A stretch of 64,000 nt of DNA. Origin: Phycisphaerales bacterium (lineage in GTDB: Bacteria; Planctomycetota; Phycisphaerae; Phycisphaerales; UBA1924). The position numbers were made by a program, and so were the translations under genes. The stretch covers positions 310,001 through 374,000 of the forward strand of contig JAJDDK010000006.1 in NCBI GenBank assembly GCA_029260345.1, given 5' to 3'. Shown here piece by piece: positions 1 through 64,000 of the stretch. Below the pieces are notes generated by a model that saw only the letters and a program-made list of their open reading frames with translations, was not told where the DNA came from and made no database searches. Numbering within the stretch: position 1 is the first letter of the stretch; each line of letters opens with the position of its first letter.

Positions 1-1274
1 TCCCCGCAGGCACGTATGACCTATATACGTACGCGTGTCTTCCGGGCGACTCTTTTCAGCCCGGCTTCGCCATCGGAGTCTGGGTCAACAATGTGTATCA
101 GGGCACGTCATTCATTAGCGGCGCCGTCACTACATCCACCTTTCAAGAAGGACGCACGCACGACATCCGCAACATCACCGTCGGTGCTGGTCAGCCGGTG
201 CGTGTTCGAGTCTTTGACACCTCGGGCGAATTCGGTGATCCGACCGGTCTCAACGGTTTCCAGCTGGTGAAGCTCGGAAGCTTGAACGCCGCGATCACCG
301 ATCCGACCAACATCGAATGCGTTTGCGATCCCGTGCAGATCACCGGCACGGCGTCCGGCGCTGGATTCAGCAGCTACAAACTCGAATGGTCGCAGACCGG
401 CAACGACCCTTGGACGACCATCGTCTCATCGAATAGCCCCGTGACCAACGGCACGCTCGGCACATGGAACGCCGGCGCGCTGGCCGAAGGCTATTACACC
501 ATTCGCCTCACCGTGCAGACCGGCGGCGGACTCTCTGAAACGGCGACGACCACGGTCTATCTGAATCAAGACTTTGATCCCATTGATCTGCGCTCGCCGG
601 TCGCGGGCCAGATTTACGGTGGCAAAGTCTGCTTCGACGGCACCGTGTGGGACCAGTGCTTCTCGCGCTATCAGGTGAAGTACACCGCGCCGGGCGGCGG
701 ACTCTTTGATGTTGATCCGGGGCAGCCCAACTATTTCACACCCGTCATCAACGATCCCCTCGCTTCGTGGAGCACGAACGGCCTGCCTGACGGGAATTAC
801 ACCGTCAACGTCACCGGTTTCAACACGTGCGGCGACACCGAACAGGCCAGCGCTTCCATTCAGATCGACAATACGCTTCCGGTCGGCGTCATCACACTGC
901 CGGCGCCGTGCAGCTCTGATTGCGGCCTCATCAACATCGTCGGCACCGCATCCGACGCCAACCTCGACTTCTGGACGCTGCAGTACGCCGGCGCCGGGCA
1001 GTCCAACTGGGTCACCATCGCAACGGGCACGACCAATGTCATCAGCGGCGTGCTTGCTGAATGGGACACCAGCAATCTGCAAGGCTGCTGCTATGCCCTG
1101 CGGCTGCTCGTCTACGACAAGGCCATCGTGAATTGCGGCTCGTCGCGCAACGTCACCGAATTCGTGCGCACCTTCCACGTCGGCAACCCGCTCGACATCA
1201 ACGGCGACGGCCAAATCAACGGCGCCGATCTCGCCGGACTGCTCGCCAACTGGGGCCCGGTCTGCGAGAATTAA
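1..1274 (+). CDS. Secreted Ig-like repeat protein with dockerin-like C-terminus (5' partial)
   Basis: The reading frame is open from the first bases (codon phase starting at base 3), so the true start and any signal peptide lie outside the window. The visible ~423 residues hold about three repeats of a beta-sandwich, Ig-like or carbohydrate-binding-like module. Each repeat has phrases such as VQITGTASG, VCFDGTVWD and NIVGTASDA followed by a W-T-T/TI-A-T-G strand and an LAEWxTxxL strand. The protein ends in DINGDGQINGADLAGLLANWGP, split here as a calcium-binding-like DxNxDGxINGxDLA loop followed by LLANWGP, the dockerin-like tag seen on several other proteins of this window. It is probably exported and displayed on or outside the cell surface. 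A hairpin terminator lies 40 bp downstream. The exact function is unknown. Confidence 0.8.
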   Translation, partial: PAGTYDLYTYACLPGDSFQPGFAIGVWVNNVYQGTSFISGAVTTSTFQEGRTHDIRNITVGAGQPVRVRVFDTSGEFGDPTGLNGFQLVKLGSLNAAITDPTNIECVCDPVQITGTASGAGFSSYKLEWSQTGNDPWTTIVSSNSPVTNGTLGTWNAGALAEGYYTIRLTVQTGGGLSETATTTVYLNQDFDPIDLRSPVAGQIYGGKVCFDGTVWDQCFSRYQVKYTAPGGGLFDVDPGQPNYFTPVINDPLASWSTNGLPDGNYTVNVTGFNTCGDTEQASASIQIDNTLPVGVITLPAPCSSDCGLINIVGTASDANLDFWTLQYAGAGQSNWVTIATGTTNVISGVLAEWDTSNLQGCCYALRLLVYDKAIVNCGSSRNVTEFVRTFHVGNPLDINGDGQINGADLAGLLANWGPVCEN

Positions 1275-1313
1275 CCGTACGTTGAACGCATTCAAGCGTA
1301 AGTGACCACGCAC

Positions 1314-1348
1314 GCGGGAAGTGACGGACATCGTCGCTTCCCGCTTTT
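1314..1348 (+). terminator. Intrinsic terminator after the Ig-like/dockerin gene
   Basis: GCGGGAAG pairs with CTTCCCGC around an inner GACG/CGTC stem, followed directly by TTTT. It lies 40 nt after the stop codon at 1274, in the right orientation for that gene. Confidence 0.7.
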
Positions 1349-1473
1349 CATTGACTCGGTCATGTTTCGTGTCTCACAACACCATCAAATCGACACGCAA
1401 GCGCAAATTTGAGATTGATCCTTGCATGAACGGCACGAAGCTCGCAAGGTGAAAGAATTGCGAAAGGGGCGAT

Positions 1474-1920
1474 ATGGATCAGCAACAACGAGCAAATCTG
1501 ATCGCGACCATTCGATGCCTCGCGATCGCATTCGCCGTCGCAATAGGCGTCGGCGCTGTCGGCGGCGCCATCAATGGCTGGGCCATCGGTGAATACGACG
1601 AGTACATCATCGAAAAACGCCAGCAATACGACGATGCCAACACGACACTCAAACGGTACGCGCGCTACAACACGCTGCAATTCATGTTGCCGCTCGCCAT
1701 CAGCGGGTTTGTCGCCATGGTGCTGGTGAGCCGCATCGCGAACGTAGAGGGATACATCGCGCTACTGCCAATCGCAGCGGGCGCGGGCGCCGGATGGTTG
1801 GTCGGTCAACTTGTCGGCGGCGCGGTGGGGGAGCAATGGGCCGAAGTCGAGAGCGCGCTGGTGCTCCCAGCCATCCTCTTTGTCGTCGTGCCCACCATCA
1901 AGATCGTCAAGGACTATTGA
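1474..1920 (+). CDS. Small membrane protein of unknown function
   Basis: This 148-residue protein has three or four hydrophobic segments, roughly residues 12-36 (AIAFAVAIGVGAVGGAING), 68-88 (LPLAISGFVAMVLV), 92-116 (glycine/alanine-rich) and 128-143 near the C-terminus. A charged, probably soluble stretch rich in Tyr, Asp and Glu (EYDEYIIEKRQQYDD) lies between the first two. It sits alone between two genes for secreted proteins on the same strand, with gaps of about 200 bp on both sides. I do not recognise the family. An inner-membrane location is inferred from hydrophobicity alone. Confidence 0.6.
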   Translation: MDQQQRANLIATIRCLAIAFAVAIGVGAVGGAINGWAIGEYDEYIIEKRQQYDDANTTLKRYARYNTLQFMLPLAISGFVAMVLVSRIANVEGYIALLPIAAGAGAGWLVGQLVGGAVGEQWAEVESALVLPAILFVVVPTIKIVKDY

Positions 1921-2108
1921 TCGCCATGCGGCGAGACCGGCTGCCCACCTAAGCCGCACAATCCTCACCCAATGCAAATCGAATCCGCCGCAAATCATTC
2001 GCAATGGTGCGCGAGGAATCGTATATTTGCGTAGGAGAGATCCGAGCGCAGGCGTCATTGCCTGACTTCATCGGTTTTATTGGTCCTGCGTGGACGAGGA
2101 GAGAGTTC

Positions 2109-3014
2109 GTGGCTGGCAATCTGTTCATTCGTAGTTTGTTCGTGACGGCGTCCTGCGCTGTCCTTGCCCCCGCCGCGCTTGCGGAATCGTGGGTGAATTA
2201 CAACGCCGTCATCCGCAACAACCTCAGTTCGATCGGTGATGTCGAAGGCGCTGCCCTCGTTGGCGGCACGGCCAGCGGCAACAACATCTTCGGCTCGCTC
2301 GGCACCTCGCCCAGCGGTCTGACGCTCGGCGTGGGCGGCAACGTGCAGGGCAACCTGAACCTGAACTCCGGCAATGCCCGCATCGGCGGCTCCATCAATG
2401 GCGCCGTCAACAACAACGGTGGGGGATCCATCTCCCAGAATGACGGCTCGGTCATGAGCCTCATCAACACCGTGTGGGACAGCGCCGTCGCGGCGTCCAG
2501 CGCCTTCGGCGCCCTCACCGCCAATTCAACCACCTCGATCCTCGCCGGCAACAAATTGCTCTTCAACGCCGCGGATAATGCGACGCACGCGGTTTTCGAC
2601 ATCAACTCCTCCGTGATGTCGTCGTTTCAGGAGTTCGTGCTCCAGCGCGACGGCGCGGACACCATCGTCATTAACGTTCACGGCGGCGCCGGCACAAGCA
2701 TCAACATGATGGCGACGATGAACAGCTTCACGTCGTCCAGCGCCGACATCGTCTGGAACTTCGTTGACGCCACGTCCACGATCAACATCCAGCGGCAGCT
2801 CGAAGGCAGCGTCCTCGCGACGACCGCGCACCTGAATCTCAGCGCGGTCATCGAAGGCTCCGTCGCGGCTCTCTCAGCCAACATGAACGGCCAGGAGTTC
2901 CACCTGCCAGGCTTTGAAGGCACGCCCCCGCCCGGCACGGCGATCCCGCTCCCCAGCGCGGCCCTCCTCGGCGGCGCCGGCCTCGTCGCCATCGGAACCC
3001 GCCGCCGCCGCTGA
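2109..3014 (+). CDS. Choice-of-anchor-A family secreted protein with PEP-CTERM-like tail
   Basis: I place the start at GTG 2109 because GAGGAGAG lies just upstream and the resulting N-terminus (AGNLFIRSLFVTASCAVLAP, then AALA-ES) is a typical signal peptide. The body is the choice-of-anchor-A fold. The N-terminal part has NAVIRNNLSSIGDVEG and glycine/asparagine-rich strands (GGNVQGNLNLNSGNARIGGS). A coiled segment follows, and then the diagnostic region with IVWNFVDAT, GSVLATTAHLNLS and VIEGSVAALSANMNGQEFHL. The C-terminus is a Pro-Leu-Pro motif, a hydrophobic helix and an Arg tail (IPLPSAALLGGAG...RRRR), resembling PEP-CTERM signals that direct export and exosortase-type processing. A surface or matrix role is likely; the precise function is unknown. 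The body spans about 301 residues. Confidence 0.8.
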   Translation: MAGNLFIRSLFVTASCAVLAPAALAESWVNYNAVIRNNLSSIGDVEGAALVGGTASGNNIFGSLGTSPSGLTLGVGGNVQGNLNLNSGNARIGGSINGAVNNNGGGSISQNDGSVMSLINTVWDSAVAASSAFGALTANSTTSILAGNKLLFNAADNATHAVFDINSSVMSSFQEFVLQRDGADTIVINVHGGAGTSINMMATMNSFTSSSADIVWNFVDATSTINIQRQLEGSVLATTAHLNLSAVIEGSVAALSANMNGQEFHLPGFEGTPPPGTAIPLPSAALLGGAGLVAIGTRRRR

Positions 3015-3040
3015 TGGCGTGATCTGATTGGCTCCCAACC

Positions 3041-3080
3041 CCTCTCCCTAGGGAGAGGATGTCATTGCGCAGCAATGACA
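3041..3080. repeat. Twin perfect palindromes (possible REP-like element or terminator)
   Basis: Two adjacent inverted repeats follow the choice-of-anchor gene. CCTCTCCCTAGGGAGAGG (3041-3058) is a perfect 18-bp palindrome. TGTCATTGC-GCA-GCAATGACA (3060-3080) is a 9-bp stem with a 3-nt loop. There is no U-tract, so an interspersed palindromic repeat is more likely than a simple terminator. Confidence 0.5.
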
Positions 3081-3212
3081 GGTGAGGGCTACCAATCTAC
3101 CTCTCCTCCAAGCCTCGCAGATACGGTTGCGTCCAATTCCTGTTCGCGCACGCGCTCCCAAAGCAATCTGAACCTGCCATGATGTCCTCCGTACCACCAG
3201 CGGAGACGCTGC

Positions 3213-3941
3213 ATGCGCAAGTGGTTCATCCGGGTATCTTGGCTGCTTCTGCTCGGCGGCATGACGAACGCAATCACCGCGTGGGCGATAGCTGCATATT
3301 GGCAGTCAACGAGCAGATCATTTGAAGTACAAACTGTTCATGGCGCCGTTTCACCTTATTTTGATGGCCTCTATTTCTCGTTGGGCGCTGGAATTACTGA
3401 CGCGCACGGAACCATTCGAAAAAATTCGCGAATTCGACAAGATCGCATGTCGAAATACAGATTGCCATACTGGATTTTAAGAGATTTTCGATCGTGGGCG
3501 AAACATACTGCAAATATGGATGATCGTGCGAATTGTCACATACGAACCGCAGGTTTTCCCTTGCGATGTTTTACAGGCTTTCGAGTATTTAAGCAGAATA
3601 ATGCAAGACAGGGACACTATGACGGCGAACTTGATGTTTGGGTTCATCAGGTTTATTCGTCTGGGATGGTGACGATTCCATCCGATTCGATTCCATTTCT
3701 TAAGTCGCGTCGTTCAAATGGTTGGACATTTCCATGTAGGCCGCACTTGCTGGCATTTGCAGCCAATACCTTTGTATATGGAGCGCTTTGGTATTTGCTG
3801 ATTTTCGCATTTGGCGATCTCCGCAGCCAAATCCGAAACCGCCGCGGCCACTGCCCCGCCTGTGGCTACAACCGCACCGGCCTCACCACCGAACCCTGCC
3901 CCGAGTGCGGCAAGCATCCGGTCAATCCAAGCCACGCATGA
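3213..3941 (+). CDS. Membrane protein with C-terminal zinc ribbon
   Basis: This 242-residue protein has an N-terminal membrane helix (about residues 7-27, VSWLLLLGGMTNAITAWAIA) and a second one near residues 183-203 (AANTFVYGALWYLLIFAFG). A ~150-residue soluble region lies between them. The C-terminus is a compact zinc ribbon, CPACGYNRTGL...CPECGKHP, with two Cys pairs; this tail occurs on many otherwise unrelated planctomycete membrane proteins. The first ~600 bp are clearly AT-richer than the neighbouring genes, while the part encoding the ribbon returns to high GC, which suggests a mosaic or recently acquired body. The function is unknown. Confidence 0.65.
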   Translation: MRKWFIRVSWLLLLGGMTNAITAWAIAAYWQSTSRSFEVQTVHGAVSPYFDGLYFSLGAGITDAHGTIRKNSRIRQDRMSKYRLPYWILRDFRSWAKHTANMDDRANCHIRTAGFPLRCFTGFRVFKQNNARQGHYDGELDVWVHQVYSSGMVTIPSDSIPFLKSRRSNGWTFPCRPHLLAFAANTFVYGALWYLLIFAFGDLRSQIRNRRGHCPACGYNRTGLTTEPCPECGKHPVNPSHA

Positions 3942-3967
3942 ATCGCGCGTTACTCTGACGCCACCAC

Positions 3968-4894
3968 ATGCCGCACGACCACCACCATCATCACCCTCAC
4001 GCCCACGGCGCCGACCTTGCCGGACGCCGATTGTGGCTTGCGGTTGTGGTCAATCTGCTCCTGACGCTCGCGCAAATCATCGGCGGCCTCCTCGCCGGCA
4101 GTCTCGCCCTCGTCGCCGATGCTCTGCACAACTTCAGTGACGCGGCGTCCCTCGTCCTCGCCCTCGTCGCCCGCAAGATCGGCCGCCGCCCGGCGGATGA
4201 ACTGCGCACGTATGGCTACGGGCGGGCCGAAGTTGTCGCCGCGCTGATCAATCTCACGAGCATCCTGATCGTCGCGCTGTATTTGCTTGGCGAATCCATC
4301 ATGCGCTCGTTCCACCGGACGGACGTTGACGGCTGGATCGTCGTCGTTGTCGCAAGCGTGGCGCTCGTCGTGGACGTCGCCACCGCAATGCTCACGTATT
4401 CAATGTCCAAGGACAGCGTGAACATCAGGGCGGCGTTTCTGCACAACGTCTCCGATGCGATGGCGTCCGTCGGCGTCATTGTCGCGGGCACGCTCATCAT
4501 CCTGTTCGACTGGTGGTGGACGGACATCGTCGTGACGGTGCTGATTTCGATCTACATCATCTGGATGTCCATCCCGCCGCTGAAGAAATCGATTGCGATC
4601 CTGATGCAGAGCGTGCCGGAGGACGTTTCCATCACCGACGTCGCCAAGACAATCGAATCCGTCGACCACGTGCTGAACGCCCACGACATCCACGTCTGGC
4701 CGATTGACGAACACCGCCGCTCCGTGGAGGCGCACGTCGTCGTCGCCGCGGCGGATTTGCCGGCGATTGAGCAGATCAAGCAGGACATCCGTGCTGCTCT
4801 GCATGAGCAATTGAATATTGATCATTCGACGTTGGAACTCGAGCTTGATGGACAGTGCCGCTCAGCGGATGCAAGTTGCCACGACTTGGCCTAG
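3968..4894 (+). CDS. czcD: Cation diffusion facilitator (CDF) heavy-metal efflux transporter
   Basis: This 308-residue protein has the standard architecture of CDF transporters, which export Zn2+, Co2+ or Cd2+ in exchange for protons. The N-terminus is a His-rich metal-binding stretch (HDHHHHHPHAHG). Six membrane helices follow, with metal-site motifs ALVADALHNFSDA in helix 2 and FLHNVSDAMAS in helix 5 (the HxxxD pairs). The C-terminal ~80 residues form the cytoplasmic regulatory domain, with DIHVWPIDEHRRSVEAHVVV. Length and motifs match the CzcD/ZitB group. It starts 27 bp after the preceding gene but is probably an independent function. Metal specificity cannot be read from sequence, so the symbol is by family. 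Confidence 0.9.
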   Translation: MPHDHHHHHPHAHGADLAGRRLWLAVVVNLLLTLAQIIGGLLAGSLALVADALHNFSDAASLVLALVARKIGRRPADELRTYGYGRAEVVAALINLTSILIVALYLLGESIMRSFHRTDVDGWIVVVVASVALVVDVATAMLTYSMSKDSVNIRAAFLHNVSDAMASVGVIVAGTLIILFDWWWTDIVVTVLISIYIIWMSIPPLKKSIAILMQSVPEDVSITDVAKTIESVDHVLNAHDIHVWPIDEHRRSVEAHVVVAAADLPAIEQIKQDIRAALHEQLNIDHSTLELELDGQCRSADASCHDLA

Positions 4895-5162
4895 CGCGCT
4901 GTCGGAAGTGGATTGTTCGATGGCAACCCTTTTGCTCGAACTCCGCCGATACCCTTTTGCCGCCTTCGAGAACGACATCAAAGCCCTTTGGAGCAGTATG
5001 AACCGGGGAGAAGCATTGATGAAAAATCCTATTTCTATTTGGCGCTGAAACTCTAATTCCCTAATAGAGCCACCAATTCAACTTTGCCCAAGGGCCGATT
5101 AGGAAACAGCGGAATCTGTTCAAAATGGAGACGTCAAGTTTTATTGCGTTGAGGTCTGGGCA

Positions 5163-6329
5163 ATGAGTATTGGAAAAGTATTGAGTCCTCAAACGATCGT
5201 CACTAGGCTGGAGTCGATGAAACTCGACCGCTGGCACAAAACAGTGATCGCGTGCTCCGCGCCCATAGCGCTTTCGGTCGCCGCCTATGGGACCGGGCAG
5301 GGATTTTTTCAGGTAGACTCATCGGTTTTTCCATTGGACGTTTCGTGGAGTGTCAGCGCGGCGGACTTTGACAACGATGGTGATATCGATTTGCTTAATG
5401 TGCTTCGGACACAGCCTGCGCAAATATGGCTCAATGATGGCTTGGGCGGATTCGTGTTTCTTTCAAATGTTTTCGAGGAACGTTCTGCCGGGTATTACGC
5501 GGATTGCGCGGATTTCGATTTGGATGGGGACATTGACGTCGTAATTGCGGATTCATTTGCCCCCACGCGAGTTTGGCTTAACAACGGGGACGCCACGTTC
5601 AGCGAAGGCCCGGTCCTGCAACAAGACGCTTACAATGTGACGACGGGTGATATTGACGGCGATGGCGACATTGACATTTGCACTGCTGGTGGGAGCATTG
5701 GGCAATCCTTGGTTCTACTGAATCGCATTGAATCGGGAGAAGTGTCCTTTGAAGTTGTTTCTGGATTTACAGGCAATCTGAGTGATATCGCGTTGGGGGA
5801 TGTTGATTGCGATGGTGATCTCGACGCAGTCTCGGTCGGGCTTGGATCGAGCGCGAATACAGTGCTATGGAATCTAGGTGACGAGCAGTTTGTTGAAACC
5901 CCTCTTGAAATCTCTTCAGGCCATTATGGAGGGATAGAGCTCCTTGATATTGACCTTGACGGTGATCTCGACGCCTATGTAGGAGGACAGGGGTTGCCAT
6001 TCACTGACTTGTTGCTGTTGAACGATGGCCGAGGTGGGTTTGCTGATTCAGGAATGGCCGTCGGTACTGGAAGCGCGTACGACGTGGCAATCATCGACCT
6101 AAATGGTGACCAATGGCCAGATGTGTTTGTGACAAATCGAAGTTCACCAAGTGACACATTTCTCAATGTAAACGGGCGACTTATTAAACTCACACACGTG
6201 CTTCCGAGCGCAAACTCGACGGGCGCGGCTGTGGCAAATCTAGATGGTGATGGTGATGATGATGTTGTGCTCGCCAATTTCAAAGAAACAAATCTGCATC
6301 TTGCGGAACGGCGAGCTATGTTCAGGTGA
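5163..6329 (+). CDS. Secreted VCBS/FG-GAP repeat protein, frameshifted before its dockerin tag
   Basis: The 388 residues begin with a charged N-terminus and a hydrophobic segment at about residues 27-42 (VIACSAPIALSVAAYG) that could serve for export. Seven calcium-binding VCBS/FG-GAP repeats follow: DFDNDGDIDLL, DFDLDGDIDVV, DIDGDGDIDIC, DVDCDGDLDAV, DIDLDGDLDAY, DLNGDQWPDVF and NLDGDGDDDVV. They are spaced about 45-50 residues apart, as expected of a seven-bladed propeller like the N-terminal domain of integrins. The frame stops at 6329, and the dockerin-like tag that such proteins carry continues in the +1 frame (see the next entry). The gene is AT-richer than its surroundings. The ligand is unknown. 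Confidence 0.8.
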   Translation: MSIGKVLSPQTIVTRLESMKLDRWHKTVIACSAPIALSVAAYGTGQGFFQVDSSVFPLDVSWSVSAADFDNDGDIDLLNVLRTQPAQIWLNDGLGGFVFLSNVFEERSAGYYADCADFDLDGDIDVVIADSFAPTRVWLNNGDATFSEGPVLQQDAYNVTTGDIDGDGDIDICTAGGSIGQSLVLLNRIESGEVSFEVVSGFTGNLSDIALGDVDCDGDLDAVSVGLGSSANTVLWNLGDEQFVETPLEISSGHYGGIELLDIDLDGDLDAYVGGQGLPFTDLLLLNDGRGGFADSGMAVGTGSAYDVAIIDLNGDQWPDVFVTNRSSPSDTFLNVNGRLIKLTHVLPSANSTGAAVANLDGDGDDDVVLANFKETNLHLAERRAMFR

Positions 6330-6492
6330 TGTCAATTTCAGCGGAGTCGTAGATTCTGCCGACCTCGCTGGGCTCCTAGCGCTCTGGGGCGACGCAGGCG
6401 GATATTGGTGGCTCGATTGCAATTTGGATGGAGTTATTAATGGTCTTGACCTCGCGGCAATGCTTGCAAACTGGGGTCCATGCTCGGATTGA
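6312..6492 (+). other. Out-of-frame dockerin-like C-terminus of the VCBS protein
   Basis: In the +1 frame relative to the VCBS gene the sequence reads ELCSGDVNFSGVVDSADLAG, then LLALWGD, then a second DCNLDGVINGLDLAAMLANW loop ending GPCSD. This is a two-loop dockerin-like module, complete with the cysteines that flank it in sibling proteins. It has no start codon of its own that would make biological sense. A single-base change around 6300-6325, a sequencing error or a +1 shift near the AGG-TGA stop would join it to the upstream gene. Confidence 0.75.
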
Positions 6493-6525
6493 TCGCTCAT
6501 TGAAAACAAAAATTTAACTCAGCAA

Positions 6526-6599
6526 TACGCGCGAAGGGACTTGAACCCCCAACCTTCGGCTTCGGAGGCCGATGCTCTATCCAATTGAGCTACGCGCGC
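6526..6599 (-). tRNA. tRNA-Arg (anticodon CCG)
   Basis: On the minus strand a 74-nt cloverleaf forms: acceptor GCGCGCG/CGCGCGT, D stem GCTC/GAGC, anticodon stem TCGGC/GCCGA with loop CTCCGAA (anticodon CCG, reading CGG) and a T arm with loop TTCAAGT. The discriminator is A and CCA is not encoded. Confidence 0.95.
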
Positions 6600-6652
6600 T
6601 CGGTGGCGTGAAGCCGCACTGCAAACCGTGCGGCTCGGTACGCTCTCGCCTC

Positions 6653-7921
6653 ATGCTACGGTCGCCGACCACCCCTGACAATGCCTCCGGCGCGCCGCGC
6701 GGCGCCTCGGCGTCGAGCCGCGCTGTTGCGTCTTTGGCGCCCATTCTGGTGCTTTCCTTCCTGGCTTCGATCTCAACGGGCGCGGTGAACAACGGCGTCT
6801 TCTTCATCGCCAAAGAGCAGTACGACTTCGGGCGACTTCCCAGCGCCTGGCTCGGTCTGCTCGTGGGCGGCGTGTACATCCCTGCCGCGCTCTTGATCGG
6901 GCCGGCGCTGCGCACGCTGATTCGACGTCACACGTTCATCACGTCGCGGCGTGTGCTGGTCGCGCTCATGGTCGTCATGGCGATGTTGTGCGCGCTGCCG
7001 TCACTTATGGCGCACGAACTCGCCATTTGGCTCTTCGTGATTCTCTACATCCCGCTGATGGGGGCGCTGTGGCCGATTGCCGAGGCGTATCTCTCCGGCG
7101 GGCGGCGCGGCGATGATCTTCGGCGCGCGACGAGTTCATTCAATCTGGTGTGGGCGATCGCCGTCGCGGCGGCGGCGTGGGGCATGGCGCCTTTGCTGCA
7201 AATAGGGAAACCGCTCTACATCCTGCTCGGGCTTGGCGTGATTCATTTAATCTGCATTGCGCCGGTGTTGCGGCTTCCCAATGAGCCGCGCAAACATGTG
7301 GATGAGTCGCACGAGCCGCACCCGGCGTCGTTCGCAGGACTCCTACTCTGTTTCCGCTGGCTGCTGGTGCTCAGCTACATCCTGCTCGCGACACTGAACC
7401 CGATCATGCCGTGGCGGCTTGATTTGTTGGGGATGGACATTGGCTGGCAGACGCCGCTGGTTTCGACATGGATGGTGAGCCGCGTCGGCATGTTCTGGCT
7501 GCTTGGTCGTTGGAATGGATGGCACGGGCGGTGGCGCACGCCGCTGTGGTCCGGGGGATTACTGCTGGGTGGCTTTCTGGGCGTGCTCCTGGCGACTTCT
7601 GTGCCCGGTGTGATTGTTGCCCTGGCGCTCTTTGGTGTCGGCGTCGGGACGATTTATGCGGCGGGTTTGTACTACGCGATGGAAGTGGGTTCGGCGGAAG
7701 TCGAAGCCGCCGGCAAGCACGAAGCAGTTATCGGAACCGGGTATACGATCGGGCCGATGCTTGTCATCGCGGCGCTCATGTTTACGCGCCATCAATCGGA
7801 AGTTAGTGAAAGCTTTCCAATGACATTGTCCGGGCTCACGCTCGGCGCTTCGGCGATTGTGATTTTCTTTGCGGTTCGTTCGGGGCGTCGTGCGATGAAA
7901 AAAGCACGCGGCGACCGATAA
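6653..7921 (+). CDS. MFS-type transporter
   Basis: The ~422-residue protein has about 12 hydrophobic helices and a central charged loop (NEPRKHVDESHEPHP, about residue 212) separating two six-helix halves, as in the major facilitator superfamily. I chose ATG 6653 because an earlier in-frame start at 6572 would overlap the tRNA-Arg gene. The short basic tail (GRRAMKKARGDR) fits a cytoplasmic C-terminus. No substrate signature is recognisable. The gene stands alone between tRNA-Arg (opposite strand) and a convergent terminator. Confidence 0.75.
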   Translation: MLRSPTTPDNASGAPRGASASSRAVASLAPILVLSFLASISTGAVNNGVFFIAKEQYDFGRLPSAWLGLLVGGVYIPAALLIGPALRTLIRRHTFITSRRVLVALMVVMAMLCALPSLMAHELAIWLFVILYIPLMGALWPIAEAYLSGGRRGDDLRRATSSFNLVWAIAVAAAAWGMAPLLQIGKPLYILLGLGVIHLICIAPVLRLPNEPRKHVDESHEPHPASFAGLLLCFRWLLVLSYILLATLNPIMPWRLDLLGMDIGWQTPLVSTWMVSRVGMFWLLGRWNGWHGRWRTPLWSGGLLLGGFLGVLLATSVPGVIVALALFGVGVGTIYAAGLYYAMEVGSAEVEAAGKHEAVIGTGYTIGPMLVIAALMFTRHQSEVSESFPMTLSGLTLGASAIVIFFAVRSGRRAMKKARGDR

Positions 7922-7940
7922 CAACAGCACGCTGTCATAA

Positions 7941-7976
7941 AAAAACCCCAGGCCTACGAGGTACGCAGGTCTGGGG
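7941..7976 (-). terminator. Strong intrinsic terminator on the minus strand
   Basis: Read on the minus strand, CCCCAGACCTGCG pairs with a partner ending CTGGGG (about 12 bp, one mismatch) and is followed by seven U residues. It lies about 300 nt beyond the stop of thpR, too far to be obviously its terminator, and fits the end of the candidate small RNA. Confidence 0.75.
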
Positions 7977-8128
7977 CGTTGAGTAAGAGGGAAGCCAGAT
8001 TCACTACACCCGATGGCTGTACGAGGCCTCAGGCCGAATGGATGCACAAATCCTTCAGGATTCTGATTGGTTTTGTGCCCGCGCCGGCCCCGCAGACCAC
8101 CTCTTTAGGCGGCAATAGCCCCCGAGTT
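7941..8128 (-). ncRNA. Candidate small RNA (~190 nt), 6S-like rod possible
   Basis: This 316-bp space has no credible ORF but does have a promoter-like pair and a strong terminator on the minus strand, defining an RNA of about 188 nt. By hand it can fold into a rod. GGGGC at the 5' end pairs with GCCCC near the 3' end, then AAGAGG with CCUCUU, then GGGCCG with CGGCCU. The rod is capped by a hairpin GCACAAA/UUUGUGC. An asymmetric internal loop separates the last two groups. Size and rod shape recall 6S RNA, but I see no diagnostic 6S sequence, so the identity is a guess. A long 3' UTR of the valS operon is the alternative. Confidence 0.35.
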
Positions 8129-8135
8129 GAGACTT

Positions 8136-8164
8136 AGGATATCCACCCCGAATTCTGGAAGCAA
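8136..8164 (-). promoter_or_regulatory. Candidate sigma-70 promoter for the small RNA
   Basis: On the minus strand TTGCTT (8164-8159) and TATCCT (8141-8136) are separated by 17 bp, with a predicted start near 8128. Matches to consensus are 3/6 and 4/6, so this is suggestive only. Confidence 0.35.
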
Positions 8165-8237
8165 GACGCAAACTCCCAGTTGATCGGTGTTTAGTGTCTT
8201 TTCCGGGTGAAGATTTTTGCGCGTCCGGAAGGCGCCC

Positions 8238-8834
8238 TCAACCGGCGCCTATGGCAAACTCCCGCAACACTTCGTATTGCGGCCCGGAATCGGTCAAGTG
8301 CGACCGAATCACGCGGATGTTCCGAACCTTCATGACTCCTGAACACGGAGGGGCCGCTGAGAAATCCAGTCGCCGCGCTTGTTCGGTGCGCCGGGTGCGC
8401 GCCACGGTGACGTGCGGCATTCGTTCCCGATCCAGATCGCGCAGAACTGTTTCGACCGGAGCAACTTCCGCCGTTGTCAGCAGCACGCGCTCCATCAATG
8501 TGATGAGTTCCGGGCGGCGCTCGAGGCCAACCGCGACAACTCGCGCTTTGTGCTTGGATGGGATTCCAAGAAGACCGTCGATAGGCGCATCGGCAGGCAT
8601 AAGTTGTTTGCACATTTCGGCGCAACGTTGAGTGAGCGCTGCAACCACGCATAATTCGACGTCGCCGAGAAACGCGAGTGTCAAATGCCGCTGTTCGCGG
8701 GGAATGATGCGGTGTGTTCGAAATCGATTGAGCCAGCGATCAGCGACGTCGAGCGCATCGAGAAATGCGTCGTCAGGCCAGGCCGCGATGAAAATGCGCC
8801 AGCGCTCCGAGGCGGAAGTGTCGCGCGGATTCAT
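8238..8834 (-). CDS. thpR: RNA 2',3'-cyclic phosphodiesterase (2H phosphoesterase family)
   Basis: This 198-residue protein carries the two HxTx motifs that define the LigT/ThpR 2H phosphoesterases: HLTL at residues 50-53 and HVTV at 141-144. They are placed symmetrically in the duplicated fold, and the length is typical. The family hydrolyses RNA 2',3'-cyclic phosphates to 2'-phosphates (and can join tRNA halves in vitro) in the cytoplasm. It is the last gene of a four-gene operon; its ATG overlaps the stop of the metallophosphoesterase gene by 4 nt (8831-8834). Grouping with valS and a phosphoesterase suggests a loose link to tRNA or RNA turnover, which is inference. Confidence 0.85.
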   Translation of the reverse strand: MNPRDTSASERWRIFIAAWPDDAFLDALDVADRWLNRFRTHRIIPREQRHLTLAFLGDVELCVVAALTQRCAEMCKQLMPADAPIDGLLGIPSKHKARVVAVGLERRPELITLMERVLLTTAEVAPVETVLRDLDRERMPHVTVARTRRTEQARRLDFSAAPPCSGVMKVRNIRVIRSHLTDSGPQYEVLREFAIGAG

Positions 8835-9397
8835 GGCGCGCTTCGCGAGACTTCAAAGACCTCAAGATCGCCGGTAGCAAGGTCGAGCATTGCCGCGGTG
8901 TAGGTCGCTGCCCGGTGCAAGGCGCCGGGGTTGATGAATCGCGTACCGCCGCACTTTTCATCGCGGACTCGGTGCGTGTGCCCGTGAAGGACGTATTCAA
9001 CATTGGAATCGATCGCGGCGCGTTCAATGCGATCAATGTGGCCGTGATGTGCGACGAGACGCGTGCCGCCGTACATCAGGTGCAGCGCCGGATGGGCGAC
9101 GTTCACACCGAGACGCGCGCCGTGCCGCACGAGCGCCGATGGATTGTCATCCATGTTTCCGGGCACGGCCAGCGCTGCGACAGGGGCGCCACTTTCAAGG
9201 TTCAAACCAACGAGTTCTTCGAGAACCGCATCCGAGCACAGATCGCCAAGGTGCACGACTGCGCTCACGTTGCGGCTCAGCAGCGACGCAATCGCCGCCT
9301 GCGTCATGCGCACGTCGCCATGCGAATCGGACAGCAGGCCGAGCCGCGCCCCCGGCAGTTCAATCGCCTCACCAAGTCCGATCAACGCCTGCGTCAT
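8831..9397 (-). CDS. YfcE/MJ0936-type metallophosphoesterase
   Basis: The 188-residue protein shows the ordered metal-binding motifs of the small calcineurin-like phosphodiesterases. DSH is at residues 24-26, GD at 51-52 (HLGDLCSD), and GN follows in VPGNMDDN; then come HHGH, HGHTHR and FINPGALHR. This set matches the YfcE/MJ0936 family of Mn/Ni-dependent phosphodiesterases, whose natural substrate is unsettled. It overlaps its upstream neighbour (9394-9397) and its downstream neighbour thpR by ATGA, so the three are very likely translationally coupled. Confidence 0.85.
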   Translation of the reverse strand: MTQALIGLGEAIELPGARLGLLSDSHGDVRMTQAAIASLLSRNVSAVVHLGDLCSDAVLEELVGLNLESGAPVAALAVPGNMDDNPSALVRHGARLGVNVAHPALHLMYGGTRLVAHHGHIDRIERAAIDSNVEYVLHGHTHRVRDEKCGGTRFINPGALHRAATYTAAMLDLATGDLEVFEVSRSAP

Positions 9398-10452
9398 GGC
9401 TGAATCTCCGAAATCGGTGACCGTCCGGCGACGATGCGATCCCGCGAACCCGGCGCGGTGACTTGATCGATGAAAATTCGATAGCGCCGGCTAAGTTCCG
9501 CCATGTCAACACCTTCAAGATAAGCGCGAAGGGCGCCATCGCCACGAGCGGTGCTGATGGCCCGGGCGCCTTCAGAACGCCCCAGCCGCACCAGAAGTGT
9601 GCGCCGGTATCGGCCGAGGGCTGCGTCTTCGAGCATCGCTTGCAAGCCGGCGCGGTAGGCGTCGTTGTCGCCCTCGTTGAGGAAATGCGCGAGCGCCCAC
9701 ACCTGTGCGTAATACGTGACGAGAGTTTCGCCGGCGCTGGCAGCGGAATCCTGCGGCGCCGTCGCAACCAGTGTCTCAAGATCGAGCAATCGTCCGTCGG
9801 CGCGCGCTTTGCGCAATTGGTCGAAACGTTCGATGTTGGACCACGGCAGGAAGAGTGGTTCGGCGCCGTCCCACCTGTGACCTTCCATGAACGAGGCCAA
9901 GCCTTCTTCAAGCCAGATTGGAAGACTCTCACGGAAGCTGCGCTGCGTGTATTGGTGCCAGCCTTCGTGGGCTGCGACCGCCAGCGTGTCGAACGTGCCA
10001 ATGTCATAGAACACGCCGACGCCGCGAGTCGCGAATCCGCCACGCTGAATCTGTTGAAACCGTTCGCCGGCGGCGCCGAGGAGCTGTTGTGTAAGCCGCG
10101 CCCATTGCGGGCGGTTGTCCATGAGGTAGGTGTCAAGGCGAAGTCTGGGCGGCGGCAGGGGAGTGATGCTGGTGCGGTAGTTCGACAGCGCCATTTCGAG
10201 AAAGCGGGGCAGACGATCGGTCAGGATCGCGTCTTTCTCAGTTGTGAAAATTCGATAGTGCGCGGTGCGAATCGTTTGCCCGTCAACGCCTTGAAAAGAC
10301 CATGGTTCGACGGATGTCACGACGACGGCGGGCACGATGATTGCCTGAGCCGCGTCCAGTTCCGCTTGTTCGGCTTTGGGGGTCGCCGTGCCGGCGCACG
10401 CGGACAGGAGCGTTAGCGTAAGGAGCCAAAACAGCCGCGCGGCCGCGCTCAT
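9394..10452 (-). CDS. Lipoprotein with HExxH zincin-like domain
   Basis: The 352-residue protein starts with a lipoprotein signal (LFWLLTLTLLSAC; lipobox LSAC, acylated Cys about residue 19), so it is probably membrane-anchored and periplasmic. The centre has AAHEGWHQYTQRSF followed about 12 residues on by LPIWLEEGLASFMEGH, the HExxH plus downstream Glu arrangement of gluzincin peptidases (peptidase-MA or DUF1570-like). The C-terminal third is helical. It sits between valS and a metallophosphoesterase with 4-nt overlaps on both sides. A protease role is inferred from the motif only. Confidence 0.7.
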   Translation of the reverse strand: MSAAARLFWLLTLTLLSACAGTATPKAEQAELDAAQAIIVPAVVVTSVEPWSFQGVDGQTIRTAHYRIFTTEKDAILTDRLPRFLEMALSNYRTSITPLPPPRLRLDTYLMDNRPQWARLTQQLLGAAGERFQQIQRGGFATRGVGVFYDIGTFDTLAVAAHEGWHQYTQRSFRESLPIWLEEGLASFMEGHRWDGAEPLFLPWSNIERFDQLRKARADGRLLDLETLVATAPQDSAASAGETLVTYYAQVWALAHFLNEGDNDAYRAGLQAMLEDAALGRYRRTLLVRLGRSEGARAISTARGDGALRAYLEGVDMAELSRRYRIFIDQVTAPGSRDRIVAGRSPISEIQP

Positions 10453-13400
10453 CCAAGACCTTTCAGCGTTGCGGCGATGGCGTCTCGCTCGGCCTGCTTT
10501 GCGGAAAGCTGATCGCGCGTCTCTTGCACCAATTTCGCTGGGGCCTTGTCGACGTAGCCCGGATTGGACAGCCGCTTCTCGAAAGCGGTGATGGCATTCT
10601 CAAGTTCCGTGAGGGACTTGGTAAGCCGCTCTCGCTCAGCGCCTGCGTCGGCAGCGTCCGCCATGCCGCTGAGGCGGTGCTCTTCGGCGCCGAAGGTGAA
10701 CGCGGTAGAGGCGCCATCGGGAGCATCAGTGGTCACGGCCTCCAGACCCGCGAGCGTTTCGACCACTCCGCCGCCGCGATTGATCTGCGCGGCGATCGCG
10801 TCGCTGGTGTGCAACGTGATTCGTTTCTTGGGAGGTGTTCCCTGCTGCGAGCGCACGTCGCGGATCGTGCGGATGAGTTCCTGTAACTGGCCGAATTCGG
10901 CTTCGGCGGATTCATCGCGCAGTGCCGCGTCGAACTGGGGCCATGCGGAAACGCAAAGCATTCCGGAATCGGTGGAGTGCGCATCGTTCCCATTGAACGT
11001 GATTCCATCCGGCAAACCACGGCCGGGGGAATGACTTAATTGTTCAAAGATCGCTTCGGTGACGAACGGCGCGATTGGGTGCAGAAGCCGCAGAATGCAA
11101 TCGAGGGCGGCGCGAAGCACTGATTGCTGCGCCGGCGATTGTTTCACGGTTGGTTTGACAGCTTCAAGATACCAGTCGCAGAACTCGGTCCACAAGAGGT
11201 CGTACATCACATCCGCGTAGACGTTGAATTCGTACGTTTCCAGCGTTCGATTGATGCGGGACTCGGCAAAGGCGAGGCGCGAGAGCATCCAGCGATCGAC
11301 GAGTGAGAGATCTGTGGCGCCAGGGCGGTCACTTGCATCGCCGACGATTTCCGCTTCTGAAAGCATCATGAGCGTGAAGCGGCTTGCGTTCCAAAGCTTG
11401 TTGCAAAAGCGTTTGCCAAGATCGAACTTGGGTGATGTGTTGGTCCCCGTCGCTTCATCGCGTTCAACGGGCATGCGGACGTCCTGCGTCTGCGAGGCAA
11501 GCTGGCAAAGTGTGAAGCGCATTGCGTCCGCGCCGTGCGAGTGAATGATGTCCAGCGGGTCCACGCCGTTGCCGGCGGACTTGCTCATGCGCTTGCCGTC
11601 GCCGTCCTGGATGACGGGATGGATGTAGACGTCGTGGAAGGGGATCTGGCCGTCGGCGAAGAAGCGGTTGAACATCACCATGCGCGAAACCCATAGTGTG
11701 ATGATGTCGCGGGCCGTGCAGATGACAGACGTTGGTTTGAAGGCGTCGAGCAGGCCTGCAAATTGAGGGTCCTGTTCATCGTCCGGCCAGCCCATGGTCG
11801 AAAGGGGCCACAGCGCCGAGGAGAACCAGGTGTCGAGGACGTCGGGATCGCGGGACCAACCGTTCGCTTCAAGAAAATCGGCAATGTCCTGATCGGCGTC
11901 GTCGGGATCGCGCACGCAGAAGAACCCCGCGGCAAGCATCTCGTCGTCGCGTTCGGCCTTGGTGAGTTCAACGACCTCGCCGCGGTATTGAATCGCAAGT
12001 CGTCCCTCGTGCACCCAATTCATGAGACGGGCAACGATCGACTCGAACAGGTCCTGATTGACCGCGTCCATCAGCGGTTCCGTGCGACTCCACACGGAAA
12101 TCCGATGCCCCCACCACAACTGCCGGCTGATGCACCAGTCGCGAATGTTCTCATGCCACGCTTCAAAGGTCTTCGCATAGCGTGAGGGGTGAAACGTCAT
12201 CGTGAAGTCGGAATCTGAAGCCTGACCACTGGTCACCGGCTCCTGATGCCTGTTTCCACTCTGCTGCTCTTTCACCACCGCGCGCTGCGCGCTTCCCGCC
12301 ATGCGGTCGTCCGTCACCTTCACGTACCACTGATCACTCAGGTATGGCTCGATCATCGCATGGCTGCGGTATGAATGGCCAACGGAGTGGAAGTAGGGAG
12401 CGCGGATTTCGGCGAGCAGGCCGCGCTTTTCGAATTCTGCAACGACGACCTTGCGTGCTTCTTCGCGCGGCATGCCGAGGAACATTCCTGCCTCACCTAC
12501 ATCACTCCAGCCGTGCTGGTCACTGATTGACGCGTCCGGCGCCATCACGTTGATCGTGTCAAGGTCATGGCGCTGACCGAGCTGATAGTCGTTCTCATCG
12601 TGCGCTGGTGTGACCTTGAGGAACCCGGTTGCGTATTTCGCCTTCGGGTCGTCACCCTCGGGATTGGGCAGGACCACGTAGTCATCCTCGACGATCGGGA
12701 TCACGCGGCCGACGAGCGGCAACTTCACGAACTTGCCATTGAGCGCTTTAGCGCGCGGGTCCGTCGGATTCACCGCCACCGCGGTGTCGCCGAGATACGT
12801 TTCGGGCCTCGTCGTCGCGACGGTCACATGATCGGCTTCGCCGTCAGGAAGGATTGCTTTCGCCGGTGCGCCGTTTTCATCACACAGCGGGTAGCGAAGG
12901 TAGTAGAACTTCCCCTCGACTTCCTTCATTTCCACTTCGTCATCGGCGAGCGCCGTCTGCGTGATGGGGTCCCAATTGACGAGTCGCTTGCCGCGATAGA
13001 TGAGGCCGGCTTGGAACAATTGGAAGAATGCTTCACGCACGGCGCGCGCGCAGAACTCATCCATTGTGAAACGCTGGCGCTCCCAGTCGCACGAGCAGCC
13101 CATGAGCTTCAACTGATTGGTGATGCGCTCCTCGTACTCATCCTTCCAAAGCTGCACCTTTCCAATGAATGCCTCGCGGGCCGGCTTTCCCTCCGCTTCC
13201 TGGAGCTTGTAGTCCTTCAGGGAAGGCTCACCCTCAGCCTGAAGCCGCTTGTCCACGACGGTCTGCGTCGCGATTCCGGCGTGATCAGTCCCCGGCATCC
13301 ACAACGCCTCGAAACCTTTCATCCGGTGGATGCGAACAAGGATGTCTTGCAGCGTGTTGTTCAGCGCATGGCCGAGGTGCAGCGCCCCCGTGACGTTGGG

Positions 13401-13577
13401 CGGCGGAATCAGGATGCTGTAGGGAGGTTTCCCGTCCTTCAGAACCCGCTGCGGATCCGCATGAAACGCGCGGCTCGCGTCCCACCGCTCACGAATCCGC
13501 GTCTCGTGGTCCGCAGGGTTATACGCTGAGGGCATGTCCGCCCCCGATTTTCGCTTGGTTTGGCCCGTCGTGGTCAT
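10449..13577 (-). CDS. valS: Valyl-tRNA synthetase
   Basis: This class I aminoacyl-tRNA synthetase charges tRNA-Val in the cytoplasm. It shows the HIGH-type motif PPPNVTGALHLGHALNN (about residues 57-73), the editing (CP1) domain, the conserved IRDWCISRQLWWGHR block, and the KMSKS motif GKRMSKSAGNGVDPLD. A C-terminal anticodon-binding domain and the coiled-coil tail typical of ValRS follow. The 1042-residue length exceeds the usual ~950 because of an extra stretch near residues 425-455 (SAQRAVVKEQQSGNRHQEPV) and another after the WWGHR block. It is the first gene of the operon and is divergent from a TPR gene. Starting at the internal ATG (13535, MPSAYNPADH) is equally plausible and leaves more promoter room. 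Confidence 0.95.
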   Translation of the reverse strand: MTTTGQTKRKSGADMPSAYNPADHETRIRERWDASRAFHADPQRVLKDGKPPYSILIPPPNVTGALHLGHALNNTLQDILVRIHRMKGFEALWMPGTDHAGIATQTVVDKRLQAEGEPSLKDYKLQEAEGKPAREAFIGKVQLWKDEYEERITNQLKLMGCSCDWERQRFTMDEFCARAVREAFFQLFQAGLIYRGKRLVNWDPITQTALADDEVEMKEVEGKFYYLRYPLCDENGAPAKAILPDGEADHVTVATTRPETYLGDTAVAVNPTDPRAKALNGKFVKLPLVGRVIPIVEDDYVVLPNPEGDDPKAKYATGFLKVTPAHDENDYQLGQRHDLDTINVMAPDASISDQHGWSDVGEAGMFLGMPREEARKVVVAEFEKRGLLAEIRAPYFHSVGHSYRSHAMIEPYLSDQWYVKVTDDRMAGSAQRAVVKEQQSGNRHQEPVTSGQASDSDFTMTFHPSRYAKTFEAWHENIRDWCISRQLWWGHRISVWSRTEPLMDAVNQDLFESIVARLMNWVHEGRLAIQYRGEVVELTKAERDDEMLAAGFFCVRDPDDADQDIADFLEANGWSRDPDVLDTWFSSALWPLSTMGWPDDEQDPQFAGLLDAFKPTSVICTARDIITLWVSRMVMFNRFFADGQIPFHDVYIHPVIQDGDGKRMSKSAGNGVDPLDIIHSHGADAMRFTLCQLASQTQDVRMPVERDEATGTNTSPKFDLGKRFCNKLWNASRFTLMMLSEAEIVGDASDRPGATDLSLVDRWMLSRLAFAESRINRTLETYEFNVYADVMYDLLWTEFCDWYLEAVKPTVKQSPAQQSVLRAALDCILRLLHPIAPFVTEAIFEQLSHSPGRGLPDGITFNGNDAHSTDSGMLCVSAWPQFDAALRDESAEAEFGQLQELIRTIRDVRSQQGTPPKKRITLHTSDAIAAQINRGGGVVETLAGLEAVTTDAPDGASTAFTFGAEEHRLSGMADAADAGAERERLTKSLTELENAITAFEKRLSNPGYVDKAPAKLVQETRDQLSAKQAERDAIAATLKGLG

Positions 13578-13611
13578 AGAGTTGCGAGTCTAGCCGGTCG
13601 ATAACCCACCC

Positions 13612-14655
13612 GTGAACATGCCCGAAACATCGAAATCAAACCGTGCCTTCCGTGTCGTCGGCCTGACCGCCGCGGGGGTCGTGACGATCGCACTGACCGG
13701 CGTTCTGCTCATCCGCGCACTCACCGGAGGCCCGGACTCCACCAGCGCCGCGACCGGCCGTTCCTCCCTGGCCAGCCAGAACGCGATTGATGAGGCGATT
13801 CGCAACGCAAAACAGCGGATGCTCGAGCAGCGGTTCGATATGGCGGAGACCATCCTTCGCGACGCAATTGCAAAGCATCGCAACGACGCGGAGCTCCGCA
13901 TCCAGCTCGGCGAAGCCCTAATGGCGCTCGATCGCCCGCGCGACGCCTATGAGCAATACAACGAAGCTCTCGGCATGAAGCCGGACAGCGCCGAACTCCA
14001 ATTCGCGGCGGGCACGCTCGCCAGCATGTCCGGCATGGTCGAACGCGCCGCCCAGCACTACCACGTCGCGCAAACGCTGGACCGAGCGAATCCAAAATAT
14101 CCGCTGTATCTCGCACAGATCGAACGCAAACTTGGCAAGACCGAAGAGGCTCAGGCGAATCTTGTCCGTGTCGTCAATCTGGCGCCGGAACTCGCAGTCG
14201 CGTGGGGCTCGCTCGCGGACCTCGCTTTTGCCGAAAACAATCTGACCATGGCGAACCATTATCTCGCTAGCGCCATCGAGCTTGAGCCGGCGTCGCCGAA
14301 TTGGCGCCTTCTGCAGGCCCGGATCCTTCGCCGCGAGAACAAGCCGAGCGAGGCCGCGATTCTGTTGCAGGCTGTCGCCGAAGATCTGGACAACCCCGAC
14401 CCCATGGTGCTGCGCGAACAGGCGCTGTGCATGGGACTCTTGGGGCGCAAGGAAGACGCGGCGGCGCTCTATGACGCCGCAATCGAAGCAGGCCATCCGG
14501 ATCCGCACACGCTGGCCGAATTGAATTACGAAGCCGCCCTGTGGCACGAACGCCTCGGGGACAACGAGCTTGCGGCGTTGTATGCCAACCGAGCCGCGGA
14601 ACTGGGTGAGCCTCGGGCGAAGGACGTGGTTCACCGCCTTGCACAGGGTTCGTGA
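13612..14655 (+). CDS. Membrane-anchored TPR protein
   Basis: The 347-residue protein has one N-terminal membrane helix (about residues 14-35, VVGLTAAGVVTIALTGVLLIRAL), followed by tandem tetratricopeptide repeats. Examples are AELRIQLGEALMALDRPRDA, AELQFAAGTLASMSGMVERA, PLYLAQIERKLGKTEEAQAN and AVAWGSLADLAFAENNLTMA. TPR arrays are protein-interaction scaffolds, so the soluble part probably faces the periplasm and assembles partners; which ones is unknown. It begins with GTG 13612 (or ATG 13618), only ~35 bp from the divergent valS start, and is followed 24 bp later by queE. Confidence 0.7.
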   Translation: MNMPETSKSNRAFRVVGLTAAGVVTIALTGVLLIRALTGGPDSTSAATGRSSLASQNAIDEAIRNAKQRMLEQRFDMAETILRDAIAKHRNDAELRIQLGEALMALDRPRDAYEQYNEALGMKPDSAELQFAAGTLASMSGMVERAAQHYHVAQTLDRANPKYPLYLAQIERKLGKTEEAQANLVRVVNLAPELAVAWGSLADLAFAENNLTMANHYLASAIELEPASPNWRLLQARILRRENKPSEAAILLQAVAEDLDNPDPMVLREQALCMGLLGRKEDAAALYDAAIEAGHPDPHTLAELNYEAALWHERLGDNELAALYANRAAELGEPRAKDVVHRLAQGS

Positions 14656-14679
14656 GGCGCGGGTCTATACTCCCGCCCT

Positions 14680-15363
14680 GTGCCCAACACGCTCCGCATC
14701 AACGAGATTTTCTATTCGATTCAGGGTGAGTCGACGCGCGTCGGTGAGCCGTGCGTTTTCGTGCGCCTGGCGGGATGCCATTTGCGCTGTGCGTACTGCG
14801 ATACGGAGTATGCCTTTCGCGAAGGTGAGACCCGAGAGATTGACGACATTATTCGCGAAGTTGATTCGCATCCGTGCAAACTCGTCGAGATCACCGGTGG
14901 CGAGCCTCTCTTGCAGCCGCGCGTTCACGAACTGATGACGCGCTTGTGCGACGCCGGTGACACGGTGCTCATCGAAACCAGCGGCGCCTGCGACATCAGC
15001 CCATGCGATCCTCGGGTCATACGCATCATGGACATCAAGGCGCCCGCCTCCGGTGAGTCCGAGCGTATGGACTGGAACAACATCGATCACTTAACCGAGC
15101 GTGACGAAGTGAAGTTTGTCATCTCGGATCGTAATGATTACGACTGGGCCATGGACGTGATCGCCAAGCATGACTTGATCGGGCATGTGCGGTCAGTGCT
15201 CATGTCTCCGGTTTTTGAGCAACCGAAGGGTCTTGAGATTCTCGGCGCGCAAGGGCTGGCCATGCGCGAGCTCGCCGCGTGGATTCTTGAAGACGGTCTC
15301 TCCGTGCGGCTGCAACCCCAGCTCCACAAGTTCATCTGGGATCCCCAGACCCGCGGCGTCTAA
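14680..15363 (+). CDS. queE: 7-carboxy-7-deazaguanine synthase (radical SAM)
   Basis: QueE converts 6-carboxytetrahydropterin to 7-carboxy-7-deazaguanine, the ring-contraction step in queuosine and other 7-deazapurine pathways. The 227-residue protein has the family N-terminus INEIFYSIQGES, the radical-SAM cluster motif CHLRCAYC (Cys33, Cys37, Cys40), the glycine-rich VEITGGEPLLQ and a downstream NNIDHLTERDEVKFVISD segment. Start is GTG 14680. Its pathway partner queD lies 1 kb downstream on the same strand, separated by a hydrolase gene. Confidence 0.92.
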   Translation: MPNTLRINEIFYSIQGESTRVGEPCVFVRLAGCHLRCAYCDTEYAFREGETREIDDIIREVDSHPCKLVEITGGEPLLQPRVHELMTRLCDAGDTVLIETSGACDISPCDPRVIRIMDIKAPASGESERMDWNNIDHLTERDEVKFVISDRNDYDWAMDVIAKHDLIGHVRSVLMSPVFEQPKGLEILGAQGLAMRELAAWILEDGLSVRLQPQLHKFIWDPQTRGV

Positions 15364-15475
15364 CAGCGCGCCACCGAAACGCGCCCGTGAGGAAGCGGTT
15401 TTAACTTTGCGGCGTAATCCCCATCAGCATCGCCAAACTCGAAACCCGAAAAGCCATTTCACCAACAACCCAGGC

Positions 15476-16342
15476 ATGAAAAAGCACCGAGGGCGTCGTA
15501 GCGCAAAGTGGCTCTGGTCCCGCAAATTCCGAGTCGCCACCATCGCGACATTCATTCTTGTCGCAGGATATTCCGGCGTCCATGCGGCTGTCTCCACGGC
15601 AAAATCCAACACGGATAAGTTGATTGAATTGAATGACGGGCGGCGCCTTGCGTACCGTGTCGTCAATCCAACAGATGACGTCCAAAGCACTCGTCAACGT
15701 CTGATCTTGGTTCACGGCGCGCCCGCAGACGCAACAAGCTGGCGGCGCCTTCTTGACGCGCATGTCGATGAGCTTTCCAGCTTTGAAATCGTCGTTGTCG
15801 ATCGCCTCGGCTATGGCAATTCAACGACGGAGTCTGAAGAGAGCCTCGAAGCGCATGCCGCCAGCCTCGAACCTTTGCTCACGCCCGGTTGCATTCTTGT
15901 CGGGCATTCATACGGCGGACCGGTCGTGCTTCGCGCCGCGGCGGACTTTCCCGGCCTCATTGGAGGCATCGTGATCGCGGCGGGCGCGTGCGATCCATAC
16001 ATGAATGACGCCCAGTGGTTCCGTCAGGCCGTCGATGCCGCCGAGCTTGTGACGCCCCAGCCGTGGACGAATGCGAATCGCGAGTTGCTTGCGCTCACCG
16101 ACGACAACCAGGCGATGATCGAATTGGTGGATCAGGTCACCTGCCGCGTCGCCGTCATTCATGGCACGTGGGACCCTGTGTGTCCGCACGACGGGACGGT
16201 CGGCTATCTGCGCGAGTCACTGACGAACGCGGCGGACATTCGCGTTCAGTCGCTCCCCCGTGCCGGACACAACGTGCATCTCTCCCATCCCGAGGAAATT
16301 GTCACGCTCGTGAAATGGATCGCGCCGGACACGGCCGGTTGA
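15476..16342 (+). CDS. Membrane-anchored or exported alpha/beta hydrolase
   Basis: I start at ATG 15476 (MKKHRGRRSAKW), which gives a basic N-terminus and a hydrophobic segment (residues 19-37, FRVATIATFILVAGYSGVHA) acting as signal or anchor. The 288-residue body is a standard alpha/beta hydrolase: oxyanion region LILVHGAPADATSW, nucleophile elbow GHSYGG, acid in HGTWDPVCP and catalytic His in RAGHNVHLSHPEEI. The substrate is unknown. It lies between queE and queD, but its apparent export makes a direct queuosine role unlikely. A longer upstream reading frame exists but overlaps queE and lacks family similarity. Confidence 0.75.
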   Translation: MKKHRGRRSAKWLWSRKFRVATIATFILVAGYSGVHAAVSTAKSNTDKLIELNDGRRLAYRVVNPTDDVQSTRQRLILVHGAPADATSWRRLLDAHVDELSSFEIVVVDRLGYGNSTTESEESLEAHAASLEPLLTPGCILVGHSYGGPVVLRAAADFPGLIGGIVIAAGACDPYMNDAQWFRQAVDAAELVTPQPWTNANRELLALTDDNQAMIELVDQVTCRVAVIHGTWDPVCPHDGTVGYLRESLTNAADIRVQSLPRAGHNVHLSHPEEIVTLVKWIAPDTAG

Positions 16343-16378
16343 GACGCGAACGACCGTCGCGCACTACGATCGTGCGTT

Positions 16379-16741
16379 ATGCACGTTCGTCTCGCCAAGT
16401 CGTTCACCTTCGAAGCCGCCCACTTTCTGCCGACGTTTCCGGATGGGCACAAGTGCCGGCGTATGCACGGACACTCGTTCCGCGTGGAAGTCGTCGTCGA
16501 GGGCGACATCGAGCCGGACAAAGGCTATTTGGTCGATTACGGCGAGATCAAGGCGGCGATCGCGCCGATCCGCGATGCGCTCGATCATCGACTGCTCAAT
16601 GAGATCGGCGGGATTGAGAATCCGACCAGCGAAATGGTCGCGGTCTGGATCTGGAAAAAACTCGAAGAGAAGCTGCCGCTCCTCTCCGAGATCATTGTGT
16701 ATGAAACGTGCACGAGCCGCTGCCACTATCGCGGCGACTGA
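16379..16741 (+). CDS. queD: 6-carboxytetrahydropterin synthase
   Basis: QueD makes 6-carboxy-5,6,7,8-tetrahydropterin from 7,8-dihydroneopterin triphosphate, the step before QueE. The 120-residue protein is of typical length for the T-fold family and shows the zinc ligands His15 (FEAAHFL), His30 and His32 (RMHGHSF), a nearby Cys26, the catalytic His70 in DALDHRLLNE and Glu109 in VYETCTS. It follows the alpha/beta hydrolase gene by 37 bp and is convergent with the next gene, ending one base before it. Confidence 0.92.
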   Translation: MHVRLAKSFTFEAAHFLPTFPDGHKCRRMHGHSFRVEVVVEGDIEPDKGYLVDYGEIKAAIAPIRDALDHRLLNEIGGIENPTSEMVAVWIWKKLEEKLPLLSEIIVYETCTSRCHYRGD

Positions 16742-17401
16742 TCAGCCTTCCGCATTCTCAGTTTCTTCGACGACGTGCGCGAGATCCGTCTCGGCGGACT
16801 CCACCGGTGTCGGTTCAATCACGCGGAACGGCCTCTTTGCTGCGGCCGTGATCGGCTTGAACACTTTGACATCACCCATGTCCACACGCATCCGCGACGG
16901 GAAACTCGGCGCTGACGGATCGCGAAGAATTTCAATCGTTGCGCGCGGCGTGATCTCGCCGGCATCGGCGTACATGTTGGCCTGATTCTGATACATCGCG
17001 TTCACGTGCGTGCGCACACCGAGCACCCAGCCTTGCTCGCGCAGCCAGATGTTCTGTGCGGTGCGGAAATCATCGAATCCGTTTTGATTGAACGGGACCC
17101 ACGGATTGATGGCGATTGCGGCATGATTCACACGCGCGTAAATGATCTGGTCGTTCATGTATCCCGGCGCGCCGTAATCCGCAGCGCCGATGCGACCATT
17201 CCATTGCTGGTTCAGCGGCGTGCGATTGCCAATCGGAAATTCGCTGTGCCACAGTCGTCCGAGTTGGATGCGATCCGGGTCGTCCACTCGATTCGCGGGC
17301 CATGGCTTTGGCTCGTCGATGTAGCTGTCGCGCGTGGAATACTGCTGGTATTGAGCGGTCGCTCCGGAAAGAAGCACGGCTGCAAGTGCGGCGGTCAACA
17401 T
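16742..17401 (-). CDS. Exported protein of unknown function
   Basis: The 219-residue protein begins with a clear signal peptide (MLTAALAAVLLSGATA, cleavage before QYQQY) and has a good ribosome site (GAGGAG about 8 nt upstream). The mature part is rich in Trp, Tyr, Asn and Gln (PWVPFNQNGFDDF, IWLREQGWVLGVRTHVNAMY) and has an acidic C-terminus. I recognise no family. It is convergent with queD, with no space between them. Confidence 0.6.
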   Translation of the reverse strand: MLTAALAAVLLSGATAQYQQYSTRDSYIDEPKPWPANRVDDPDRIQLGRLWHSEFPIGNRTPLNQQWNGRIGAADYGAPGYMNDQIIYARVNHAAIAINPWVPFNQNGFDDFRTAQNIWLREQGWVLGVRTHVNAMYQNQANMYADAGEITPRATIEILRDPSAPSFPSRMRVDMGDVKVFKPITAAAKRPFRVIEPTPVESAETDLAHVVEETENAEG

Positions 17402-17545
17402 GGCAAAATCTCCTCTTTGGTTGTCCTGTGCGATACGGGCCCCGCGCAGACGCCGAGCCAGTCCAAGAATGCCGCGCGGCTTAAGTCAGGTCGAGAAAAG
17501 ACTTTGAAAATCGCAACAATACGGCGTAATACGCAGGCACGTCCG

Positions 17546-17584
17546 GAAAAAAGACCCCGCACGAGCATTGCGGCCCGCACGGGG
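17546..17584 (-). terminator. Intrinsic terminator downstream of the glycosyltransferase gene
   Basis: On the minus strand CCCCGTGCGGG pairs, with G-U wobbles, to a partner ending CGTGCGGGG and is followed by TCTTTTTT. It lies ~140 nt after the glycosyltransferase stop. The rest of the 322-bp space (17402-17723) holds no feature I can support. Confidence 0.65.
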
Positions 17585-17723
17585 TGGAGGGGAGAAAGAT
17601 GCTCCCAGTATCCGGACCGAGCGCGCCCCGGTCAATAGCCACAAGGCGCCAATTGCGCCTCATTGAAGACATTTCATGGTGGCTGGAACACCCCAATACT
17701 GGGGCGTTGCCGTACATTCCCCA

Positions 17724-18848
17724 CTACCGTTCGCCCGCCTCAGCCAACTCTGCGGCACGGTGCTCTACGTGTGAATACAACTGCAACAGTTCGCGCACTT
17801 GTCCGCTTGCCGACCGTTCCGCGCGCACCCAGGCTTGCGCGCTTTCGCCGAGCGAAGCCCGAACATCGGGCGACGCGATAAGTTGCGATAACACACTGCG
17901 CCAAGACTCAAGGTCTGGTCCGTGAGTCGTGCGGCACGTTTCACCGTCACGGAGCCATTCCACTCGTGGATCGTCCAAGGCAACGACCGTCCGCCCATGC
18001 CCCATGGCGTCAAGCACGATTGAGCGATGTTCGCCCGGCTCTGTAATTGAAATGACGAGGTCCGCTGCCAACGCCGGCGCGCGCCGCGCTTCGAGCCCAG
18101 ACACAAACGAAAGCCGGTCAAGGAGCCCGAGTTTTCGCACGGCCCGCCATACGCGGTGATCGCGCCGGACCACGGCGTCATCGCAAACCACGACAGTTTC
18201 CTGCTCAACGGCGCTTAGCGCGGAGGAAAGGGCGGTGAATGCCGTCGCCGCCGCGGCGCCCATGCGTCGATTCACCAACAGCACCACGCCCAACGCATTG
18301 TCAATGTCTGTCAGCTTCTGCGTCACGCGCGGCGTATGCACACCCCAAGGGATGACGCGGCAGTCGGCGCCAGGCGCCAGCGCCATGAATTCATCCCGCA
18401 TGACCGCGCTTGGGGTTGACCATACCAGCTCGACTGGCGTTTCCCCACGCCGGGCCAGCCGCTCAATGCGGCGCGCTTCCTGTGACGACAAGTGCTTCCA
18501 GAGTTCAAGCACCACGCCAGCGTTTTCGATGGCGCCAAGCGCAATCGCGAGCTCTACCGCGCTGAATCCAAATGCATGAATGACATCAAGCGATCCGGCT
18601 TCGGTCGTGAAGCGACGTTCCACAAGCGATTCGTGCAGAAGCTCAGCCTGCACCCGCGCCCCGAGCAGCGGGAATGGGGGGTCGTAGGCAACGTGTTCGA
18701 TCAGGGTGGGAACGTCGCTTCCGCTCACGCTGCGCGGCGCCGCGAGCGCCACCCGGGCGCCTTCGTCAGCAATGCCCACAGCGAGTCGTTCCAGCATGGA
18801 GCGCTCGCGCAACGCAAAGTCCGCATCGGTGAGGAGAAGCACGCGCAT
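17724..18848 (-). CDS. GT-B glycosyltransferase (GT4-like)
   Basis: This 374-residue protein has two Rossmann-like halves. The N-terminal half starts MRVLLLTDADFALRERS and contains LDVIHAFGFSAVELAIAL. The C-terminal half has the donor-binding signature in degenerate form, ADLVISITEPGEHRSIVLDA followed by MGHGRTVVALDDP. That corresponds to the E-x7-E region of GT4 enzymes (usual form EGFPxxxLEAMA-GxPVVAT). It probably adds a sugar to a surface glycan or lipid at the inner membrane face. It is the last gene of a minus-strand run headed by a sigma factor; a 49-bp gap separates it from the preceding gene. Confidence 0.7.
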   Translation of the reverse strand: MRVLLLTDADFALRERSMLERLAVGIADEGARVALAAPRSVSGSDVPTLIEHVAYDPPFPLLGARVQAELLHESLVERRFTTEAGSLDVIHAFGFSAVELAIALGAIENAGVVLELWKHLSSQEARRIERLARRGETPVELVWSTPSAVMRDEFMALAPGADCRVIPWGVHTPRVTQKLTDIDNALGVVLLVNRRMGAAAATAFTALSSALSAVEQETVVVCDDAVVRRDHRVWRAVRKLGLLDRLSFVSGLEARRAPALAADLVISITEPGEHRSIVLDAMGHGRTVVALDDPRVEWLRDGETCRTTHGPDLESWRSVLSQLIASPDVRASLGESAQAWVRAERSASGQVRELLQLYSHVEHRAAELAEAGER

Positions 18849-18897
18849 GTGGACAGAAGACTACCCCACTGGGGCGCAAATGCTCGGGCGTCCAGAA

Positions 18898-19725
18898 TTA
18901 TCGCGCGGGATTGGGAGGTGGCGGACGATCGCCACCGCGGCGTCGGCGGCCGTCAAACTCGCCGGGGCCTTGCTCGGCACGGTGGATCAATTCCTCGACA
19001 CGGCGATTGATGAGCTCATCGCGATTCTCGGTCTGCTCCGCCAGCCGCCCCTCCATGCCGCGAAGACGGTCTTCTGCGTCCTTCATGGCCATGCGTTGTT
19101 CCGAGAATCGAAGGTCCAGTTGCTCGCCGAGGAGTTGGTGCAATTCAGTGCGCGCCGCAGCCGCGTCCGATTCTTCACCGCGTTTGGATGCTTCGACGAG
19201 CCGGCGCGCCGCCATGTGGGCCTTGCGTTCAAGGGCGAACTGTTGTGCACGGAGTTCAAACAGCTCCGGATCGTGCTCAAGCAACTGCATCATCTCGCGC
19301 AGCGGGCCGTCGCTCTCGATTCGATTGAGGATGCGTTCACGAATCTGGGCGGCTCGCTCGGGATCGTCCTTCTGAAGCTCGACCCAGCGCTCGTAGAACT
19401 CCGGGCTGGTCGCTTCAAAGACGCGCAGCGCTCGCTCGCGCAGTTCAGGAGTCATTTCAAATTCTTCAGGGGCTTCATCTGCCCCTTTGAGCTGCTCGCG
19501 AATCTCGTCCAGCGGCGCCCCGTCATGCAACTGCTGAAGCGCGGATTGAAGCGTCGCTTGCTCGTGCTCAAGTAACTCCAGACGGCGCACCAGGTACATG
19601 CGCGTGCGTTCTCGCTCCATCCCTTCGGTCGTGCGGGGAGGCTGCGCGATCGCGATGGTCACGACACCAATGCCGGCGGCCAAACCAACCGCGAGAACGG
19701 CAATCACTGAGAATCGCTTCATCAC
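18898..19725 (-). CDS. Exported coiled-coil protein in an ECF sigma operon
   Basis: The 275-residue protein has a signal peptide (KRFSVIAVLAVGLAAGIGVV, followed by TIAIAQ), and the mature part is almost entirely charged alpha-helix rich in Glu, Arg, Leu and Gln. Examples are RRLELLEHEQATLQSALQQL and FALERKAHMAARRLVEASKR. It ends in a Gly/Arg/Pro tail (GRRRRGGDRPPPPNP). It resembles periplasmic stress chaperones such as Spy, CpxP or ZraP in overall style, but I see no diagnostic LTxxQ motif. Its ATG overlaps the upstream membrane-protein stop by 4 nt, so it belongs to the sigma-factor operon. Confidence 0.6.
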   Translation of the reverse strand: MMKRFSVIAVLAVGLAAGIGVVTIAIAQPPRTTEGMERERTRMYLVRRLELLEHEQATLQSALQQLHDGAPLDEIREQLKGADEAPEEFEMTPELRERALRVFEATSPEFYERWVELQKDDPERAAQIRERILNRIESDGPLREMMQLLEHDPELFELRAQQFALERKAHMAARRLVEASKRGEESDAAAARTELHQLLGEQLDLRFSEQRMAMKDAEDRLRGMEGRLAEQTENRDELINRRVEELIHRAEQGPGEFDGRRRRGGDRPPPPNPAR

Positions 19726-20177
19726 ATCGTTTCCTCATCGAGAACAAAATTGTTCACGGGCCATGGACTTTGCAATTGTTGTTCGATCGCGTCGAGTTCC
19801 TGCCGCAGTGACACGTATTCCAGTGCGGCTGTTGTGGATTCACTTGCCGCGAGCCACGTGTTGAGGTCATCTTCAAACGAATCGGCCAGCGCCGCTTCCG
19901 GGGCGCGGCTCGGTCCGATCAAGGATGCGACCATCACGGCGCCAACCACGAGGATGAGCATCGCCGCCATCGCAAGGCTTGGGCGCGACCACAGCATCGC
20001 CCATCGCTTGCCTGTGGAATGTGCTGATCCGCGGCGCAGTCTTCGCCGTGATGCCACGAAGACTTGGTCCTCAAATGCAGGATTGAACGAACGTCGCTCA
20101 TGCCGGCCGAGGTCATCGAGTTCGCGCTCAAGCTCAGGCATTCCAGAGTCGTCCATTGCATCGAATGGCAGTGTCAT
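19722..20177 (-). CDS. Single-pass membrane protein, putative anti-sigma factor
   Basis: The 151-residue protein has a charged cytoplasmic N-terminus (about residues 1-60), one membrane helix (about 68-90, LAMAAMLILVVGAVMVASLI) and a short external C-terminal domain. It lies directly after an ECF sigma gene and before an exported coiled-coil gene, with ATGA overlaps at both ends (20174-20177 and 19722-19725). Topology and context fit an anti-sigma factor, but no zinc-binding HxxxCxxC anti-sigma motif is visible, so the role is inferred. Confidence 0.55.
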   Translation of the reverse strand: MTLPFDAMDDSGMPELERELDDLGRHERRSFNPAFEDQVFVASRRRLRRGSAHSTGKRWAMLWSRPSLAMAAMLILVVGAVMVASLIGPSRAPEAALADSFEDDLNTWLAASESTTAALEYVSLRQELDAIEQQLQSPWPVNNFVLDEETM

Positions 20178-20755
20178 GCGCGGTCTCCTTCGTCCTGCGG
20201 CGCCAGCATTGATCGAAGTTTCTTGAGGGCTCGGTGATGCCGCGCCAGCACGGTCCCCAGTGGCTCCTTCAGAAGCTCTGCGATGGTCTTGAATTCAAGC
20301 TGTGCGTGGTGACGCATCGCGATGATCTCCTGATCCGTTTCCGAAAGTTGCGACACGGCATGTCGCAGTTGCTCTATTGCTGCCGGATCATCGTGCTTTG
20401 CGGGCGTCGATTCGGACGGCTCAAGTTCATTCAACGCCATCGGACTTCGTCGTTCACGCCGGCGCTCATCCCGAAGTCGATTCATGGCGATTCGGAACAG
20501 CCACGATTCGAACCGGCCTTGTTCGACGTATCGACCTGATCCGAGATGTTCCGCGACGGTCACAAACACGGACTGGGTAATCTCCTCGGCGAGATCGGGG
20601 TTGCCGGATCTCGACCGCACCAGCGCGGCCACGCGCCGCGCATACTGCCGGACAAGTTCCCGCCAAGCGTCCTCATCGCCGCGGCCAGCGCGGGCGACAA
20701 GCGCCGCAACGGCGCCGGTGTCGAACTCAGTCTTCGGCGAGGTCATCGCCTGCAT
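20174..20755 (-). CDS. ECF-type RNA polymerase sigma factor
   Basis: The ~193-residue protein has sigma region 2 (AWRELVRQYARRVAALVRSR, then DLAEEITQSVFVTVAEHL and FESWLFRIAMNRLRDERRR). A short linker follows, and then region 4 (LRHAVSQLSETDQEIIAMRH, then FKTIAELLKEPLGTVLARHH). It directs RNA polymerase to a specific promoter set, probably under control of the membrane protein encoded next. I place the start at ATG 20755, since the frame further upstream begins with TTG. An ATG at 20746 with GGGAG about 11 nt before it is an alternative. Confidence 0.85.
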   Translation of the reverse strand: MQAMTSPKTEFDTGAVAALVARAGRGDEDAWRELVRQYARRVAALVRSRSGNPDLAEEITQSVFVTVAEHLGSGRYVEQGRFESWLFRIAMNRLRDERRRERRSPMALNELEPSESTPAKHDDPAAIEQLRHAVSQLSETDQEIIAMRHHAQLEFKTIAELLKEPLGTVLARHHRALKKLRSMLAPQDEGDRA

Positions 20756-20800
20756 ACTCCCGTACAACGCCGCTGAGGGGCGGCCTATTGCCGTGGAACC

Positions 20801-21565
20801 TTGAAAAGCGTCGTCATTGGCCTCTCAGGCCGCCGGAACGGCTCCGGTCGCGCTAACAATGACATTGTGGACCGCCTCGAAGCCTATGAACGCCGCGCCT
20901 GGCGGCTCGCCATGCTCCTGACCGGCGACGCGCAAGCCGCTGAGGCTGTGGTGCGGACCTGCATCGACGCTCAGAAAAATCCCGGTCAGCTCACGTCGCC
21001 AAGTCTTGATCGACTGGTTGTGCAGGCGGCCCGTAATCCGCACATGACTCCCGCGAAGCGCGGCTTTGCCGATCGATGCCGTGACCGGCTGGCAAAAGCT
21101 CAGGCGGACCACCGCGTACGGCGCGGCCGGCCGATGCTCGCGATCGAGCCAACCGCGAACGAGGCGCAGACCGACTTTTCCCCCGAATCACGATGCATCC
21201 TCGATGTGCTCCGCTCCCTCCCTCATCAGCAGCGCGAGGCCTGGATTCTCCGCCAGCTTGACGGGGTTGAGCTGATCGCCGCGACCAAGGCGATGGATTC
21301 ATCGAAAACGGCGCTGGCCCGCCATCTGGATCTGGCCAATGAGGCGCTGCGAAAAGAATTGGGCGACCGGGAGGCAGATCTGGTGGCCGCGCTGAAGCGC
21401 GACGCTGATGCGCTCGACCCTGAGCCATTCATCAATCGCCGTCGGTCCAGCCGCGCTTCACGCCGAGCTTGGCGGCTTCGGGTCGCGATAACGGCAATCC
21501 TACTGGCCATTGTTGTCGGAATTGTCGTCTGGCGACTCGTGGTCATCGGCGCCGCTCAGGCCTGA
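20801..21565 (+). CDS. Sigma-factor-like protein with C-terminal membrane anchor
   Basis: The ~254-residue protein resembles an ECF sigma factor that has diverged. The N-terminal part YERRAWRLAMLLTGDAQAAE matches region 2 style. Residues ~130-185 (LRSLPHQQREAWILRQLDGV, then MDSSKTALARHLDLANEAL) match a region 4 helix-turn-helix. A basic linker (RRRSSRASRRAWRLR) is followed by one hydrophobic helix (VAITAILLAIVVGIVVWRLV), so the protein should sit in the membrane with its sigma-like part inside. Start TTG 20801 is uncertain; GTG 20867 is a good alternative. It is divergent from the true ECF operon and ends 16 bp before a histidine kinase gene, so it may work in the same circuit. Confidence 0.65.
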   Translation: MKSVVIGLSGRRNGSGRANNDIVDRLEAYERRAWRLAMLLTGDAQAAEAVVRTCIDAQKNPGQLTSPSLDRLVVQAARNPHMTPAKRGFADRCRDRLAKAQADHRVRRGRPMLAIEPTANEAQTDFSPESRCILDVLRSLPHQQREAWILRQLDGVELIAATKAMDSSKTALARHLDLANEALRKELGDREADLVAALKRDADALDPEPFINRRRSSRASRRAWRLRVAITAILLAIVVGIVVWRLVVIGAAQA

Positions 21566-21581
21566 TTTCCTGAATTGGCAA

Positions 21582-23126
21582 ATGACACGAACCGTTGACC
21601 CTTCCGTGATTCCCGGCGACCATCACGGTGTGCCCAATACATCGGCAACTGAATCTCCCGCACGGACTAAGCTCGACCTTCGCCGCTTCGGCGCGTGGCG
21701 CATCCGCCGCAAGTTGATGGCGCTGCACACGGTGTTCTCGATCGCGCTGGCGTTCATCATTTTGCTGGCGCTCAGGCCCGCGATCCGAAGCGTGGTGCAG
21801 GAAGCGGAAGAGCACGCCTGCCGGGCCGCGATGGCGCTGCTTGCGGCGTCCGACGCTCCGGCGCCATCGACGCTCGACGGAATGGCCATCCGAATCGGGT
21901 CGGCGTCGGAGTTGTCGCTCTCGACGCAAGAATCAGAACGAATCCGCGCCAGCGGGGGGCCGGTGCGCGTGAATCGGGAAGACGGGTGGCCAACGCTTGC
22001 CCAATGGCTCCCCGATCGCGGCGTCTTTCTCGAAGTTTCCGGCAAAGCCGCCAGTGCGCGCAGCGAGATGTTGCGGCTGTATGCGCTGACCGTGATCGCG
22101 CTGCTGGTCGTGTATTTTCTGATTGCGCTGGCGCTCGAGGTCTTTGTCCTTCCGAAGAATGTGTGGCGGCCCATTGCGCGCCTGCGCGAAGCGGACGCTG
22201 CCGTGCAAGAGGGGAGGCGCGATGTGGAGCTCATTCCGGAATCGGAAATGCCGCGCGATGAACTGGGCGAGATCATGCGGTCGCGCAATGATTCGATTCG
22301 AAAGCTGCGCGAACACGAAGACGCGCTCGCACATGCGCTTGATCAGCTCGAACTCGTCGCCAATGACTTGAAGCGAAAGAACCATCTCCTCGAATCCGTC
22401 CAGCGAAACATGGCGGATCAGGATCGCCTTGTCAGCCTCGGCATGATGTCCGCCGGTTTGGCGCACGAAATGAACACGCCGCTGGCGGTGCTCAAGGGCG
22501 GGGTTGAACAGATTGCCGAGAACCCGGCCGCCGGTGTGCAGCCGGCCCGTGCTCATCTCTTATTGCGCACGGTGAATCGGCTCGAACGGCTCAGCGAGAA
22601 CCTCCTCGATTTCGCCCGCGTGCGCCCGCATTCGGTTGCTTCATTGGAGCTGCGCGGCCTTATCGATGAAGCGTGGGAACTCGTTCGTCTCGATCGCGAA
22701 GCCATCGGCGTCGCTATTCAAAACGAGGTTGGAGCGGATCTCACCATCAACGGAGACTCCGATCGATTAACGCAGGTCTTTGTCAACATCCTGCGAAACG
22801 CGGCTGATGCGATTGAAGGTGACGGCTATATCAACGTGGCCGCCGAGCGTTCCACGCGCGAAGGCGCTGACTGGGTCTCGATTCACATTGTGGACACGGG
22901 GCCGGGCGTGGATCCGGCGATCCTGCCGCGATTGTTCGAGCCATTCACGACCACGCGGCTTGACGCCCGCGGCACAGGTCTGGGTTTGGCGGTCGCTGAA
23001 GGCATCGTTCGCGAGCACGGCGGCGTTATTCTGGTCAACAACACGCCCGATGGGGGCGCCGACTTCGAGATCATGTTGCCGGTTCACCCGCCGGCCAACG
23101 TCACCACATCGGATGCGCCTACGTGA
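21582..23126 (+). CDS. Membrane sensor histidine kinase
   Basis: From ATG 21582 the protein is ~514 residues. It has a membrane helix near residues 45-65 (LHTVFSIALAFIILLALRPA) and a periplasmic sensor stretch of ~100 residues. A second helix (LYALTVIALLVVYFLIALAL), a HAMP-like linker and a coiled coil follow. The HisKA domain has phospho-acceptor His at about residue 295 (GLAHEMNTPLAVLKGG). The HATPase domain has N box NILRNAADAIEGD, G1 DTGPGVD, F box LFEPF and G2 GTGLGLAVAEGIV. Its stop overlaps the following regulator gene by GTGA (23123-23126), so the two form a pair. The signal sensed is unknown. Confidence 0.88.
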   Translation: MTRTVDPSVIPGDHHGVPNTSATESPARTKLDLRRFGAWRIRRKLMALHTVFSIALAFIILLALRPAIRSVVQEAEEHACRAAMALLAASDAPAPSTLDGMAIRIGSASELSLSTQESERIRASGGPVRVNREDGWPTLAQWLPDRGVFLEVSGKAASARSEMLRLYALTVIALLVVYFLIALALEVFVLPKNVWRPIARLREADAAVQEGRRDVELIPESEMPRDELGEIMRSRNDSIRKLREHEDALAHALDQLELVANDLKRKNHLLESVQRNMADQDRLVSLGMMSAGLAHEMNTPLAVLKGGVEQIAENPAAGVQPARAHLLLRTVNRLERLSENLLDFARVRPHSVASLELRGLIDEAWELVRLDREAIGVAIQNEVGADLTINGDSDRLTQVFVNILRNAADAIEGDGYINVAAERSTREGADWVSIHIVDTGPGVDPAILPRLFEPFTTTRLDARGTGLGLAVAEGIVREHGGVILVNNTPDGGADFEIMLPVHPPANVTTSDAPT

Positions 23127-23767
23127 CCGAATCCCCAACGCCTGACCTCGAACTCACAGACGGCGCCCCTCGCCTGAATATTGTCGCACTCGACGACGAT
23201 GCGGATTTTCGCGAGTACGTGCGGGGGCTTCTCGAAGCCGAAGGCAACGAAGTGCGTGTGGTCGCGACGCCGGAAGAGTTCTTCAGCGCGTGTCAGGAAC
23301 GGCTGCCCGATGTCGCGCTGCTCGATATCAAGATGGGCAAACACTCCGGTGAAGCGGTGCTCGAGGAATTGCGCGAGCGCTGGCCGCGACTGTGCGTGAT
23401 CGTCGTCACCGGCTATCCGTCCATGCAGACCATGCGCACGACATTCAAGCAGGACGTCTTTGATTACCTCGCCAAGCCGTTTTCACTTGATGAATTGCGG
23501 GCCGTATTGGCGCAGGCCGCGGCGACGTATGACCTTGGTGTGACGCCGCAGGCAAAGTTGCGCGGGCGACTCGGGCGAGAAATCCGCCTGGCGCGGACGG
23601 CGCAAGGGTGGACGTTGAAAGAATTGTCCGAAGAGAGCGGAGTTTCGATCAGCCAGCTCTCATCCATTGAGCGCGGCGCGCACCTGCCAAGTCTTGAATC
23701 GCTTTTGGCTGTCGCGCATGCGCTCGAAGCGACGCCGAGCGACTGGCTCAAAGCGGCAGGTTTTTAA
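23123..23767 (+). CDS. Response regulator with REC domain and XRE-type helix-turn-helix
   Basis: Residues ~12-135 form a receiver domain with acidic pair DDD near 21-23, phospho-acceptor Asp in ALLDIKM, Thr in VIVVTGY and Lys in YLAKPFS. Residues ~150-214 form a Cro/C1-type helix-turn-helix (IRLARTAQGWTLKELSEESG, then SISQLSSIERG and SLESLLAVAHAL). REC domains are usually joined to OmpR, LuxR or Fis-type output domains, so this XRE output is uncommon. Start is GTG 23123, overlapping the kinase stop. It presumably binds DNA as a phosphorylation-controlled dimer. Confidence 0.85.
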   Translation: MTESPTPDLELTDGAPRLNIVALDDDADFREYVRGLLEAEGNEVRVVATPEEFFSACQERLPDVALLDIKMGKHSGEAVLEELRERWPRLCVIVVTGYPSMQTMRTTFKQDVFDYLAKPFSLDELRAVLAQAAATYDLGVTPQAKLRGRLGREIRLARTAQGWTLKELSEESGVSISQLSSIERGAHLPSLESLLAVAHALEATPSDWLKAAGF

Positions 23768-23774
23768 TTGTGCC

Positions 23775-23817
23775 GGGCGCCGTGGTACGGCCGCCAGCAG
23801 GCGGCAGTGCCACGCCC
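23775..23817. repeat. Imperfect palindrome after the regulator gene
   Basis: GGGCGCCGTGGTACGGCCGCC and GGCGGCAGTGCCACGCCC form a long imperfect inverted repeat around AGCA, eight bases past the regulator stop. No U-tract follows, so a REP-like interspersed element is likelier than a terminator. Confidence 0.45.
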
Positions 23818-23826
23818 TACGTCATC

Positions 23827-24231
23827 TTATTGAATTGCTTCAACTAACTCCGCCGGCACAACCTTCAACCCCCGCCGTTTCGCCTTGTCCACCGCATAGA
23901 TCAGCGAATCCCGCATGCGCTTGCGCACCGCGTCTGTCACGTTCAGCCCGCGCCGCTCCATCTCCGCGATCGCCCACGCCCACGCGTAATACTCTTCCAA
24001 ACAGCGCGGCTTGTACCGCCCGAACCCGATCGCGTGATGGCCGATCTCATGCAGAAAGATCGCGGCGGACATCGGCCCTTTGGGTTTCGGCGCTTCGATG
24101 AGCCGCGACGTGCGCCCGTCGTGGTAGTACACCTCCCACGCGCAGCCGGACATGGACGATCGCCATTTGCGCACGCGAATGCCGTAGGTCGAAAGGCATT
24201 CGCGTGTGGTGCGCTCGTAGCGTTCGGCCAT
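23827..24231 (-). CDS. HExxH zincin-like protein
   Basis: The reliable part is the ~134 residues from ATG 24231 (MAERYERTTRECLSTYGIRV). It carries a candidate zinc-protease motif, FLHEIGHHAIGFG, followed ~10 residues later by CLEEYYAWAWAIAEM, which could supply a third Glu ligand. This recalls small ImmA/IrrE-like or gluzincin domains but I cannot assign a family. The frame is open for another ~200 bp upstream to 24432, but that stretch encodes repeat-derived text (SPKRKRG, SEPRPSGSG) and is more likely a repeat than part of the gene. Confidence 0.6.
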   Translation of the reverse strand: MAERYERTTRECLSTYGIRVRKWRSSMSGCAWEVYYHDGRTSRLIEAPKPKGPMSAAIFLHEIGHHAIGFGRYKPRCLEEYYAWAWAIAEMERRGLNVTDAVRKRMRDSLIYAVDKAKRRGLKVVPAELVEAIQ

Positions 24232-24425
24232 GATGCCTTTACGCGAGCCGCTTCCTGACGGGCGCGGTTCAGATTTACTGGGTGGCATGCCCACGTCCTC
24301 GTGGGCATGATTGAGCGCTCGATTCGATTTTGGATTCACGGGCGATGTTGTGTCATCCGGCGCCGCCGCGACCCCGCGCTTGCGCTTGGGGCTCTGGTTC
24401 TTCCTCGTAATGAAATCCCAGAGCG
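24232..24425. repeat. Planctomycete-type interspersed repeat with central hairpin
   Basis: This stretch between fmt and the HExxH gene reads through as the peptides SPKRKRG and SEPRPSGSG on the minus strand, phrases I recall as recurring in spurious ORFs of planctomycete genomes. It also contains a hairpin, CATGCCCACG-TCCT-CGTGGGCATG (about 24287-24310). It looks like an interspersed repeat rather than coding DNA. Confidence 0.5.
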
Positions 24426-25391
24426 TCAGCACGATGGTCCGCCTTCGATGCGCATGCCGCGTTTGACCGAGCGTCCGCGCGCGAACTCACTCCACGCCAT
24501 CGCTCGTTTGCCTGCGGGTTGAACTTCAATCAGTCGCAAGGTGGTTCCTCCAGCGCACGCGACAACGCCGCGCTCGGCATCCATGATGGTCCCGCCTTCT
24601 TCTTCCGATCGCTCGTCCAGCGTTTCCACACGGAGAAGCTTTACGGAATAGCCCTCGATTGCCACCGACACCCCCGGCCATGGCGTCAGGCCGTGCACGC
24701 GCCGGCGGCATTCCTCCGCTGAAACTCCGAAATCAACCCAGCCGTCGGACTTTGACAGCTTTCCGGCGATCGTCACCAGGCTCTCGGCCTGCTCGACCGG
24801 CATCAAGGCGCCTGTTCGTTTCTCGTCAAGCACTTTCAGCACTAATGGCGGTCCATCTGCCGCCAGCAGGTCGTGGAGTTCGCCCGCCGTTTGTGTGGGC
24901 TCAATCGCGCGCTCCGATTGCCCGAGCACCAATCCCGCGTCCATCCGCTCCGCGAGCGTGATCACACTGTTTCCAGTGACTTCATCACCGGCAAGAATCG
25001 CATGATTGATCGGCGCCGCCCCGCGCCAGCGCGGCAGCAGCGACGCATGCAGATTCATCGAAAACCGATCGCGCAAAAGCTCCTGCCCGAGCTTTTGTCC
25101 GAACGCGATCACCACCCACGCGTCCGCCTCCAGAGCGCGCACGGCTTCCCGCACTTCGGCCACATTGACATTCGATGGTTTGAAAATTGGAACATCAGCC
25201 GCATGCTCCGCGGCCCACTCGCCAACCGGCGTCGGCGTCAGTTTTCGCTTGCGTCCGGCAGGTTTGTCCGGCTGCGTCACGATGCCGGTGAGGTCGTGTT
25301 CTTGCGACAGGCGCTGAAGAGTCGGAAGCCCGAACGCCCCCGATCCGAAGTACACAATGCGCATCCGACTGCCGTCTGCGCGATCACTCAC
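24426..25391 (-). CDS. fmt: Methionyl-tRNA formyltransferase
   Basis: Fmt formylates Met-tRNAfMet for translation initiation using 10-formyltetrahydrofolate. The 321-residue protein has the family N-terminus MRIVYFGSGAFGLPTLQRL, the PDKPAGRKRKL loop, and the catalytic and folate-binding block NLHASLLPRWRGAAPINHAI containing the SLLP motif. DAGLVLGQ and the C-terminal OB-like domain (VHGLTPWPGVSV) follow. Length is normal. Its start overlaps the stop of def by ATGA (25388-25391); the def-fmt pair is a classic arrangement because deformylase undoes the formylation on new proteins. Confidence 0.94.
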   Translation of the reverse strand: MSDRADGSRMRIVYFGSGAFGLPTLQRLSQEHDLTGIVTQPDKPAGRKRKLTPTPVGEWAAEHAADVPIFKPSNVNVAEVREAVRALEADAWVVIAFGQKLGQELLRDRFSMNLHASLLPRWRGAAPINHAILAGDEVTGNSVITLAERMDAGLVLGQSERAIEPTQTAGELHDLLAADGPPLVLKVLDEKRTGALMPVEQAESLVTIAGKLSKSDGWVDFGVSAEECRRRVHGLTPWPGVSVAIEGYSVKLLRVETLDERSEEEGGTIMDAERGVVACAGGTTLRLIEVQPAGKRAMAWSEFARGRSVKRGMRIEGGPSC

Positions 25392-25954
25392 AGCATCGCC
25401 GCCTGCTTTTCAAGGTCTTTCACGCGCGAGCGGTTTTTCAATCGCGACATCGGGGTCATGCGATCAATGATCAGCACGCCCTCCAAGTGATCGAACTCAT
25501 GCATCAGGCACCGGGCCATCAACCCTTCGCACGTTTCGCGGAAGCGATTGCCCTCAAGATCGGTCGCCTCGATGGTCACAATGGGGGTGCGACGCACCTC
25601 GCCTCGAATCTCCGGAAGGCTGAGGCACCCTTCCTCGTACGGCTCCAGATCGCCGGACATCTCCACAATCACCGGGTCGATGTACACCCGCGGCTCATCG
25701 TGCGCCGTCATGGGGTCGTCGCCGAGGTGTCGGTCGTCTTCGGGGATGGGCGGCACATACGCCACGAACATCCGCCACGGCACGCCAGCCTGCGGCGCCG
25801 CGAGTCCGATGCCTTCCGCCTCATGCATGAGTTCGAGCATCCGAGCCGCCACGGCGCGAACTTCGTCCGTCACGTCACCCACATCGCCGGCTTTTTGGCG
25901 CAGGATCGGGTCCGGATACAAACGGAGATAAAGCGTCGCAGGGTCCACTGGCAT
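25388..25954 (-). CDS. def: Peptide deformylase
   Basis: This enzyme removes the N-formyl group from nascent proteins and uses a divalent metal (usually Fe2+). All three family motifs are intact: GIGLAAPQ (residues 48-55), EGCLS (108-112, metal ligand Cys110) and HEFDH (152-156, ligands His152 and His156, catalytic Glu153). The 188-residue length is normal. It is the first gene of the def-fmt operon and is divergent from a TPR gene. Confidence 0.95.
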   Translation of the reverse strand: MPVDPATLYLRLYPDPILRQKAGDVGDVTDEVRAVAARMLELMHEAEGIGLAAPQAGVPWRMFVAYVPPIPEDDRHLGDDPMTAHDEPRVYIDPVIVEMSGDLEPYEEGCLSLPEIRGEVRRTPIVTIEATDLEGNRFRETCEGLMARCLMHEFDHLEGVLIIDRMTPMSRLKNRSRVKDLEKQAAML

Positions 25955-26084
25955 GAGTCGAAGTGTAGGGGTGGTTCCGCAGACCCGCTATCCTTTGACG
26001 TGCCGATTCGGCATCTCGTAGCATCACCCTCCCCGGTTCGTGCGTAGAACGCGGCAGTCCAGTCTCTCGTACCAGGAGTCCTTG

Positions 26085-27641
26085 GTGGCGTTGTTCGGCA
26101 AGAAGAAGAATGAAGACGGCGGCGCCACGGAGTCGCAGACCGCCGGAAAAGGCAACGGCACTGGCGGTGGCAGCGGCAAGAAGGGCGCCGCGGGGGCGCC
26201 GGATCCCGGGAAGGCCGAGCCATTCTTCAAGCATGCTCAAGCCATGCATGACGCCTCAAACTACGAATACGCAGTGACGTTGTGGCTCCAGGGGTTGCGC
26301 CAGGCCCCTGCGAGCATGAAGGGTATGGAGGGGTTCTACGATTCCTGCCAGTCCTTCATTGCCAAACGCGGCAAGTTTGGCCCGACCAAAGAGCAAGAAA
26401 AGCCGTTTGGCGGGAAGTCCCAATTCCCGCAGATCGAAAAAATGCTCGTCCAGCTCCTGCAATGGGGCACGCGCCCGCTCGATTCCGCCGTCGGCGTCAA
26501 AGCGCTGGAAGCCATGGCCAAAGTGAGTGAAGTTGACCTTTCCGAGCCCTTGTATTGGGTCGCGGAGAAAGTGCTCGAATTTGGCCGGCGCGAGAAAAAG
26601 CCCAAGAAAGACACCTTCGTTCGCATGAAGGACTTGCTCCGCGAAGCCGGCATCTATTCGCTGGCCGTTAAGGCGGGCGAGACCGCGGTCGAACTCGATC
26701 CGAACGACAGCCCGCTTCAAGCGGAGATTCGCAATCTTTCGGCGCAGGCGACGATGTCCACGGGCGGCTACGAGGATTCCGGCCAGGCCGGTGGTTTCCG
26801 CGCCAACATTCGCGACACCTCCAAGCAGCGCGAACTGGAAGAAGAAGAGCGCATCGTCAAGACCGAGGATGTGATCGAACGCGCGATTCTCAAATCTCAG
26901 GCGGATTACGAATCCCGCCCCGAGGACAACGCCGCACTGCTCAAGTACGTGCGCGCCATTCTCGATCGTGGCACACCGTCGGACGAAAAAATTGCGTACA
27001 CGTTGCTGCTTCAGGCGCATGAACGCACTCACGAGTTTCGTTTCCGTCAGCAGGCGGGTGAAATCAAGATGCGGCAGGGGCGGCGCAAGGTCGCCGCGCT
27101 CAAAAAGAATGCGGTGGAGAATCCTGAAGACGCCGGCGCCCAGGAGATGTACGCCAAGGGACAGCGCGCGCTGCTGAAACTTGAGGCAGAGGAATACGCA
27201 CTGCGCGTCAAGGCTTTGCCGACCGACCTCCTGCCCAAATTTGAACTTGGCAAGCGACTTTTTGCGCTGGGGCAGTACGAAGAATCAATCGGCTTGCTGC
27301 AAAAGGCCAAAGACGACCCCAAGCGCCGGGCGGAGTGCCTGAACTATCTCGGCCGCGCCTTCCTCGAACTGGGCTGGCAGGATGAAGCGATCGGCATGTT
27401 GCGTGAAGCGATCAATGCCCACGCCGTGCCCGGCGACGACACGCACCGTGATCTTCGATATGGCTTGATGCAGGCGCTTGAGTCCAAAGCTCGCGAGTCG
27501 CGCAGCATGACGGACGCCGAAGAAGCGGTGAAGATCGCCTCCAGTATCGCCATCGAGCAGATCAGCTACAAGGACATCCGTGATCGCCGCGCCGGATTGC
27601 AGGAGCTGGTCAAAGAGTTGCGCGCCGAAGCCGCGACCTAA
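26085..27641 (+). CDS. TPR-containing protein of unknown function
   Basis: I start at GTG 26085 because AGGAG lies six bases upstream. The ~518-residue protein opens with a basic, Gly/Ser-rich low-complexity stretch (ALFGKKKNEDGG, GNGTGGGSGKKG). Helical TPR-like repeats follow: FKHAQAMHDASNYEYAVTLW, SLAVKAGETAVELDPNDS, LGKRLFALGQYEESIGLLQK and YLGRAFLELGWQDEAIGMLR. There is no signal peptide or membrane helix, so it is probably cytoplasmic. A charged coiled stretch with RQQAGEIKMRQGRRKVAALK lies in the middle. The gene precedes kdsB by 32 bp, but a functional link is not evident. Confidence 0.7.
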   Translation: MALFGKKKNEDGGATESQTAGKGNGTGGGSGKKGAAGAPDPGKAEPFFKHAQAMHDASNYEYAVTLWLQGLRQAPASMKGMEGFYDSCQSFIAKRGKFGPTKEQEKPFGGKSQFPQIEKMLVQLLQWGTRPLDSAVGVKALEAMAKVSEVDLSEPLYWVAEKVLEFGRREKKPKKDTFVRMKDLLREAGIYSLAVKAGETAVELDPNDSPLQAEIRNLSAQATMSTGGYEDSGQAGGFRANIRDTSKQRELEEEERIVKTEDVIERAILKSQADYESRPEDNAALLKYVRAILDRGTPSDEKIAYTLLLQAHERTHEFRFRQQAGEIKMRQGRRKVAALKKNAVENPEDAGAQEMYAKGQRALLKLEAEEYALRVKALPTDLLPKFELGKRLFALGQYEESIGLLQKAKDDPKRRAECLNYLGRAFLELGWQDEAIGMLREAINAHAVPGDDTHRDLRYGLMQALESKARESRSMTDAEEAVKIASSIAIEQISYKDIRDRRAGLQELVKELRAEAAT

Positions 27642-27673
27642 AGCGTTGACACGACCCGATTGAGAATGGCGCC

Positions 27674-28432
27674 ATGGCCCTTGGCACGCATCCAGTTATC
27701 GCAGTGATTCCGGCGCGCTTGGCTTCCACGCGCTTTCCGCGCAAGGTCCTTGCGTCCGAGACCGGCAAGCCTCTAATTCAGCACGTGTATGAAGCGGCCG
27801 CGGCCGCGGCGCTGGTTGATCAGGTGGTCATCGCGACGGAGGCCGAGGAAGTCGTCCGCTCGGTGGAGCCGTTCGGCGCCCGGGCCGTGCTTACGCGTGA
27901 GGATCATCCCAACGGCGCCAGCCGCATCGCGGAAACGTGCGACCTACTCGATGTCCCTGAGGATGCGATCGTTTTGAACGTACAGGGCGATGAGCCGGAG
28001 ATGGACGCCGGCGCGATCGATGCGGCGGCCAGAGCGCTGGCCGAAAGCGATGCCCCCATGGCGACGATCGCTTCACCATTCGCCGCCGACGAAGATCCGC
28101 GTGATTTCAACATGGTGAAGGTCGTCTTAAATGCTCGTTCCGAAGCGCTCTACTTTTCACGCGCGCTAATTCCGCATGATCGCGATGGCCTCGGCCTCTT
28201 GGCGCCGCTCAAGCACGTCGGTCTCTATGCGTACCGGCGTCCCTTTCTGCGCACGTACATCAGCATCGCGCCGACGAAGCTCGAACAGACCGAAGTTCTT
28301 GAGCAGCTTCGCGTGATTGAGAATGGTCACGCGATCGCCGTTGCCGTGCGCCCGTGCAAGAGCCGTGGCATTGACACTCCAGAGCAATACGCCGAATTTG
28401 TGCGGCGTTGGAACACGCTTCAGCAGCGCTGA
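27674..28432 (+). CDS. kdsB: 3-deoxy-manno-octulosonate cytidylyltransferase
   Basis: KdsB activates KDO as CMP-KDO for lipopolysaccharide core synthesis. The 252-residue protein has the nucleotide-binding N-terminus AVIPARLASTRFPRKVLA, the acceptor-site motifs IATEAEEV and ASRIAE, the conserved VLNVQGDEPEM, and the terminal family blocks LKHVGLYAYRRPFL, KLEQTEVLEQLRVIENG and GIDTPEQYAEF. Length is normal. Its presence supports an outer membrane with LPS in this organism. Confidence 0.94.
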   Translation: MALGTHPVIAVIPARLASTRFPRKVLASETGKPLIQHVYEAAAAAALVDQVVIATEAEEVVRSVEPFGARAVLTREDHPNGASRIAETCDLLDVPEDAIVLNVQGDEPEMDAGAIDAAARALAESDAPMATIASPFAADEDPRDFNMVKVVLNARSEALYFSRALIPHDRDGLGLLAPLKHVGLYAYRRPFLRTYISIAPTKLEQTEVLEQLRVIENGHAIAVAVRPCKSRGIDTPEQYAEFVRRWNTLQQR

Positions 28433-28459
28433 TCCGAATCGCTCGCAAGCAATTGCGGC

Positions 28460-31126
28460 TTACCGCTTCTCTGCTTCGGATTGCATCTCAGCGAGCTCTC
28501 GCTCAAGCTTTTCAACGCGTTCGCGCAACGCTCGTTTACTGCCGTCGCCCGAAAGCCGCGCCGCCAGTGCATCAGCATGGCGGTTGACGAGCTTGCAGTA
28601 CTCGGGATTCGGGTGCGTCGTCGCAACTCGGCGCATCGCTTCGAGCGCATCCGCATCGCCGATTTCGGCCAGCGCCGCCGCCGCTGCTTCGCGCGACCGT
28701 TCCTCAGGGTCGTTCAAGTAGGGGAGCAGTGCCGCGATGGCGCGGTCCGAATCGACTTCCGCCAAGGCTGCGACGGTTTCAATAGCGACGGGGCGCGTGC
28801 GCGCCATCCAGCCGATTTCTGAATGCAGGATTGCAGGATCGAGCCCTTCCGCCGCGCCGAGTTCACTCAGTCCGATCAGCGCTCCCTTTCGAACCTGATC
28901 GTGCTGCGATTCATCTTCAAGCGCTGAAAGCAGAATGTCGAGATGAGACTCATCGCCGTGCTTGCCGAGCGCTTCCAGCGCCGCAGCCCGCGTGGCATAG
29001 CTTTCATCGACGTCCGAGGCTCGCTCCGCAAGAGTGGCGACTGCTTCGTCACCGCCAATTTCGCCCAATGCCTCCACGACTGCCTTGCGCACCCGCGCAT
29101 TCTCGATCCCACCACCCAGCGCCATCAACAATGTGTCCGCCGCCTGCAATTCGCCAAGCGACGCCGCGCACTTGATGCGAACCGCGACCAGTTCGTTGGT
29201 GTCGTTGAGCGCATCGCGGAGCGCCGCGGTGGTCGCAACGCCGTCGCGCTCCGCGAGAAGCACCGCGGCGTCCAAACGTGAAGCGATGGTCGGACCCCGG
29301 CGCAATTGCTCGATGATTTGCCGCGTCGGCTGATCCACCGTCGGCGTCATCAGGACGTGCAAATACGGATCCACGATCACCATACTCGGCGCATCATCCA
29401 GGGAAACGCTGCGTTCATGTGATCGCTTGGTGACGTCAATCTCCACCCAGGTCTGCGCGCCGCTTTCACTCACGATCAGGATCGGCAAGGTAAAGGCGAA
29501 CGCGGGGGTCATGGCGTCAATACGCTGCGTTTGATTGACCTCGATGAGCAGCTCACCGGAGTCGTAGTCCCAGGAACTGGCGACGGTGACTTCCGGCGTG
29601 CCGGGCCGCATGCACCACTGCTCGAAGAAATGCTCCAGCGAAAGCCCCGAAACGTCTTCCATCGTTTTGCGAAAGTCTGAAGTCTCAACCGACGTGAACT
29701 TGAATCGTTCAACGTAGGTCTGCATTGCATCGAAGAACACATCGTCACCGAGCTTCATGCGCAGCATGTGCAGAATGCTCGCGCCTTTCGGGTACGGGTT
29801 TGCCGATTTGCGGAAGACATCAACTGAGGAGGCGTACGCGTTGGACACCATTGCGGGGCGCATCCACGCGAACTCATCATCGGGATCAAGGCGATCGTCT
29901 GCGGCGACGCCCCGCAGGTTGCTGTAGGTGTCGCGCAGATAGCACTCGTCGTATCCATCACGCGCTTCCAGCCACAAAGACTCCAGGTACGTCGCAAAGC
30001 CTTCGTTGAGCCAGATGTGCTCCCATGACTTGCATGTCAAGAGGTCGCCGAACCACTGGTGCGCCAATTCGTGCGAGTTGAGTCCGTCGAGATCCGCATC
30101 GAGCAGTGCTTTTTCGTCGAGCACGGCGGTGTCGTAGAGCGTCGTTGCGGAGGTGTTCTCCATGCCGCCCCAGCCGAAGTTCCAGACCACGACGTTGGCG
30201 TATTTGCTCCACGGGTACGGCTCGTCGAATCGCTCTTCAAACACGCGGACCATGTCCATCGTCGGGCCGAACGTGTGCGGCACGTTGATCCCTTCGCCGG
30301 GAGGCGCGTACACCGGCATCGGCAGTCGCTGCGTTCCGACGTCCACCACATCAAACTTTCCGACCACCAGCGTCACGAGGTAACTCACGTGCGGCTGATT
30401 CTGCTTCCAGTGGAAGGTCGTCCGTCCGCCGCGCGACTGTTGCAAGGCGAGTTCGCCATTGCTCGACACGAGAAAGCCTTCGGGCACGGTGACAAGGAGC
30501 TCTGTCGTCAAACGATCGTTTGAAGCATCGTGGCAGATGAACCAGTTGCTGTTCATGTCCGTCTCGCCCTGCGTGTGAAGCTGGGCGGCTCGGGCGGGGC
30601 GGCCCGGCTTTTCTTCACGCGCCGGCGACCAGTACAAACCATCGACGGGGTTGGTCACGGTGAACTGCAGCCGCAGATCATGCGCCACACCGGGCGCCAG
30701 CGGCGGATCAAACCGAATCTGAAGCTTCAGCCCATCGTGCGACCAGTCCGGCGAGCCGCCCGAGGAAGGCAGCGTCACATCCGTGATCTCCATTCGTTTC
30801 GCATCCAGCGTCAGCACATGCAGCGGAAGGGCGATCGGTTGGAATCGCAGCGTCTCAACCGCCGTCAACCGCTGCTCGTTCATGTCGGGGATGTCAATCT
30901 CAAGGCGCATGTGCTGGTAGTCAACAAGCAAATCCGGGGGGTAGTGCCGAGCATCGGCGCCCGTCGCCGCATCGATGTACAGGGGGTCGGACATCGCCGG
31001 TGAATCGCCGACGTGCGCATCACGGCAATACACCCAGCCCTGTTCTGACGCTTGCGCCACCCGCGGCGCCGCAATCGTGACCAGAACCAAGAGCATCCCA
31101 AAGGCGGTCAAGACCCGTGCTTTCAT
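28460..31126 (-). CDS. M1-family metallo-aminopeptidase with HEAT-like C-terminus
   Basis: I start at ATG 31126, which has GGAG upstream and yields a signal peptide (VLTAFGMLLVLVTIAAP, then RVAQA), so the enzyme is exported. The peptidase part has the substrate motif GWGGMENTSAT and the zinc site HELAHQWFGDLL (His352) with the downstream Glu in WLNEGFATYLESLW. These identify an M1 gluzincin that trims N-terminal residues from peptides. After about residue 640 come ~230 residues of alpha-helical HEAT/PBS-like repeats (LAERDGVATTAALRDALNDT, VVEALGEIGGDEAVATLAER, AAAAALAEIGDADALEAMRR). The protein ends in a short coiled coil (LRERVEKLERELAEMQSEAE). Confidence 0.88.
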   Translation of the reverse strand: MKARVLTAFGMLLVLVTIAAPRVAQASEQGWVYCRDAHVGDSPAMSDPLYIDAATGADARHYPPDLLVDYQHMRLEIDIPDMNEQRLTAVETLRFQPIALPLHVLTLDAKRMEITDVTLPSSGGSPDWSHDGLKLQIRFDPPLAPGVAHDLRLQFTVTNPVDGLYWSPAREEKPGRPARAAQLHTQGETDMNSNWFICHDASNDRLTTELLVTVPEGFLVSSNGELALQQSRGGRTTFHWKQNQPHVSYLVTLVVGKFDVVDVGTQRLPMPVYAPPGEGINVPHTFGPTMDMVRVFEERFDEPYPWSKYANVVVWNFGWGGMENTSATTLYDTAVLDEKALLDADLDGLNSHELAHQWFGDLLTCKSWEHIWLNEGFATYLESLWLEARDGYDECYLRDTYSNLRGVAADDRLDPDDEFAWMRPAMVSNAYASSVDVFRKSANPYPKGASILHMLRMKLGDDVFFDAMQTYVERFKFTSVETSDFRKTMEDVSGLSLEHFFEQWCMRPGTPEVTVASSWDYDSGELLIEVNQTQRIDAMTPAFAFTLPILIVSESGAQTWVEIDVTKRSHERSVSLDDAPSMVIVDPYLHVLMTPTVDQPTRQIIEQLRRGPTIASRLDAAVLLAERDGVATTAALRDALNDTNELVAVRIKCAASLGELQAADTLLMALGGGIENARVRKAVVEALGEIGGDEAVATLAERASDVDESYATRAAALEALGKHGDESHLDILLSALEDESQHDQVRKGALIGLSELGAAEGLDPAILHSEIGWMARTRPVAIETVAALAEVDSDRAIAALLPYLNDPEERSREAAAAALAEIGDADALEAMRRVATTHPNPEYCKLVNRHADALAARLSGDGSKRALRERVEKLERELAEMQSEAEKR

Positions 31127-31243
31127 TCGTAAAACTCCAGTTGATCCGCCTTGAGCGGTGAATTGGTGCGATCGAATTGAAACGAATTGCATTGTTGACA
31201 ACTGTATCGGTTGAGCGCCGGCGCCGGCGCGGTACGATAGATC

Positions 31244-33196
31244 ATGCCCACCTCACCAAAAGGCCCCCATGGTCCGACCCGCGGCGCCAGCCACGGGAGG
31301 GCTGTCACCGCATCCGATCTGCTCGCTTCGGCAGGTGTGAACGCCTCAACTTCGGAGTTCTACAGCCCAATACCCGACGGCTATCGGCGCGGCTACCACA
31401 AGTACGTCGTGGTCCTCGGCACGGTCATGTCCGGGCTGGGCAAGGGCATATTCTCCTCATCGCTGGCCAAACTGCTGAAAGACAAAGGCCTCTCGGTCGC
31501 CCCGATCAAAATGGAGGGGTACCTGAATGTCGATTCCGGCACGCTGAATCCGTTTCGGCATGGCGAAGTGTTCGTCCTCGATGACGGCACCGAGTGCGAC
31601 ATGGACCTCGGCACCTACGAGCGGCTGCTCGACCAAAACCTCTCCCGCCGCAACTTCACGACCTCCGGGCAGATCTACTCCGAAGTGCTCGACCGGGAGC
31701 GGCACGGCGGATACCTCGGCCGCGACGTCCAAATGATCCCGCACGTCACCGGCGAAGTGAAACGCAAGCTTCGCGAACTGGCCATGCATGGTGATGGCCA
31801 GCGCAGCGCTGACGTGGTTTTCGTCGAAGTCGGCGGCACCGTGGGCGACTACGAGAACAGTTTTTACATCGAAGCGCTGCGCGAACTCGCCTTTGAAGAA
31901 GGCCCTGAGTCGGTGTGCTTCGTGGCGCTCACGTACATCATCGAACCACCCGCGCTTGGCGAGCAGAAATCCAAGGCCGCCCAGCTTGGCATTCGTCGTC
32001 TCCTGGAGACCGGTGTGCAGCCGAGCATCGTGGCGTGCCGCGCCGGCCGGCCCGTGAGCGAATCCGTCCTCGAAAAAATCGCCATGTTCTCAAACGTGCC
32101 CTCAAAGCGCGTCTTCAGCATGCACGATCGCCCGAGCATTTACACGATCCCCGATGCGATGCGCGCCGAGGGGCTGGATCGCGAAGTGCTTTCGATGCTT
32201 GATTTGCACGGCCGCGCGAATCTGGCGCACGAAGATGTTGCACGCGAAAAGTGGAGCACCTTCACCAAGGCGCTGACGTCAAAGAAACAGCGCTCTGTCA
32301 CGGTCGGCCTCACGGGCAAGTATGCGTCAGTCCGCGATGCCTATGCCTCGATCGACAAAGCGGCGGAGCACTGCTCGGCGCACCTCAATTGCAACGTGGA
32401 GCTGGAGTGGATCGACACGACTGACATCACGGATCGCACCGTCGCCGATCGGCTTTCCAAAGTCGACGCCGTGATCGTGCCCGGCGGTTTCGGCCAGCGC
32501 GGCGTCGAAGGCAAGATCTCCTGCGTGCGCCACTGCCGCGAAACCGGCCTGCCGTACCTCGGCATCTGCCTCGGTTTTCAGGTTGCAGTCATCGAATTCG
32601 CTCGCAATGTGCTCGGCCTCACCAAAGCCAACTCCACCGAATTCGAACCTGAGTGCGCCGAAGCGGTCATCAGCGAACTGCCCGAACAAAAAGAAATCGA
32701 ACAGCTCGGCGGCACGATGCGTCTGGGCGGACAGGATGTGCACATCGCGCCAGGCACTCTCGCGGATCATCTCTTTCGCCATTCATTCGCCGCGTATGGC
32801 GGCGCAGTCGGAACGCCACAGGACGAAAAGGTTTCGCCGATGCTCGTGCGCCAGCGCTTCCGCCACCGTTACGAGGTCGAACCCGCATACATCGAACGCC
32901 TCGAAGCGGCCGGGCTCATCTTCTCCGGCCGGCACCCCGAGCATCCGATCATGCAGATTCTTGAGTTGCCGCGAACAGCATCGTCGGGCCCGACGCATCC
33001 ATACTTCATCGGCGGACAGTTTCACCCGGAACTCACCGGTCGTCCGTTGCGGCCGCAACCGCTCTTCATGGGACTGGTCGCTGCGGCGCTGAAGCGGCGC
33101 AATCCGAATCTTGATCTCGGCCCATGGGCGGACGCCGCGACGGCCAGCGGCGTCGCCATCAAGAACCCAACCACTCGTTCACCTCAGCCCTGCTGA
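31244..33196 (+). CDS. pyrG: CTP synthase, long divergent form
   Basis: PyrG aminates UTP to CTP using glutamine. The amidoligase half has the P-loop VMSGLGKGIFSSSLAKLL, HGEVFVLDDGTECDMDLG and EVGGTVGDYE with the metal-binding acidic residues. The glutaminase half has VPGGFGQRG, the nucleophile in YLGICLGFQVAVIEFARN and the His/Glu pair in GGQFHPEL. At 650 residues it is ~100 longer than usual, mostly from an N-terminal extension of ~45 residues and a C-terminal tail. Several normally invariant positions differ (MEGYLNVDSGT where DPYINVDPGT is usual). All catalytic residues I can check are present, so activity is likely. It is divergent from the aminopeptidase gene. Confidence 0.9.
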   Translation: MPTSPKGPHGPTRGASHGRAVTASDLLASAGVNASTSEFYSPIPDGYRRGYHKYVVVLGTVMSGLGKGIFSSSLAKLLKDKGLSVAPIKMEGYLNVDSGTLNPFRHGEVFVLDDGTECDMDLGTYERLLDQNLSRRNFTTSGQIYSEVLDRERHGGYLGRDVQMIPHVTGEVKRKLRELAMHGDGQRSADVVFVEVGGTVGDYENSFYIEALRELAFEEGPESVCFVALTYIIEPPALGEQKSKAAQLGIRRLLETGVQPSIVACRAGRPVSESVLEKIAMFSNVPSKRVFSMHDRPSIYTIPDAMRAEGLDREVLSMLDLHGRANLAHEDVAREKWSTFTKALTSKKQRSVTVGLTGKYASVRDAYASIDKAAEHCSAHLNCNVELEWIDTTDITDRTVADRLSKVDAVIVPGGFGQRGVEGKISCVRHCRETGLPYLGICLGFQVAVIEFARNVLGLTKANSTEFEPECAEAVISELPEQKEIEQLGGTMRLGGQDVHIAPGTLADHLFRHSFAAYGGAVGTPQDEKVSPMLVRQRFRHRYEVEPAYIERLEAAGLIFSGRHPEHPIMQILELPRTASSGPTHPYFIGGQFHPELTGRPLRPQPLFMGLVAAALKRRNPNLDLGPWADAATASGVAIKNPTTRSPQPC

Positions 33197-33261
33197 AGCT
33201 CGCTTCGGCGCGCCATCGTTTCCTGTCATAACACGCAACCCTTCGCCAGAGAGCTGCGCTC

Positions 33262-33813
33262 ATGGTCTGGTACATCCCTGTCCTTATTTTCTTCGCGCGG
33301 ATCTGCGACGTATCGCTCGGCACCGTGCGAATGATGCTGGTGGTCTCCGGCCATCGCTGGATTTCATCAATTCTTGGCTTCTTCGAAGTGACGATCTGGG
33401 TCTTCGCCGTTGGCGGCGCGATCAAATACCTCGAACACCCGCTCGCCGTGCTTGGCTACGCCGGCGGATTTTCGGCCGGCGTGCTTGTGGGCATGTTCAT
33501 CGAGGATCGCCTCGCCTTCGGTTTGCGCATGATCCGTGTGATCTGCACGGACCAGTCAATCAACGTCGCGGAGAAACTGCGCGAAGCGGGCTACCGCGTC
33601 ACGCGTCTGGACGGTTCGGGCAAGTCCGGACCGGTTGAGATTTCATTTCTTGTTGTTCGGCGGCGCAAACTCAATGAAGTGCGCGATTTAATCCGCGAAT
33701 GCGCACCGGAAGCGTTCGTCACGGTTGAGCGTGTGGATCGAGCCACTGGTGAGCTCGAGCCACGCTCGCTGCGCCGTCCCGGCTTCCTGAGCAAAGGACT
33801 CATTCGAAAATAA
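33262..33813 (+). CDS. UPF0316/DUF2179-type membrane protein
   Basis: This 183-residue protein has three N-terminal membrane helices (about residues 2-22, 32-54 and 59-80) containing the family phrase FFARICDVSLGTVRMMLVVS. A soluble ~90-residue C-terminal domain (VAEKLREAGYRVTRLDGSGK, then VEISFLVVRRRKLNEVRDLI) matches DUF2179. The biochemical function of the family is unknown. Its stop codon overlaps the next gene's ATG by one base (TAATG at 33811-33815), implying co-translation with the SRPBCC protein. Confidence 0.85.
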   Translation: MVWYIPVLIFFARICDVSLGTVRMMLVVSGHRWISSILGFFEVTIWVFAVGGAIKYLEHPLAVLGYAGGFSAGVLVGMFIEDRLAFGLRMIRVICTDQSINVAEKLREAGYRVTRLDGSGKSGPVEISFLVVRRRKLNEVRDLIRECAPEAFVTVERVDRATGELEPRSLRRPGFLSKGLIRK

Positions 33814-34355
33814 TGGATGATTTCGACGCTGCACTTGGTTCATCGAAGTCCTCGTACGCGGATCCCTCGGATTCCAGCCGCACGGAGCCAGTTCGCATTG
33901 AACGAACCGCTGAAGGATGGCATCTGCGCGCCAGCATCTGGCTGCCGCGTCCGATCGACGAGATATTTCCATTCTTTGCGGACGCCCGAAATCTCGAAAG
34001 GATCACGCCGCCGTTTCTTCGTTTTCAGGTGACCACGCCCGAGCCAATCGAGATGCGCGTCGGCGCGGTGATCGACTACAAGCTCAAAGTGCGCGGGTTG
34101 CCGCTGCGGTGGCGCAGCCGCATCACGCATTGGGCGCCGGGCGTCGCTTTCACGGATGAGCAAGTCAAAGGTCCGTACAAAGTGTGGCGGCATACGCACA
34201 CGTTTGAGTCAGTCGAAGGCGGCACGCGCGCCGGTGACATTGTGGAATACGCTGTCCCCGGCGGGCCGATCGCGCACGCGCTCTTTGTGAGGCGCGATGT
34301 GAAGGCAATCTTCGAGTATCGATCAAAGCGACTGCTGGAAATCTTCGGCGGCTAA
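33813..34355 (+). CDS. SRPBCC-superfamily (START-like) protein
   Basis: The 180-residue protein has an unstructured Ser/Asp-rich N-terminus (~25 residues) followed by a helix-grip fold pattern. It reads ASIWLPRPIDEIFPFFADAR, NLERITPPFLRFQVTTPEPI, VGAVIDYKLKVRGLPLRWRS and THTFESVEGGTRAGDIVEYA, ending in an amphipathic helix (HALFVRRDVKAIFEYRSKRL). Such proteins bind small hydrophobic ligands and occur in lipid, cofactor or cell-division contexts. It is translationally coupled to the upstream UPF0316 gene. Confidence 0.75.
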   Translation: MDDFDAALGSSKSSYADPSDSSRTEPVRIERTAEGWHLRASIWLPRPIDEIFPFFADARNLERITPPFLRFQVTTPEPIEMRVGAVIDYKLKVRGLPLRWRSRITHWAPGVAFTDEQVKGPYKVWRHTHTFESVEGGTRAGDIVEYAVPGGPIAHALFVRRDVKAIFEYRSKRLLEIFGG

Positions 34356-34356
34356 T

Positions 34357-35226
34357 TCACCCGCCGCCCTCTTCCTTTTTCTTCTTGCTGCCCGGAATCA
34401 ATCCTTCAAGCGTCTTGCCGACTTCTTCCACGGCTTTGCCTGCCTCATTGCCGATGTCGCCCACATTTTCAAGCAGTTGCTGCGCCTGTGCGCCCAGATC
34501 CGCCGTCATTTCGACGCCCATTTCCGACAAGCTTCCGAGTTGGCTGAGCGCTCCACCGAGATCCTTCGCCAGATCACCGGGCAGCAGGGCGCCGCCTTCT
34601 TCCACCACTGCGCCCATCACCGCCTGCACAATGACACCGGCGACTTCGCTCATCGAAAGCGGCTTATCAGCGCCAACATCCGTGAGTTTGATTTCCTTGA
34701 TCGGTATATTGACCACGGTTGGCGTGCCGCCCAACGGCGCAAAACTCGCGCGCACGTTCACATCCTCGATCGACACTTCGCGAATCACGAAGTTCTTGCC
34801 TTCTTTGGACGACGGCTGCGCATCCGGCTTTCGATCGCCTTTCACGTGCTCAAGTATCGCGCCGTAGTTGGACTTGCCCTCTTTCCGGTCAATCGTCATC
34901 CCAATCCCGGTGAGCCGCAGGTGGGGGAGTTCGATGGTCTCGCTGCGCAGGCTTCCCAGTGACACCGCCACGCTCCCATCGTCGAGCGTGAGAAACGGGT
35001 GGTCCGTGAATCCGGGTGGGTTTTCGACACGAAGGCCGGACATTGCAAACGTGCCACCAAAGACGCCGACATCCGCGCTGTTCAGCGTGGTCTTCACGCC
35101 AAGCGCCCCCGTCGCGCCCTTCTCAACACCGGCTCGCGCAATCGAATCGATGTACACAAACGCACCGACCACACCGATCACAATGAGCAGGACAAGCACA
35201 GCAAGAACACGAACGATGATCTTCAT
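34357..35226 (-). CDS. AsmA-like exported or membrane-anchored protein
   Basis: From ATG 35226 (GGGAG ~9 nt upstream) the protein is 289 residues. It has an N-terminal membrane anchor (KIIVRVLAVLVLLIVIGVVG, then AFVYIDS), and after it the pattern VEKGATGALGVKTTLNSADV and VFGGTFAMSGLRVENPPGF, which matches the N-terminal module of AsmA/DUF748-like outer-membrane biogenesis proteins. The C-terminal third is an Ala/Glu-rich helix ending in KKKKEEGGG. It is shorter than E. coli AsmA. The specific function is unknown. It is convergent with the SRPBCC gene, one base apart. Confidence 0.65.
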   Translation of the reverse strand: MKIIVRVLAVLVLLIVIGVVGAFVYIDSIARAGVEKGATGALGVKTTLNSADVGVFGGTFAMSGLRVENPPGFTDHPFLTLDDGSVAVSLGSLRSETIELPHLRLTGIGMTIDRKEGKSNYGAILEHVKGDRKPDAQPSSKEGKNFVIREVSIEDVNVRASFAPLGGTPTVVNIPIKEIKLTDVGADKPLSMSEVAGVIVQAVMGAVVEEGGALLPGDLAKDLGGALSQLGSLSEMGVEMTADLGAQAQQLLENVGDIGNEAGKAVEEVGKTLEGLIPGSKKKKEEGGG

Positions 35227-35371
35227 ATTGATTATCTCCCCGAAGTCGTGGTCGGCGCCCAGATGAGTCGCCACCATTCTACGCGGCAGGCGCGCTCACT
35301 ACGAAATCGGCGCAACCACATCCACCAGATGCACTATTTTCAAGGTGATCCGCAGGAAAACGACCGAATTC

Positions 35372-38300
35372 TCACTCCGGGCACGGCCCCCAGTTGGCAA
35401 GGAGCGTCGCGAGATCGTCGCCGTTGACCACGCCGTCGCCGTTATAGTCCGCCGCGCTTTTCGGCGAGGCGCCCCACGTCGAGAGCAGGGTGGCGAGGTC
35501 GTCACCATTCACGACGTCGGAATCCCCAGAAATATCAGCGCATGGCGCGCCCGCGGACACATTCCGAAGCGCAAGGTTGTCGATGTACCAACGCGCCGGC
35601 GGAAGGGCCGGGAGGGCCGCTGCGGCGCCATCGAATTCGTCGTTCGCCCAGTCTGCGAGAAGGATTTCACGTCCAATGAGCGCTCCCGGGTATCCCGGCG
35701 GTTCCGCAGTCGGGTTGTTATATGACACAGGGGGATTTTGGAGCGGCCCATTGGGGCGCGTGATTCCACCCGCCGGTTCTGGTGACATCAACCCCGCTTC
35801 ACCGGGAAGTCCCATGGCTTTCCAGCGTCCGGCATAAATGAATTCAGAGCCGTCCTCGTTGAGCAGATTGAATTGCTCGATCTCATCGAACGCGAGCGCC
35901 GGGCATAAGTCGTGAACGAGCGGCTGGCCCGCGACGGTGTTGTTCGGATTGGTCCGACGATTCAGCACGGCGATCACGTCGCCTTCCTCAAGCGCTCGGA
36001 ATCCCGTAATGAGTCCTGTAAGGTCGTTCTGCACTTCAGCGATCTGCGGCAGGTTAAAGGGGCTGGCAAACGTCTCGAACGAGACCTCATAAAAGCAGTA
36101 GTCTTCGTTCGGATCCGCATCCGGAGGACCGACCGATGTGGCGCCGCCGGAACGAAGGCGCACGGTTCGCGGCGGGGTGACGGGCCGACCGCAACCCACG
36201 AAGTCGCGGCCCTGGCGCAGTGTGAAGGAATTGATTCCGGCGATGCCAGGCGAGGCGCCTTCCAAAGTGCCGACAGCATTACCCTCAGCGACCTGCACAG
36301 GTGGCGCGGAGCCATCGCGGTCTTCGTCAATCGAAAGCGTCCAGTCGCCTTGATGATCGCTCGTGAAGATCACACGCAACCACGTATTGACCAGCGGTCC
36401 GCTGAACGGCGCGCCAGGTGTGATCAGCGAACGGCCGGAATTGACATACGCTCCGTTCTCATTGAGATAGGAAATGTTCTCCGGCGACACAAAGTTCGGA
36501 GAATTGGGGCCGCCGAAAACGAACTCGGCGATGCGCGCGCCGGATGGACCGGATGAATCGACCGCAAATCCCAGTCGCGTGCGCGGCGCCGCGACGACCG
36601 GGAGACCGTCCACGTTCAGGCTCTCGATGTAGAGATCGAACGTCAGTTCGTTAAGCATTTCAGCATTCGGGAAGTTCTCCGGCGAGGCGATAACCTCCGG
36701 GAGGAGCCCTTCGACCGATGGAAAGAGATTTGTCGCCGTCGCCGCATTCGTGTTGCCGTCAATATTCTCGATGCTAAGAACCTGATTCACGCCCTCAAGC
36801 GGATCGGTCACGACGAGACCTTGGTTGCGCGGCGTCGCGATGCGCCAGACCGGTTCATTCGTAAAGAAAAAATCGAACCCAGTGACGTCTCCAGCCCCCG
36901 GATCGAATGCAACCTGCCCTTGGTCCACGAGTGTCCACCGGCCGACGCCAATGCGATCGCCGGTCTCCGAGTCGCGCACTTCAAACAGACGCGACGTGAA
37001 GAGCGGCGTTGGCGCCAACGCCGGGCACTGTGCGTTCGCGCCCGATTGGAGCGGGGGCAATGACGCCGCCGAAATCGCAATGACGCTCTCGACTGGTGGC
37101 AGTAATCCTTGTGGATCGAGGCAGTTCTCCACGAGTTGATAGCGGCACACCGGCTCGCCAGCCTCCGGCATGGACATTGGCGCCGGAAGAATGGTGATCT
37201 GCGGCTCATTCTGCGAAACGGGGCTGAACGGAACACTGGCCGGGTCGAGAAAAGGCGTTGATCCCTGCCCGTTGATGGTTGTGTAGGACTGGTACGACTC
37301 GAAGTCTTCAGCGTATGGAGTCGTGAATGGCGGGCCCGCCGAGATCTCATCGAGATCGCCGTCAAACATGACATCATCAACGTGAAGAATGTCGAACTCG
37401 CCATTGACACTGGCGCTGGACCAGAACTCGAATGAATTCGCCGTGCGCGATCCCGCGACCCAGGATTGTTGCGGATCGCCGTATGGGAAGATTTCCGATC
37501 CATTAAAGAAAATGCGCATCGAAGGTGGTTCGTCGGAGTCAAGCGTGACTGGCTCAATCTCAACCTGAATCTCGTGAAACTGACCAATGGGGAGAACGTT
37601 GACGCCCGCCGGAACGAGCAGGTATCGAAGATTCAGCGGCGGCGACGGCGGCAGCAACCAGTCTTCAGGATTGATCCAGTGCATTTGCATGTATTGATCC
37701 TGCACGGATTGGGACGTGTCGAAACTCGGGTTTGGTTGCCGCACATAAAGCTGGCCATCTGCTTGTGCGAACGGCCCGGACGGGTCTGTTCCTCCAAGCG
37801 CAATGAACGCGTTCACGTCGCCCGACCGCTCTCGGTCATGCAGGACCACCATGCGCCCGGTCCGTAGGGTTGGAGACATGCGAACTTTCACGCTCGCGAC
37901 GATCGGTTTTCCCGGTTTCGCTGTTGATCCCGGCGGGAGGGCGGTGCCGAACATGGCGCGAAGTTGATTGTCATTTTGAACATTTTGCTGCGCCAGTGAT
38001 TGACTGCCGCCGGGCGTTGTGTTCTGGGTGGATGAAATAATCGCGTTGCTCGCGTCGTCATCGAACCAGCGCGTCGTTTGCGTTCGGATCAGCGCTCCGG
38101 GCTGGAAATCTTCGAGACTGTCCGAATACGGAAGCGTAAAATCCGGAATGACGCACGGCTGCTCAAACGGAGTTCCGTTGAAGCAGATCGGCCCGAAGAA
38201 ATAGTCATTCGGTGAGTTTGTGGGGAACTGCAGCGGATCCAGCCCCACGCCGAACTGCACGCCATCGAGTGAGATCGCCGCAAGAAGAGACGATTGTCCG

Positions 38301-39373
38301 AAAGCGCCGTTCGTGGGCGCAGGCTGATTGAATTGAGTGATGGCGCGGCCGATTCCTTCGATGACGTCGGGGGTTTGCGCATTGTCAATGAAGCCTGGAA
38401 AGACATCCACCCAGCCGGTTGGGTCGCCATCGGGCGCGACGATGTCGCCGGTCGACATGCGCGGATCAAGGAATGTCGGGCTTGAGTTGGCGGATTGCGC
38501 TGTTTTGACCCAGACGCTCCAACCGACTCCGCCGCCCGCCTGCTGCGACATGTTCGTCATGATGATGAACCACTCGTCCGTTGGAAAATCAAAAAGTGGA
38601 TGAACGGGCGGCGCGAAAAACTGACCCGTCTGGCCCGAACCCGGGCCCAGGGTCACAAAACGGTCAAGCACGAGTTCTGCATTCTCAAAGGCGCCAAGGA
38701 GACCGCCAAGATTTTTTCCACCAAAAAACACGCGCGTGAGGACGAAGCCCTCCTGGAACGAGAGTGGACTCCACCAGAGGCTCGTGTCAGGCACGCCGTC
38801 GTCCGTCTGCATTTGCACGAACTGCGTGGCTTGCACCGGATGCTCAAAACTTGGCGTGAGAATGGAGAACGCGCGCGCATTCATCCCAAGGCTGAACGTC
38901 GTAATTGGACCCTGACCAAGCGTCTCGCGCGCAAACGCGATGTACCGCTCGATTGGATCGCCATTCGGCGTCAGCCCCGTTGGCGGCGTGCCGCCCAGCG
39001 CTGTGAACAACGCATCGTTCGCCATGCCGATGAAGTCGCGGTTTGTCTCCCACGTCACGCCGACCAGCCCATCCTGAAGCGGCACCAGCATCGGCGGCTC
39101 ACCCACGTCATCCGGTTGCGGCGTAAAGAAACCAAAATCGTCGTAGAACACACACTCCGAGAAAAACGGATTCTGAATTCCGCCCTCGACCGGCGCTTGC
39201 GGCGCGAGGATGATCGGCGCTTGAAGACGCAACGATTGCGGCGTCGTCGGAATCGGCTTGATCCATTGTCGTTGCGCGCTCGGCGGCAGATCCTCAAACG
39301 CGATCTGTGCGAGCGTCGGCAGCGCAAAGAAAATCGCCGGCGCGGCGAGAGCTAGACGTCGAAGCGTACTCAT
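35372..39373 (-). CDS. Giant secreted dockerin-tagged protein, copy A
   Basis: The start at ATG 39373 overlaps the upstream gene's stop by ATGA, which fixes it. The 1333-residue protein has a signal peptide (RRLALAAPAIFFALPTLAQ). Long Gly/Pro/Asn-rich beta modules follow, with phrases shared almost line by line with the upstream copy (TSLWWSPLSFQEG, PDVIEGIGRAITQ, NDYFFGPICFNG, GLGRWTLVD-like GVGRWTLVDQGQ). Paired cysteines are frequent. The C-terminus carries two dockerin-like loops: DSDVVNGDDLATLLSTWG and YNGDGVVNGDDLATLLANWG, closing CPE. The function is unknown; a large extracellular or surface structural or binding protein is most likely. Confidence 0.8.
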   Translation of the reverse strand: MSTLRRLALAAPAIFFALPTLAQIAFEDLPPSAQRQWIKPIPTTPQSLRLQAPIILAPQAPVEGGIQNPFFSECVFYDDFGFFTPQPDDVGEPPMLVPLQDGLVGVTWETNRDFIGMANDALFTALGGTPPTGLTPNGDPIERYIAFARETLGQGPITTFSLGMNARAFSILTPSFEHPVQATQFVQMQTDDGVPDTSLWWSPLSFQEGFVLTRVFFGGKNLGGLLGAFENAELVLDRFVTLGPGSGQTGQFFAPPVHPLFDFPTDEWFIIMTNMSQQAGGGVGWSVWVKTAQSANSSPTFLDPRMSTGDIVAPDGDPTGWVDVFPGFIDNAQTPDVIEGIGRAITQFNQPAPTNGAFGQSSLLAAISLDGVQFGVGLDPLQFPTNSPNDYFFGPICFNGTPFEQPCVIPDFTLPYSDSLEDFQPGALIRTQTTRWFDDDASNAIISSTQNTTPGGSQSLAQQNVQNDNQLRAMFGTALPPGSTAKPGKPIVASVKVRMSPTLRTGRMVVLHDRERSGDVNAFIALGGTDPSGPFAQADGQLYVRQPNPSFDTSQSVQDQYMQMHWINPEDWLLPPSPPLNLRYLLVPAGVNVLPIGQFHEIQVEIEPVTLDSDEPPSMRIFFNGSEIFPYGDPQQSWVAGSRTANSFEFWSSASVNGEFDILHVDDVMFDGDLDEISAGPPFTTPYAEDFESYQSYTTINGQGSTPFLDPASVPFSPVSQNEPQITILPAPMSMPEAGEPVCRYQLVENCLDPQGLLPPVESVIAISAASLPPLQSGANAQCPALAPTPLFTSRLFEVRDSETGDRIGVGRWTLVDQGQVAFDPGAGDVTGFDFFFTNEPVWRIATPRNQGLVVTDPLEGVNQVLSIENIDGNTNAATATNLFPSVEGLLPEVIASPENFPNAEMLNELTFDLYIESLNVDGLPVVAAPRTRLGFAVDSSGPSGARIAEFVFGGPNSPNFVSPENISYLNENGAYVNSGRSLITPGAPFSGPLVNTWLRVIFTSDHQGDWTLSIDEDRDGSAPPVQVAEGNAVGTLEGASPGIAGINSFTLRQGRDFVGCGRPVTPPRTVRLRSGGATSVGPPDADPNEDYCFYEVSFETFASPFNLPQIAEVQNDLTGLITGFRALEEGDVIAVLNRRTNPNNTVAGQPLVHDLCPALAFDEIEQFNLLNEDGSEFIYAGRWKAMGLPGEAGLMSPEPAGGITRPNGPLQNPPVSYNNPTAEPPGYPGALIGREILLADWANDEFDGAAAALPALPPARWYIDNLALRNVSAGAPCADISGDSDVVNGDDLATLLSTWGASPKSAADYNGDGVVNGDDLATLLANWGPCPE

Positions 39374-42300
39374 GGGCATGGCCCCCAATTGGCGAGGAGT
39401 GTGGCGAGGTCAGAGCCGTTCACTATGCCGTCGCCGTTGAAGTCCGACGGATGCTCAGGGGGAACCGGTCCCCACGTCGCAAGCAAGATCGCGAGATCCG
39501 CACCGTCAACAGTTGAAGTGAAGCCGCCCAGATCGGCACACGGCGCCGGGCCGTTCACATTTCGCAGCGACACGTTGTCGACATACCACCGAGACGGCGG
39601 CAGCGGCGCGAGCACATTTGAAACGCCGTCGAACTCATCCATTGCCCAATCGACCAGAATGATTGGCCTTGGTGCAAGCGTTGCAGGAAAACCGCTCGGC
39701 TCTTGCGTCGGATCGTTGTAGGACACCATGACCGGCGGCGCCGGGCCATCGGGCCGCGAGATGCCGCCAGCGGGGCGCGGATTGGACTGTGGCGTCCACG
39801 GCGCCACATCCAGCGATTGCCAGCGGCCCTCGTACACCGCAACGGCGCCGCTTTCGTCAAGCAGTACAAACATGTCCGATGTCACCGGCGCCGGCGGGCA
39901 AGGATCATGCACCAGCGAATTGCCTGCGACAGTGTTGTCTTGATTCAATCGCCGGTTGAGAACGGCGATCACGTCCTGGTTCGGACCAAGCGGCCGCTGG
40001 CCGGTCACGAGACCTTGCAGCGTCGTATCCACATCCGCAATGAGGGCTGGGTTCGTCGGGTGTTCAAAAATCTCTTGCACCGTGGAATAGAAGCAGTAGT
40101 CGTCGTCCGGGTCAGCATCCGGCGGCCCAATCGCTTGCCATCCGCCCGGCTTGCTTTGCACGATCACCGGCAATGGAACGGGTTCACCGCCACCGATTTC
40201 GCGTCCCTGTTCAAAACGAAATGCGTTAATGGTTGCGAAGTCAGGATCGGTCGCATTCACGTCCAGCGGCGGGCGGGACTCGACGAGCACGGGCTCCAGC
40301 GGTCCATCACGGTCCTCATCAACAAAGAACTCCCAGTTTCCATTGTGATCGACATGGAGAATCACACGGAACCACGTGTTGATCAGCGGGCCGGAAACGC
40401 CCTCGCCGCCACTCACCAGAGATACACCTGTGGAGACTTCATTCCCGCTATTCGACTCAAATCGAATGAAATCTGGTGTGAAGTTTCCAAAGGCCGTACC
40501 GCCGAAAATGAGCGATGCAATGCGTGAGCCGGCGACACTCTCAATTGGCAGGATCAGACGCGAGCGCGGCGCCACGTTGGCCGGTTGCCCATCAAGGCCG
40601 ACACCCTCGATAAATAGATCGAATCTCATTTCATTGAAGATGGCGGGATTCGGAATCAATTTGCGCACTGCCGTCACCGCCGGCAGCAAAGCATCGACTG
40701 ATTCGTATGTATTCGAGGCGCCCGAAGTGGACTCAATCCCGCCCGGATTGATCACGCGCAACACCTGATTCACACCCTCGACCGGATCCGTCGTCACCAC
40801 GCCCTGAATCTGCGGCTCAGCGACGCGCCAGACGGGCTCGTAACCAAAGAGGTATTCGAATCCAATGGCGTCGCCACTGTTCGGGTCATAGGGGACCGGT
40901 TCAGCGTTCAAAAGTGCCCACTTCCCAACGCCAATGCGCACATTCGCGTCCGGCGTGCGCACGGTGAACGACACCCCGTTCGCAAAGCTCGAACCCATCG
41001 CACCGGGACAGTTGATATCTGAACCATCTGGAAGGGGAGGAAGTGAAGTGTGCCGCACGGCGATGACGGAGCCGACTTCGGGAAGCACACCAAGTTCATC
41101 AAGACAGATTTCAGTCAATTCATAGCGGCACACCGCTTCGCCCGGCTTCGGATCAAACGCGGGGCTCGGCATGATGGTGAGCTGCGGGTCATTTTGCGAG
41201 AGAGGAGTGTCCGGCACACTCGCGGCATCGAGGAACCACGTGAATCCGTGACCATCGATGGTGTCGGTAAGCGGATAGCCTGAGAAATCATCAAGGAATG
41301 GCGAAATGAAGTTGGGGCCGGAGGCCATGAATGCGGGGGCGCCATTGAAGAACACATCATCGACGCGCAGAGAATCAATGCCGGACTCTTCGTGACCCGA
41401 CCAGAACTGCAGTTCATCAAAGATCAATGAATTTGCGACCCAAGTTCGTAGAGGATTGCCAAACGGAAAGAGTTCGGCGCCGCCGTAAAAAACGCGCATC
41501 GTTGGGAGCTGATCAGGATCAGCACTACGTGGCTGGACCCCTATTCGTAATTCTTGAAATTGATTGGTCGGAACAACATGGCCGGTTGGCACGAGAATGT
41601 GGCTGAGATTCAATTCCTCTTTCGGTGGTGTGGACCAATGGTCTGGTGGAATCCAATTGACTTGAACTTGAGCGTCGTCACTCGGATTGGTCGCGTCAAA
41701 ATTCGGATTTGGTTGTCGCACCCAAATTGTCGCATCGCTCTCGAGAGGATGCGATGTTGGATCCGTTCCGCCGAGAATAATGGTCGCGGCGTGGTTTCCT
41801 ATTCTCTTCGAGTCTTGCATACGCACTGCCCAACCGGTTCGCGCCGTAGGCCCCACTCGAAGCTGCGCGGAAACGGTTAGCGGAGAAAATGGCGTGGAGC
41901 CTGCGCTCGGAGGAAGGTGCGTGAGAAAAGCCAACTGGAATACATTATCACCTATGGCGTTTGGATATCCCACGGATTGGGCGCCGCCAGGAGTCGTATT
42001 CTGGATCGGGCTGATTGTTGTGTAAGTGCTCGGACTGAACCAGCGACTCGTTTGCAAGTTGATGGAAATCGGTTGGTAACTCTCTAGGTCGTCAACATAG
42101 CTGAGTGTAAAATCCGGTATGAGACAAGGTGTCTCAAAAACCGCCCCGTCCATGCACAAGGGTCCAAAGAAATAGTCATTTGGTCGAAATTCCGGCATGT
42201 TGACAGGGTCGAGTCCTATTCCATACTGCACGCCACTCATTGTTGTTGCGAAGACATAGCTCGCTTGTCCGAAAGGCCCGTCGGTGTACACGGGTTCGCC

Positions 42301-43320
42301 GCCCGTTGAGTTTGTGGCGACTCCGATGCCTTCGAGTACATCAGGCGTCAATGGATCGTCTGCTCGACCCGGAAAAATCATCACCCAACCCGCTGGTTCT
42401 CCATCTGGCGCCACGATGTCGCCAGTCGCCATTGCGGGATCGAGGAATGTTGGTGTTGCCAACACACTATCGTGCGTCTTGACCCATACACTTCGGCCGA
42501 GTTGGCCTCCCGCACCGAACGATAAGTTGTAAGACATCGTGAACCACTGATTGACCGGCGCCGGGAATTGTGGGTGCTTGGGCGGCGCATAAAAAGTGCC
42601 AACTGACGGAATTTGGTTGACGATATGAAGGTTGACGAATCGATCGAGCACGCCATGTTCATTTTCGAAGGAACCAAGCAATCCTCCAAGCGATGTGCCG
42701 CCATAGAAGACGCGGGCTTGGATTGAATTCTCAGTAAATGAGACTGGGCTCCACCAAATGCTGGTGCGCGGCTGGTCGTCGTCCGACGCAAGATACATCG
42801 GTTGAGCGCAAATCAGCGGTGCGCCTGAGCCAGGGGCCAAAAGTGTCATCTGAGGCGTTGTGAAATTAAAACCGAGTTGGAACGCCGTTGTGATTGAATC
42901 GTTTAGTGTGTCGCGTGCGACCGCGATATAGCGGTCAAACATCGCGCCATTCGGCGCATTTCCTTGTGGCGGCACACCTCCAAGAGAGGCGAAATGTTTG
43001 TTGGTCGTGATAATATTGACGAGATCGCCATTCAGACCTCCCAGCCTGAATGAGGAATAGTCCTCGTAGTATGCACAGTCGTCAGGGAAGAATGGATTGC
43101 CATCTCCTCCTTCCGTCGGCGCCTGCGGCGAGAGCATGATGAGCGGTTCCCGCACGCCGCGCATTTGGCCCTCAAAAACACGCGGCGAGAGCGCCGGATT
43201 CGCCACAATTTCGTTGCTGTTGGGCGATTGCCCAGCCGCACCATTGGCAAAAGAAAACAAAACAACAACCACACCAAGTCCCGTCAGACCGGCGAACGTG
43301 CGCACGGAGCCCTGCCTCAT
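39370..43320 (-). CDS. Giant secreted dockerin-tagged protein, copy B
   Basis: This 1316-residue paralog of the downstream copy A is colinear with it from end to end, including TSIWWSPVSFTEN, PDVLEGIGVATNS, NDYFFGPLCMDG, GVGKWALLNAEP and the WYVDNVSLRNV motif before the tag. A signal peptide is visible (LTGLGVVVVLFSFANGAAGQ). The two dockerin-like loops are TVDGADLAILLATWG and FNGDGIVNGSDLATLLANWG, ending CP. Roughly half of aligned positions appear identical, so the duplication is old. Parts of the gene, especially 41.5-43 kb, are less GC-rich than copy A. It is the first gene of the pair; the upstream 242 bp contain the divergent promoters. Confidence 0.8.
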   Translation of the reverse strand: MRQGSVRTFAGLTGLGVVVVLFSFANGAAGQSPNSNEIVANPALSPRVFEGQMRGVREPLIMLSPQAPTEGGDGNPFFPDDCAYYEDYSSFRLGGLNGDLVNIITTNKHFASLGGVPPQGNAPNGAMFDRYIAVARDTLNDSITTAFQLGFNFTTPQMTLLAPGSGAPLICAQPMYLASDDDQPRTSIWWSPVSFTENSIQARVFYGGTSLGGLLGSFENEHGVLDRFVNLHIVNQIPSVGTFYAPPKHPQFPAPVNQWFTMSYNLSFGAGGQLGRSVWVKTHDSVLATPTFLDPAMATGDIVAPDGEPAGWVMIFPGRADDPLTPDVLEGIGVATNSTGGEPVYTDGPFGQASYVFATTMSGVQYGIGLDPVNMPEFRPNDYFFGPLCMDGAVFETPCLIPDFTLSYVDDLESYQPISINLQTSRWFSPSTYTTISPIQNTTPGGAQSVGYPNAIGDNVFQLAFLTHLPPSAGSTPFSPLTVSAQLRVGPTARTGWAVRMQDSKRIGNHAATIILGGTDPTSHPLESDATIWVRQPNPNFDATNPSDDAQVQVNWIPPDHWSTPPKEELNLSHILVPTGHVVPTNQFQELRIGVQPRSADPDQLPTMRVFYGGAELFPFGNPLRTWVANSLIFDELQFWSGHEESGIDSLRVDDVFFNGAPAFMASGPNFISPFLDDFSGYPLTDTIDGHGFTWFLDAASVPDTPLSQNDPQLTIMPSPAFDPKPGEAVCRYELTEICLDELGVLPEVGSVIAVRHTSLPPLPDGSDINCPGAMGSSFANGVSFTVRTPDANVRIGVGKWALLNAEPVPYDPNSGDAIGFEYLFGYEPVWRVAEPQIQGVVTTDPVEGVNQVLRVINPGGIESTSGASNTYESVDALLPAVTAVRKLIPNPAIFNEMRFDLFIEGVGLDGQPANVAPRSRLILPIESVAGSRIASLIFGGTAFGNFTPDFIRFESNSGNEVSTGVSLVSGGEGVSGPLINTWFRVILHVDHNGNWEFFVDEDRDGPLEPVLVESRPPLDVNATDPDFATINAFRFEQGREIGGGEPVPLPVIVQSKPGGWQAIGPPDADPDDDYCFYSTVQEIFEHPTNPALIADVDTTLQGLVTGQRPLGPNQDVIAVLNRRLNQDNTVAGNSLVHDPCPPAPVTSDMFVLLDESGAVAVYEGRWQSLDVAPWTPQSNPRPAGGISRPDGPAPPVMVSYNDPTQEPSGFPATLAPRPIILVDWAMDEFDGVSNVLAPLPPSRWYVDNVSLRNVNGPAPCADLGGFTSTVDGADLAILLATWGPVPPEHPSDFNGDGIVNGSDLATLLANWGPCP

Positions 43321-43562
43321 GGCTGTTTCTCCTGAATTGTCGTGACAACCATCGTTTGGCCTCGTTTTCTCAATATGAGAACACGAGGCGCCCCATCAAT
43401 CCAGTGGTTCGCACCAATCTGGGTGCAAGTTCCGAGAATATGGCGAACATTTCCGCCGCCGGGGCGAAAGACTTGAGGGGGTGTTAAGATGGACGGACGA
43501 TCTGGGGAGGTCGGCGTGCGGAGGGGACACCGCTTGACCGAGTCGCTCCATGGGGCTGGAGA

Positions 43563-46139
43563 ATGATCGAAAAGGGCGATGAGGCGAGAGCGCCTTTGAG
43601 GATGTCGTCGTCATCCGGGCGCGAGTCCGGCGGTGCGATGCGCGCCGAGGAATTGCTGCGCCTGCTGGACGCCCATTCCACAACCGTCATTTACATCCGG
43701 CAAATCAGTCCGCCGAAACTTGTTTTTGTCAACGCTGCATACGAAACAACGTGGGGTCAACCACGGCAAGAAGTCCTGGACGACTACGCCGCCTGGACGC
43801 GGTCGATTCATCCGGCGGATCGCGCACGCATTCTTGCGCAAATGCAGCGGAGTTGGTCCGGCCCTGAGGCGCACGATTTTGAGTTTCGAATTATTCGACC
43901 GGATGGTCAGGTGCGATGGCTCCGCAACCGAACCGTCATCGGTGAACTGGATCAACTCTACGCCGTCGGTGTCGCTGAAGATGTCACTGAATCACACCGA
44001 TCGCGCGAAATGCTCGCCGCACAGCATGAAGTGCTTGAGTCAATTGCGAATGGCGATCCGCTTCTGGAAACGCTTGAGTTGTTGTGCAATGTCATTGAAC
44101 GATTGGCGCCGGACACACGCGCTTCGATCCTGAAGCTGGACACCGATGGGAAGACCATGCGGCACGCCGCAGCGCCAAACTTGCCGCCGACGTACACCGA
44201 CGCCGTCGATGGAATGGAAATTGGCCCCGAAGTGGGTTCGTGCGGCACGGCGATGTATCGGGGCGAAATGGTCATCGTTGAGGATATAAGCACGCACCCG
44301 TATTGGGCTTTCGTTGCTGAGTTTAGCCTTGAAAATGGCGTGGTTGCTTGTTGGTCGAACCCCATCAAGGGGAGCAGTGAAAACATTCTTGGCTCATTTG
44401 CGCTGTATCCCGCCGATCGCCGCGCGCCCAGCCCCGATGAATTCGAACTCCTGGATACAGCCTCGCACTTGGCGGCCATTGCCATTGAACGCGATCTCCA
44501 CATCAGTGCTTTGCAAGCGGCAAAGGAGAAATTGGAAGATGCGGTGCGATCTCGGACGCGCGAGTTACGTACGACCAATGATCGGCTTGAAAACGAGATG
44601 CATGAGCGGCAAGTGGCCATCGAAGCCCTCGCCGAGAGTGAGTCCCGTTTCCGAACGCTGGTGCAGAGCGTTCCTGGTGTGGTGTATCGCTGCAAACTTG
44701 ATGAAGACTGGACCATGCTCTTTATGAGCGAAGGCGCGAAGGCCGTCAGTGGGTATTCCGCCGAGGAGTTTCTTGCTGCGCCACCGCGATCGTGGGGACA
44801 GCTCATCCATCCGGACGACCGCGCGATGGTGGAGCGCATCGTGGAGGATTCGATCTCGGTGCGCCAGTCATTCGTCGCCGAATATCGAATAGTTCATAAA
44901 GACAGCTCCATCCGATGGATGTTTGAGCGCGGCCGCGCGGTGTTCGATGGCGATGAAGTGCTCTACCTCGATGGGGTCATACTGGACGTGACGCCCCAGC
45001 GACAGATGCAGGAAGCGGTGCGTGAGAGCGAGTTGCGCTTCCGTCGCCTTGCCGATGAAGCGCCGATGTTGGTCTGGATGACGAACGATCAGCGCAAGTG
45101 CGAATTCTGCAATCGTGCCTGGGTGAATTTCACCGGGCGCGATATGGAGGATCTGCTCGGCGATGGGTGGCTGGACACGATTCATACCGCGTGCCGTGAG
45201 CCATTGACGACTCGACTTCAGGCATCCGCCGCAAAATCTGAACCGCTTCAGATGGAATGCACCATGACGCGCTTTGACGGCGAAGAGCGAATCATGCTCG
45301 TGCGGGGCACACCGCGCGAATCGATGAATCATGATCACTTTGGTGGTTTCATCGGCACCGCCGTGGACATCACTGAACTGCGCGCTGTCGAAGAAGAATC
45401 GCGGCGGCGCGAGACCGAAGTGGCGCACGCGCTGCGACTGGCGACGGTCGGCGAAATGGCCTCCGCCGTGGCGCACGAACTCAATCAGCCGCTGACATCC
45501 ATTTCGAATTACGCCACCGGGGCACTGCGTCGCTTGCAGCACGGCGAGATCACGACTGGCGATCTCTTGAAAGTGCTGAAGGAAGTGGATGAATTGGCCC
45601 GCAAGGGCGGAAAGATCATTCGGCGCGTTCGGTCGCTCGTGCAGCAGCGCACGCCGCAGCGCGGCGCCACAAGCCTCGTGCCCATTATTGACAGCGCCAT
45701 TCAAATGCTGGCGTCCGATGCGGCTGATGCCCGCGCAAAACTCGAATTGCAGCTTGCTTCGGGCGTAGACGCGGCGCTGGTCGACGCCGTTCAATTTGAA
45801 CAGGTGCTGGTGAATCTCATTCGCAACGCGATCGATGAAGTTCGTGACGCCAATCCGGCCAATCGAACGATCCAGATTCGGACGGAATCGGTTCCGCAAG
45901 GAGGGGTCGCCGTCGAGGTCATCGACCACGGTCGCGGGATGCAACTCGAAAAGGATGACGTATTTCAGCCGTTCCGGACGACAAAATCGCAAGGAATGGG
46001 CCTCGGGCTCTCGATCAGCCGGTCGATCGTCGAGGCGCATGGCGGCGAACTGTCGTACCATAAAGGAGAGCCGAGCGGGTCGCGTTTTCGTATTGAGCTT
46101 CCGCCGCCAGTCGCTGACGCAGACGAGGCATTCGCATGA
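43563..46139 (+). CDS. Multi-sensor FixL-like histidine kinase (PAS-GAF-PAS-PAS-HK)
   Basis: The 858-residue kinase has a PAS domain at ~25-145 (FVNAAYETTWGQPRQEVLDD, then RIIRPDGQVRWLRNR), a GAF domain at ~150-315 (GSCGTAMYRGEMVIVEDIST) and a coiled coil. Two further PAS domains follow at ~355-490 and ~490-615. A FixL-type HisKA comes next (GEMASAVAHELNQPLTSISN, His638), and then a HATPase (NLIRNAIDEV, DHGRGMQ, GMGLGLSISRSIVEAHGG). It has no membrane helix, so it should be cytoplasmic and sense soluble signals. The stop overlaps the FixJ-like gene by ATGA (46136-46139), so the two form a two-component pair. Confidence 0.88.
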   Translation: MIEKGDEARAPLRMSSSSGRESGGAMRAEELLRLLDAHSTTVIYIRQISPPKLVFVNAAYETTWGQPRQEVLDDYAAWTRSIHPADRARILAQMQRSWSGPEAHDFEFRIIRPDGQVRWLRNRTVIGELDQLYAVGVAEDVTESHRSREMLAAQHEVLESIANGDPLLETLELLCNVIERLAPDTRASILKLDTDGKTMRHAAAPNLPPTYTDAVDGMEIGPEVGSCGTAMYRGEMVIVEDISTHPYWAFVAEFSLENGVVACWSNPIKGSSENILGSFALYPADRRAPSPDEFELLDTASHLAAIAIERDLHISALQAAKEKLEDAVRSRTRELRTTNDRLENEMHERQVAIEALAESESRFRTLVQSVPGVVYRCKLDEDWTMLFMSEGAKAVSGYSAEEFLAAPPRSWGQLIHPDDRAMVERIVEDSISVRQSFVAEYRIVHKDSSIRWMFERGRAVFDGDEVLYLDGVILDVTPQRQMQEAVRESELRFRRLADEAPMLVWMTNDQRKCEFCNRAWVNFTGRDMEDLLGDGWLDTIHTACREPLTTRLQASAAKSEPLQMECTMTRFDGEERIMLVRGTPRESMNHDHFGGFIGTAVDITELRAVEEESRRRETEVAHALRLATVGEMASAVAHELNQPLTSISNYATGALRRLQHGEITTGDLLKVLKEVDELARKGGKIIRRVRSLVQQRTPQRGATSLVPIIDSAIQMLASDAADARAKLELQLASGVDAALVDAVQFEQVLVNLIRNAIDEVRDANPANRTIQIRTESVPQGGVAVEVIDHGRGMQLEKDDVFQPFRTTKSQGMGLGLSISRSIVEAHGGELSYHKGEPSGSRFRIELPPPVADADEAFA

Positions 46140-46783
46140 CGACAGCATCAACCATTTACGTCATTGACGATGATGCGACGATCCGAGAGTCGCTGACCTA
46201 TTTATTGGAATCCGACGGGTTCCGGGTGCGCGCGTACGACTGTGGCGAGGCGCTGCTTGCCGATGAAAAGATGGACAGTGATGGTTGTGCGCTCATCGAT
46301 TTGCGCATGCCGGGCATGAGCGGCCTGCAACTGCAACGGCTCCTCAACGCTCGGGAGAAGACATTCCCGGTCATCTTCATCACTGGCCATGGCGACACCA
46401 CCAGCGCCGTGCGCGCCATGAAAGACGGTGCGTATGATTTTCTGGAGAAGCCATTCTCACCCGAGCAGTTGCTGTCGACAGTGCGCTCCGCCATCGCCCG
46501 CGGCGAGACCAATGCGCGCAAGCGATCGCTTCGAAACAGGGCTCGAAAGCTCCTCTCTCGACTGACCACTCGTGAGCGTGAAGTGCTGACGCCCGTGGTG
46601 CAGGGACTGGTGAGCCGCGACATCGCCGAGCAGCTCGGCATCAGCGCACGAACGGTCGAAGCCCACCGCAACCGCATCATGCAAAAGCTCGAGGTGCGCA
46701 ACGTTGCGGAGCTCGTGCGGCTGGTGATGTCGGCGAGTGAGGGTGAACAGGCGTCCGACGCTTCGTCTGAAATCGCGAAGTGA
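46136..46783 (+). CDS. FixJ/NarL-type response regulator
   Basis: Residues ~5-120 form a receiver domain (YVIDDDATIRESL, phospho-Asp in CALIDLRMPGMSG, Thr in FITGHGD, Lys in FLEKPFS). Residues ~140-205 form a LuxR-type helix-turn-helix (LTTREREVLTPVVQGLVSRD, then IAEQLGISARTVEAHRNRIM). This is the FixJ/TodT layout and it pairs with the upstream kinase. The short C-terminal tail is acidic. Targets are not evident, though the AhpD-like gene downstream could be one. Confidence 0.88.
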   Translation: MTTASTIYVIDDDATIRESLTYLLESDGFRVRAYDCGEALLADEKMDSDGCALIDLRMPGMSGLQLQRLLNAREKTFPVIFITGHGDTTSAVRAMKDGAYDFLEKPFSPEQLLSTVRSAIARGETNARKRSLRNRARKLLSRLTTREREVLTPVVQGLVSRDIAEQLGISARTVEAHRNRIMQKLEVRNVAELVRLVMSASEGEQASDASSEIAK

Positions 46784-46955
46784 TCAGATTCGTGGGACGC
46801 AGCGATTGCCGCGATCTTTGCCGGTCATCAATTCGCCACTTTGTGCCCGCGCCAACCTTTGCAAACACCTCGTGTTGATGGTGTCGGCGGCGCCTATTGT
46901 CCTTTGGCGAACTCGAATGACGCCCTGGCTGTCCAATCAACAGAGGAGAGGCACA

Positions 46956-47429
46956 ATGACGCAGCGCATGAACTATTACAAGGCTGCACCGGAACTCTTA
47001 AAGGCGATGTTGGAAGTCGAGAACCGTCTCGAATCGAGCGGCATTGACTCAACGATCCGCCATCTTGTGAAACTTCGTGCCTCTCAGATCAACGGCTGCG
47101 CGTTCTGCATTGACATGCACTGGAAGGACGCCCGGGCCGCAGGTGAATCGGAAATGCGCCTGTATTCGCTCGATGCGTGGCGCGAGTCGCCATTCTATTC
47201 TGAGCCAGAGCGAGCCGCGCTTGAATGGACTGAATCGCTGACTCGCGTTTCGGAGACGCACGCGCCCGATGAGGCGTACGAACTCGTTCGCGCGCAGTTT
47301 GACGACAAACAGCTCGCCGAACTTACGTGGGCGATCGCGGCGATCAATGCCTGGAATCGAATGGCGATCGGCTTTCGCGCTCAGCCGGGCGCGTATAGGC
47401 CGGCGTCACTTGCATCGGCCGCTCAATAG
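46956..47429 (+). CDS. Carboxymuconolactone decarboxylase (AhpD-like) family protein
   Basis: ATG 46956 has GAGGAG seven bases upstream and begins the conserved family start (MNYYKAAPELLKAMLEVENR). The 157-residue protein has the redox motif CAFCIDMHWKDAR (CxxC plus His) of AhpD-like alkylhydroperoxidases. Downstream blocks YSEPERAALEWTESLTRVSE and LTWAIAAINAWNRMAIGFRA are typical of the subfamily annotated as CMD proteins. It likely acts in the cytoplasm in peroxide defence. Confidence 0.85.
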   Translation: MTQRMNYYKAAPELLKAMLEVENRLESSGIDSTIRHLVKLRASQINGCAFCIDMHWKDARAAGESEMRLYSLDAWRESPFYSEPERAALEWTESLTRVSETHAPDEAYELVRAQFDDKQLAELTWAIAAINAWNRMAIGFRAQPGAYRPASLASAAQ

Positions 47430-47454
47430 GCGGTTTTTCAGTGTGCGCCGTTTG

Positions 47455-47976
47455 TCACGCCGGCTTCTCAATTACAAACCGCAAGCTCGTCAGCGGGCGC
47501 CCATGCCGGTCCGGCCGGGTCACGGCGCCGTCTTGAACGCCGCCGACGCGCTCCGCGGCTTTCTGCGAACGCACGTTGTCCGGCCCGACTAACAGAACCA
47601 CGCGATCCACAAACTGGAAGGCGTGGTTGAAGAGCAATTTTTTCATGTCGGCGTTGTATTTTCCGCCCCAGTGACTCCGGGCCAGGAACGTCCACCCGAT
47701 CTCAATTTCGGAGCGTTCAAGATCAAGCCCATAGAAGCGTGTGGAGCCGATGACATTCCCGGTGGCGCGATCGATAACGACGAATGCGCCGCCGGAGTCA
47801 ATCGCCTGCGCAAAGTACAGACGAAAAACATCTTCCTGATGCCGGTCGTGCGCCGGGTGTTGTTCCCAGATCAAAGGATCGCTGGCGACGGCGTAGAGCG
47901 CCGACCAGTCCGTGGGCGTCAAAGGGCGCAACTCGACGAGTTCGCCGATGAGGTGAGGTTGAAGTTTGAATTGCAC
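47455..47976 (-). CDS. GNAT N-acetyltransferase (RimJ/RimL-like)
   Basis: I prefer GTG 47976, giving QFKLQPHLIGELVELRPLTP at the N-terminus as in homologues; the frame is open to an ATG at 48063 but that would overlap the previous gene by 32 bp. The ~173-residue protein has the acyl-CoA acetyltransferase pattern AFVVIDRATGNVIGSTRFYG, SEIEIGWTFLARSHWGGKYN and NHAFQFVDRVVLLVGPDNVR followed by SQKAAERVGG. The substrate (protein N-terminus or small amine) is unknown. Confidence 0.8.
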   Translation of the reverse strand: MQFKLQPHLIGELVELRPLTPTDWSALYAVASDPLIWEQHPAHDRHQEDVFRLYFAQAIDSGGAFVVIDRATGNVIGSTRFYGLDLERSEIEIGWTFLARSHWGGKYNADMKKLLFNHAFQFVDRVVLLVGPDNVRSQKAAERVGGVQDGAVTRPDRHGRPLTSLRFVIEKPA

Positions 47977-48031
47977 TGCTCGTCCGATCTTGGCATGCAG
48001 GATGGAATGATCGGATTGTAGAAGCGCGGCG

Positions 48032-48526
48032 CTATTTTGCTGGCTTGGGAACGTGCTGGTCAATCAAAATCTGGTTCCCATCCGGGTCCTGAAACACAAG
48101 GCTCGCCGGGCCGGTGCTTTCCGAATCAGCTTCCATCAGAAGCGATATGCCTTCTGCTTTCAGCTTCGCCTGAATGGCACGCACATCCTGGAAGTTGTCC
48201 AGCGTTTCCTGCTTGTGATTCCAGCCCGGATTGAACGTCATGATGTTCTTTTCGAACATGCCCTGAAACAGACCGATCGTCGTCGTGTCGTTCTGAAGAA
48301 TCAACCAGTTCTGAGCGGCGTCCCCGCCGACCTTCGCAAAGCCAAGCTTTTCGTAAAACGCACGGGAAGCGTCAAGATCCTTCACGGCGAGGCTGACGGA
48401 AAAATTGCCAAGCTCCATTCGCTTGTCCTCCTGCTGAGGCGCGGACTGCGCTGATGAGACGAATTGACCAGCCGCAAACCCGAGCAGGGCGGCGAACGAC
48501 AGAATAATTGGGCGCGAATGCGTCAT
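48032..48526 (-). CDS. Exported VOC (glyoxalase/bleomycin-resistance) family protein
   Basis: From ATG 48526 the protein has a signal peptide ([20 protein letters not shown], then FVSSAQSA) followed by a single VOC domain of ~125 residues ([58 protein letters not shown]). VOC proteins are normally cytosolic, so the export signal is unusual. It is divergent from the AraC/GyrI-like regulator gene and 55 bp upstream of the acetyltransferase, suggesting that all three respond to a common signal. Confidence 0.8.
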
Positions 48527-48582
48527 CCGAAAGCTCCGGACAGAGAAAGTAGAATCACCGGGACCAACTGACTCGGCCCGCA

Positions 48583-49548
48583 TTGTGGGCCATCGCGCTG
48601 CCGGAGGCTTCACAAATCTTGCGGAATGAGGATGCAGAATCAGTTTCCGTTGCAAGCGACTACATCAGCCGCGTGAATCGCGCGATTGACTCCATCGTCG
48701 CCAACCTCGACCGGCCGCACCGTCTCGACGAGATCGCCGCCGCCGCGCATTTTTCGCCATTTCATTTTCATCGCGTCTTTCAGGCGATAGTCGGCGAAAC
48801 ACCAAGCCAATTCGCCAAGCGCCTGCGGCTCGATCGCGCCTTGACGAAGATGGCCCTTGAGCCGGGCGCTTCGCTCACGACCATCGCCCTTTCTTGTGGC
48901 TTTTCATCCTCCGCTGATTTCTCGCGCAGTTTTAAGCAGCGCTACGGCGTCGCGCCCAGCGCGTTTGATATTCAGTCCTGGCGATCGAAGCGAAGCGGCG
49001 AGCTGGACGAACTGATGGAGAGTTATGCCGCGTCTCTGCACATCACCCGTTTGCCCGAAGGTGAAAATCCGGATGGTTTCGAAGCGAAAGTGCGGCGGAT
49101 TGAGCCGCGCACGGTGGCGTACATCCGCGTTCTCGACCCGTACAATAATGGTCCAAAGGTTGCGGAAGCCGCGGAGCGACTGGTCGCGTGGGCCGAAGCG
49201 CGCGGCGCGGCGGACAACCAGTGGCTCGGCTATCAGTGGGAGAACCCCGAAGTCACACCGTTGAAGGATTGCCGCTACGACGTGGCGGTCGTCCTTGACA
49301 ACTTCGAGCCGGAAGGGGAGATCGGGCGGTACGAGTTTCCTGCCATGCGCATCGCAGAAGTGCAGATGTCAGGCGGGATTGATCTGGAGATTCGCGCGCT
49401 TGACTGGCTGTATCGCACATGGCTCCCAACGAGTGGTTATGTGCCCGATGACCAACCGGGTTTCGAGGCATGGGCGGGGCGGCCGTTTGCGCACGGGTTT
49501 GAGCATTTTGAGTTGAGTCTGCAGTTGCCGATCAGGAAGATCAAATAA
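48583..49548 (+). CDS. AraC-type regulator with GyrI-like effector domain
   Basis: The 321-residue protein starts with TTG 48583. Residues ~30-135 form an AraC DNA-binding domain with two helix-turn-helices ([20 protein letters not shown] and [20 protein letters not shown]). Residues ~160-320 form a GyrI-like/SOUL-type ligand-binding domain ([54 protein letters not shown]). This layout is typical of SoxS/Rob- or BmrR-like regulators activated by small compounds. The divergent exported VOC gene is a plausible target. Confidence 0.85.
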
Positions 49549-49590
49549 TTTAACCAGCTTTCGGTCTGTTTTTGATTGAATGACAGATGA

Positions 49591-50616
49591 TCATTGAACC
49601 GTGATCACAATTTTTCCGCGCGTATGACCTTTTTCATTGAGATCCATCGCGGCTGCGGTCTCTGAGAGCGGAAACGTCGCGCTGACATGCGTCTTGACTT
49701 TGCCTGAGGCCATCAGCTCCGCAACTTTGGCCAGTGCTTTTCCGTTTGCCGGTGTTGCGAGGAATGAGCCGCGGATTCCGTATTGGTCCAATTTCTCTTG
49801 CGGCAGTTTGCTCGTGATCGCGACAAGATAACCGCCTGGTTTCACGACCGTATAGCTGCGCTCAAGCACCTCGCCGCCAATCATGTCGAAGACGACATCA
49901 ACGTCATCGACCACGTCTTCGAAGCGTTCAGTGTTGTAGTCAATGACGACGTCAGCACCAAGTTCGCGAAGAAACTCATGGTTCCGTGGTGAAGCGGTCG
50001 TGTACACCGTGGCGCCAATCGCATGTGCAATTTGCACGGCGTAATGACCAACGCCGCCAGCGCCCGCCTGAATGAGCACCGTTTGCCCTTCTTGCAACTT
50101 GGCGCGTTGAACCAGTGCATACCACGCCGCCAGCGCGGACACCGGCGCGCCCGCGGCTTCTTCATGGGTGATGTTTGGTGGTTTCCGGGCGAGTTCTCGC
50201 TCGGAGCCAACCGCGTATTCCGCAAATGCTCCGCCGTTGGAGAGATATCCAAAAACCTCGTCGCCTTCCTTGAACGTCTCGACGCCCTCGCCGACGGACT
50301 CCACCACGCCGGAGACGTCGTACCCAAGCACGAGCGGCATGTACTGACTGAGATCGCCGAATCGCCCGTCGCGAGTCTTCCAATCGCCCGGAATCACTCC
50401 GGCGGCATGCACCCGAATCAACACCTGCCCCGCTTTGGGAGTGGGCTTAGGCGTCTCGTCAAATCGAACGGCTTCCGGAGTGTTGTTGTGCGCATGCAAA
50501 CACACCGCTTTCATGGTCGCGGGTTTGATTGATGGCGCGGCGTCATTCTGTCCAAGACTCGTCAGTGTGAAGAACGAAATGACGCAAAATCCTGATAGGG
50601 CTACGCGAATATTCAT
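49591..50616 (-). CDS. Exported zinc-type NAD(P)-dependent oxidoreductase (MDR family)
   Basis: The start at ATG 50616 gives a signal-like N-terminus (NIRVALSGFCVISFFTLTSL, then GQNDAA). The remaining ~320 residues form a quinone-oxidoreductase/medium-chain dehydrogenase with GYDVSGVVESVGEGV, the Rossmann motif AGAGGVGHYAVQIAHAIGA and VVKPGGYLVAI. Cys/His zinc ligands are not obvious. Such enzymes normally work in the cytosol with NADPH, so a signal peptide is odd and may indicate a lipid-tethered or periplasmic location, or an artefactual N-terminal region. It faces a degraded hydrolase gene. Confidence 0.8.
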   Translation of the reverse strand: MNIRVALSGFCVISFFTLTSLGQNDAAPSIKPATMKAVCLHAHNNTPEAVRFDETPKPTPKAGQVLIRVHAAGVIPGDWKTRDGRFGDLSQYMPLVLGYDVSGVVESVGEGVETFKEGDEVFGYLSNGGAFAEYAVGSERELARKPPNITHEEAAGAPVSALAAWYALVQRAKLQEGQTVLIQAGAGGVGHYAVQIAHAIGATVYTTASPRNHEFLRELGADVVIDYNTERFEDVVDDVDVVFDMIGGEVLERSYTVVKPGGYLVAITSKLPQEKLDQYGIRGSFLATPANGKALAKVAELMASGKVKTHVSATFPLSETAAAMDLNEKGHTRGKIVITVQ

Positions 50617-50639
50617 CTGTGTTCCCCGATGAGAAAACA

Positions 50640-51110
50640 TTCGACTCGGTGCGCTCGACGAGTGCACGGGGGTTGTACACATTGAAAACAACGCGGATGC
50701 GTGCCAGTGGCCTTACTTCAACTCTTTTCAAACGGTTGCTCACCGAGTTGTCGATGGTGAGAGACAGCAAAAGGAGTTCGGAAAGAAAGAATACTTAGCT
50801 GCGCCTGTTGGCGATGTCAGATGCTCCAACGATGAGTTTCTGCGCTTGGGCATCGCACATTTCAAAGGCCACGTAGGTCAGCAAGGTCTCGTCACGCCAC
50901 CGGCCATGCAAATGCTGCACACGGCTCAAGGCGAGAGCGAAATGGCCGTGGGATGGTTCATCTGCGAACTCCACGGCAAACAGATTCAATACTATGGCCG
51001 CGCCGACGAGCGTTTCTCCGCGGCGATCATGCTCCTGCCGCGCCATCAACGGGGAGGGGTGGTGTGCACAAATGTCGGTGCTCAGTCAGTTGCAGCTTGG
51101 AATGTTGTCT
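50640..51110 (+). pseudogene. Decayed serine hydrolase (beta-lactamase superfamily), C-terminal remnant
   Basis: In one frame open from just after 50635 the translation reads as the C-terminal part of a class C beta-lactamase-like hydrolase: FQTVAHRVVDGERQQ, LAAPVGDVRCSND, GLVTPPAMQMLHTAQG, MAVGWFICELHGK, FSAAIMLLPRHQRGGVVCTN. The N-terminal half with the catalytic SxxK and YxN motifs is absent, and the conserved HGG loop before FSA has become YYGRADER. There is no reasonable start codon. It was probably truncated when the oxidoreductase region was rearranged. Confidence 0.5.
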
Positions 51111-52572
51111 CGGCAAGGCGCGTGCGTTCGGCGCCGTTTATCGACCATGTCTGGACGCGGATGGATTCGGCGCGGAGACGCTCAAGACGCTGTTCGATGC
51201 GCATGTTGTTGGTGTGGTCAGCGCGCTTCGCCTGAATCACGATCGCCTCGCCGTCGATGTCGACGGTTCCTTCATCGATCGCACCGGAGCCATGGATGGT
51301 GAGTGCGTGAATAATCTTGGTGTGAGGATGCGGGTAGAAAATCGTTTCAAGGATGGGTTTATTGATGCGCGTGTCAATGGTGCGCATCAGGATCGCTTCG
51401 TTGTATGGAATCCAGGAAAACGTCGTGCGCGTGGTGTCCGTTATCCATGTGGATTCAACAAAAGGGAGGAACGATTTCAAGTGCTTGATATGTTCGGGTG
51501 GTTCGGTCGCGCTTGCCGGGAGTGGGGTTGTGTCTTCGTGTTTGGTATAGGACCAATTTGTTATGGAAGGGTCAACGGGTTGTCCCTGGTCTTTGATCCA
51601 GTGGTTGTTGTAACTGGTTGGGGTGTCGAATGTCCAGACGGAAAAGATTGTTCGTGTGGGCTCGGGGGACCATGAAAACTCGTTCTGGTCATAAAAAAGT
51701 TTCATGTCGAATCGAAGGTCTTGACCTTCGAGTGAGGTCAGCGTTCCTGTCTGGATGAGACCGGGTGCGGAGAGCGCCAGCACGGCGAGTTCGTCGCGCT
51801 GGGGGTGGTAGTAGATGACACGGAAGGACCCGAAGATGGATTCGTTTGTGGCTTCGCTGTTTGAGGTGTGGGAGGTCATCGCGTGTTTTGATGGTCCCCA
51901 CGTCCATACATCACGTTGCTGATGGCCGTTCGCTGGGGTGGTGCGCCATTCGCCTTCGGGAAGGTGAGCGACGGGATCGAGGCGCGGGTTGGGAAGTTCA
52001 GCATTGATGTGGTCGATGGCGGCTTCGAGATCGAACCAGATGTCGTGGTTGTCAGGTTGAGGGCTTGCGCGGAACTCGATCATCGACTCAGTGTCGGAAA
52101 TGGCGCGGGAGTTGGTTCTGAAATTGACAACCATGGGCTTAAAAGTGGCGAAGCCGTCAACGAGCTTCATGGCGCCGCGGTGTTGGTGATCGGACGTTTG
52201 TTCGATCGTGACTTCGACTTCGTTTGGCGGAGATTGCGGCTTGTGTCCGACGCCGAATGCGCTCATAAGCCCGGTGTAATAGATGTCAATGAGTTCTTCG
52301 AGACGTTCGGTCGTGGGCGTGGGTTCGTCGATACGAAGGACGATGGCGTAGGACCAGAAGTTGCCGGAGTCGGGATCTCTCCAGCCTGGGGGAAAGCGAA
52401 GTTCTTCGACACCGGAAGGCAAGTCAGGCGCGAAGCCTGGGGGGAGTTCGATTGTTTCACGCGCCCAGTTGTTGATCGTGATTGGGTCGGTTTGCGCGAA
52501 GGTGTGTGAGGCGAATGTGCAAGCGAGTGCACCGATAAGACAAGTGCGCGCACGGAGGCAGGGTCGGTGCAT
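51082..52572 (-). CDS. Large exported protein of unknown function
   Basis: From ATG 52572 the protein is ~496 residues with a signal peptide (RARTCLIGALACTFASHTFA). The mature protein is Thr/Asn/Pro-rich with many Trp residues. It has an N-terminal ~180-residue region (ELPPGFAPDLPSGVEELRFP), a middle ~160-residue beta-rich region (GSFRVIYYHPQRDELAVLAL, LRFDMKLFYDQNEF) and a C-terminal region with THGSG-type strands and a final helix (MRIEQRLERLRAESIRVQTW). I recognise no family. The C-terminal gene end overlaps the hydrolase remnant by 29 bp. Confidence 0.6.
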   Translation of the reverse strand: MHRPCLRARTCLIGALACTFASHTFAQTDPITINNWARETIELPPGFAPDLPSGVEELRFPPGWRDPDSGNFWSYAIVLRIDEPTPTTERLEELIDIYYTGLMSAFGVGHKPQSPPNEVEVTIEQTSDHQHRGAMKLVDGFATFKPMVVNFRTNSRAISDTESMIEFRASPQPDNHDIWFDLEAAIDHINAELPNPRLDPVAHLPEGEWRTTPANGHQQRDVWTWGPSKHAMTSHTSNSEATNESIFGSFRVIYYHPQRDELAVLALSAPGLIQTGTLTSLEGQDLRFDMKLFYDQNEFSWSPEPTRTIFSVWTFDTPTSYNNHWIKDQGQPVDPSITNWSYTKHEDTTPLPASATEPPEHIKHLKSFLPFVESTWITDTTRTTFSWIPYNEAILMRTIDTRINKPILETIFYPHPHTKIIHALTIHGSGAIDEGTVDIDGEAIVIQAKRADHTNNMRIEQRLERLRAESIRVQTWSINGAERTRLAETTFQAATD

Positions 52573-52737
52573 TGTGAACTTTCGGGTTGAGATGGAAAAC
52601 CGATGGATGCACGGCAAGCCGCGGTGCATTTCGTACCGATCGCCGAGAATTAGGATTCATCTCAAATGGAATCGCTGCGCGCGTATAGCGCATCTACTCG
52701 CGGAATCCGTTGAGGCAACAGTTTCCACTCTTGCAAA

Positions 52738-52811
52738 TCGGGGCGGCGGGATTTGAACCCACGACCTTTTGACCCCCAGTCAAACGCGCTACCAAGCTGC
52801 GCTACGCCCCG
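52738..52811 (-). tRNA. tRNA-Pro (anticodon GGG)
   Basis: On the minus strand a 74-nt cloverleaf forms: acceptor CGGGGCG/CGCCCCG with discriminator A, D stem GCGC/GCGC, anticodon stem TTTGA/TCAAA with loop CTGGGGG (anticodon GGG) and T loop TTCAAAT. CCA is not encoded. It follows the 51082-52572 gene by 165 bp. Confidence 0.93.
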
Positions 52812-52885
52812 GAATGTGAAGCCTCGAAGTCTACGCAGAGGCCCGCCGCGCCACAACTTCCCGCGAGACGGGGACACCCCTCCAG

Positions 52886-52975
52886 CGAGCCGGGCCGTCC
52901 CCGGCCCGGTCGACGCAAGAAAACTGAGCACATGGTGGTATCTGACGTTGACCGGGGCGGGGACGCCCCGGCTCG
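52886..52975. repeat. Inverted REP-like doublet
   Basis: Two 29-bp units in opposite orientation, at 52886-52914 and 52947-52975, match at about 25 of 29 positions when one is reverse-complemented. Each is itself palindromic (CGAGCCGG...CCGGTCGAC type). They lie 32 bp apart between tRNA-Pro and a terminator. This is the layout of REPIN/BIME-like elements, which some bacteria scatter between genes. Confidence 0.6.
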
Positions 52976-52988
52976 CTCTTCGCCTTGC

Positions 52989-53021
52989 AAAAAAACAGCC
53001 GCGCCATGGTTGACGCGGCTG
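52989..53021 (-). terminator. Intrinsic terminator of the DUF1579 gene
   Basis: On the minus strand CAGCCGCG and CGCGGCTG form a perfect 8-bp stem around a 10-nt loop, followed by a run of seven U. It lies 41 bp after the stop codon at 53062. Confidence 0.8.
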
Positions 53022-53061
53022 TCGAAACTTCATCAGTTCGTCACTTCAAAGTCGAGACGGC

Positions 53062-53730
53062 TCAGCTCGCGCGCTCGGAACCGACGCGGGTGAACTTGAT
53101 CTCCATCATCTTGTATTCCTTGCCGGACTTGGGATCCGTGCCGTGCATTTCCAGCGTCTTGGTGTTCTTGCCGGTCACGCGTTCGATCTCGCGCATCACG
53201 CAGGGCTTGTCGGTGAGCGGGCACATGTAGTTGTACGTCCACGTCAGCGTCGTGCCGTCGGAGGCGAGTTCACCGTCGCCGCGCATCATGCCTGTGGAGT
53301 GGTTGTCGATCCATGTGCTTTCAAACTGCTCGGTCAGGTTGTTGAAGCCGTAGATGCCAAATCCGTTGTACATGCCCATGCCCGGCATTTCGCCTGACAT
53401 TTCAACCTTGATGTAGCGCCCGTCCATCATCGGTGAAGCTTTGGACGTGCCAGTGCTCTTGATGGGTTCAGCGCCGGGCGCCATCCACATGGTGGTCTCG
53501 GCGCGCCATGTTCCGATGGACTCAGCGAGAAACTTGTGCATCTCGCCGGGTGTTCCGGCTTCCATCATTTTCTGCATGTCTTCGGGCGTCCATCCCGGAG
53601 GAAGCTGCATGTCTTGATTGGACGGCGGCTCTTCGGCGACGGCGGTTGTGACGGACACGAGCAACGAAGCGCCGGCGGCGAATGCAAGTGCGGCCGCGCC
53701 GGTCAGAGCGAAACGATTCAAGCGATTCAT
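53062..53730 (-). CDS. Exported DUF1579-family protein
   Basis: The 222-residue protein has a signal peptide (FALTGAAALAFAAGASLLVS, ending in TAVAEE). The mature protein has the DUF1579 pattern FLAESIGTWRAETTMWMAPG, MDGRYIKVEMSGEMPG, YNGFGIYGFNNLTEQFESTW, IDNHSTGMMRGDGEL and SDGTTLTWTYNYMCPLTDKP. It is probably a periplasmic beta-barrel binding protein of unknown ligand; it ends in a charged tail. A clean terminator follows. Confidence 0.8.
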   Translation of the reverse strand: MNRLNRFALTGAAALAFAAGASLLVSVTTAVAEEPPSNQDMQLPPGWTPEDMQKMMEAGTPGEMHKFLAESIGTWRAETTMWMAPGAEPIKSTGTSKASPMMDGRYIKVEMSGEMPGMGMYNGFGIYGFNNLTEQFESTWIDNHSTGMMRGDGELASDGTTLTWTYNYMCPLTDKPCVMREIERVTGKNTKTLEMHGTDPKSGKEYKMMEIKFTRVGSERAS

Positions 53731-53910
53731 GATCAGATCTCCTAGTCCTCAAAGGGAATTTGAAGGGAATGCCACCACTCATATTCTAGGGGGGTGGATG
53801 CTCTGGGAGTTTTGGCTCAGAGTCGACAATCGCGCCTTATTCCGGTCAGCTTCCACAAGGGCGCCTTTCCAGCCCGGGCCGGGCGTGTCCTTCTTGCTAC
53901 GTTATGAAAT

Positions 53911-55233
53911 ATGCCCTCCATTCTGATTACGAACGGCCGCTTGATTGACCCTGCCTCCGGGCGTGACGAGGTCACCGACGTTGCGATTCAGGATGGGACG
54001 GTGGTTGAGATTGGCAGGGGGCTTGCCTCGGCAGGCGCTGACGAAGTGATCGACGCCGAAGGGCTGATTGTTTCGCCGGGGCTGATCGATCCGCATGTGC
54101 ATCTCCGTCAGCCCGGGCAGAGCGAGCGGGAAACCATCGAGACTGGAACCGCCGCTGCCGTGGCGGGGGGCTTCACGACGGTCGTCTGCATGCCGAACAC
54201 GGCGCCGGCGATCGACACGCCCGAAGTCGTTGAGTGGGTAATTGCGAAAGCTGCGGCCGTCGGTTTGTGCCGCGTGTTTCCGGTCGGCGCTGCAAGCGTC
54301 GGTCGAAAGGGCGAGCAGCTTGCCGAGATCGGTTTGATGGCGGACGCCGGGGCGGTCGGCTTCAGTGATGATGGGGATGTCGTTGCTGACGCCGGTTTGA
54401 TGCTCAGCGCCCTTCGCGCAGTCAAGCAAACCGGCTTCGCATTTATGCAGCACTGTCAGGAGCCGTCGCTGACGCGCGGCGCCTCAATGAACGCCGGGCC
54501 GCTGGCGACTCGACTTGGCCTGATCGGCTGGCCGTCCGTCGCTGAGGAAATCATCATTGAGCGTGATATCCGCTTGAATCGCGCGATCGGCTGCCGCTAC
54601 CACGTACAGCACATCAGCGCGGCTGGGTCCGTCGAAATTGTGCGCGCCGCCCGAAGCAATGCAGACGGGCGCGAATTGATCACGGCGGAGGCCTCGCCGC
54701 ACCATTTGCTGCTGACGGACGACGCCTGCGATGGCTACAACACCAACGCAAAGATGAACCCTCCGCTGCGGACTCAGACGGACTGCGACGCGATTCGGCA
54801 GGGTGTCGCCGATGGGGTCATCACGGTTCTTGGCACGGACCATGCGCCGCACACCGCTGAGAGCAAAGCCGCTGATTTCGAGTCCGCATCGTTCGGGATC
54901 ACCGGGCTGGAGACGGCGCTGCCGCTTTACGCCGAGGCCCTGGTGCACTCCGGCGCGATTGATTGGCCGCGGCTGATCAAGCTGATGACCCTGAATCCGG
55001 CCAAACTGTGCGGCCTCGAAGGGCATGGACTCGGTCAGATCAGCGTCGGAGGGCCTGCGGATCTCACCTTGATCGATCCGGACCAGGTGTGGACGCACCG
55101 GGTCGAGGATTCCCGAAGTAAGGCTCGAAACTCACCGTTTGACGGCCGAACTCTCCGCGGCCGCGCCGTCGCGACCATCGTGAATGGTGAGATTCGGCAT
55201 CGCGACCCGGTCCGGTCGCCCGCCGCAACGTGA
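53911..55233 (+). CDS. pyrC: Dihydroorotase
   Basis: This amidohydrolase closes carbamoyl-aspartate to dihydroorotate in pyrimidine synthesis. The 440-residue protein has the metal-binding HVHLR motif (PGLIDPHVHLRQPGQ), EAGFTTVVCMPNT-type AGGFTTVVCMPNTAPAID, the MQHCQEPS strand, the ASPHHLLLTDD motif and the catalytic GTDHAPHT, with metal-coordinating His and Asp residues intact. Length and motifs fit the long class I dihydroorotase (PyrC/PyrX type). A second active-site histidine is in HVQHISA. Confidence 0.93.
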   Translation: MPSILITNGRLIDPASGRDEVTDVAIQDGTVVEIGRGLASAGADEVIDAEGLIVSPGLIDPHVHLRQPGQSERETIETGTAAAVAGGFTTVVCMPNTAPAIDTPEVVEWVIAKAAAVGLCRVFPVGAASVGRKGEQLAEIGLMADAGAVGFSDDGDVVADAGLMLSALRAVKQTGFAFMQHCQEPSLTRGASMNAGPLATRLGLIGWPSVAEEIIIERDIRLNRAIGCRYHVQHISAAGSVEIVRAARSNADGRELITAEASPHHLLLTDDACDGYNTNAKMNPPLRTQTDCDAIRQGVADGVITVLGTDHAPHTAESKAADFESASFGITGLETALPLYAEALVHSGAIDWPRLIKLMTLNPAKLCGLEGHGLGQISVGGPADLTLIDPDQVWTHRVEDSRSKARNSPFDGRTLRGRAVATIVNGEIRHRDPVRSPAAT

Positions 55234-55518
55234 AGGTTTCAGACTCGAAAGCCCCTTTCGAGTTGCCCAATCGCCATTGAGAGGTACACTGGAAGGCCCG
55301 GCCCAGACCGAGGTCCGGGGTCGCCGACCCAGATTCGTCCCAGGTTGGCGAAGGTGGTTCAAATCGAAATTACGGGCGCGGCAAGGTCGCCGCGCTCAAC
55401 GAAGCGCGCCCAGTGGTGACGCGAATGACGCAGTGACGAAGTTGGCGCGAGCCATACGACATTGCGGCGATCGGTCCTTCTCGTCATCGGCGACGCTGCA
55501 CTTGGAAGAAAGGCTCCC

Positions 55519-56373
55519 ATGGCCAGCTCTTTGGTTGAAGATCTCATTGAATCGGGCATTCACTTCGGGCAGCGCGCCAGCGGCTGGAACCCGAAGATGG
55601 AGCCGTACATTTACGGCAAGCGCAACGGCATTCACATCATCGACATCAAAGAGACCGTCAAGGGTCTTCTGCTGGCGAAGAAGTTCATCCAGCGCACCGT
55701 CGCGGATGGCAAAGACGTCTGCTTCGTCGGCACCAAGCGTCAGGCCAAGACGGTGCTCGAAGAGCGCGTCGGCGGCATCAAGATGCACTACGTCACGGAG
55801 CGCTGGCTCGGCGGCACGCTGACCAACTTCCGCACGATTCGCTCGCGCCTCAAGCGACTTGAGGAGCTCGAAGCAATCGCGGCGAAGGACAATTTCGAAA
55901 GCTACTCGAAGAAGATGGAAAGCCGTCTTCGTCGTGAAATGGCCAAGATCAAGCGCAACCTCGAAGGCATTCGGCACATGAACAAGCTGCCCGGCGCCAT
56001 GGTGGTGGTTGATGTTCGCCGCGAAACCAATGCACTGCGCGAAGCCCGCAAACTCGGCATCCCGACGGTGTCGCTGATCGATACCGACGGCGATCCGGAT
56101 ATGGTCGACATTCCGATCCCGGGCAATGACGACTCCATGCGCGGCATCGATGTCGTGATTCGCGAGTTGTGCGCTGCGATCGTTGAGGGTCTTCAGGGTC
56201 GCCAGGCCTCAAATGAAGGCGCCGACGATTCCGCCGGTGGTCAGGATTCGCAGCCTCGCCGTCGCAGCAGCCGTTCCCAGTTCCGGGCGTCTGACGAACC
56301 CGGCGCCGCGGGCGCGGATGAAAAAGAAGCGGCTTCCGTTGGCGCCGCCGCCCCGGACCAGACGCCGGGCTGA
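55519..56373 (+). CDS. rpsB: Ribosomal protein S2
   Basis: ATG 55519 has a GGAAGAAAGG ribosome site and begins ASSLVEDLIESGIHFGQRAS. The family blocks GWNPKMEPYIYGKRNGIHII, FVGTKRQAK, ERWLGGTLTNFRTIRSR, KLPGAMVVVDVRRETNALRE, DTDGDPDMVDIPIPGNDDS and a conserved C-terminal helix are all present. The protein is 284 residues because of a disordered Ser/Ala/Glu-rich tail of ~60 residues. tsf follows, the usual arrangement. The 285-bp upstream space (55234-55518) holds no feature I can support. Confidence 0.96.
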   Translation: MASSLVEDLIESGIHFGQRASGWNPKMEPYIYGKRNGIHIIDIKETVKGLLLAKKFIQRTVADGKDVCFVGTKRQAKTVLEERVGGIKMHYVTERWLGGTLTNFRTIRSRLKRLEELEAIAAKDNFESYSKKMESRLRREMAKIKRNLEGIRHMNKLPGAMVVVDVRRETNALREARKLGIPTVSLIDTDGDPDMVDIPIPGNDDSMRGIDVVIRELCAAIVEGLQGRQASNEGADDSAGGQDSQPRRRSSRSQFRASDEPGAAGADEKEAASVGAAAPDQTPG

Positions 56374-56490
56374 ATCGCTCAACGCCCGCACGATACGGAT
56401 CGAATAGTTCACGAATTGAAACCAGCAACACGCGGCGCCAATACCGCGCCAGCGTCACTCACAGGTGATTTCAGGATGGAGAGTTCGCAG

Positions 56491-57309
56491 ATGGCAGAAA
56501 TCAGCGCCAAGGACGTCATGGCCCTTCGGACCTCGACGGGTATGGGAATGATGGACTGCAAGAAAGCGCTGCACGAAGCTGGCGGTGACCTTGTCGCCGC
56601 CGAGGAATGGCTGCGCAAGAACGCCAAGGGCAAGATGGACAAGCGCACCGAGCGTCCCGCCGGTGAAGGCCGCATCGCCATCAAGGTCTCGGATGACGGC
56701 CGCAACGCCGCCATCGTCGAACTTCGCGCTGAGACCGACTTCACCGCAAAGAATGAGCGTTTCCTTGCGATGATCGAAAAAGTCGCGGATTACGCCCTCG
56801 CGCAATCCGCCGGCGACATCAGCTTGGACGATTCCATCACCAAGCTCGTCGACGATGTTCGTCTGACCACCGGCGAGAATGTGCAGTACGGTCGCGGCCA
56901 CAAGATCGAAGGCGGCGGACAGACGGCCTACGGCATTTACATTCACCACGACGGCAAGACCGGCGTGCTGGTGCAGGGCGAAGGCGACGTGTCGGATCAT
57001 CTGCTGCGCGACGTCGCAATGCACATCGCAGCGGTCGAGAGTCGCCCGCTGGGAGTCACGACGGACGATTTGCCTTCCGACATGGTGGAGAAAGAGCGAA
57101 GCGTCGCCCTTCAAGAGATGAAGGACAGCGGGAAGCCGCAGGAAATCATCGAGAAGATTGTCGAGGGCAAGCTTCGAAAGCTGTTTGAAAGCTTCGCGCT
57201 CCTCGAGCAGCCCTTCGTGAAGGACGACTCCAAGAAGGTCAAGGAACTGCTGCCCAAGGGTGGCTCGATCGTGTCGTTCTTCCGCTGGCAGGTTGGCGAA
57301 GGCGCCTGA
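56491..57309 (+). CDS. tsf: Elongation factor Ts
   Basis: EF-Ts recycles EF-Tu by promoting GDP release. ATG 56491 is preceded by GGAG nine bases upstream. The 272-residue protein has the N-terminal UBA-like region TSTGMGMMDCKKALHEAGGD, the core motif ETDFTAKNERFLAM, YIHHDGKTGVLVQGEGDV, and the C-terminal blocks KERSVALQEMKDSGKPQEI, LLEQPFVKDDSKKVKELL. It is 117 bp after rpsB; the two are expected to be cotranscribed. Confidence 0.96.
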   Translation: MAEISAKDVMALRTSTGMGMMDCKKALHEAGGDLVAAEEWLRKNAKGKMDKRTERPAGEGRIAIKVSDDGRNAAIVELRAETDFTAKNERFLAMIEKVADYALAQSAGDISLDDSITKLVDDVRLTTGENVQYGRGHKIEGGGQTAYGIYIHHDGKTGVLVQGEGDVSDHLLRDVAMHIAAVESRPLGVTTDDLPSDMVEKERSVALQEMKDSGKPQEIIEKIVEGKLRKLFESFALLEQPFVKDDSKKVKELLPKGGSIVSFFRWQVGEGA

Positions 57310-57340
57310 GTCAGCGCAGCGACCATTCAAGTGAATAACG

Positions 57341-57375
57341 CAAGGCGTCGGGCATCATGCTCGGCGCCTTGTTTC
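57341..57375 (+). terminator. Probable terminator after tsf
   Basis: CAAGGCG and CGCCTTG bracket an inner paired region (57341-57371) followed by TTTC. The U-tract is short, so efficiency is uncertain. It is symmetric and could also serve the convergent sulfotransferase gene. Confidence 0.5.
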
Positions 57376-57396
57376 ATTGACACGTGAGAGAGTTTT

Positions 57397-58536
57397 TCAC
57401 GAAGCGCGGGGCGCCGGGTTCGCCGGTGCGATGCGCTTGCCGCTGGCGGCTTCCGCGACACGCTTAACGCTGCTTTCGGGAATGGCGAAGCCGTGAAAAC
57501 CGAACTGCTTCTGGAGCGCGTTGAAGTCTTCCGCCATCGGCGCCGGAAGCGACGTGGCGCCAGCTCTTGGTGATCGCGATGCGTCAATGTGCGCTTCGCA
57601 CACGGCCAGCCAGTCGCGCCGCGCGCCGAGGCCGGTGAATGCCGCGATTTCACTGAGCGTTTCCCGCGGGGACTCGGTCAGATCCGAGTAACGCACATCC
57701 AACATGCGGCTTCCCAACATGGACCGGAATCGGTTCGCCTCGTGCAAGGAGACGAGCCATTCGTAAGCGCCGCGCTGTTCGTTTGATTGAAGCTGTGGGG
57801 CTTCAAACGGGTGATACCCAAGCGAAGCGCCGTCGCGCGCCAGCAGTCGCCACTTCACGTCGTTCTCGCCCCACCACTGGTTGAAGTGTGGCTTGCCGGC
57901 GATTCGGTAGGAGTTCTCGCCCGTGAGCCGCGCGATGGAGTGCGCGACATCCACGCCGTCACGCACGATGTGAATGAACTTGCAACCGGGCGCAATGGCG
58001 TCCAAATAGCTGATGCGAAGCGCATTGATTGGAGTCTTTTCGATGAGCACATGCGACGGCGATGACGCGGCGAGTCGCCCGAAGAGCGCATTGAATCGTT
58101 GCGCAATTTCCGGCGTCGCGTCGTCGGCGCTCAGGCTGCATGCGGCAGGGGCATTTTGGAACAAGTGCAGCATGTCCGTGCGTGAATCAACCGCCGTCCA
58201 CAAGTGGTACGGCTCGAAAAGATAGTGCGATTGCGGGTGCGACTGGAGCAGCGTTCCCAGGATAGTGGTGCCGGAACGGCCGCATCCAATCACAAACACC
58301 GGCGGCGTTCGGAACGGATGATTCCGCGAGGACGACGCTTTGCGCCGAGCGCCCATGTAACGCGCTTGCAGACGGATCCGCCGCGCCACAGGAAGAAACG
58401 GCTCAATCGTTGAGCGCTTCACGAAAGACTCGCAATCATCGTGATGGTGGTCATGGGTTCTCCGCACGAGGCGACGGTGGGTCGCCGGATGAAGTGCTGA
58501 GAAAACCGTACCCGTCGATTCTTCGGCGACTGTCAA
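57397..58536 (-). CDS. Sulfotransferase family protein
   Basis: The 379-residue protein has the PAPS-binding 5'-phosphosulfate loop FVIGCGRSGTTILGTLL at ~82-98 and the 3'-phosphate motif KFIHIVRDGVDVAHS in the middle. The ERWLVSLH-type helix (YEWLVSLHEANRF) and DVRYSDLTESPRETL follow, as in PF13469-type sulfotransferases. It transfers a sulfate from PAPS to a carbohydrate or lipid. The N-terminal ~75 residues are basic and His-rich, so the start at ATG 58536 is uncertain; GTG 58422 is an alternative. The 268-bp space to tRNA-Gly has no feature. Confidence 0.85.
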   Translation of the reverse strand: MTVAEESTGTVFSALHPATHRRLVRRTHDHHHDDCESFVKRSTIEPFLPVARRIRLQARYMGARRKASSSRNHPFRTPPVFVIGCGRSGTTILGTLLQSHPQSHYLFEPYHLWTAVDSRTDMLHLFQNAPAACSLSADDATPEIAQRFNALFGRLAASSPSHVLIEKTPINALRISYLDAIAPGCKFIHIVRDGVDVAHSIARLTGENSYRIAGKPHFNQWWGENDVKWRLLARDGASLGYHPFEAPQLQSNEQRGAYEWLVSLHEANRFRSMLGSRMLDVRYSDLTESPRETLSEIAAFTGLGARRDWLAVCEAHIDASRSPRAGATSLPAPMAEDFNALQKQFGFHGFAIPESSVKRVAEAASGKRIAPANPAPRAS

Positions 58537-58804
58537 GAGTGCGTGTGAGATTCATCAAGGTTGCGCGAAGGGCGAAGGTGCTGACGGGCGGGCGCAATTG
58601 ACTCGGTTGACGGGTGTGATCGCGCGCACGGCAACACAATCGATCGACTTCGGTCCGATACAAATGTCGCTCGCGAATCGCGAGTGGCCGGAGGCGTCAG
58701 AATGTGGTGATGGAGCGCCGCCAATCGCAGCGTGCGGGCCTGTGGCGGCGCCCACCCGCCGCGGCTTGATTTCCAGCCATCCCTCGCGAGAATGCTGATC
58801 CGCC

Positions 58805-58876
58805 GCGGGCGTAGCTCAATGGTAGAGCGTCAGCCTTCCAAGCTGAATGTTGAGGGTTCGAGTCCCTTCGCCCGCT
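58805..58876 (+). tRNA. tRNA-Gly (anticodon TCC), island integration site
   Basis: A 72-nt cloverleaf forms: acceptor GCGGGCG/CGCCCGC with discriminator T, D stem GCTC/GAGC, anticodon stem TCAGC/GCTGA with loop CTTCCAA (anticodon TCC) and T loop TTCGAGT. Its 3' 43 bases plus two flanking T residues (58834-58878) are repeated exactly at 61129-61173. Confidence 0.95.
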
Positions 58877-58878
58877 TT
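58834..58878 (+). repeat. attL-like direct repeat (tRNA-Gly 3' end)
   Basis: First copy of a 45-bp perfect direct repeat; it starts within the anticodon loop region and runs through the discriminator base plus TT. This copy is part of the intact tRNA gene. Confidence 0.85.
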
Positions 58879-59110
58879 CGATAAGTCCTTCCGAACGCTT
58901 CGGATGCGTACCGCGTCCGTGGATAGGTGCGCGGCTCGAAACCCAATGACGACTATCGCGTCTTAGCGAGCCGCGGTCGGGTTCGATGCGCAAGATATGA
59001 AAAAAGCGATGCAGGAAGCTGCCGAAGTATCGATTCCACACAGTCAGCGTTCAGGCCGTCATATCCCTAGGCGCCCATGACGACTACCGCGGTCAGCACG
59101 GTCGAAGCTC

Positions 59111-59143
59111 CGGCCGGGGGCTTCCAACGCCGGGCCGTTTTTT
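59111..59143 (+). terminator. Terminator-like hairpin in the island
   Basis: CGGCC pairs with GGCCG around a GC-rich interior, followed by a run of six T. It could end a transcript that reads through tRNA-Gly into the island. Confidence 0.5.
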
Positions 59144-59848
59144 GTGCGCTATACCGCCGAACGCATTCACATAGCGCTGCCGTGCGAAGTCGCCAGATTC
59201 TCGTCAAAAAGGTTTGAATTTGCCGCTTCATGCACGTGGATGCTGCTTCTTGGCATCAAGTACGCCCATGTGCGTGGGATCACTCAAAATGCGCTTGACA
59301 GCAGGCTTGCGAACGTTCAACATATTGGCGGCGAGTGCATTGAAAACCGCCGAATTAAGAACTTAATCGCCCCATATCAAACAACTTAGACCCCCACCCG
59401 CGATTCGCGCGAGCGATTTCATTTGGCCTTGCATCTTGCGCCGTTTCCGGCCCCAGCGCTTTGGGCGGTGATACTCGCGCTTGTCGCGGCCATGAAATTT
59501 AGAAGGGCCACAGAATGTCCAGGAGGCACGCGTGACCATGAACCATGAATCGTCATTAGAAGAAGAAAGGAGGCGCACGTGCTCGCAAAACTCATAGCGA
59601 GAATGCGGCTTTCGCCGGCAACGCCTTAAAGGCCCGCTAGGGCGCCCAAGGCACCTGGCCCCCCGGCACACTGCGACAATGCTCAAGCCAAAGGGCAGGG
59701 GCTCCATGCCAGACGACCGCGCTCATGAGGATCTGCTGTGGCATCGCAAGTCTCTTGAGCAGAGCCGTCGGAGAAACTGGTACAAATATCGGATTGATTG
59801 ATCACCAAGACGATACGCGGACCAGAATCCAGGTCTACGGGTCTCGCC

Positions 59849-59881
59849 ACCGTCCGCTAGGCAGCGAACGGTGGCTTTATT
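59849..59881 (+). terminator. Terminator-like hairpin upstream of the HEPN-like gene
   Basis: CCACCGT pairs with ACGGTGG around an inner CGCT/AGCG pairing, followed by CTTTATTTT. It would insulate the HEPN-like gene from upstream transcription. Confidence 0.5.
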
Positions 59882-59995
59882 TTGGGATCAGACCACCGAT
59901 GGAGATCGGCAGAGACCTCGGGGTAGACGGATTCCCGGGGCCGTTTTTGCACCGGTACATTCAGAATCCCCTGCGAAGTGAGCTAGGATGCCAAA

Positions 59996-61006
59996 GTGAA
60001 GAGACTGGTTCGATTTGTGGACCAATTGCAGCTTGCGGGAAAATACCTTCACGAGGAAGGCACGCAGTTTGCCAGACTATCACTTGTCTTGGCCGACAAC
60101 GTGGTGGAATTGCTGGTCCACGAGAGGTGCCAGCAACACTTGATAAAGGACGAATTTTGGGGCGTGATGTTTGAAAGGCGCCTTTCGAAAAGCGATCGTG
60201 AAGCTGCTCGGGGACAATCATTCAAAGACAAGATCAATTTGCTTGTTCGACTTGGAGATATTCCTGAGGACGTATGCGAATTTGCAAAAAGGGCGCACGA
60301 GATTCGCAATCAGTGCTACCACGAAGCGGTCAAATTGGAGTCCGTGTGGTGGCGCGTTGCGTGGTCGTATCATGAACTCGCGTGCAAAATGTTCAAGCAC
60401 CTGCGGGCTCCTGGGATTATTTGGGGCCCGGCATTCTCACCATCCAATGAAACGCAAACGCTGTTGAGGGCGGCTGGCATTGAGTCGGCAGGAGATTTTG
60501 GTGGCGATACGGATGCGGTTGATCGATTGACGAACCTGATTCGAGGCGTAAAGCCGCAACCAATCACAACGCTTCAAGAAGTGCTTACGAATGCAGCTCA
60601 AAGCAGAATCAGAAACCTTTTGGAGCAACTTGAGTTCATCGCGCATGACGGATTAGACACAGAATCGTTGGAAGACGCACTATTCGAATCGTGTTTTGGG
60701 GCAACGGTTGATGTGTCGAAAATCTCCAGCGAATTCGACATGGATTCTTCGGACGGAATCAAAGAATTCATTAAAGCCCTCGATCGCGAGCGTTTCAATT
60801 ATTCACCGCCAGTCACCCTGAAGCGGGTTTACGGGTGGCAGCGTCGTGCGAAAGCGCTGAAGGGCGAGAATTCCGAGTCACATTGCATGAAGAAGTTCAT
60901 GGACCTGCTCCGAGAATCAGAAGTCATCTACGCGTACGTCGATGAGGCCTCGACGACGCTGGATCAAAAGATCCAGGCGGAGATCGACAGCTATCGCGGA
61001 AAGTGA
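59996..61006 (+). CDS. HEPN-like domain protein, the only gene of the tRNA-Gly island
   Basis: Start is GTG 59996, with AGGA about 8 nt upstream. The 336-residue protein is predominantly alpha-helical. The N-terminal ~135 residues match the HEPN plan: a long helix pair (RLSLVLADNVVELLVHERCQ and FKDKINLLVRLGDIPEDVCE), then HEIRNQCYHEAV with Arg104 and His109 forming the R-x4-H motif. In HEPN RNases this motif is catalytic. The C-terminal ~190 residues (TTLQEVLTNAAQSRIRNLLE, LDRERFNYSPPVTLKRVYGW) have no family I recognise. Codon use is AT-richer than neighbours. A nuclease role in phage defence or element maintenance is a plausible inference; a plain helical structural protein is the alternative. 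Confidence 0.6.
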   Translation: MKRLVRFVDQLQLAGKYLHEEGTQFARLSLVLADNVVELLVHERCQQHLIKDEFWGVMFERRLSKSDREAARGQSFKDKINLLVRLGDIPEDVCEFAKRAHEIRNQCYHEAVKLESVWWRVAWSYHELACKMFKHLRAPGIIWGPAFSPSNETQTLLRAAGIESAGDFGGDTDAVDRLTNLIRGVKPQPITTLQEVLTNAAQSRIRNLLEQLEFIAHDGLDTESLEDALFESCFGATVDVSKISSEFDMDSSDGIKEFIKALDRERFNYSPPVTLKRVYGWQRRAKALKGENSESHCMKKFMDLLRESEVIYAYVDEASTTLDQKIQAEIDSYRGK

Positions 61007-61128
61007 CTTCAATTGCCGTGTTCAAGTTGCCCGAAGCAGCGCGAACCAGCCATCGACAGTCAACTCTCTGCTGCTTTCGGTATGAATCGAGATTGCCAAG
61101 GTGTGCAAATTCAGGACTTGCCAGAGCA

Positions 61129-61173
61129 CCTTCCAAGCTGAATGTTGAGGGTTCGAGTCCCTTCGCCCGCTTT
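61129..61173 (+). repeat. attR-like direct repeat (partial tRNA-Gly)
   Basis: Second perfect copy of the tRNA-Gly 3' half. It lacks the acceptor 5' strand, D arm and half of the anticodon stem, so it cannot be a working tRNA. Confidence 0.85.
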
Positions 61174-61178
61174 GTTTC

Positions 61179-61212
61179 GGCCGTCGCTTTCGCGGCGGTC
61201 GTTTTCATTTTT
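61179..61212 (+). terminator. Displaced native terminator of tRNA-Gly
   Basis: GGCCGTCGC pairs with GCGGCGGTC (9 bp, two wobbles) around TTTC and is followed by GTTTTCATTTTT. It starts 5 bp beyond the second repeat copy, which is where the original tRNA-Gly terminator would end up after integration. Confidence 0.7.
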
Positions 61213-61248
61213 GGTCGCGCGTTCATTGAATACAAAATCGAAGGGCAC

Positions 61249-61316
61249 AAAAAAGACGCCGGGCGCGCCCCGCGAGAGCCTTGGCTCTGGCAGGACGCGC
61301 CCGACGTGCTTTCAAA
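61249..61316 (-). terminator. Intrinsic terminator of the dockerin gene
   Basis: On the minus strand ACGTCGGGCGCG and CGCGCCCGGCGT pair over 12 bp (one wobble) and TCTTTTTT follows. It begins about 33 bp after the stop codon at 61349. Confidence 0.75.
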
Positions 61317-61348
61317 GAGATCGCGATGAGGCGATCAGTTCGGAAGAA

Positions 61349-62956
61349 TTACTGCGATTGGAGCGACAGACCCCAGTTCGAGAGCATCTGGGCCAAATCG
61401 AAACCGTTCACGATGCCGTCTTCGTTCAAGTCGCCCGACTGGACGGACTCGGACACCGATACCTGATCACAAGGATCGACGGGCTCAGACATCGGGCCGC
61501 CATCCGCGCGGCGGATCTGCAGCATGTAGGTGCCGCACACGCCGTGCGGTTCGTAGGTGATGTCGTTGAGACCATCAAAGTTGTCGTCGCCCTTGCCGGA
61601 GATGGCGAAGGTGATGACGCCGTTGATGTCCGCGACCACGCAGAGCTCGGAGTAACCAGCGGCCGGGCCGCCGTCATCGTCGCCAAAGATCAGGTCGCAG
61701 TTCTTGTCGAACCAGCCGAGTGTCGTGTCCGTCGGATTGCAGTCGTAATCCAGACCCGACACCACGGTGATGCAGTACGACTCCAGCGGCTCAAGGCCGG
61801 TGAAGCACATGAAGTCGCGGTCGAGGCAGACCTTTTCGCGGCCGGTCGTGTTGTCAATTTCGACGTGCACGGAGGCCGAGACGGCCGGCGCTGTGAAATT
61901 CAACAGGAACGCCTCAGCGCCCGTGACGAACTCGTCCACACGAACGTCCTTGCGAAGCTCCATGCCGGCGGCGTCAAGGTAGGTCACGCACACGGTGAAC
62001 TCACCGATCTGGCCGTGCGGCGCATTCTGGAAGAAGCCGTTGCAGTTGCCGTCAAAGCCATCGGGGAAACCGGTGACGATCAGACGGAGGCTCCAGGTGC
62101 CGTCGCCATTGTTCACGAGCAGATCAGCCCAGCCGTCGCCGTTGCCATCGTCGGACCACACACCGGAAGCTTTGCCGTTGCCCTGCATGCTGCCGTTGTC
62201 GTTTGAGGCGAGCTGGTTGCCGTTCTTGTCCACCACGCACAGCCAGGTGTCAGGCTGCGGGCCGGGGATCATGCGCTTCTCAAGCATGCCCTGGATGTAT
62301 TCACATTCATCGGCGATGAAGGTTTGCTTCTCTTCGCAGAAGTCGTTGGGCTCATGCTCCTTGCAATCCATCATATCGCCGGGCTCGCCGAAGATGAAAA
62401 TGTCGATGTCGACATCATCATCAGTGCCCGAGCCATTCGGGCCAAGTTTGAAACAAAGCGTCGAACCGGAGAGCGGCTCGAAGTCGTCCCACATCGACAC
62501 ATCCACATTGCCGAACGTGGATCCGCCGACCAGCATGTCAAACTCGCCGCCCATCGTGAGCGTGTCGATGGTGAACGGCCCTGTTGCGCCCGCCGAGGTA
62601 TCAACGTCGCCGACGCCGCTGGGTACAGAGCAGGAATACTTGGCGCCGGAAGCCAACTCGATGAAGAACGAGCCGCCAACGACCACGCCGTTGTCCAGTT
62701 CGATCATGCCCTGAAAGTCCATCAACGTGGCGCTGAAGGCGGGCTGATCGGTGCCGTCGATCAGAATGGCGTTGAACGAGCTATTGCCGTCCATCGTCAG
62801 CATCACTGTTCCGGTGTGTGTCAGCCCAGTCCAGCCCGGCGCGCTGGCCGTCAAACTGTTGACGTCGAACTGAAGCGTTTGCGCCCCAGCAAACGTCGTC
62901 AACGCACTACACGCGCTCATCGCGAGCGCACGATTGAAACACTTCCTCCACTGCAT
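61349..62956 (-). CDS. Secreted dockerin-tagged protein
   Basis: ATG 62956 gives a signal peptide (FNRALAMSACSALTTFAGAQ). The ~535-residue protein has an N-terminal ~150-residue beta domain (NSLTASAPGWTGLTHTGTVM, FNAILIDGTDQPAFSATLMD). A Cys- and Asp-rich middle follows with a PPC-like pattern (EHEPNDFCEEKQTFIADECE, NGNQLASNDNGSMQGNGKAS, YMLQIRRADGG). The end is a single dockerin-like loop, GDLNEDGIVNGFDLAQMLSN, and then WGLSLQSQ. The EPND...Y-x-L pattern recalls bacterial pre-peptidase C-terminal domains. Function unknown; extracellular. Confidence 0.8.
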   Translation of the reverse strand: MQWRKCFNRALAMSACSALTTFAGAQTLQFDVNSLTASAPGWTGLTHTGTVMLTMDGNSSFNAILIDGTDQPAFSATLMDFQGMIELDNGVVVGGSFFIELASGAKYSCSVPSGVGDVDTSAGATGPFTIDTLTMGGEFDMLVGGSTFGNVDVSMWDDFEPLSGSTLCFKLGPNGSGTDDDVDIDIFIFGEPGDMMDCKEHEPNDFCEEKQTFIADECEYIQGMLEKRMIPGPQPDTWLCVVDKNGNQLASNDNGSMQGNGKASGVWSDDGNGDGWADLLVNNGDGTWSLRLIVTGFPDGFDGNCNGFFQNAPHGQIGEFTVCVTYLDAAGMELRKDVRVDEFVTGAEAFLLNFTAPAVSASVHVEIDNTTGREKVCLDRDFMCFTGLEPLESYCITVVSGLDYDCNPTDTTLGWFDKNCDLIFGDDDGGPAAGYSELCVVADINGVITFAISGKGDDNFDGLNDITYEPHGVCGTYMLQIRRADGGPMSEPVDPCDQVSVSESVQSGDLNEDGIVNGFDLAQMLSNWGLSLQSQ

Positions 62957-63237
62957 GATTTCAGCCCCTTGTGCAGGACCGGGTGTTGCCGATGAGGCTC
63001 GCCCCAACACGGTCAGCGCCCAAACCGACGGCGGTCCTGTAACTCTGTCCTCCGAACACACCTATATTGGGGTTAAATCCCTGTCTTGCAAGCCCTTTCT
63101 CGGACTCTGTTGCGGAAACGTCCGAAAATTGAGGGGCTTCAGGACAATGTTCCACGATCACCGACACGGTTCTGGTTCGTGAGTCCTTGTCCAATAATGA
63201 CTTATAAAAATATGATCGGACGTGTGATCAAAGTCAT

Positions 63238-64000
63238 CTATAAAACCTTGAGCGCGGCCAAAATTGCCTGGAGTGTCTGCTTTGCGTCTCCAAACACCAT
63301 GAGCGTGCGGTCGCCGAAGAACAGTTCGTTGTCCACCCCGGCATACCCGGCGCCAAGCGACCGCTTCAAAACAAAGCACGTGCCGGCCTTGTCCACGTCA
63401 AGGATCGGCATTCCGAAAATAGGACTGCTTTGATCGTGCCGCGCCGCGGGGTTCACGACATCGTTGGCGCCAATCACCATCGCGACATCGCATGTGTCAA
63501 TCTCTGAATTGGCCTGATCGAGATCGAGAAGTTGTTCATATGGAATGTCGGCTTCAGCGAGCAGCACATTCATATGTCCCGGCATGCGTCCGGCAACGGG
63601 ATGCACGCCGTACATCACCGTGACGCCGCGCTCCTGCAGCGCATCAGCGAGTTCACGCACGGCGTGCTGTGCTTGCGCCACCGCCATGCCATAACCGGGA
63701 ACGATCATCAGGCGCTGAGCCGCATCAAGAATAATCGCGGCGTCATCCGCATCCGCCGACTTCACCGTCTTGCCTTCAACCGAAACACCAGCGCTGCCCG
63801 TCGAATCCGCCGTGCCGACGCCCGCAAACAACACGTTCGCAAGCGACCGGTTCATCGCCTTGCACATGATCGCAGTTAGGATGAGACCGGAAGCGCCGAC
63901 CAACGCGCCGCTGACAATGAGCGCTTTGTTGTAATCCACCACAAATCCCGCCGCGGCTGCCGCCAGTCCGGAATAGCTATTCAGCAGCGACACCATCACC
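63238..64000 (-). CDS. pntB: NAD(P) transhydrogenase beta subunit (5' part outside window)
   Basis: This is the C-terminal ~254 residues of PntB, the proton-pumping transhydrogenase subunit that binds NADP(H). Visible are the last membrane helices (LLNSYSGLAAAAAGFVVDYN, ALIVSGALVGASGLILTAIM) and then the complete NADP-binding domain. That domain has MIVPGYGMAVAQAQHAVREL, VMYGVHPVAGRMPGHMNVLL, VAMVIGANDVVNPAARHD and SLGAGYAGVDNELFF. The frame runs off the right end. pntA would be expected just outside the window. Confidence 0.93.
   Translation of the reverse strand, partial: VMVSLLNSYSGLAAAAAGFVVDYNKALIVSGALVGASGLILTAIMCKAMNRSLANVLFAGVGTADSTGSAGVSVEGKTVKSADADDAAIILDAAQRLMIVPGYGMAVAQAQHAVRELADALQERGVTVMYGVHPVAGRMPGHMNVLLAEADIPYEQLLDLDQANSEIDTCDVAMVIGANDVVNPAARHDQSSPIFGMPILDVDKAGTCFVLKRSLGAGYAGVDNELFFGDRTLMVFGDAKQTLQAILAALKVL

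Follow-up and report, generated by a model that had tools for sequence, protein, structure and literature searches.

The window analysed here, a stretch of 64,000 nucleotides from a Phycisphaerales bacterium, contains an intact tRNA-Gly(TCC) gene and, 2.3 kb downstream, a second copy of its 3′ end. This arrangement raises the question of how the DNA between the two copies arrived and what it has kept. We consider it likely that the 2.3-kb segment is a decayed, CIME-like integrative element of the type associated with family-2 tyrosine integrases (see below), which has lost its integrase and retained a HEPN gene. Both the type of element and the HEPN fold are already known. What is new is the member found in the window, the recurrence of its HEPN family in minimal tRNA-Gly islands, and the occurrence of that family inside an RNA-repair operon. 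The features of the locus are summarized in Table 1.

Table 1 Features of the tRNA-Gly(TCC) island. Positions are those of the window, except for the protein domains, which are given in residues.
Feature	Position	Strand	Basis or remark
tRNA-Gly(TCC), intact (regenerated), attL side	58805-58876	+	ARAGORN; Rfam RF00005 76.4 bits
att repeat copy 1 (tRNA positions 30-74)	58834-58878	+	45/45 identical to copy 2
N-terminal remnant of a tyrosine integrase associated with tRNA genes (family 2)	59019-59120	+	tblastn; hmmsearch; shuffling control
HEPN-domain gene, intact, GTG start, 336 aa	59996-61006	+	motif, AlphaFold, fold match
N-terminal HEPN domain of the protein	residues ~1-139		
C-terminal helical domain of the protein	residues ~190-336		
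att repeat copy 2, original tRNA-Gly 3′ fragment, displaced (attR)	61129-61173	+	
Rho-independent terminator, probably native to tRNA-Gly	61178-61201	+	same layout in the tRNA-Gly(CCC) pair L059/L088

The boundaries and contents of the island

The island is enclosed by a direct repeat with a spacing of 2295 bp, which starts in the anticodon stem-loop and ends 2 nt beyond the tRNA 3′ end. All 45 bp match, confirming the exact duplication of the tRNA-Gly(TCC) 3′ end reported in the first-pass annotation, and the chance of such a match within 5.5 kb is negligible. The native-looking terminator that was placed past the second copy is also found. It forms a hairpin of 10 pairs, eight of them G-C, with a T-rich tail, and starts 5 bases past the second copy; no terminator was found directly after the intact tRNA-Gly(TCC). 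A hairpin terminator no more than ~75 nt from the tRNA is present at several of 19 related tRNA-Gly(TCC) loci. In addition, the base composition differs between the repeats, as previously stated, with the GC content falling from ~0.60 to 0.54 (0.539 between the repeats and 0.508 in the HEPN gene, against 0.61 and 0.59 for the two flanks).

Apart from the tRNA sequence, the island DNA is single-copy in its own 3.4-Mb genome. The same element was also sought in 61 related genomes, and no second copy was found at the DNA level; the alignable part is essentially tRNA sequence only. A relative possessing the flanks of the window and lacking the island was not found, and the flanking genes are unshared at the loci tested. 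At tRNA-Gly(CCC), an occupied and an unoccupied site can be compared. Genome G004 carries a 6.0-kb family-2 island at this gene and G018 is without that insertion. The 236 bp beyond the distal tRNA copy of G004 share 92% identity with the sequence that immediately follows tRNA-Gly(CCC) in G018, terminator included. The G018 site is unoccupied for the G004-type insertion only, because a different recombinase gene is located slightly further downstream.

The HEPN gene is the sole intact long ORF of the island, in agreement with the earlier description of a single cargo-type gene. A Pfam search of six further island ORFs gave no match, an Rfam search of the island returned tRNA and no other RNA family, and no packaging, regulatory or oriT-type genes are recognisable in it. 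A candidate serine-recombinase remnant on the minus strand (~59231-59416, 'AVKRILSDPTHMGVL') was dropped, as it has neither a Pfam match nor a relative in the 61 genomes. Two 18-bp near-copies (89%) are located at 58943-58960 and 59074-59091, the second overlapping the integrase remnant, and perhaps represent a partial duplication. Immediately past the integrase remnant, at 59119-59136, lies another hairpin that resembles a terminator and has a T6 tail.

The integrase remnant and related islands at tRNA genes

The integrase remnant is composed of 34-35 aa, starts ~140 bp past tRNA-Gly(TCC) and has the same orientation as the tRNA. It matches an intact family-2 integrase of the same genome (G000:C7:38275-39531) at 47% over the N-terminal 34 aa (tblastn, E 8e-7). 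The family-2 profile, built from 12 sequences only, recognises it with an i-E of 8e-5 and 10.2 bits (hmmsearch). This is the sole match of the profile in the 64-kb window; among 1000 shuffled islands, the highest score is 5.8 bits. An upstream stop is followed by no in-frame start codon, and the remainder of the gene is absent; correspondingly, a whole-genome search with PF00589 gave no match in the island. The earlier statement that the island has no intact integrase is therefore correct but incomplete, since an N-terminal piece of the gene is still recognisable. Because the remnant is short, with an identity of ~47%, and nothing else of the integrase is left, its family-2 membership is based on the short match together with its position.

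The position is informative in view of the layout of family-2 loci. At 11 of the first 12 such loci, a tRNA gene (Asp, Ala, Gly, Val, Pro or Met) is located close upstream in the same orientation. The start codons lie mostly ~30-120 bp downstream of the tRNA, with one overlapping it, and in G064 (L076) the family-2 integrase sits in tRNA-Gly(TCC) itself. A second tRNA copy was found in five family-2 islands, namely L088 and L089 (tRNA-Gly(CCC)), L093 and L094 (tRNA-Pro) and L096 (tRNA-Met). In all five the copy is 42-44 bp long, 100% identical and reaches the tRNA 3′ end, and the fragments cover tRNA positions 31-74 (three islands), 34-75 and 34-77. At some family-2 islands, no second copy was found within the stretch of DNA examined. 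The repeat in the window fits this pattern of fragments that start at ~31-34 and run to the 3′ end. Moreover, the remnant conforms to the family-2 layout, being situated just downstream of the tRNA and in its orientation.

Family-1 tyrosine integrases, which are related to one another, are located directly after tRNA-Gly on the opposite strand, and the corresponding tRNA-Gly fragments begin at positions 17-28. A family-1 remnant in the window island was considered and rejected, as the family-1 profile has no match there. Several genes of this family (L033, L037 and others) run across the att site, with the C-terminus encoded antisense to the tRNA. In the relatives, second tRNA-Gly 3′ copies occur 4.7 to 17 kb downstream in five genomes, together with such a family-1 integrase, the islands using tRNA-Gly(CCC) in G038 and tRNA-Gly(TCC) in G012, G017, G018 and G049. 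On contig C18 of G049 (L037, L038), a tRNA-Gly(TCC) gene is followed by two islands in tandem; each of the first two 3′ copies is accompanied by a family-1 integrase of its own, and a third copy lies ~44 kb downstream. In G001 (L032:3249-11317), a 49-bp perfect tRNA-Gly 3′ copy is found 8 kb downstream of the gene. The genes between are GC-normal and no PF00589 match lies between the two copies; this locus was left out of the evidence. Intact tyrosine integrases are encoded elsewhere in the genome of the window itself, among them a family-1 member at tRNA-Gly(CCC) on C8 and a family-2 member at tRNA-Asp on C7. The geometry of the fragment, the terminator displacement, the hot spot shared by relatives and the tRNA-Gly(CCC) pair thus support the proposal that the island is inserted in tRNA-Gly.

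The island can be compared with several known types of element. It shares with Islander class A an intact tRNA, a same-orientation displaced 3′ fragment downstream, a crossover near the anticodon loop and a length above 2 kb (PMC4383910). The displaced fragment is on the correct side of the tRNA, and the length of 2.3 kb falls within the range of 2-200 kb, near the lower limit of that database. In place of an integrase ORF, however, there is only the 34-35-aa remnant, and the Islander filter would reject the island because it has no intact integrase. As in a CIME, attL and attR are kept and integration and transfer genes are lost (PMC5704250), whereas in the window no conjugation genes are seen, there is no accretion at the site, and descent from an ICE or IME is unsupported. 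The tRNA-Gly(CCC) islands L088 (G004, 6.0 kb) and L089 (G017, 9.2 kb) share with it the integrase family, its position and orientation, and a 3′ fragment that begins at position 30-31. Unlike the window island, which has the HEPN gene alone, both bear an intact integrase and further genes, one of which looks in sequence like a primase-polymerase. The integrase combined with regulatory or packaging-interference genes that would mark a phage satellite (PICI/P4-like) is not found in the island, which holds one intact gene, without a phage homolog.

The HEPN protein and its homologs

The 336-aa protein matches DUF4145 with an E of 5e-4, which is below the cut-off, and searches of PADLOC, NCBIfam and PDB sequences returned nothing credible. 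Across 11 aligned homologs, residues R27, D34, E38, R104 and H109 are invariant and N105 is nearly so. R104, N105 and H109 form an RNxxxH motif, in line with the Rx4-6H motif of the HEPN superfamily. In the AlphaFold model (pLDDT 86), residues 1-139 are matched by HepT structures with Z 10.6-11.3 at 2.2-2.4 Å over 111-119 residues; the next matches have Z ≤7.5. These values fall below 13, the caution level for helical bundles, and the HEPN assignment is therefore carried by the motif and the fold together. The C-terminal domain gives generic helical matches only, which do not imply a novel fold. Judged by its motif and predicted fold, the protein is a new, divergent HEPN protein.

The top fold match is HepT of the MntA-HepT (MNT-HEPN) system (Z 11.3, 2.4 Å, 119 residues), which also has the R...H motif. 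The window protein is only ~14% identical to HepT and possesses the extra helical C-terminal domain, and no ORF for an adjacent nucleotidyltransferase is found in the island. HepS (PDB 9oij), which we take to be the same protein as STM14_3211, is a weak fold match (Z 7.2) that may reflect just a common helical arrangement, and there is no significant sequence match. For the most part, HEPN proteins are metal-independent RNases of toxin, abortive-infection and restriction systems (PMC9879122, citing Anantharaman et al. 2013). By its motif and model, the window protein is probably such an RNase as well, retained either in the defence of the host or as a toxin that secures its own preservation, and a defence-type role of this cargo is plausible.

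Homologs were found in 4 of 400 genomes of the order and in a few others of the phylum, and none was found in phage and viral collections. In addition, 18 plasmid records contain homologs, from Rhizobium, Agrobacterium, Paraburkholderia, Cupriavidus, Sinorhizobium, Streptomyces, Caulobacter and others. On a Paraburkholderia fungorum plasmid, an integrase lies at a distance of ~1 kb from the homolog, and Qat defence genes follow downstream of it. A partner gene common to the plasmid homologs was looked for and rejected, the upstream genes being non-homologous except between Agrobacterium and Rhizobium. In G495 a tyrosine integrase adjoins the HEPN gene, and in G192 the homolog is found beside queC and gyrB.

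A second small island is present in G016, which belongs to the same taxonomic family. Its 2.26-kb tRNA-Gly(GCC) island (L044:5353-7687) contains a HEPN homolog and a truncated family-2 integrase, which scores 96 bits to family 2 and lacks its N-terminal half. On one side the island is bounded by tRNA-Gly(GCC), on the other by a 37-bp sequence that repeats tRNA positions 5-41 perfectly. Followed along the integrase, the order of att, integrase, HEPN and att is that of the window, and the island is in mirror orientation because the duplicated tRNA fragment is the 5′ half. Such 5′ fragments are a minority in Islander, 159 versus 3760 (PMC4383910).

In G121 (L046:873-7504), a homolog is part of an operon composed of Rsr/TROVE, a YrlA RNA (RF02553 at 2957-3080 of L046), a 235-aa unknown protein, RtcB, the HEPN homolog and RtcA. 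The Rsr-YrlBA-RtcBA operon of Salmonella is switched on by cleaved tRNAs (PMC7790460); a candidate source of the signal for that operon is a HEPN gene carried by the Gifsy-1 prophage (PMC9879122). The Gifsy-1 protein (STM14_3211) shares with the family described here the carriage on mobile elements and the link to RtcBA RNA repair (PMC9879122). By analogy, the placement of a homolog within the RtcBA operon of G121 suggests that the family may cleave tRNA or a similar RNA, and the window protein may be a defence nuclease that cuts RNA.

Origin of the island and its implications

In the reading that we favour, a tyrosine integrase would have recombined the element into the 3′ half of tRNA-Gly(TCC), at or close to the anticodon loop. 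The 3′ half carried by the element would have restored the tRNA, shifting the original 3′ end and its terminator 2.3 kb downstream. The family-2 integrase would then have decayed to the N-terminal piece and any other genes of the element would have been lost, with the HEPN gene staying after the integrase decayed. The remnant is in the expected place and orientation, and the element therefore most likely possessed an integrase of its own before it decayed. We thus infer that the integrase was lost in place rather than before insertion. One observation is less comfortable: the repeat still matches at 45 of 45 positions though the integrase is almost gone, a state that fits decay in place less well than the recent insertion of a reduced element.

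This observation, together with the other intact tyrosine integrases of the genome (family 1 on C8, family 2 on C7) and with the G016 island, which likewise measures 2.3 kb and pairs a HEPN gene with a defective integrase, gives some weight to a non-autonomous element (a satellite or MITE-like cassette) that never had a working integrase here and was inserted in trans by a helper integrase. The remnant, however, occupies the very spot of an element's own integrase, the island has no second copy in its own genome or, by DNA, in the 61 relatives, and it contains no recognisable packaging, regulatory or oriT-type gene. Insertion in trans is accordingly unlikely, and the satellite mobilised in trans that the first-pass annotation envisaged gains no support over the simpler reading. 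A bolder proposal, which we regard as quite improbable, would make the islands of G000 and G016 a recurrent ~2.3-kb cassette of a tRNA-Gly integrase followed by a HEPN nuclease in the same order and strand. Its nuclease would cut tRNA at the anticodon region of the integration site; kept after the decay of the integrase, this nuclease would be a selfish or defensive module and would have been recruited once into the Rsr-YrlA-RtcBA operon.

It is highly improbable that the second 45-bp sequence is a tRNA fragment that arose by chance or duplication and has nothing to do with insertion, or that the assembly wrongly joins two places through a repeat. The assembly does consist of 8 contigs, and the 49-bp fragment of G001 lies 8 kb downstream with no recognisable integrase between; against this stand the integrase remnant, the composition change, the displaced terminator and the matching geometry in several independent genomes. 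As for the cargo, the gene might be ordinary host or RNA-repair machinery that was carried in passively, neither defence nor toxin. Homologs between rtcB and rtcA in the Rsr-YrlA operon and beside queC and gyrB point in this direction, and some members are therefore chromosomal and perhaps housekeeping genes. The rare and patchy occurrence in the order (4 of 400 genomes), the plasmid homologs (Rhizobium, Agrobacterium, Paraburkholderia, Caulobacter, Streptomyces) and the homolog beside an integrase in G495 argue against it, making a passive passenger rather doubtful.

A decayed family-2 element that retains its HEPN gene would exemplify how tRNA-borne elements shrink in Phycisphaerales, losing the integrase and keeping one nuclease gene, apparently twice and at two tRNA-Gly isoacceptor genes. 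Moreover, an unnamed HEPN family is found on islands and plasmids and, once, in an RtcB/RtcA operon, making the opposition between a mobile, putatively tRNA-cutting nuclease and RNA repair testable with one gene.
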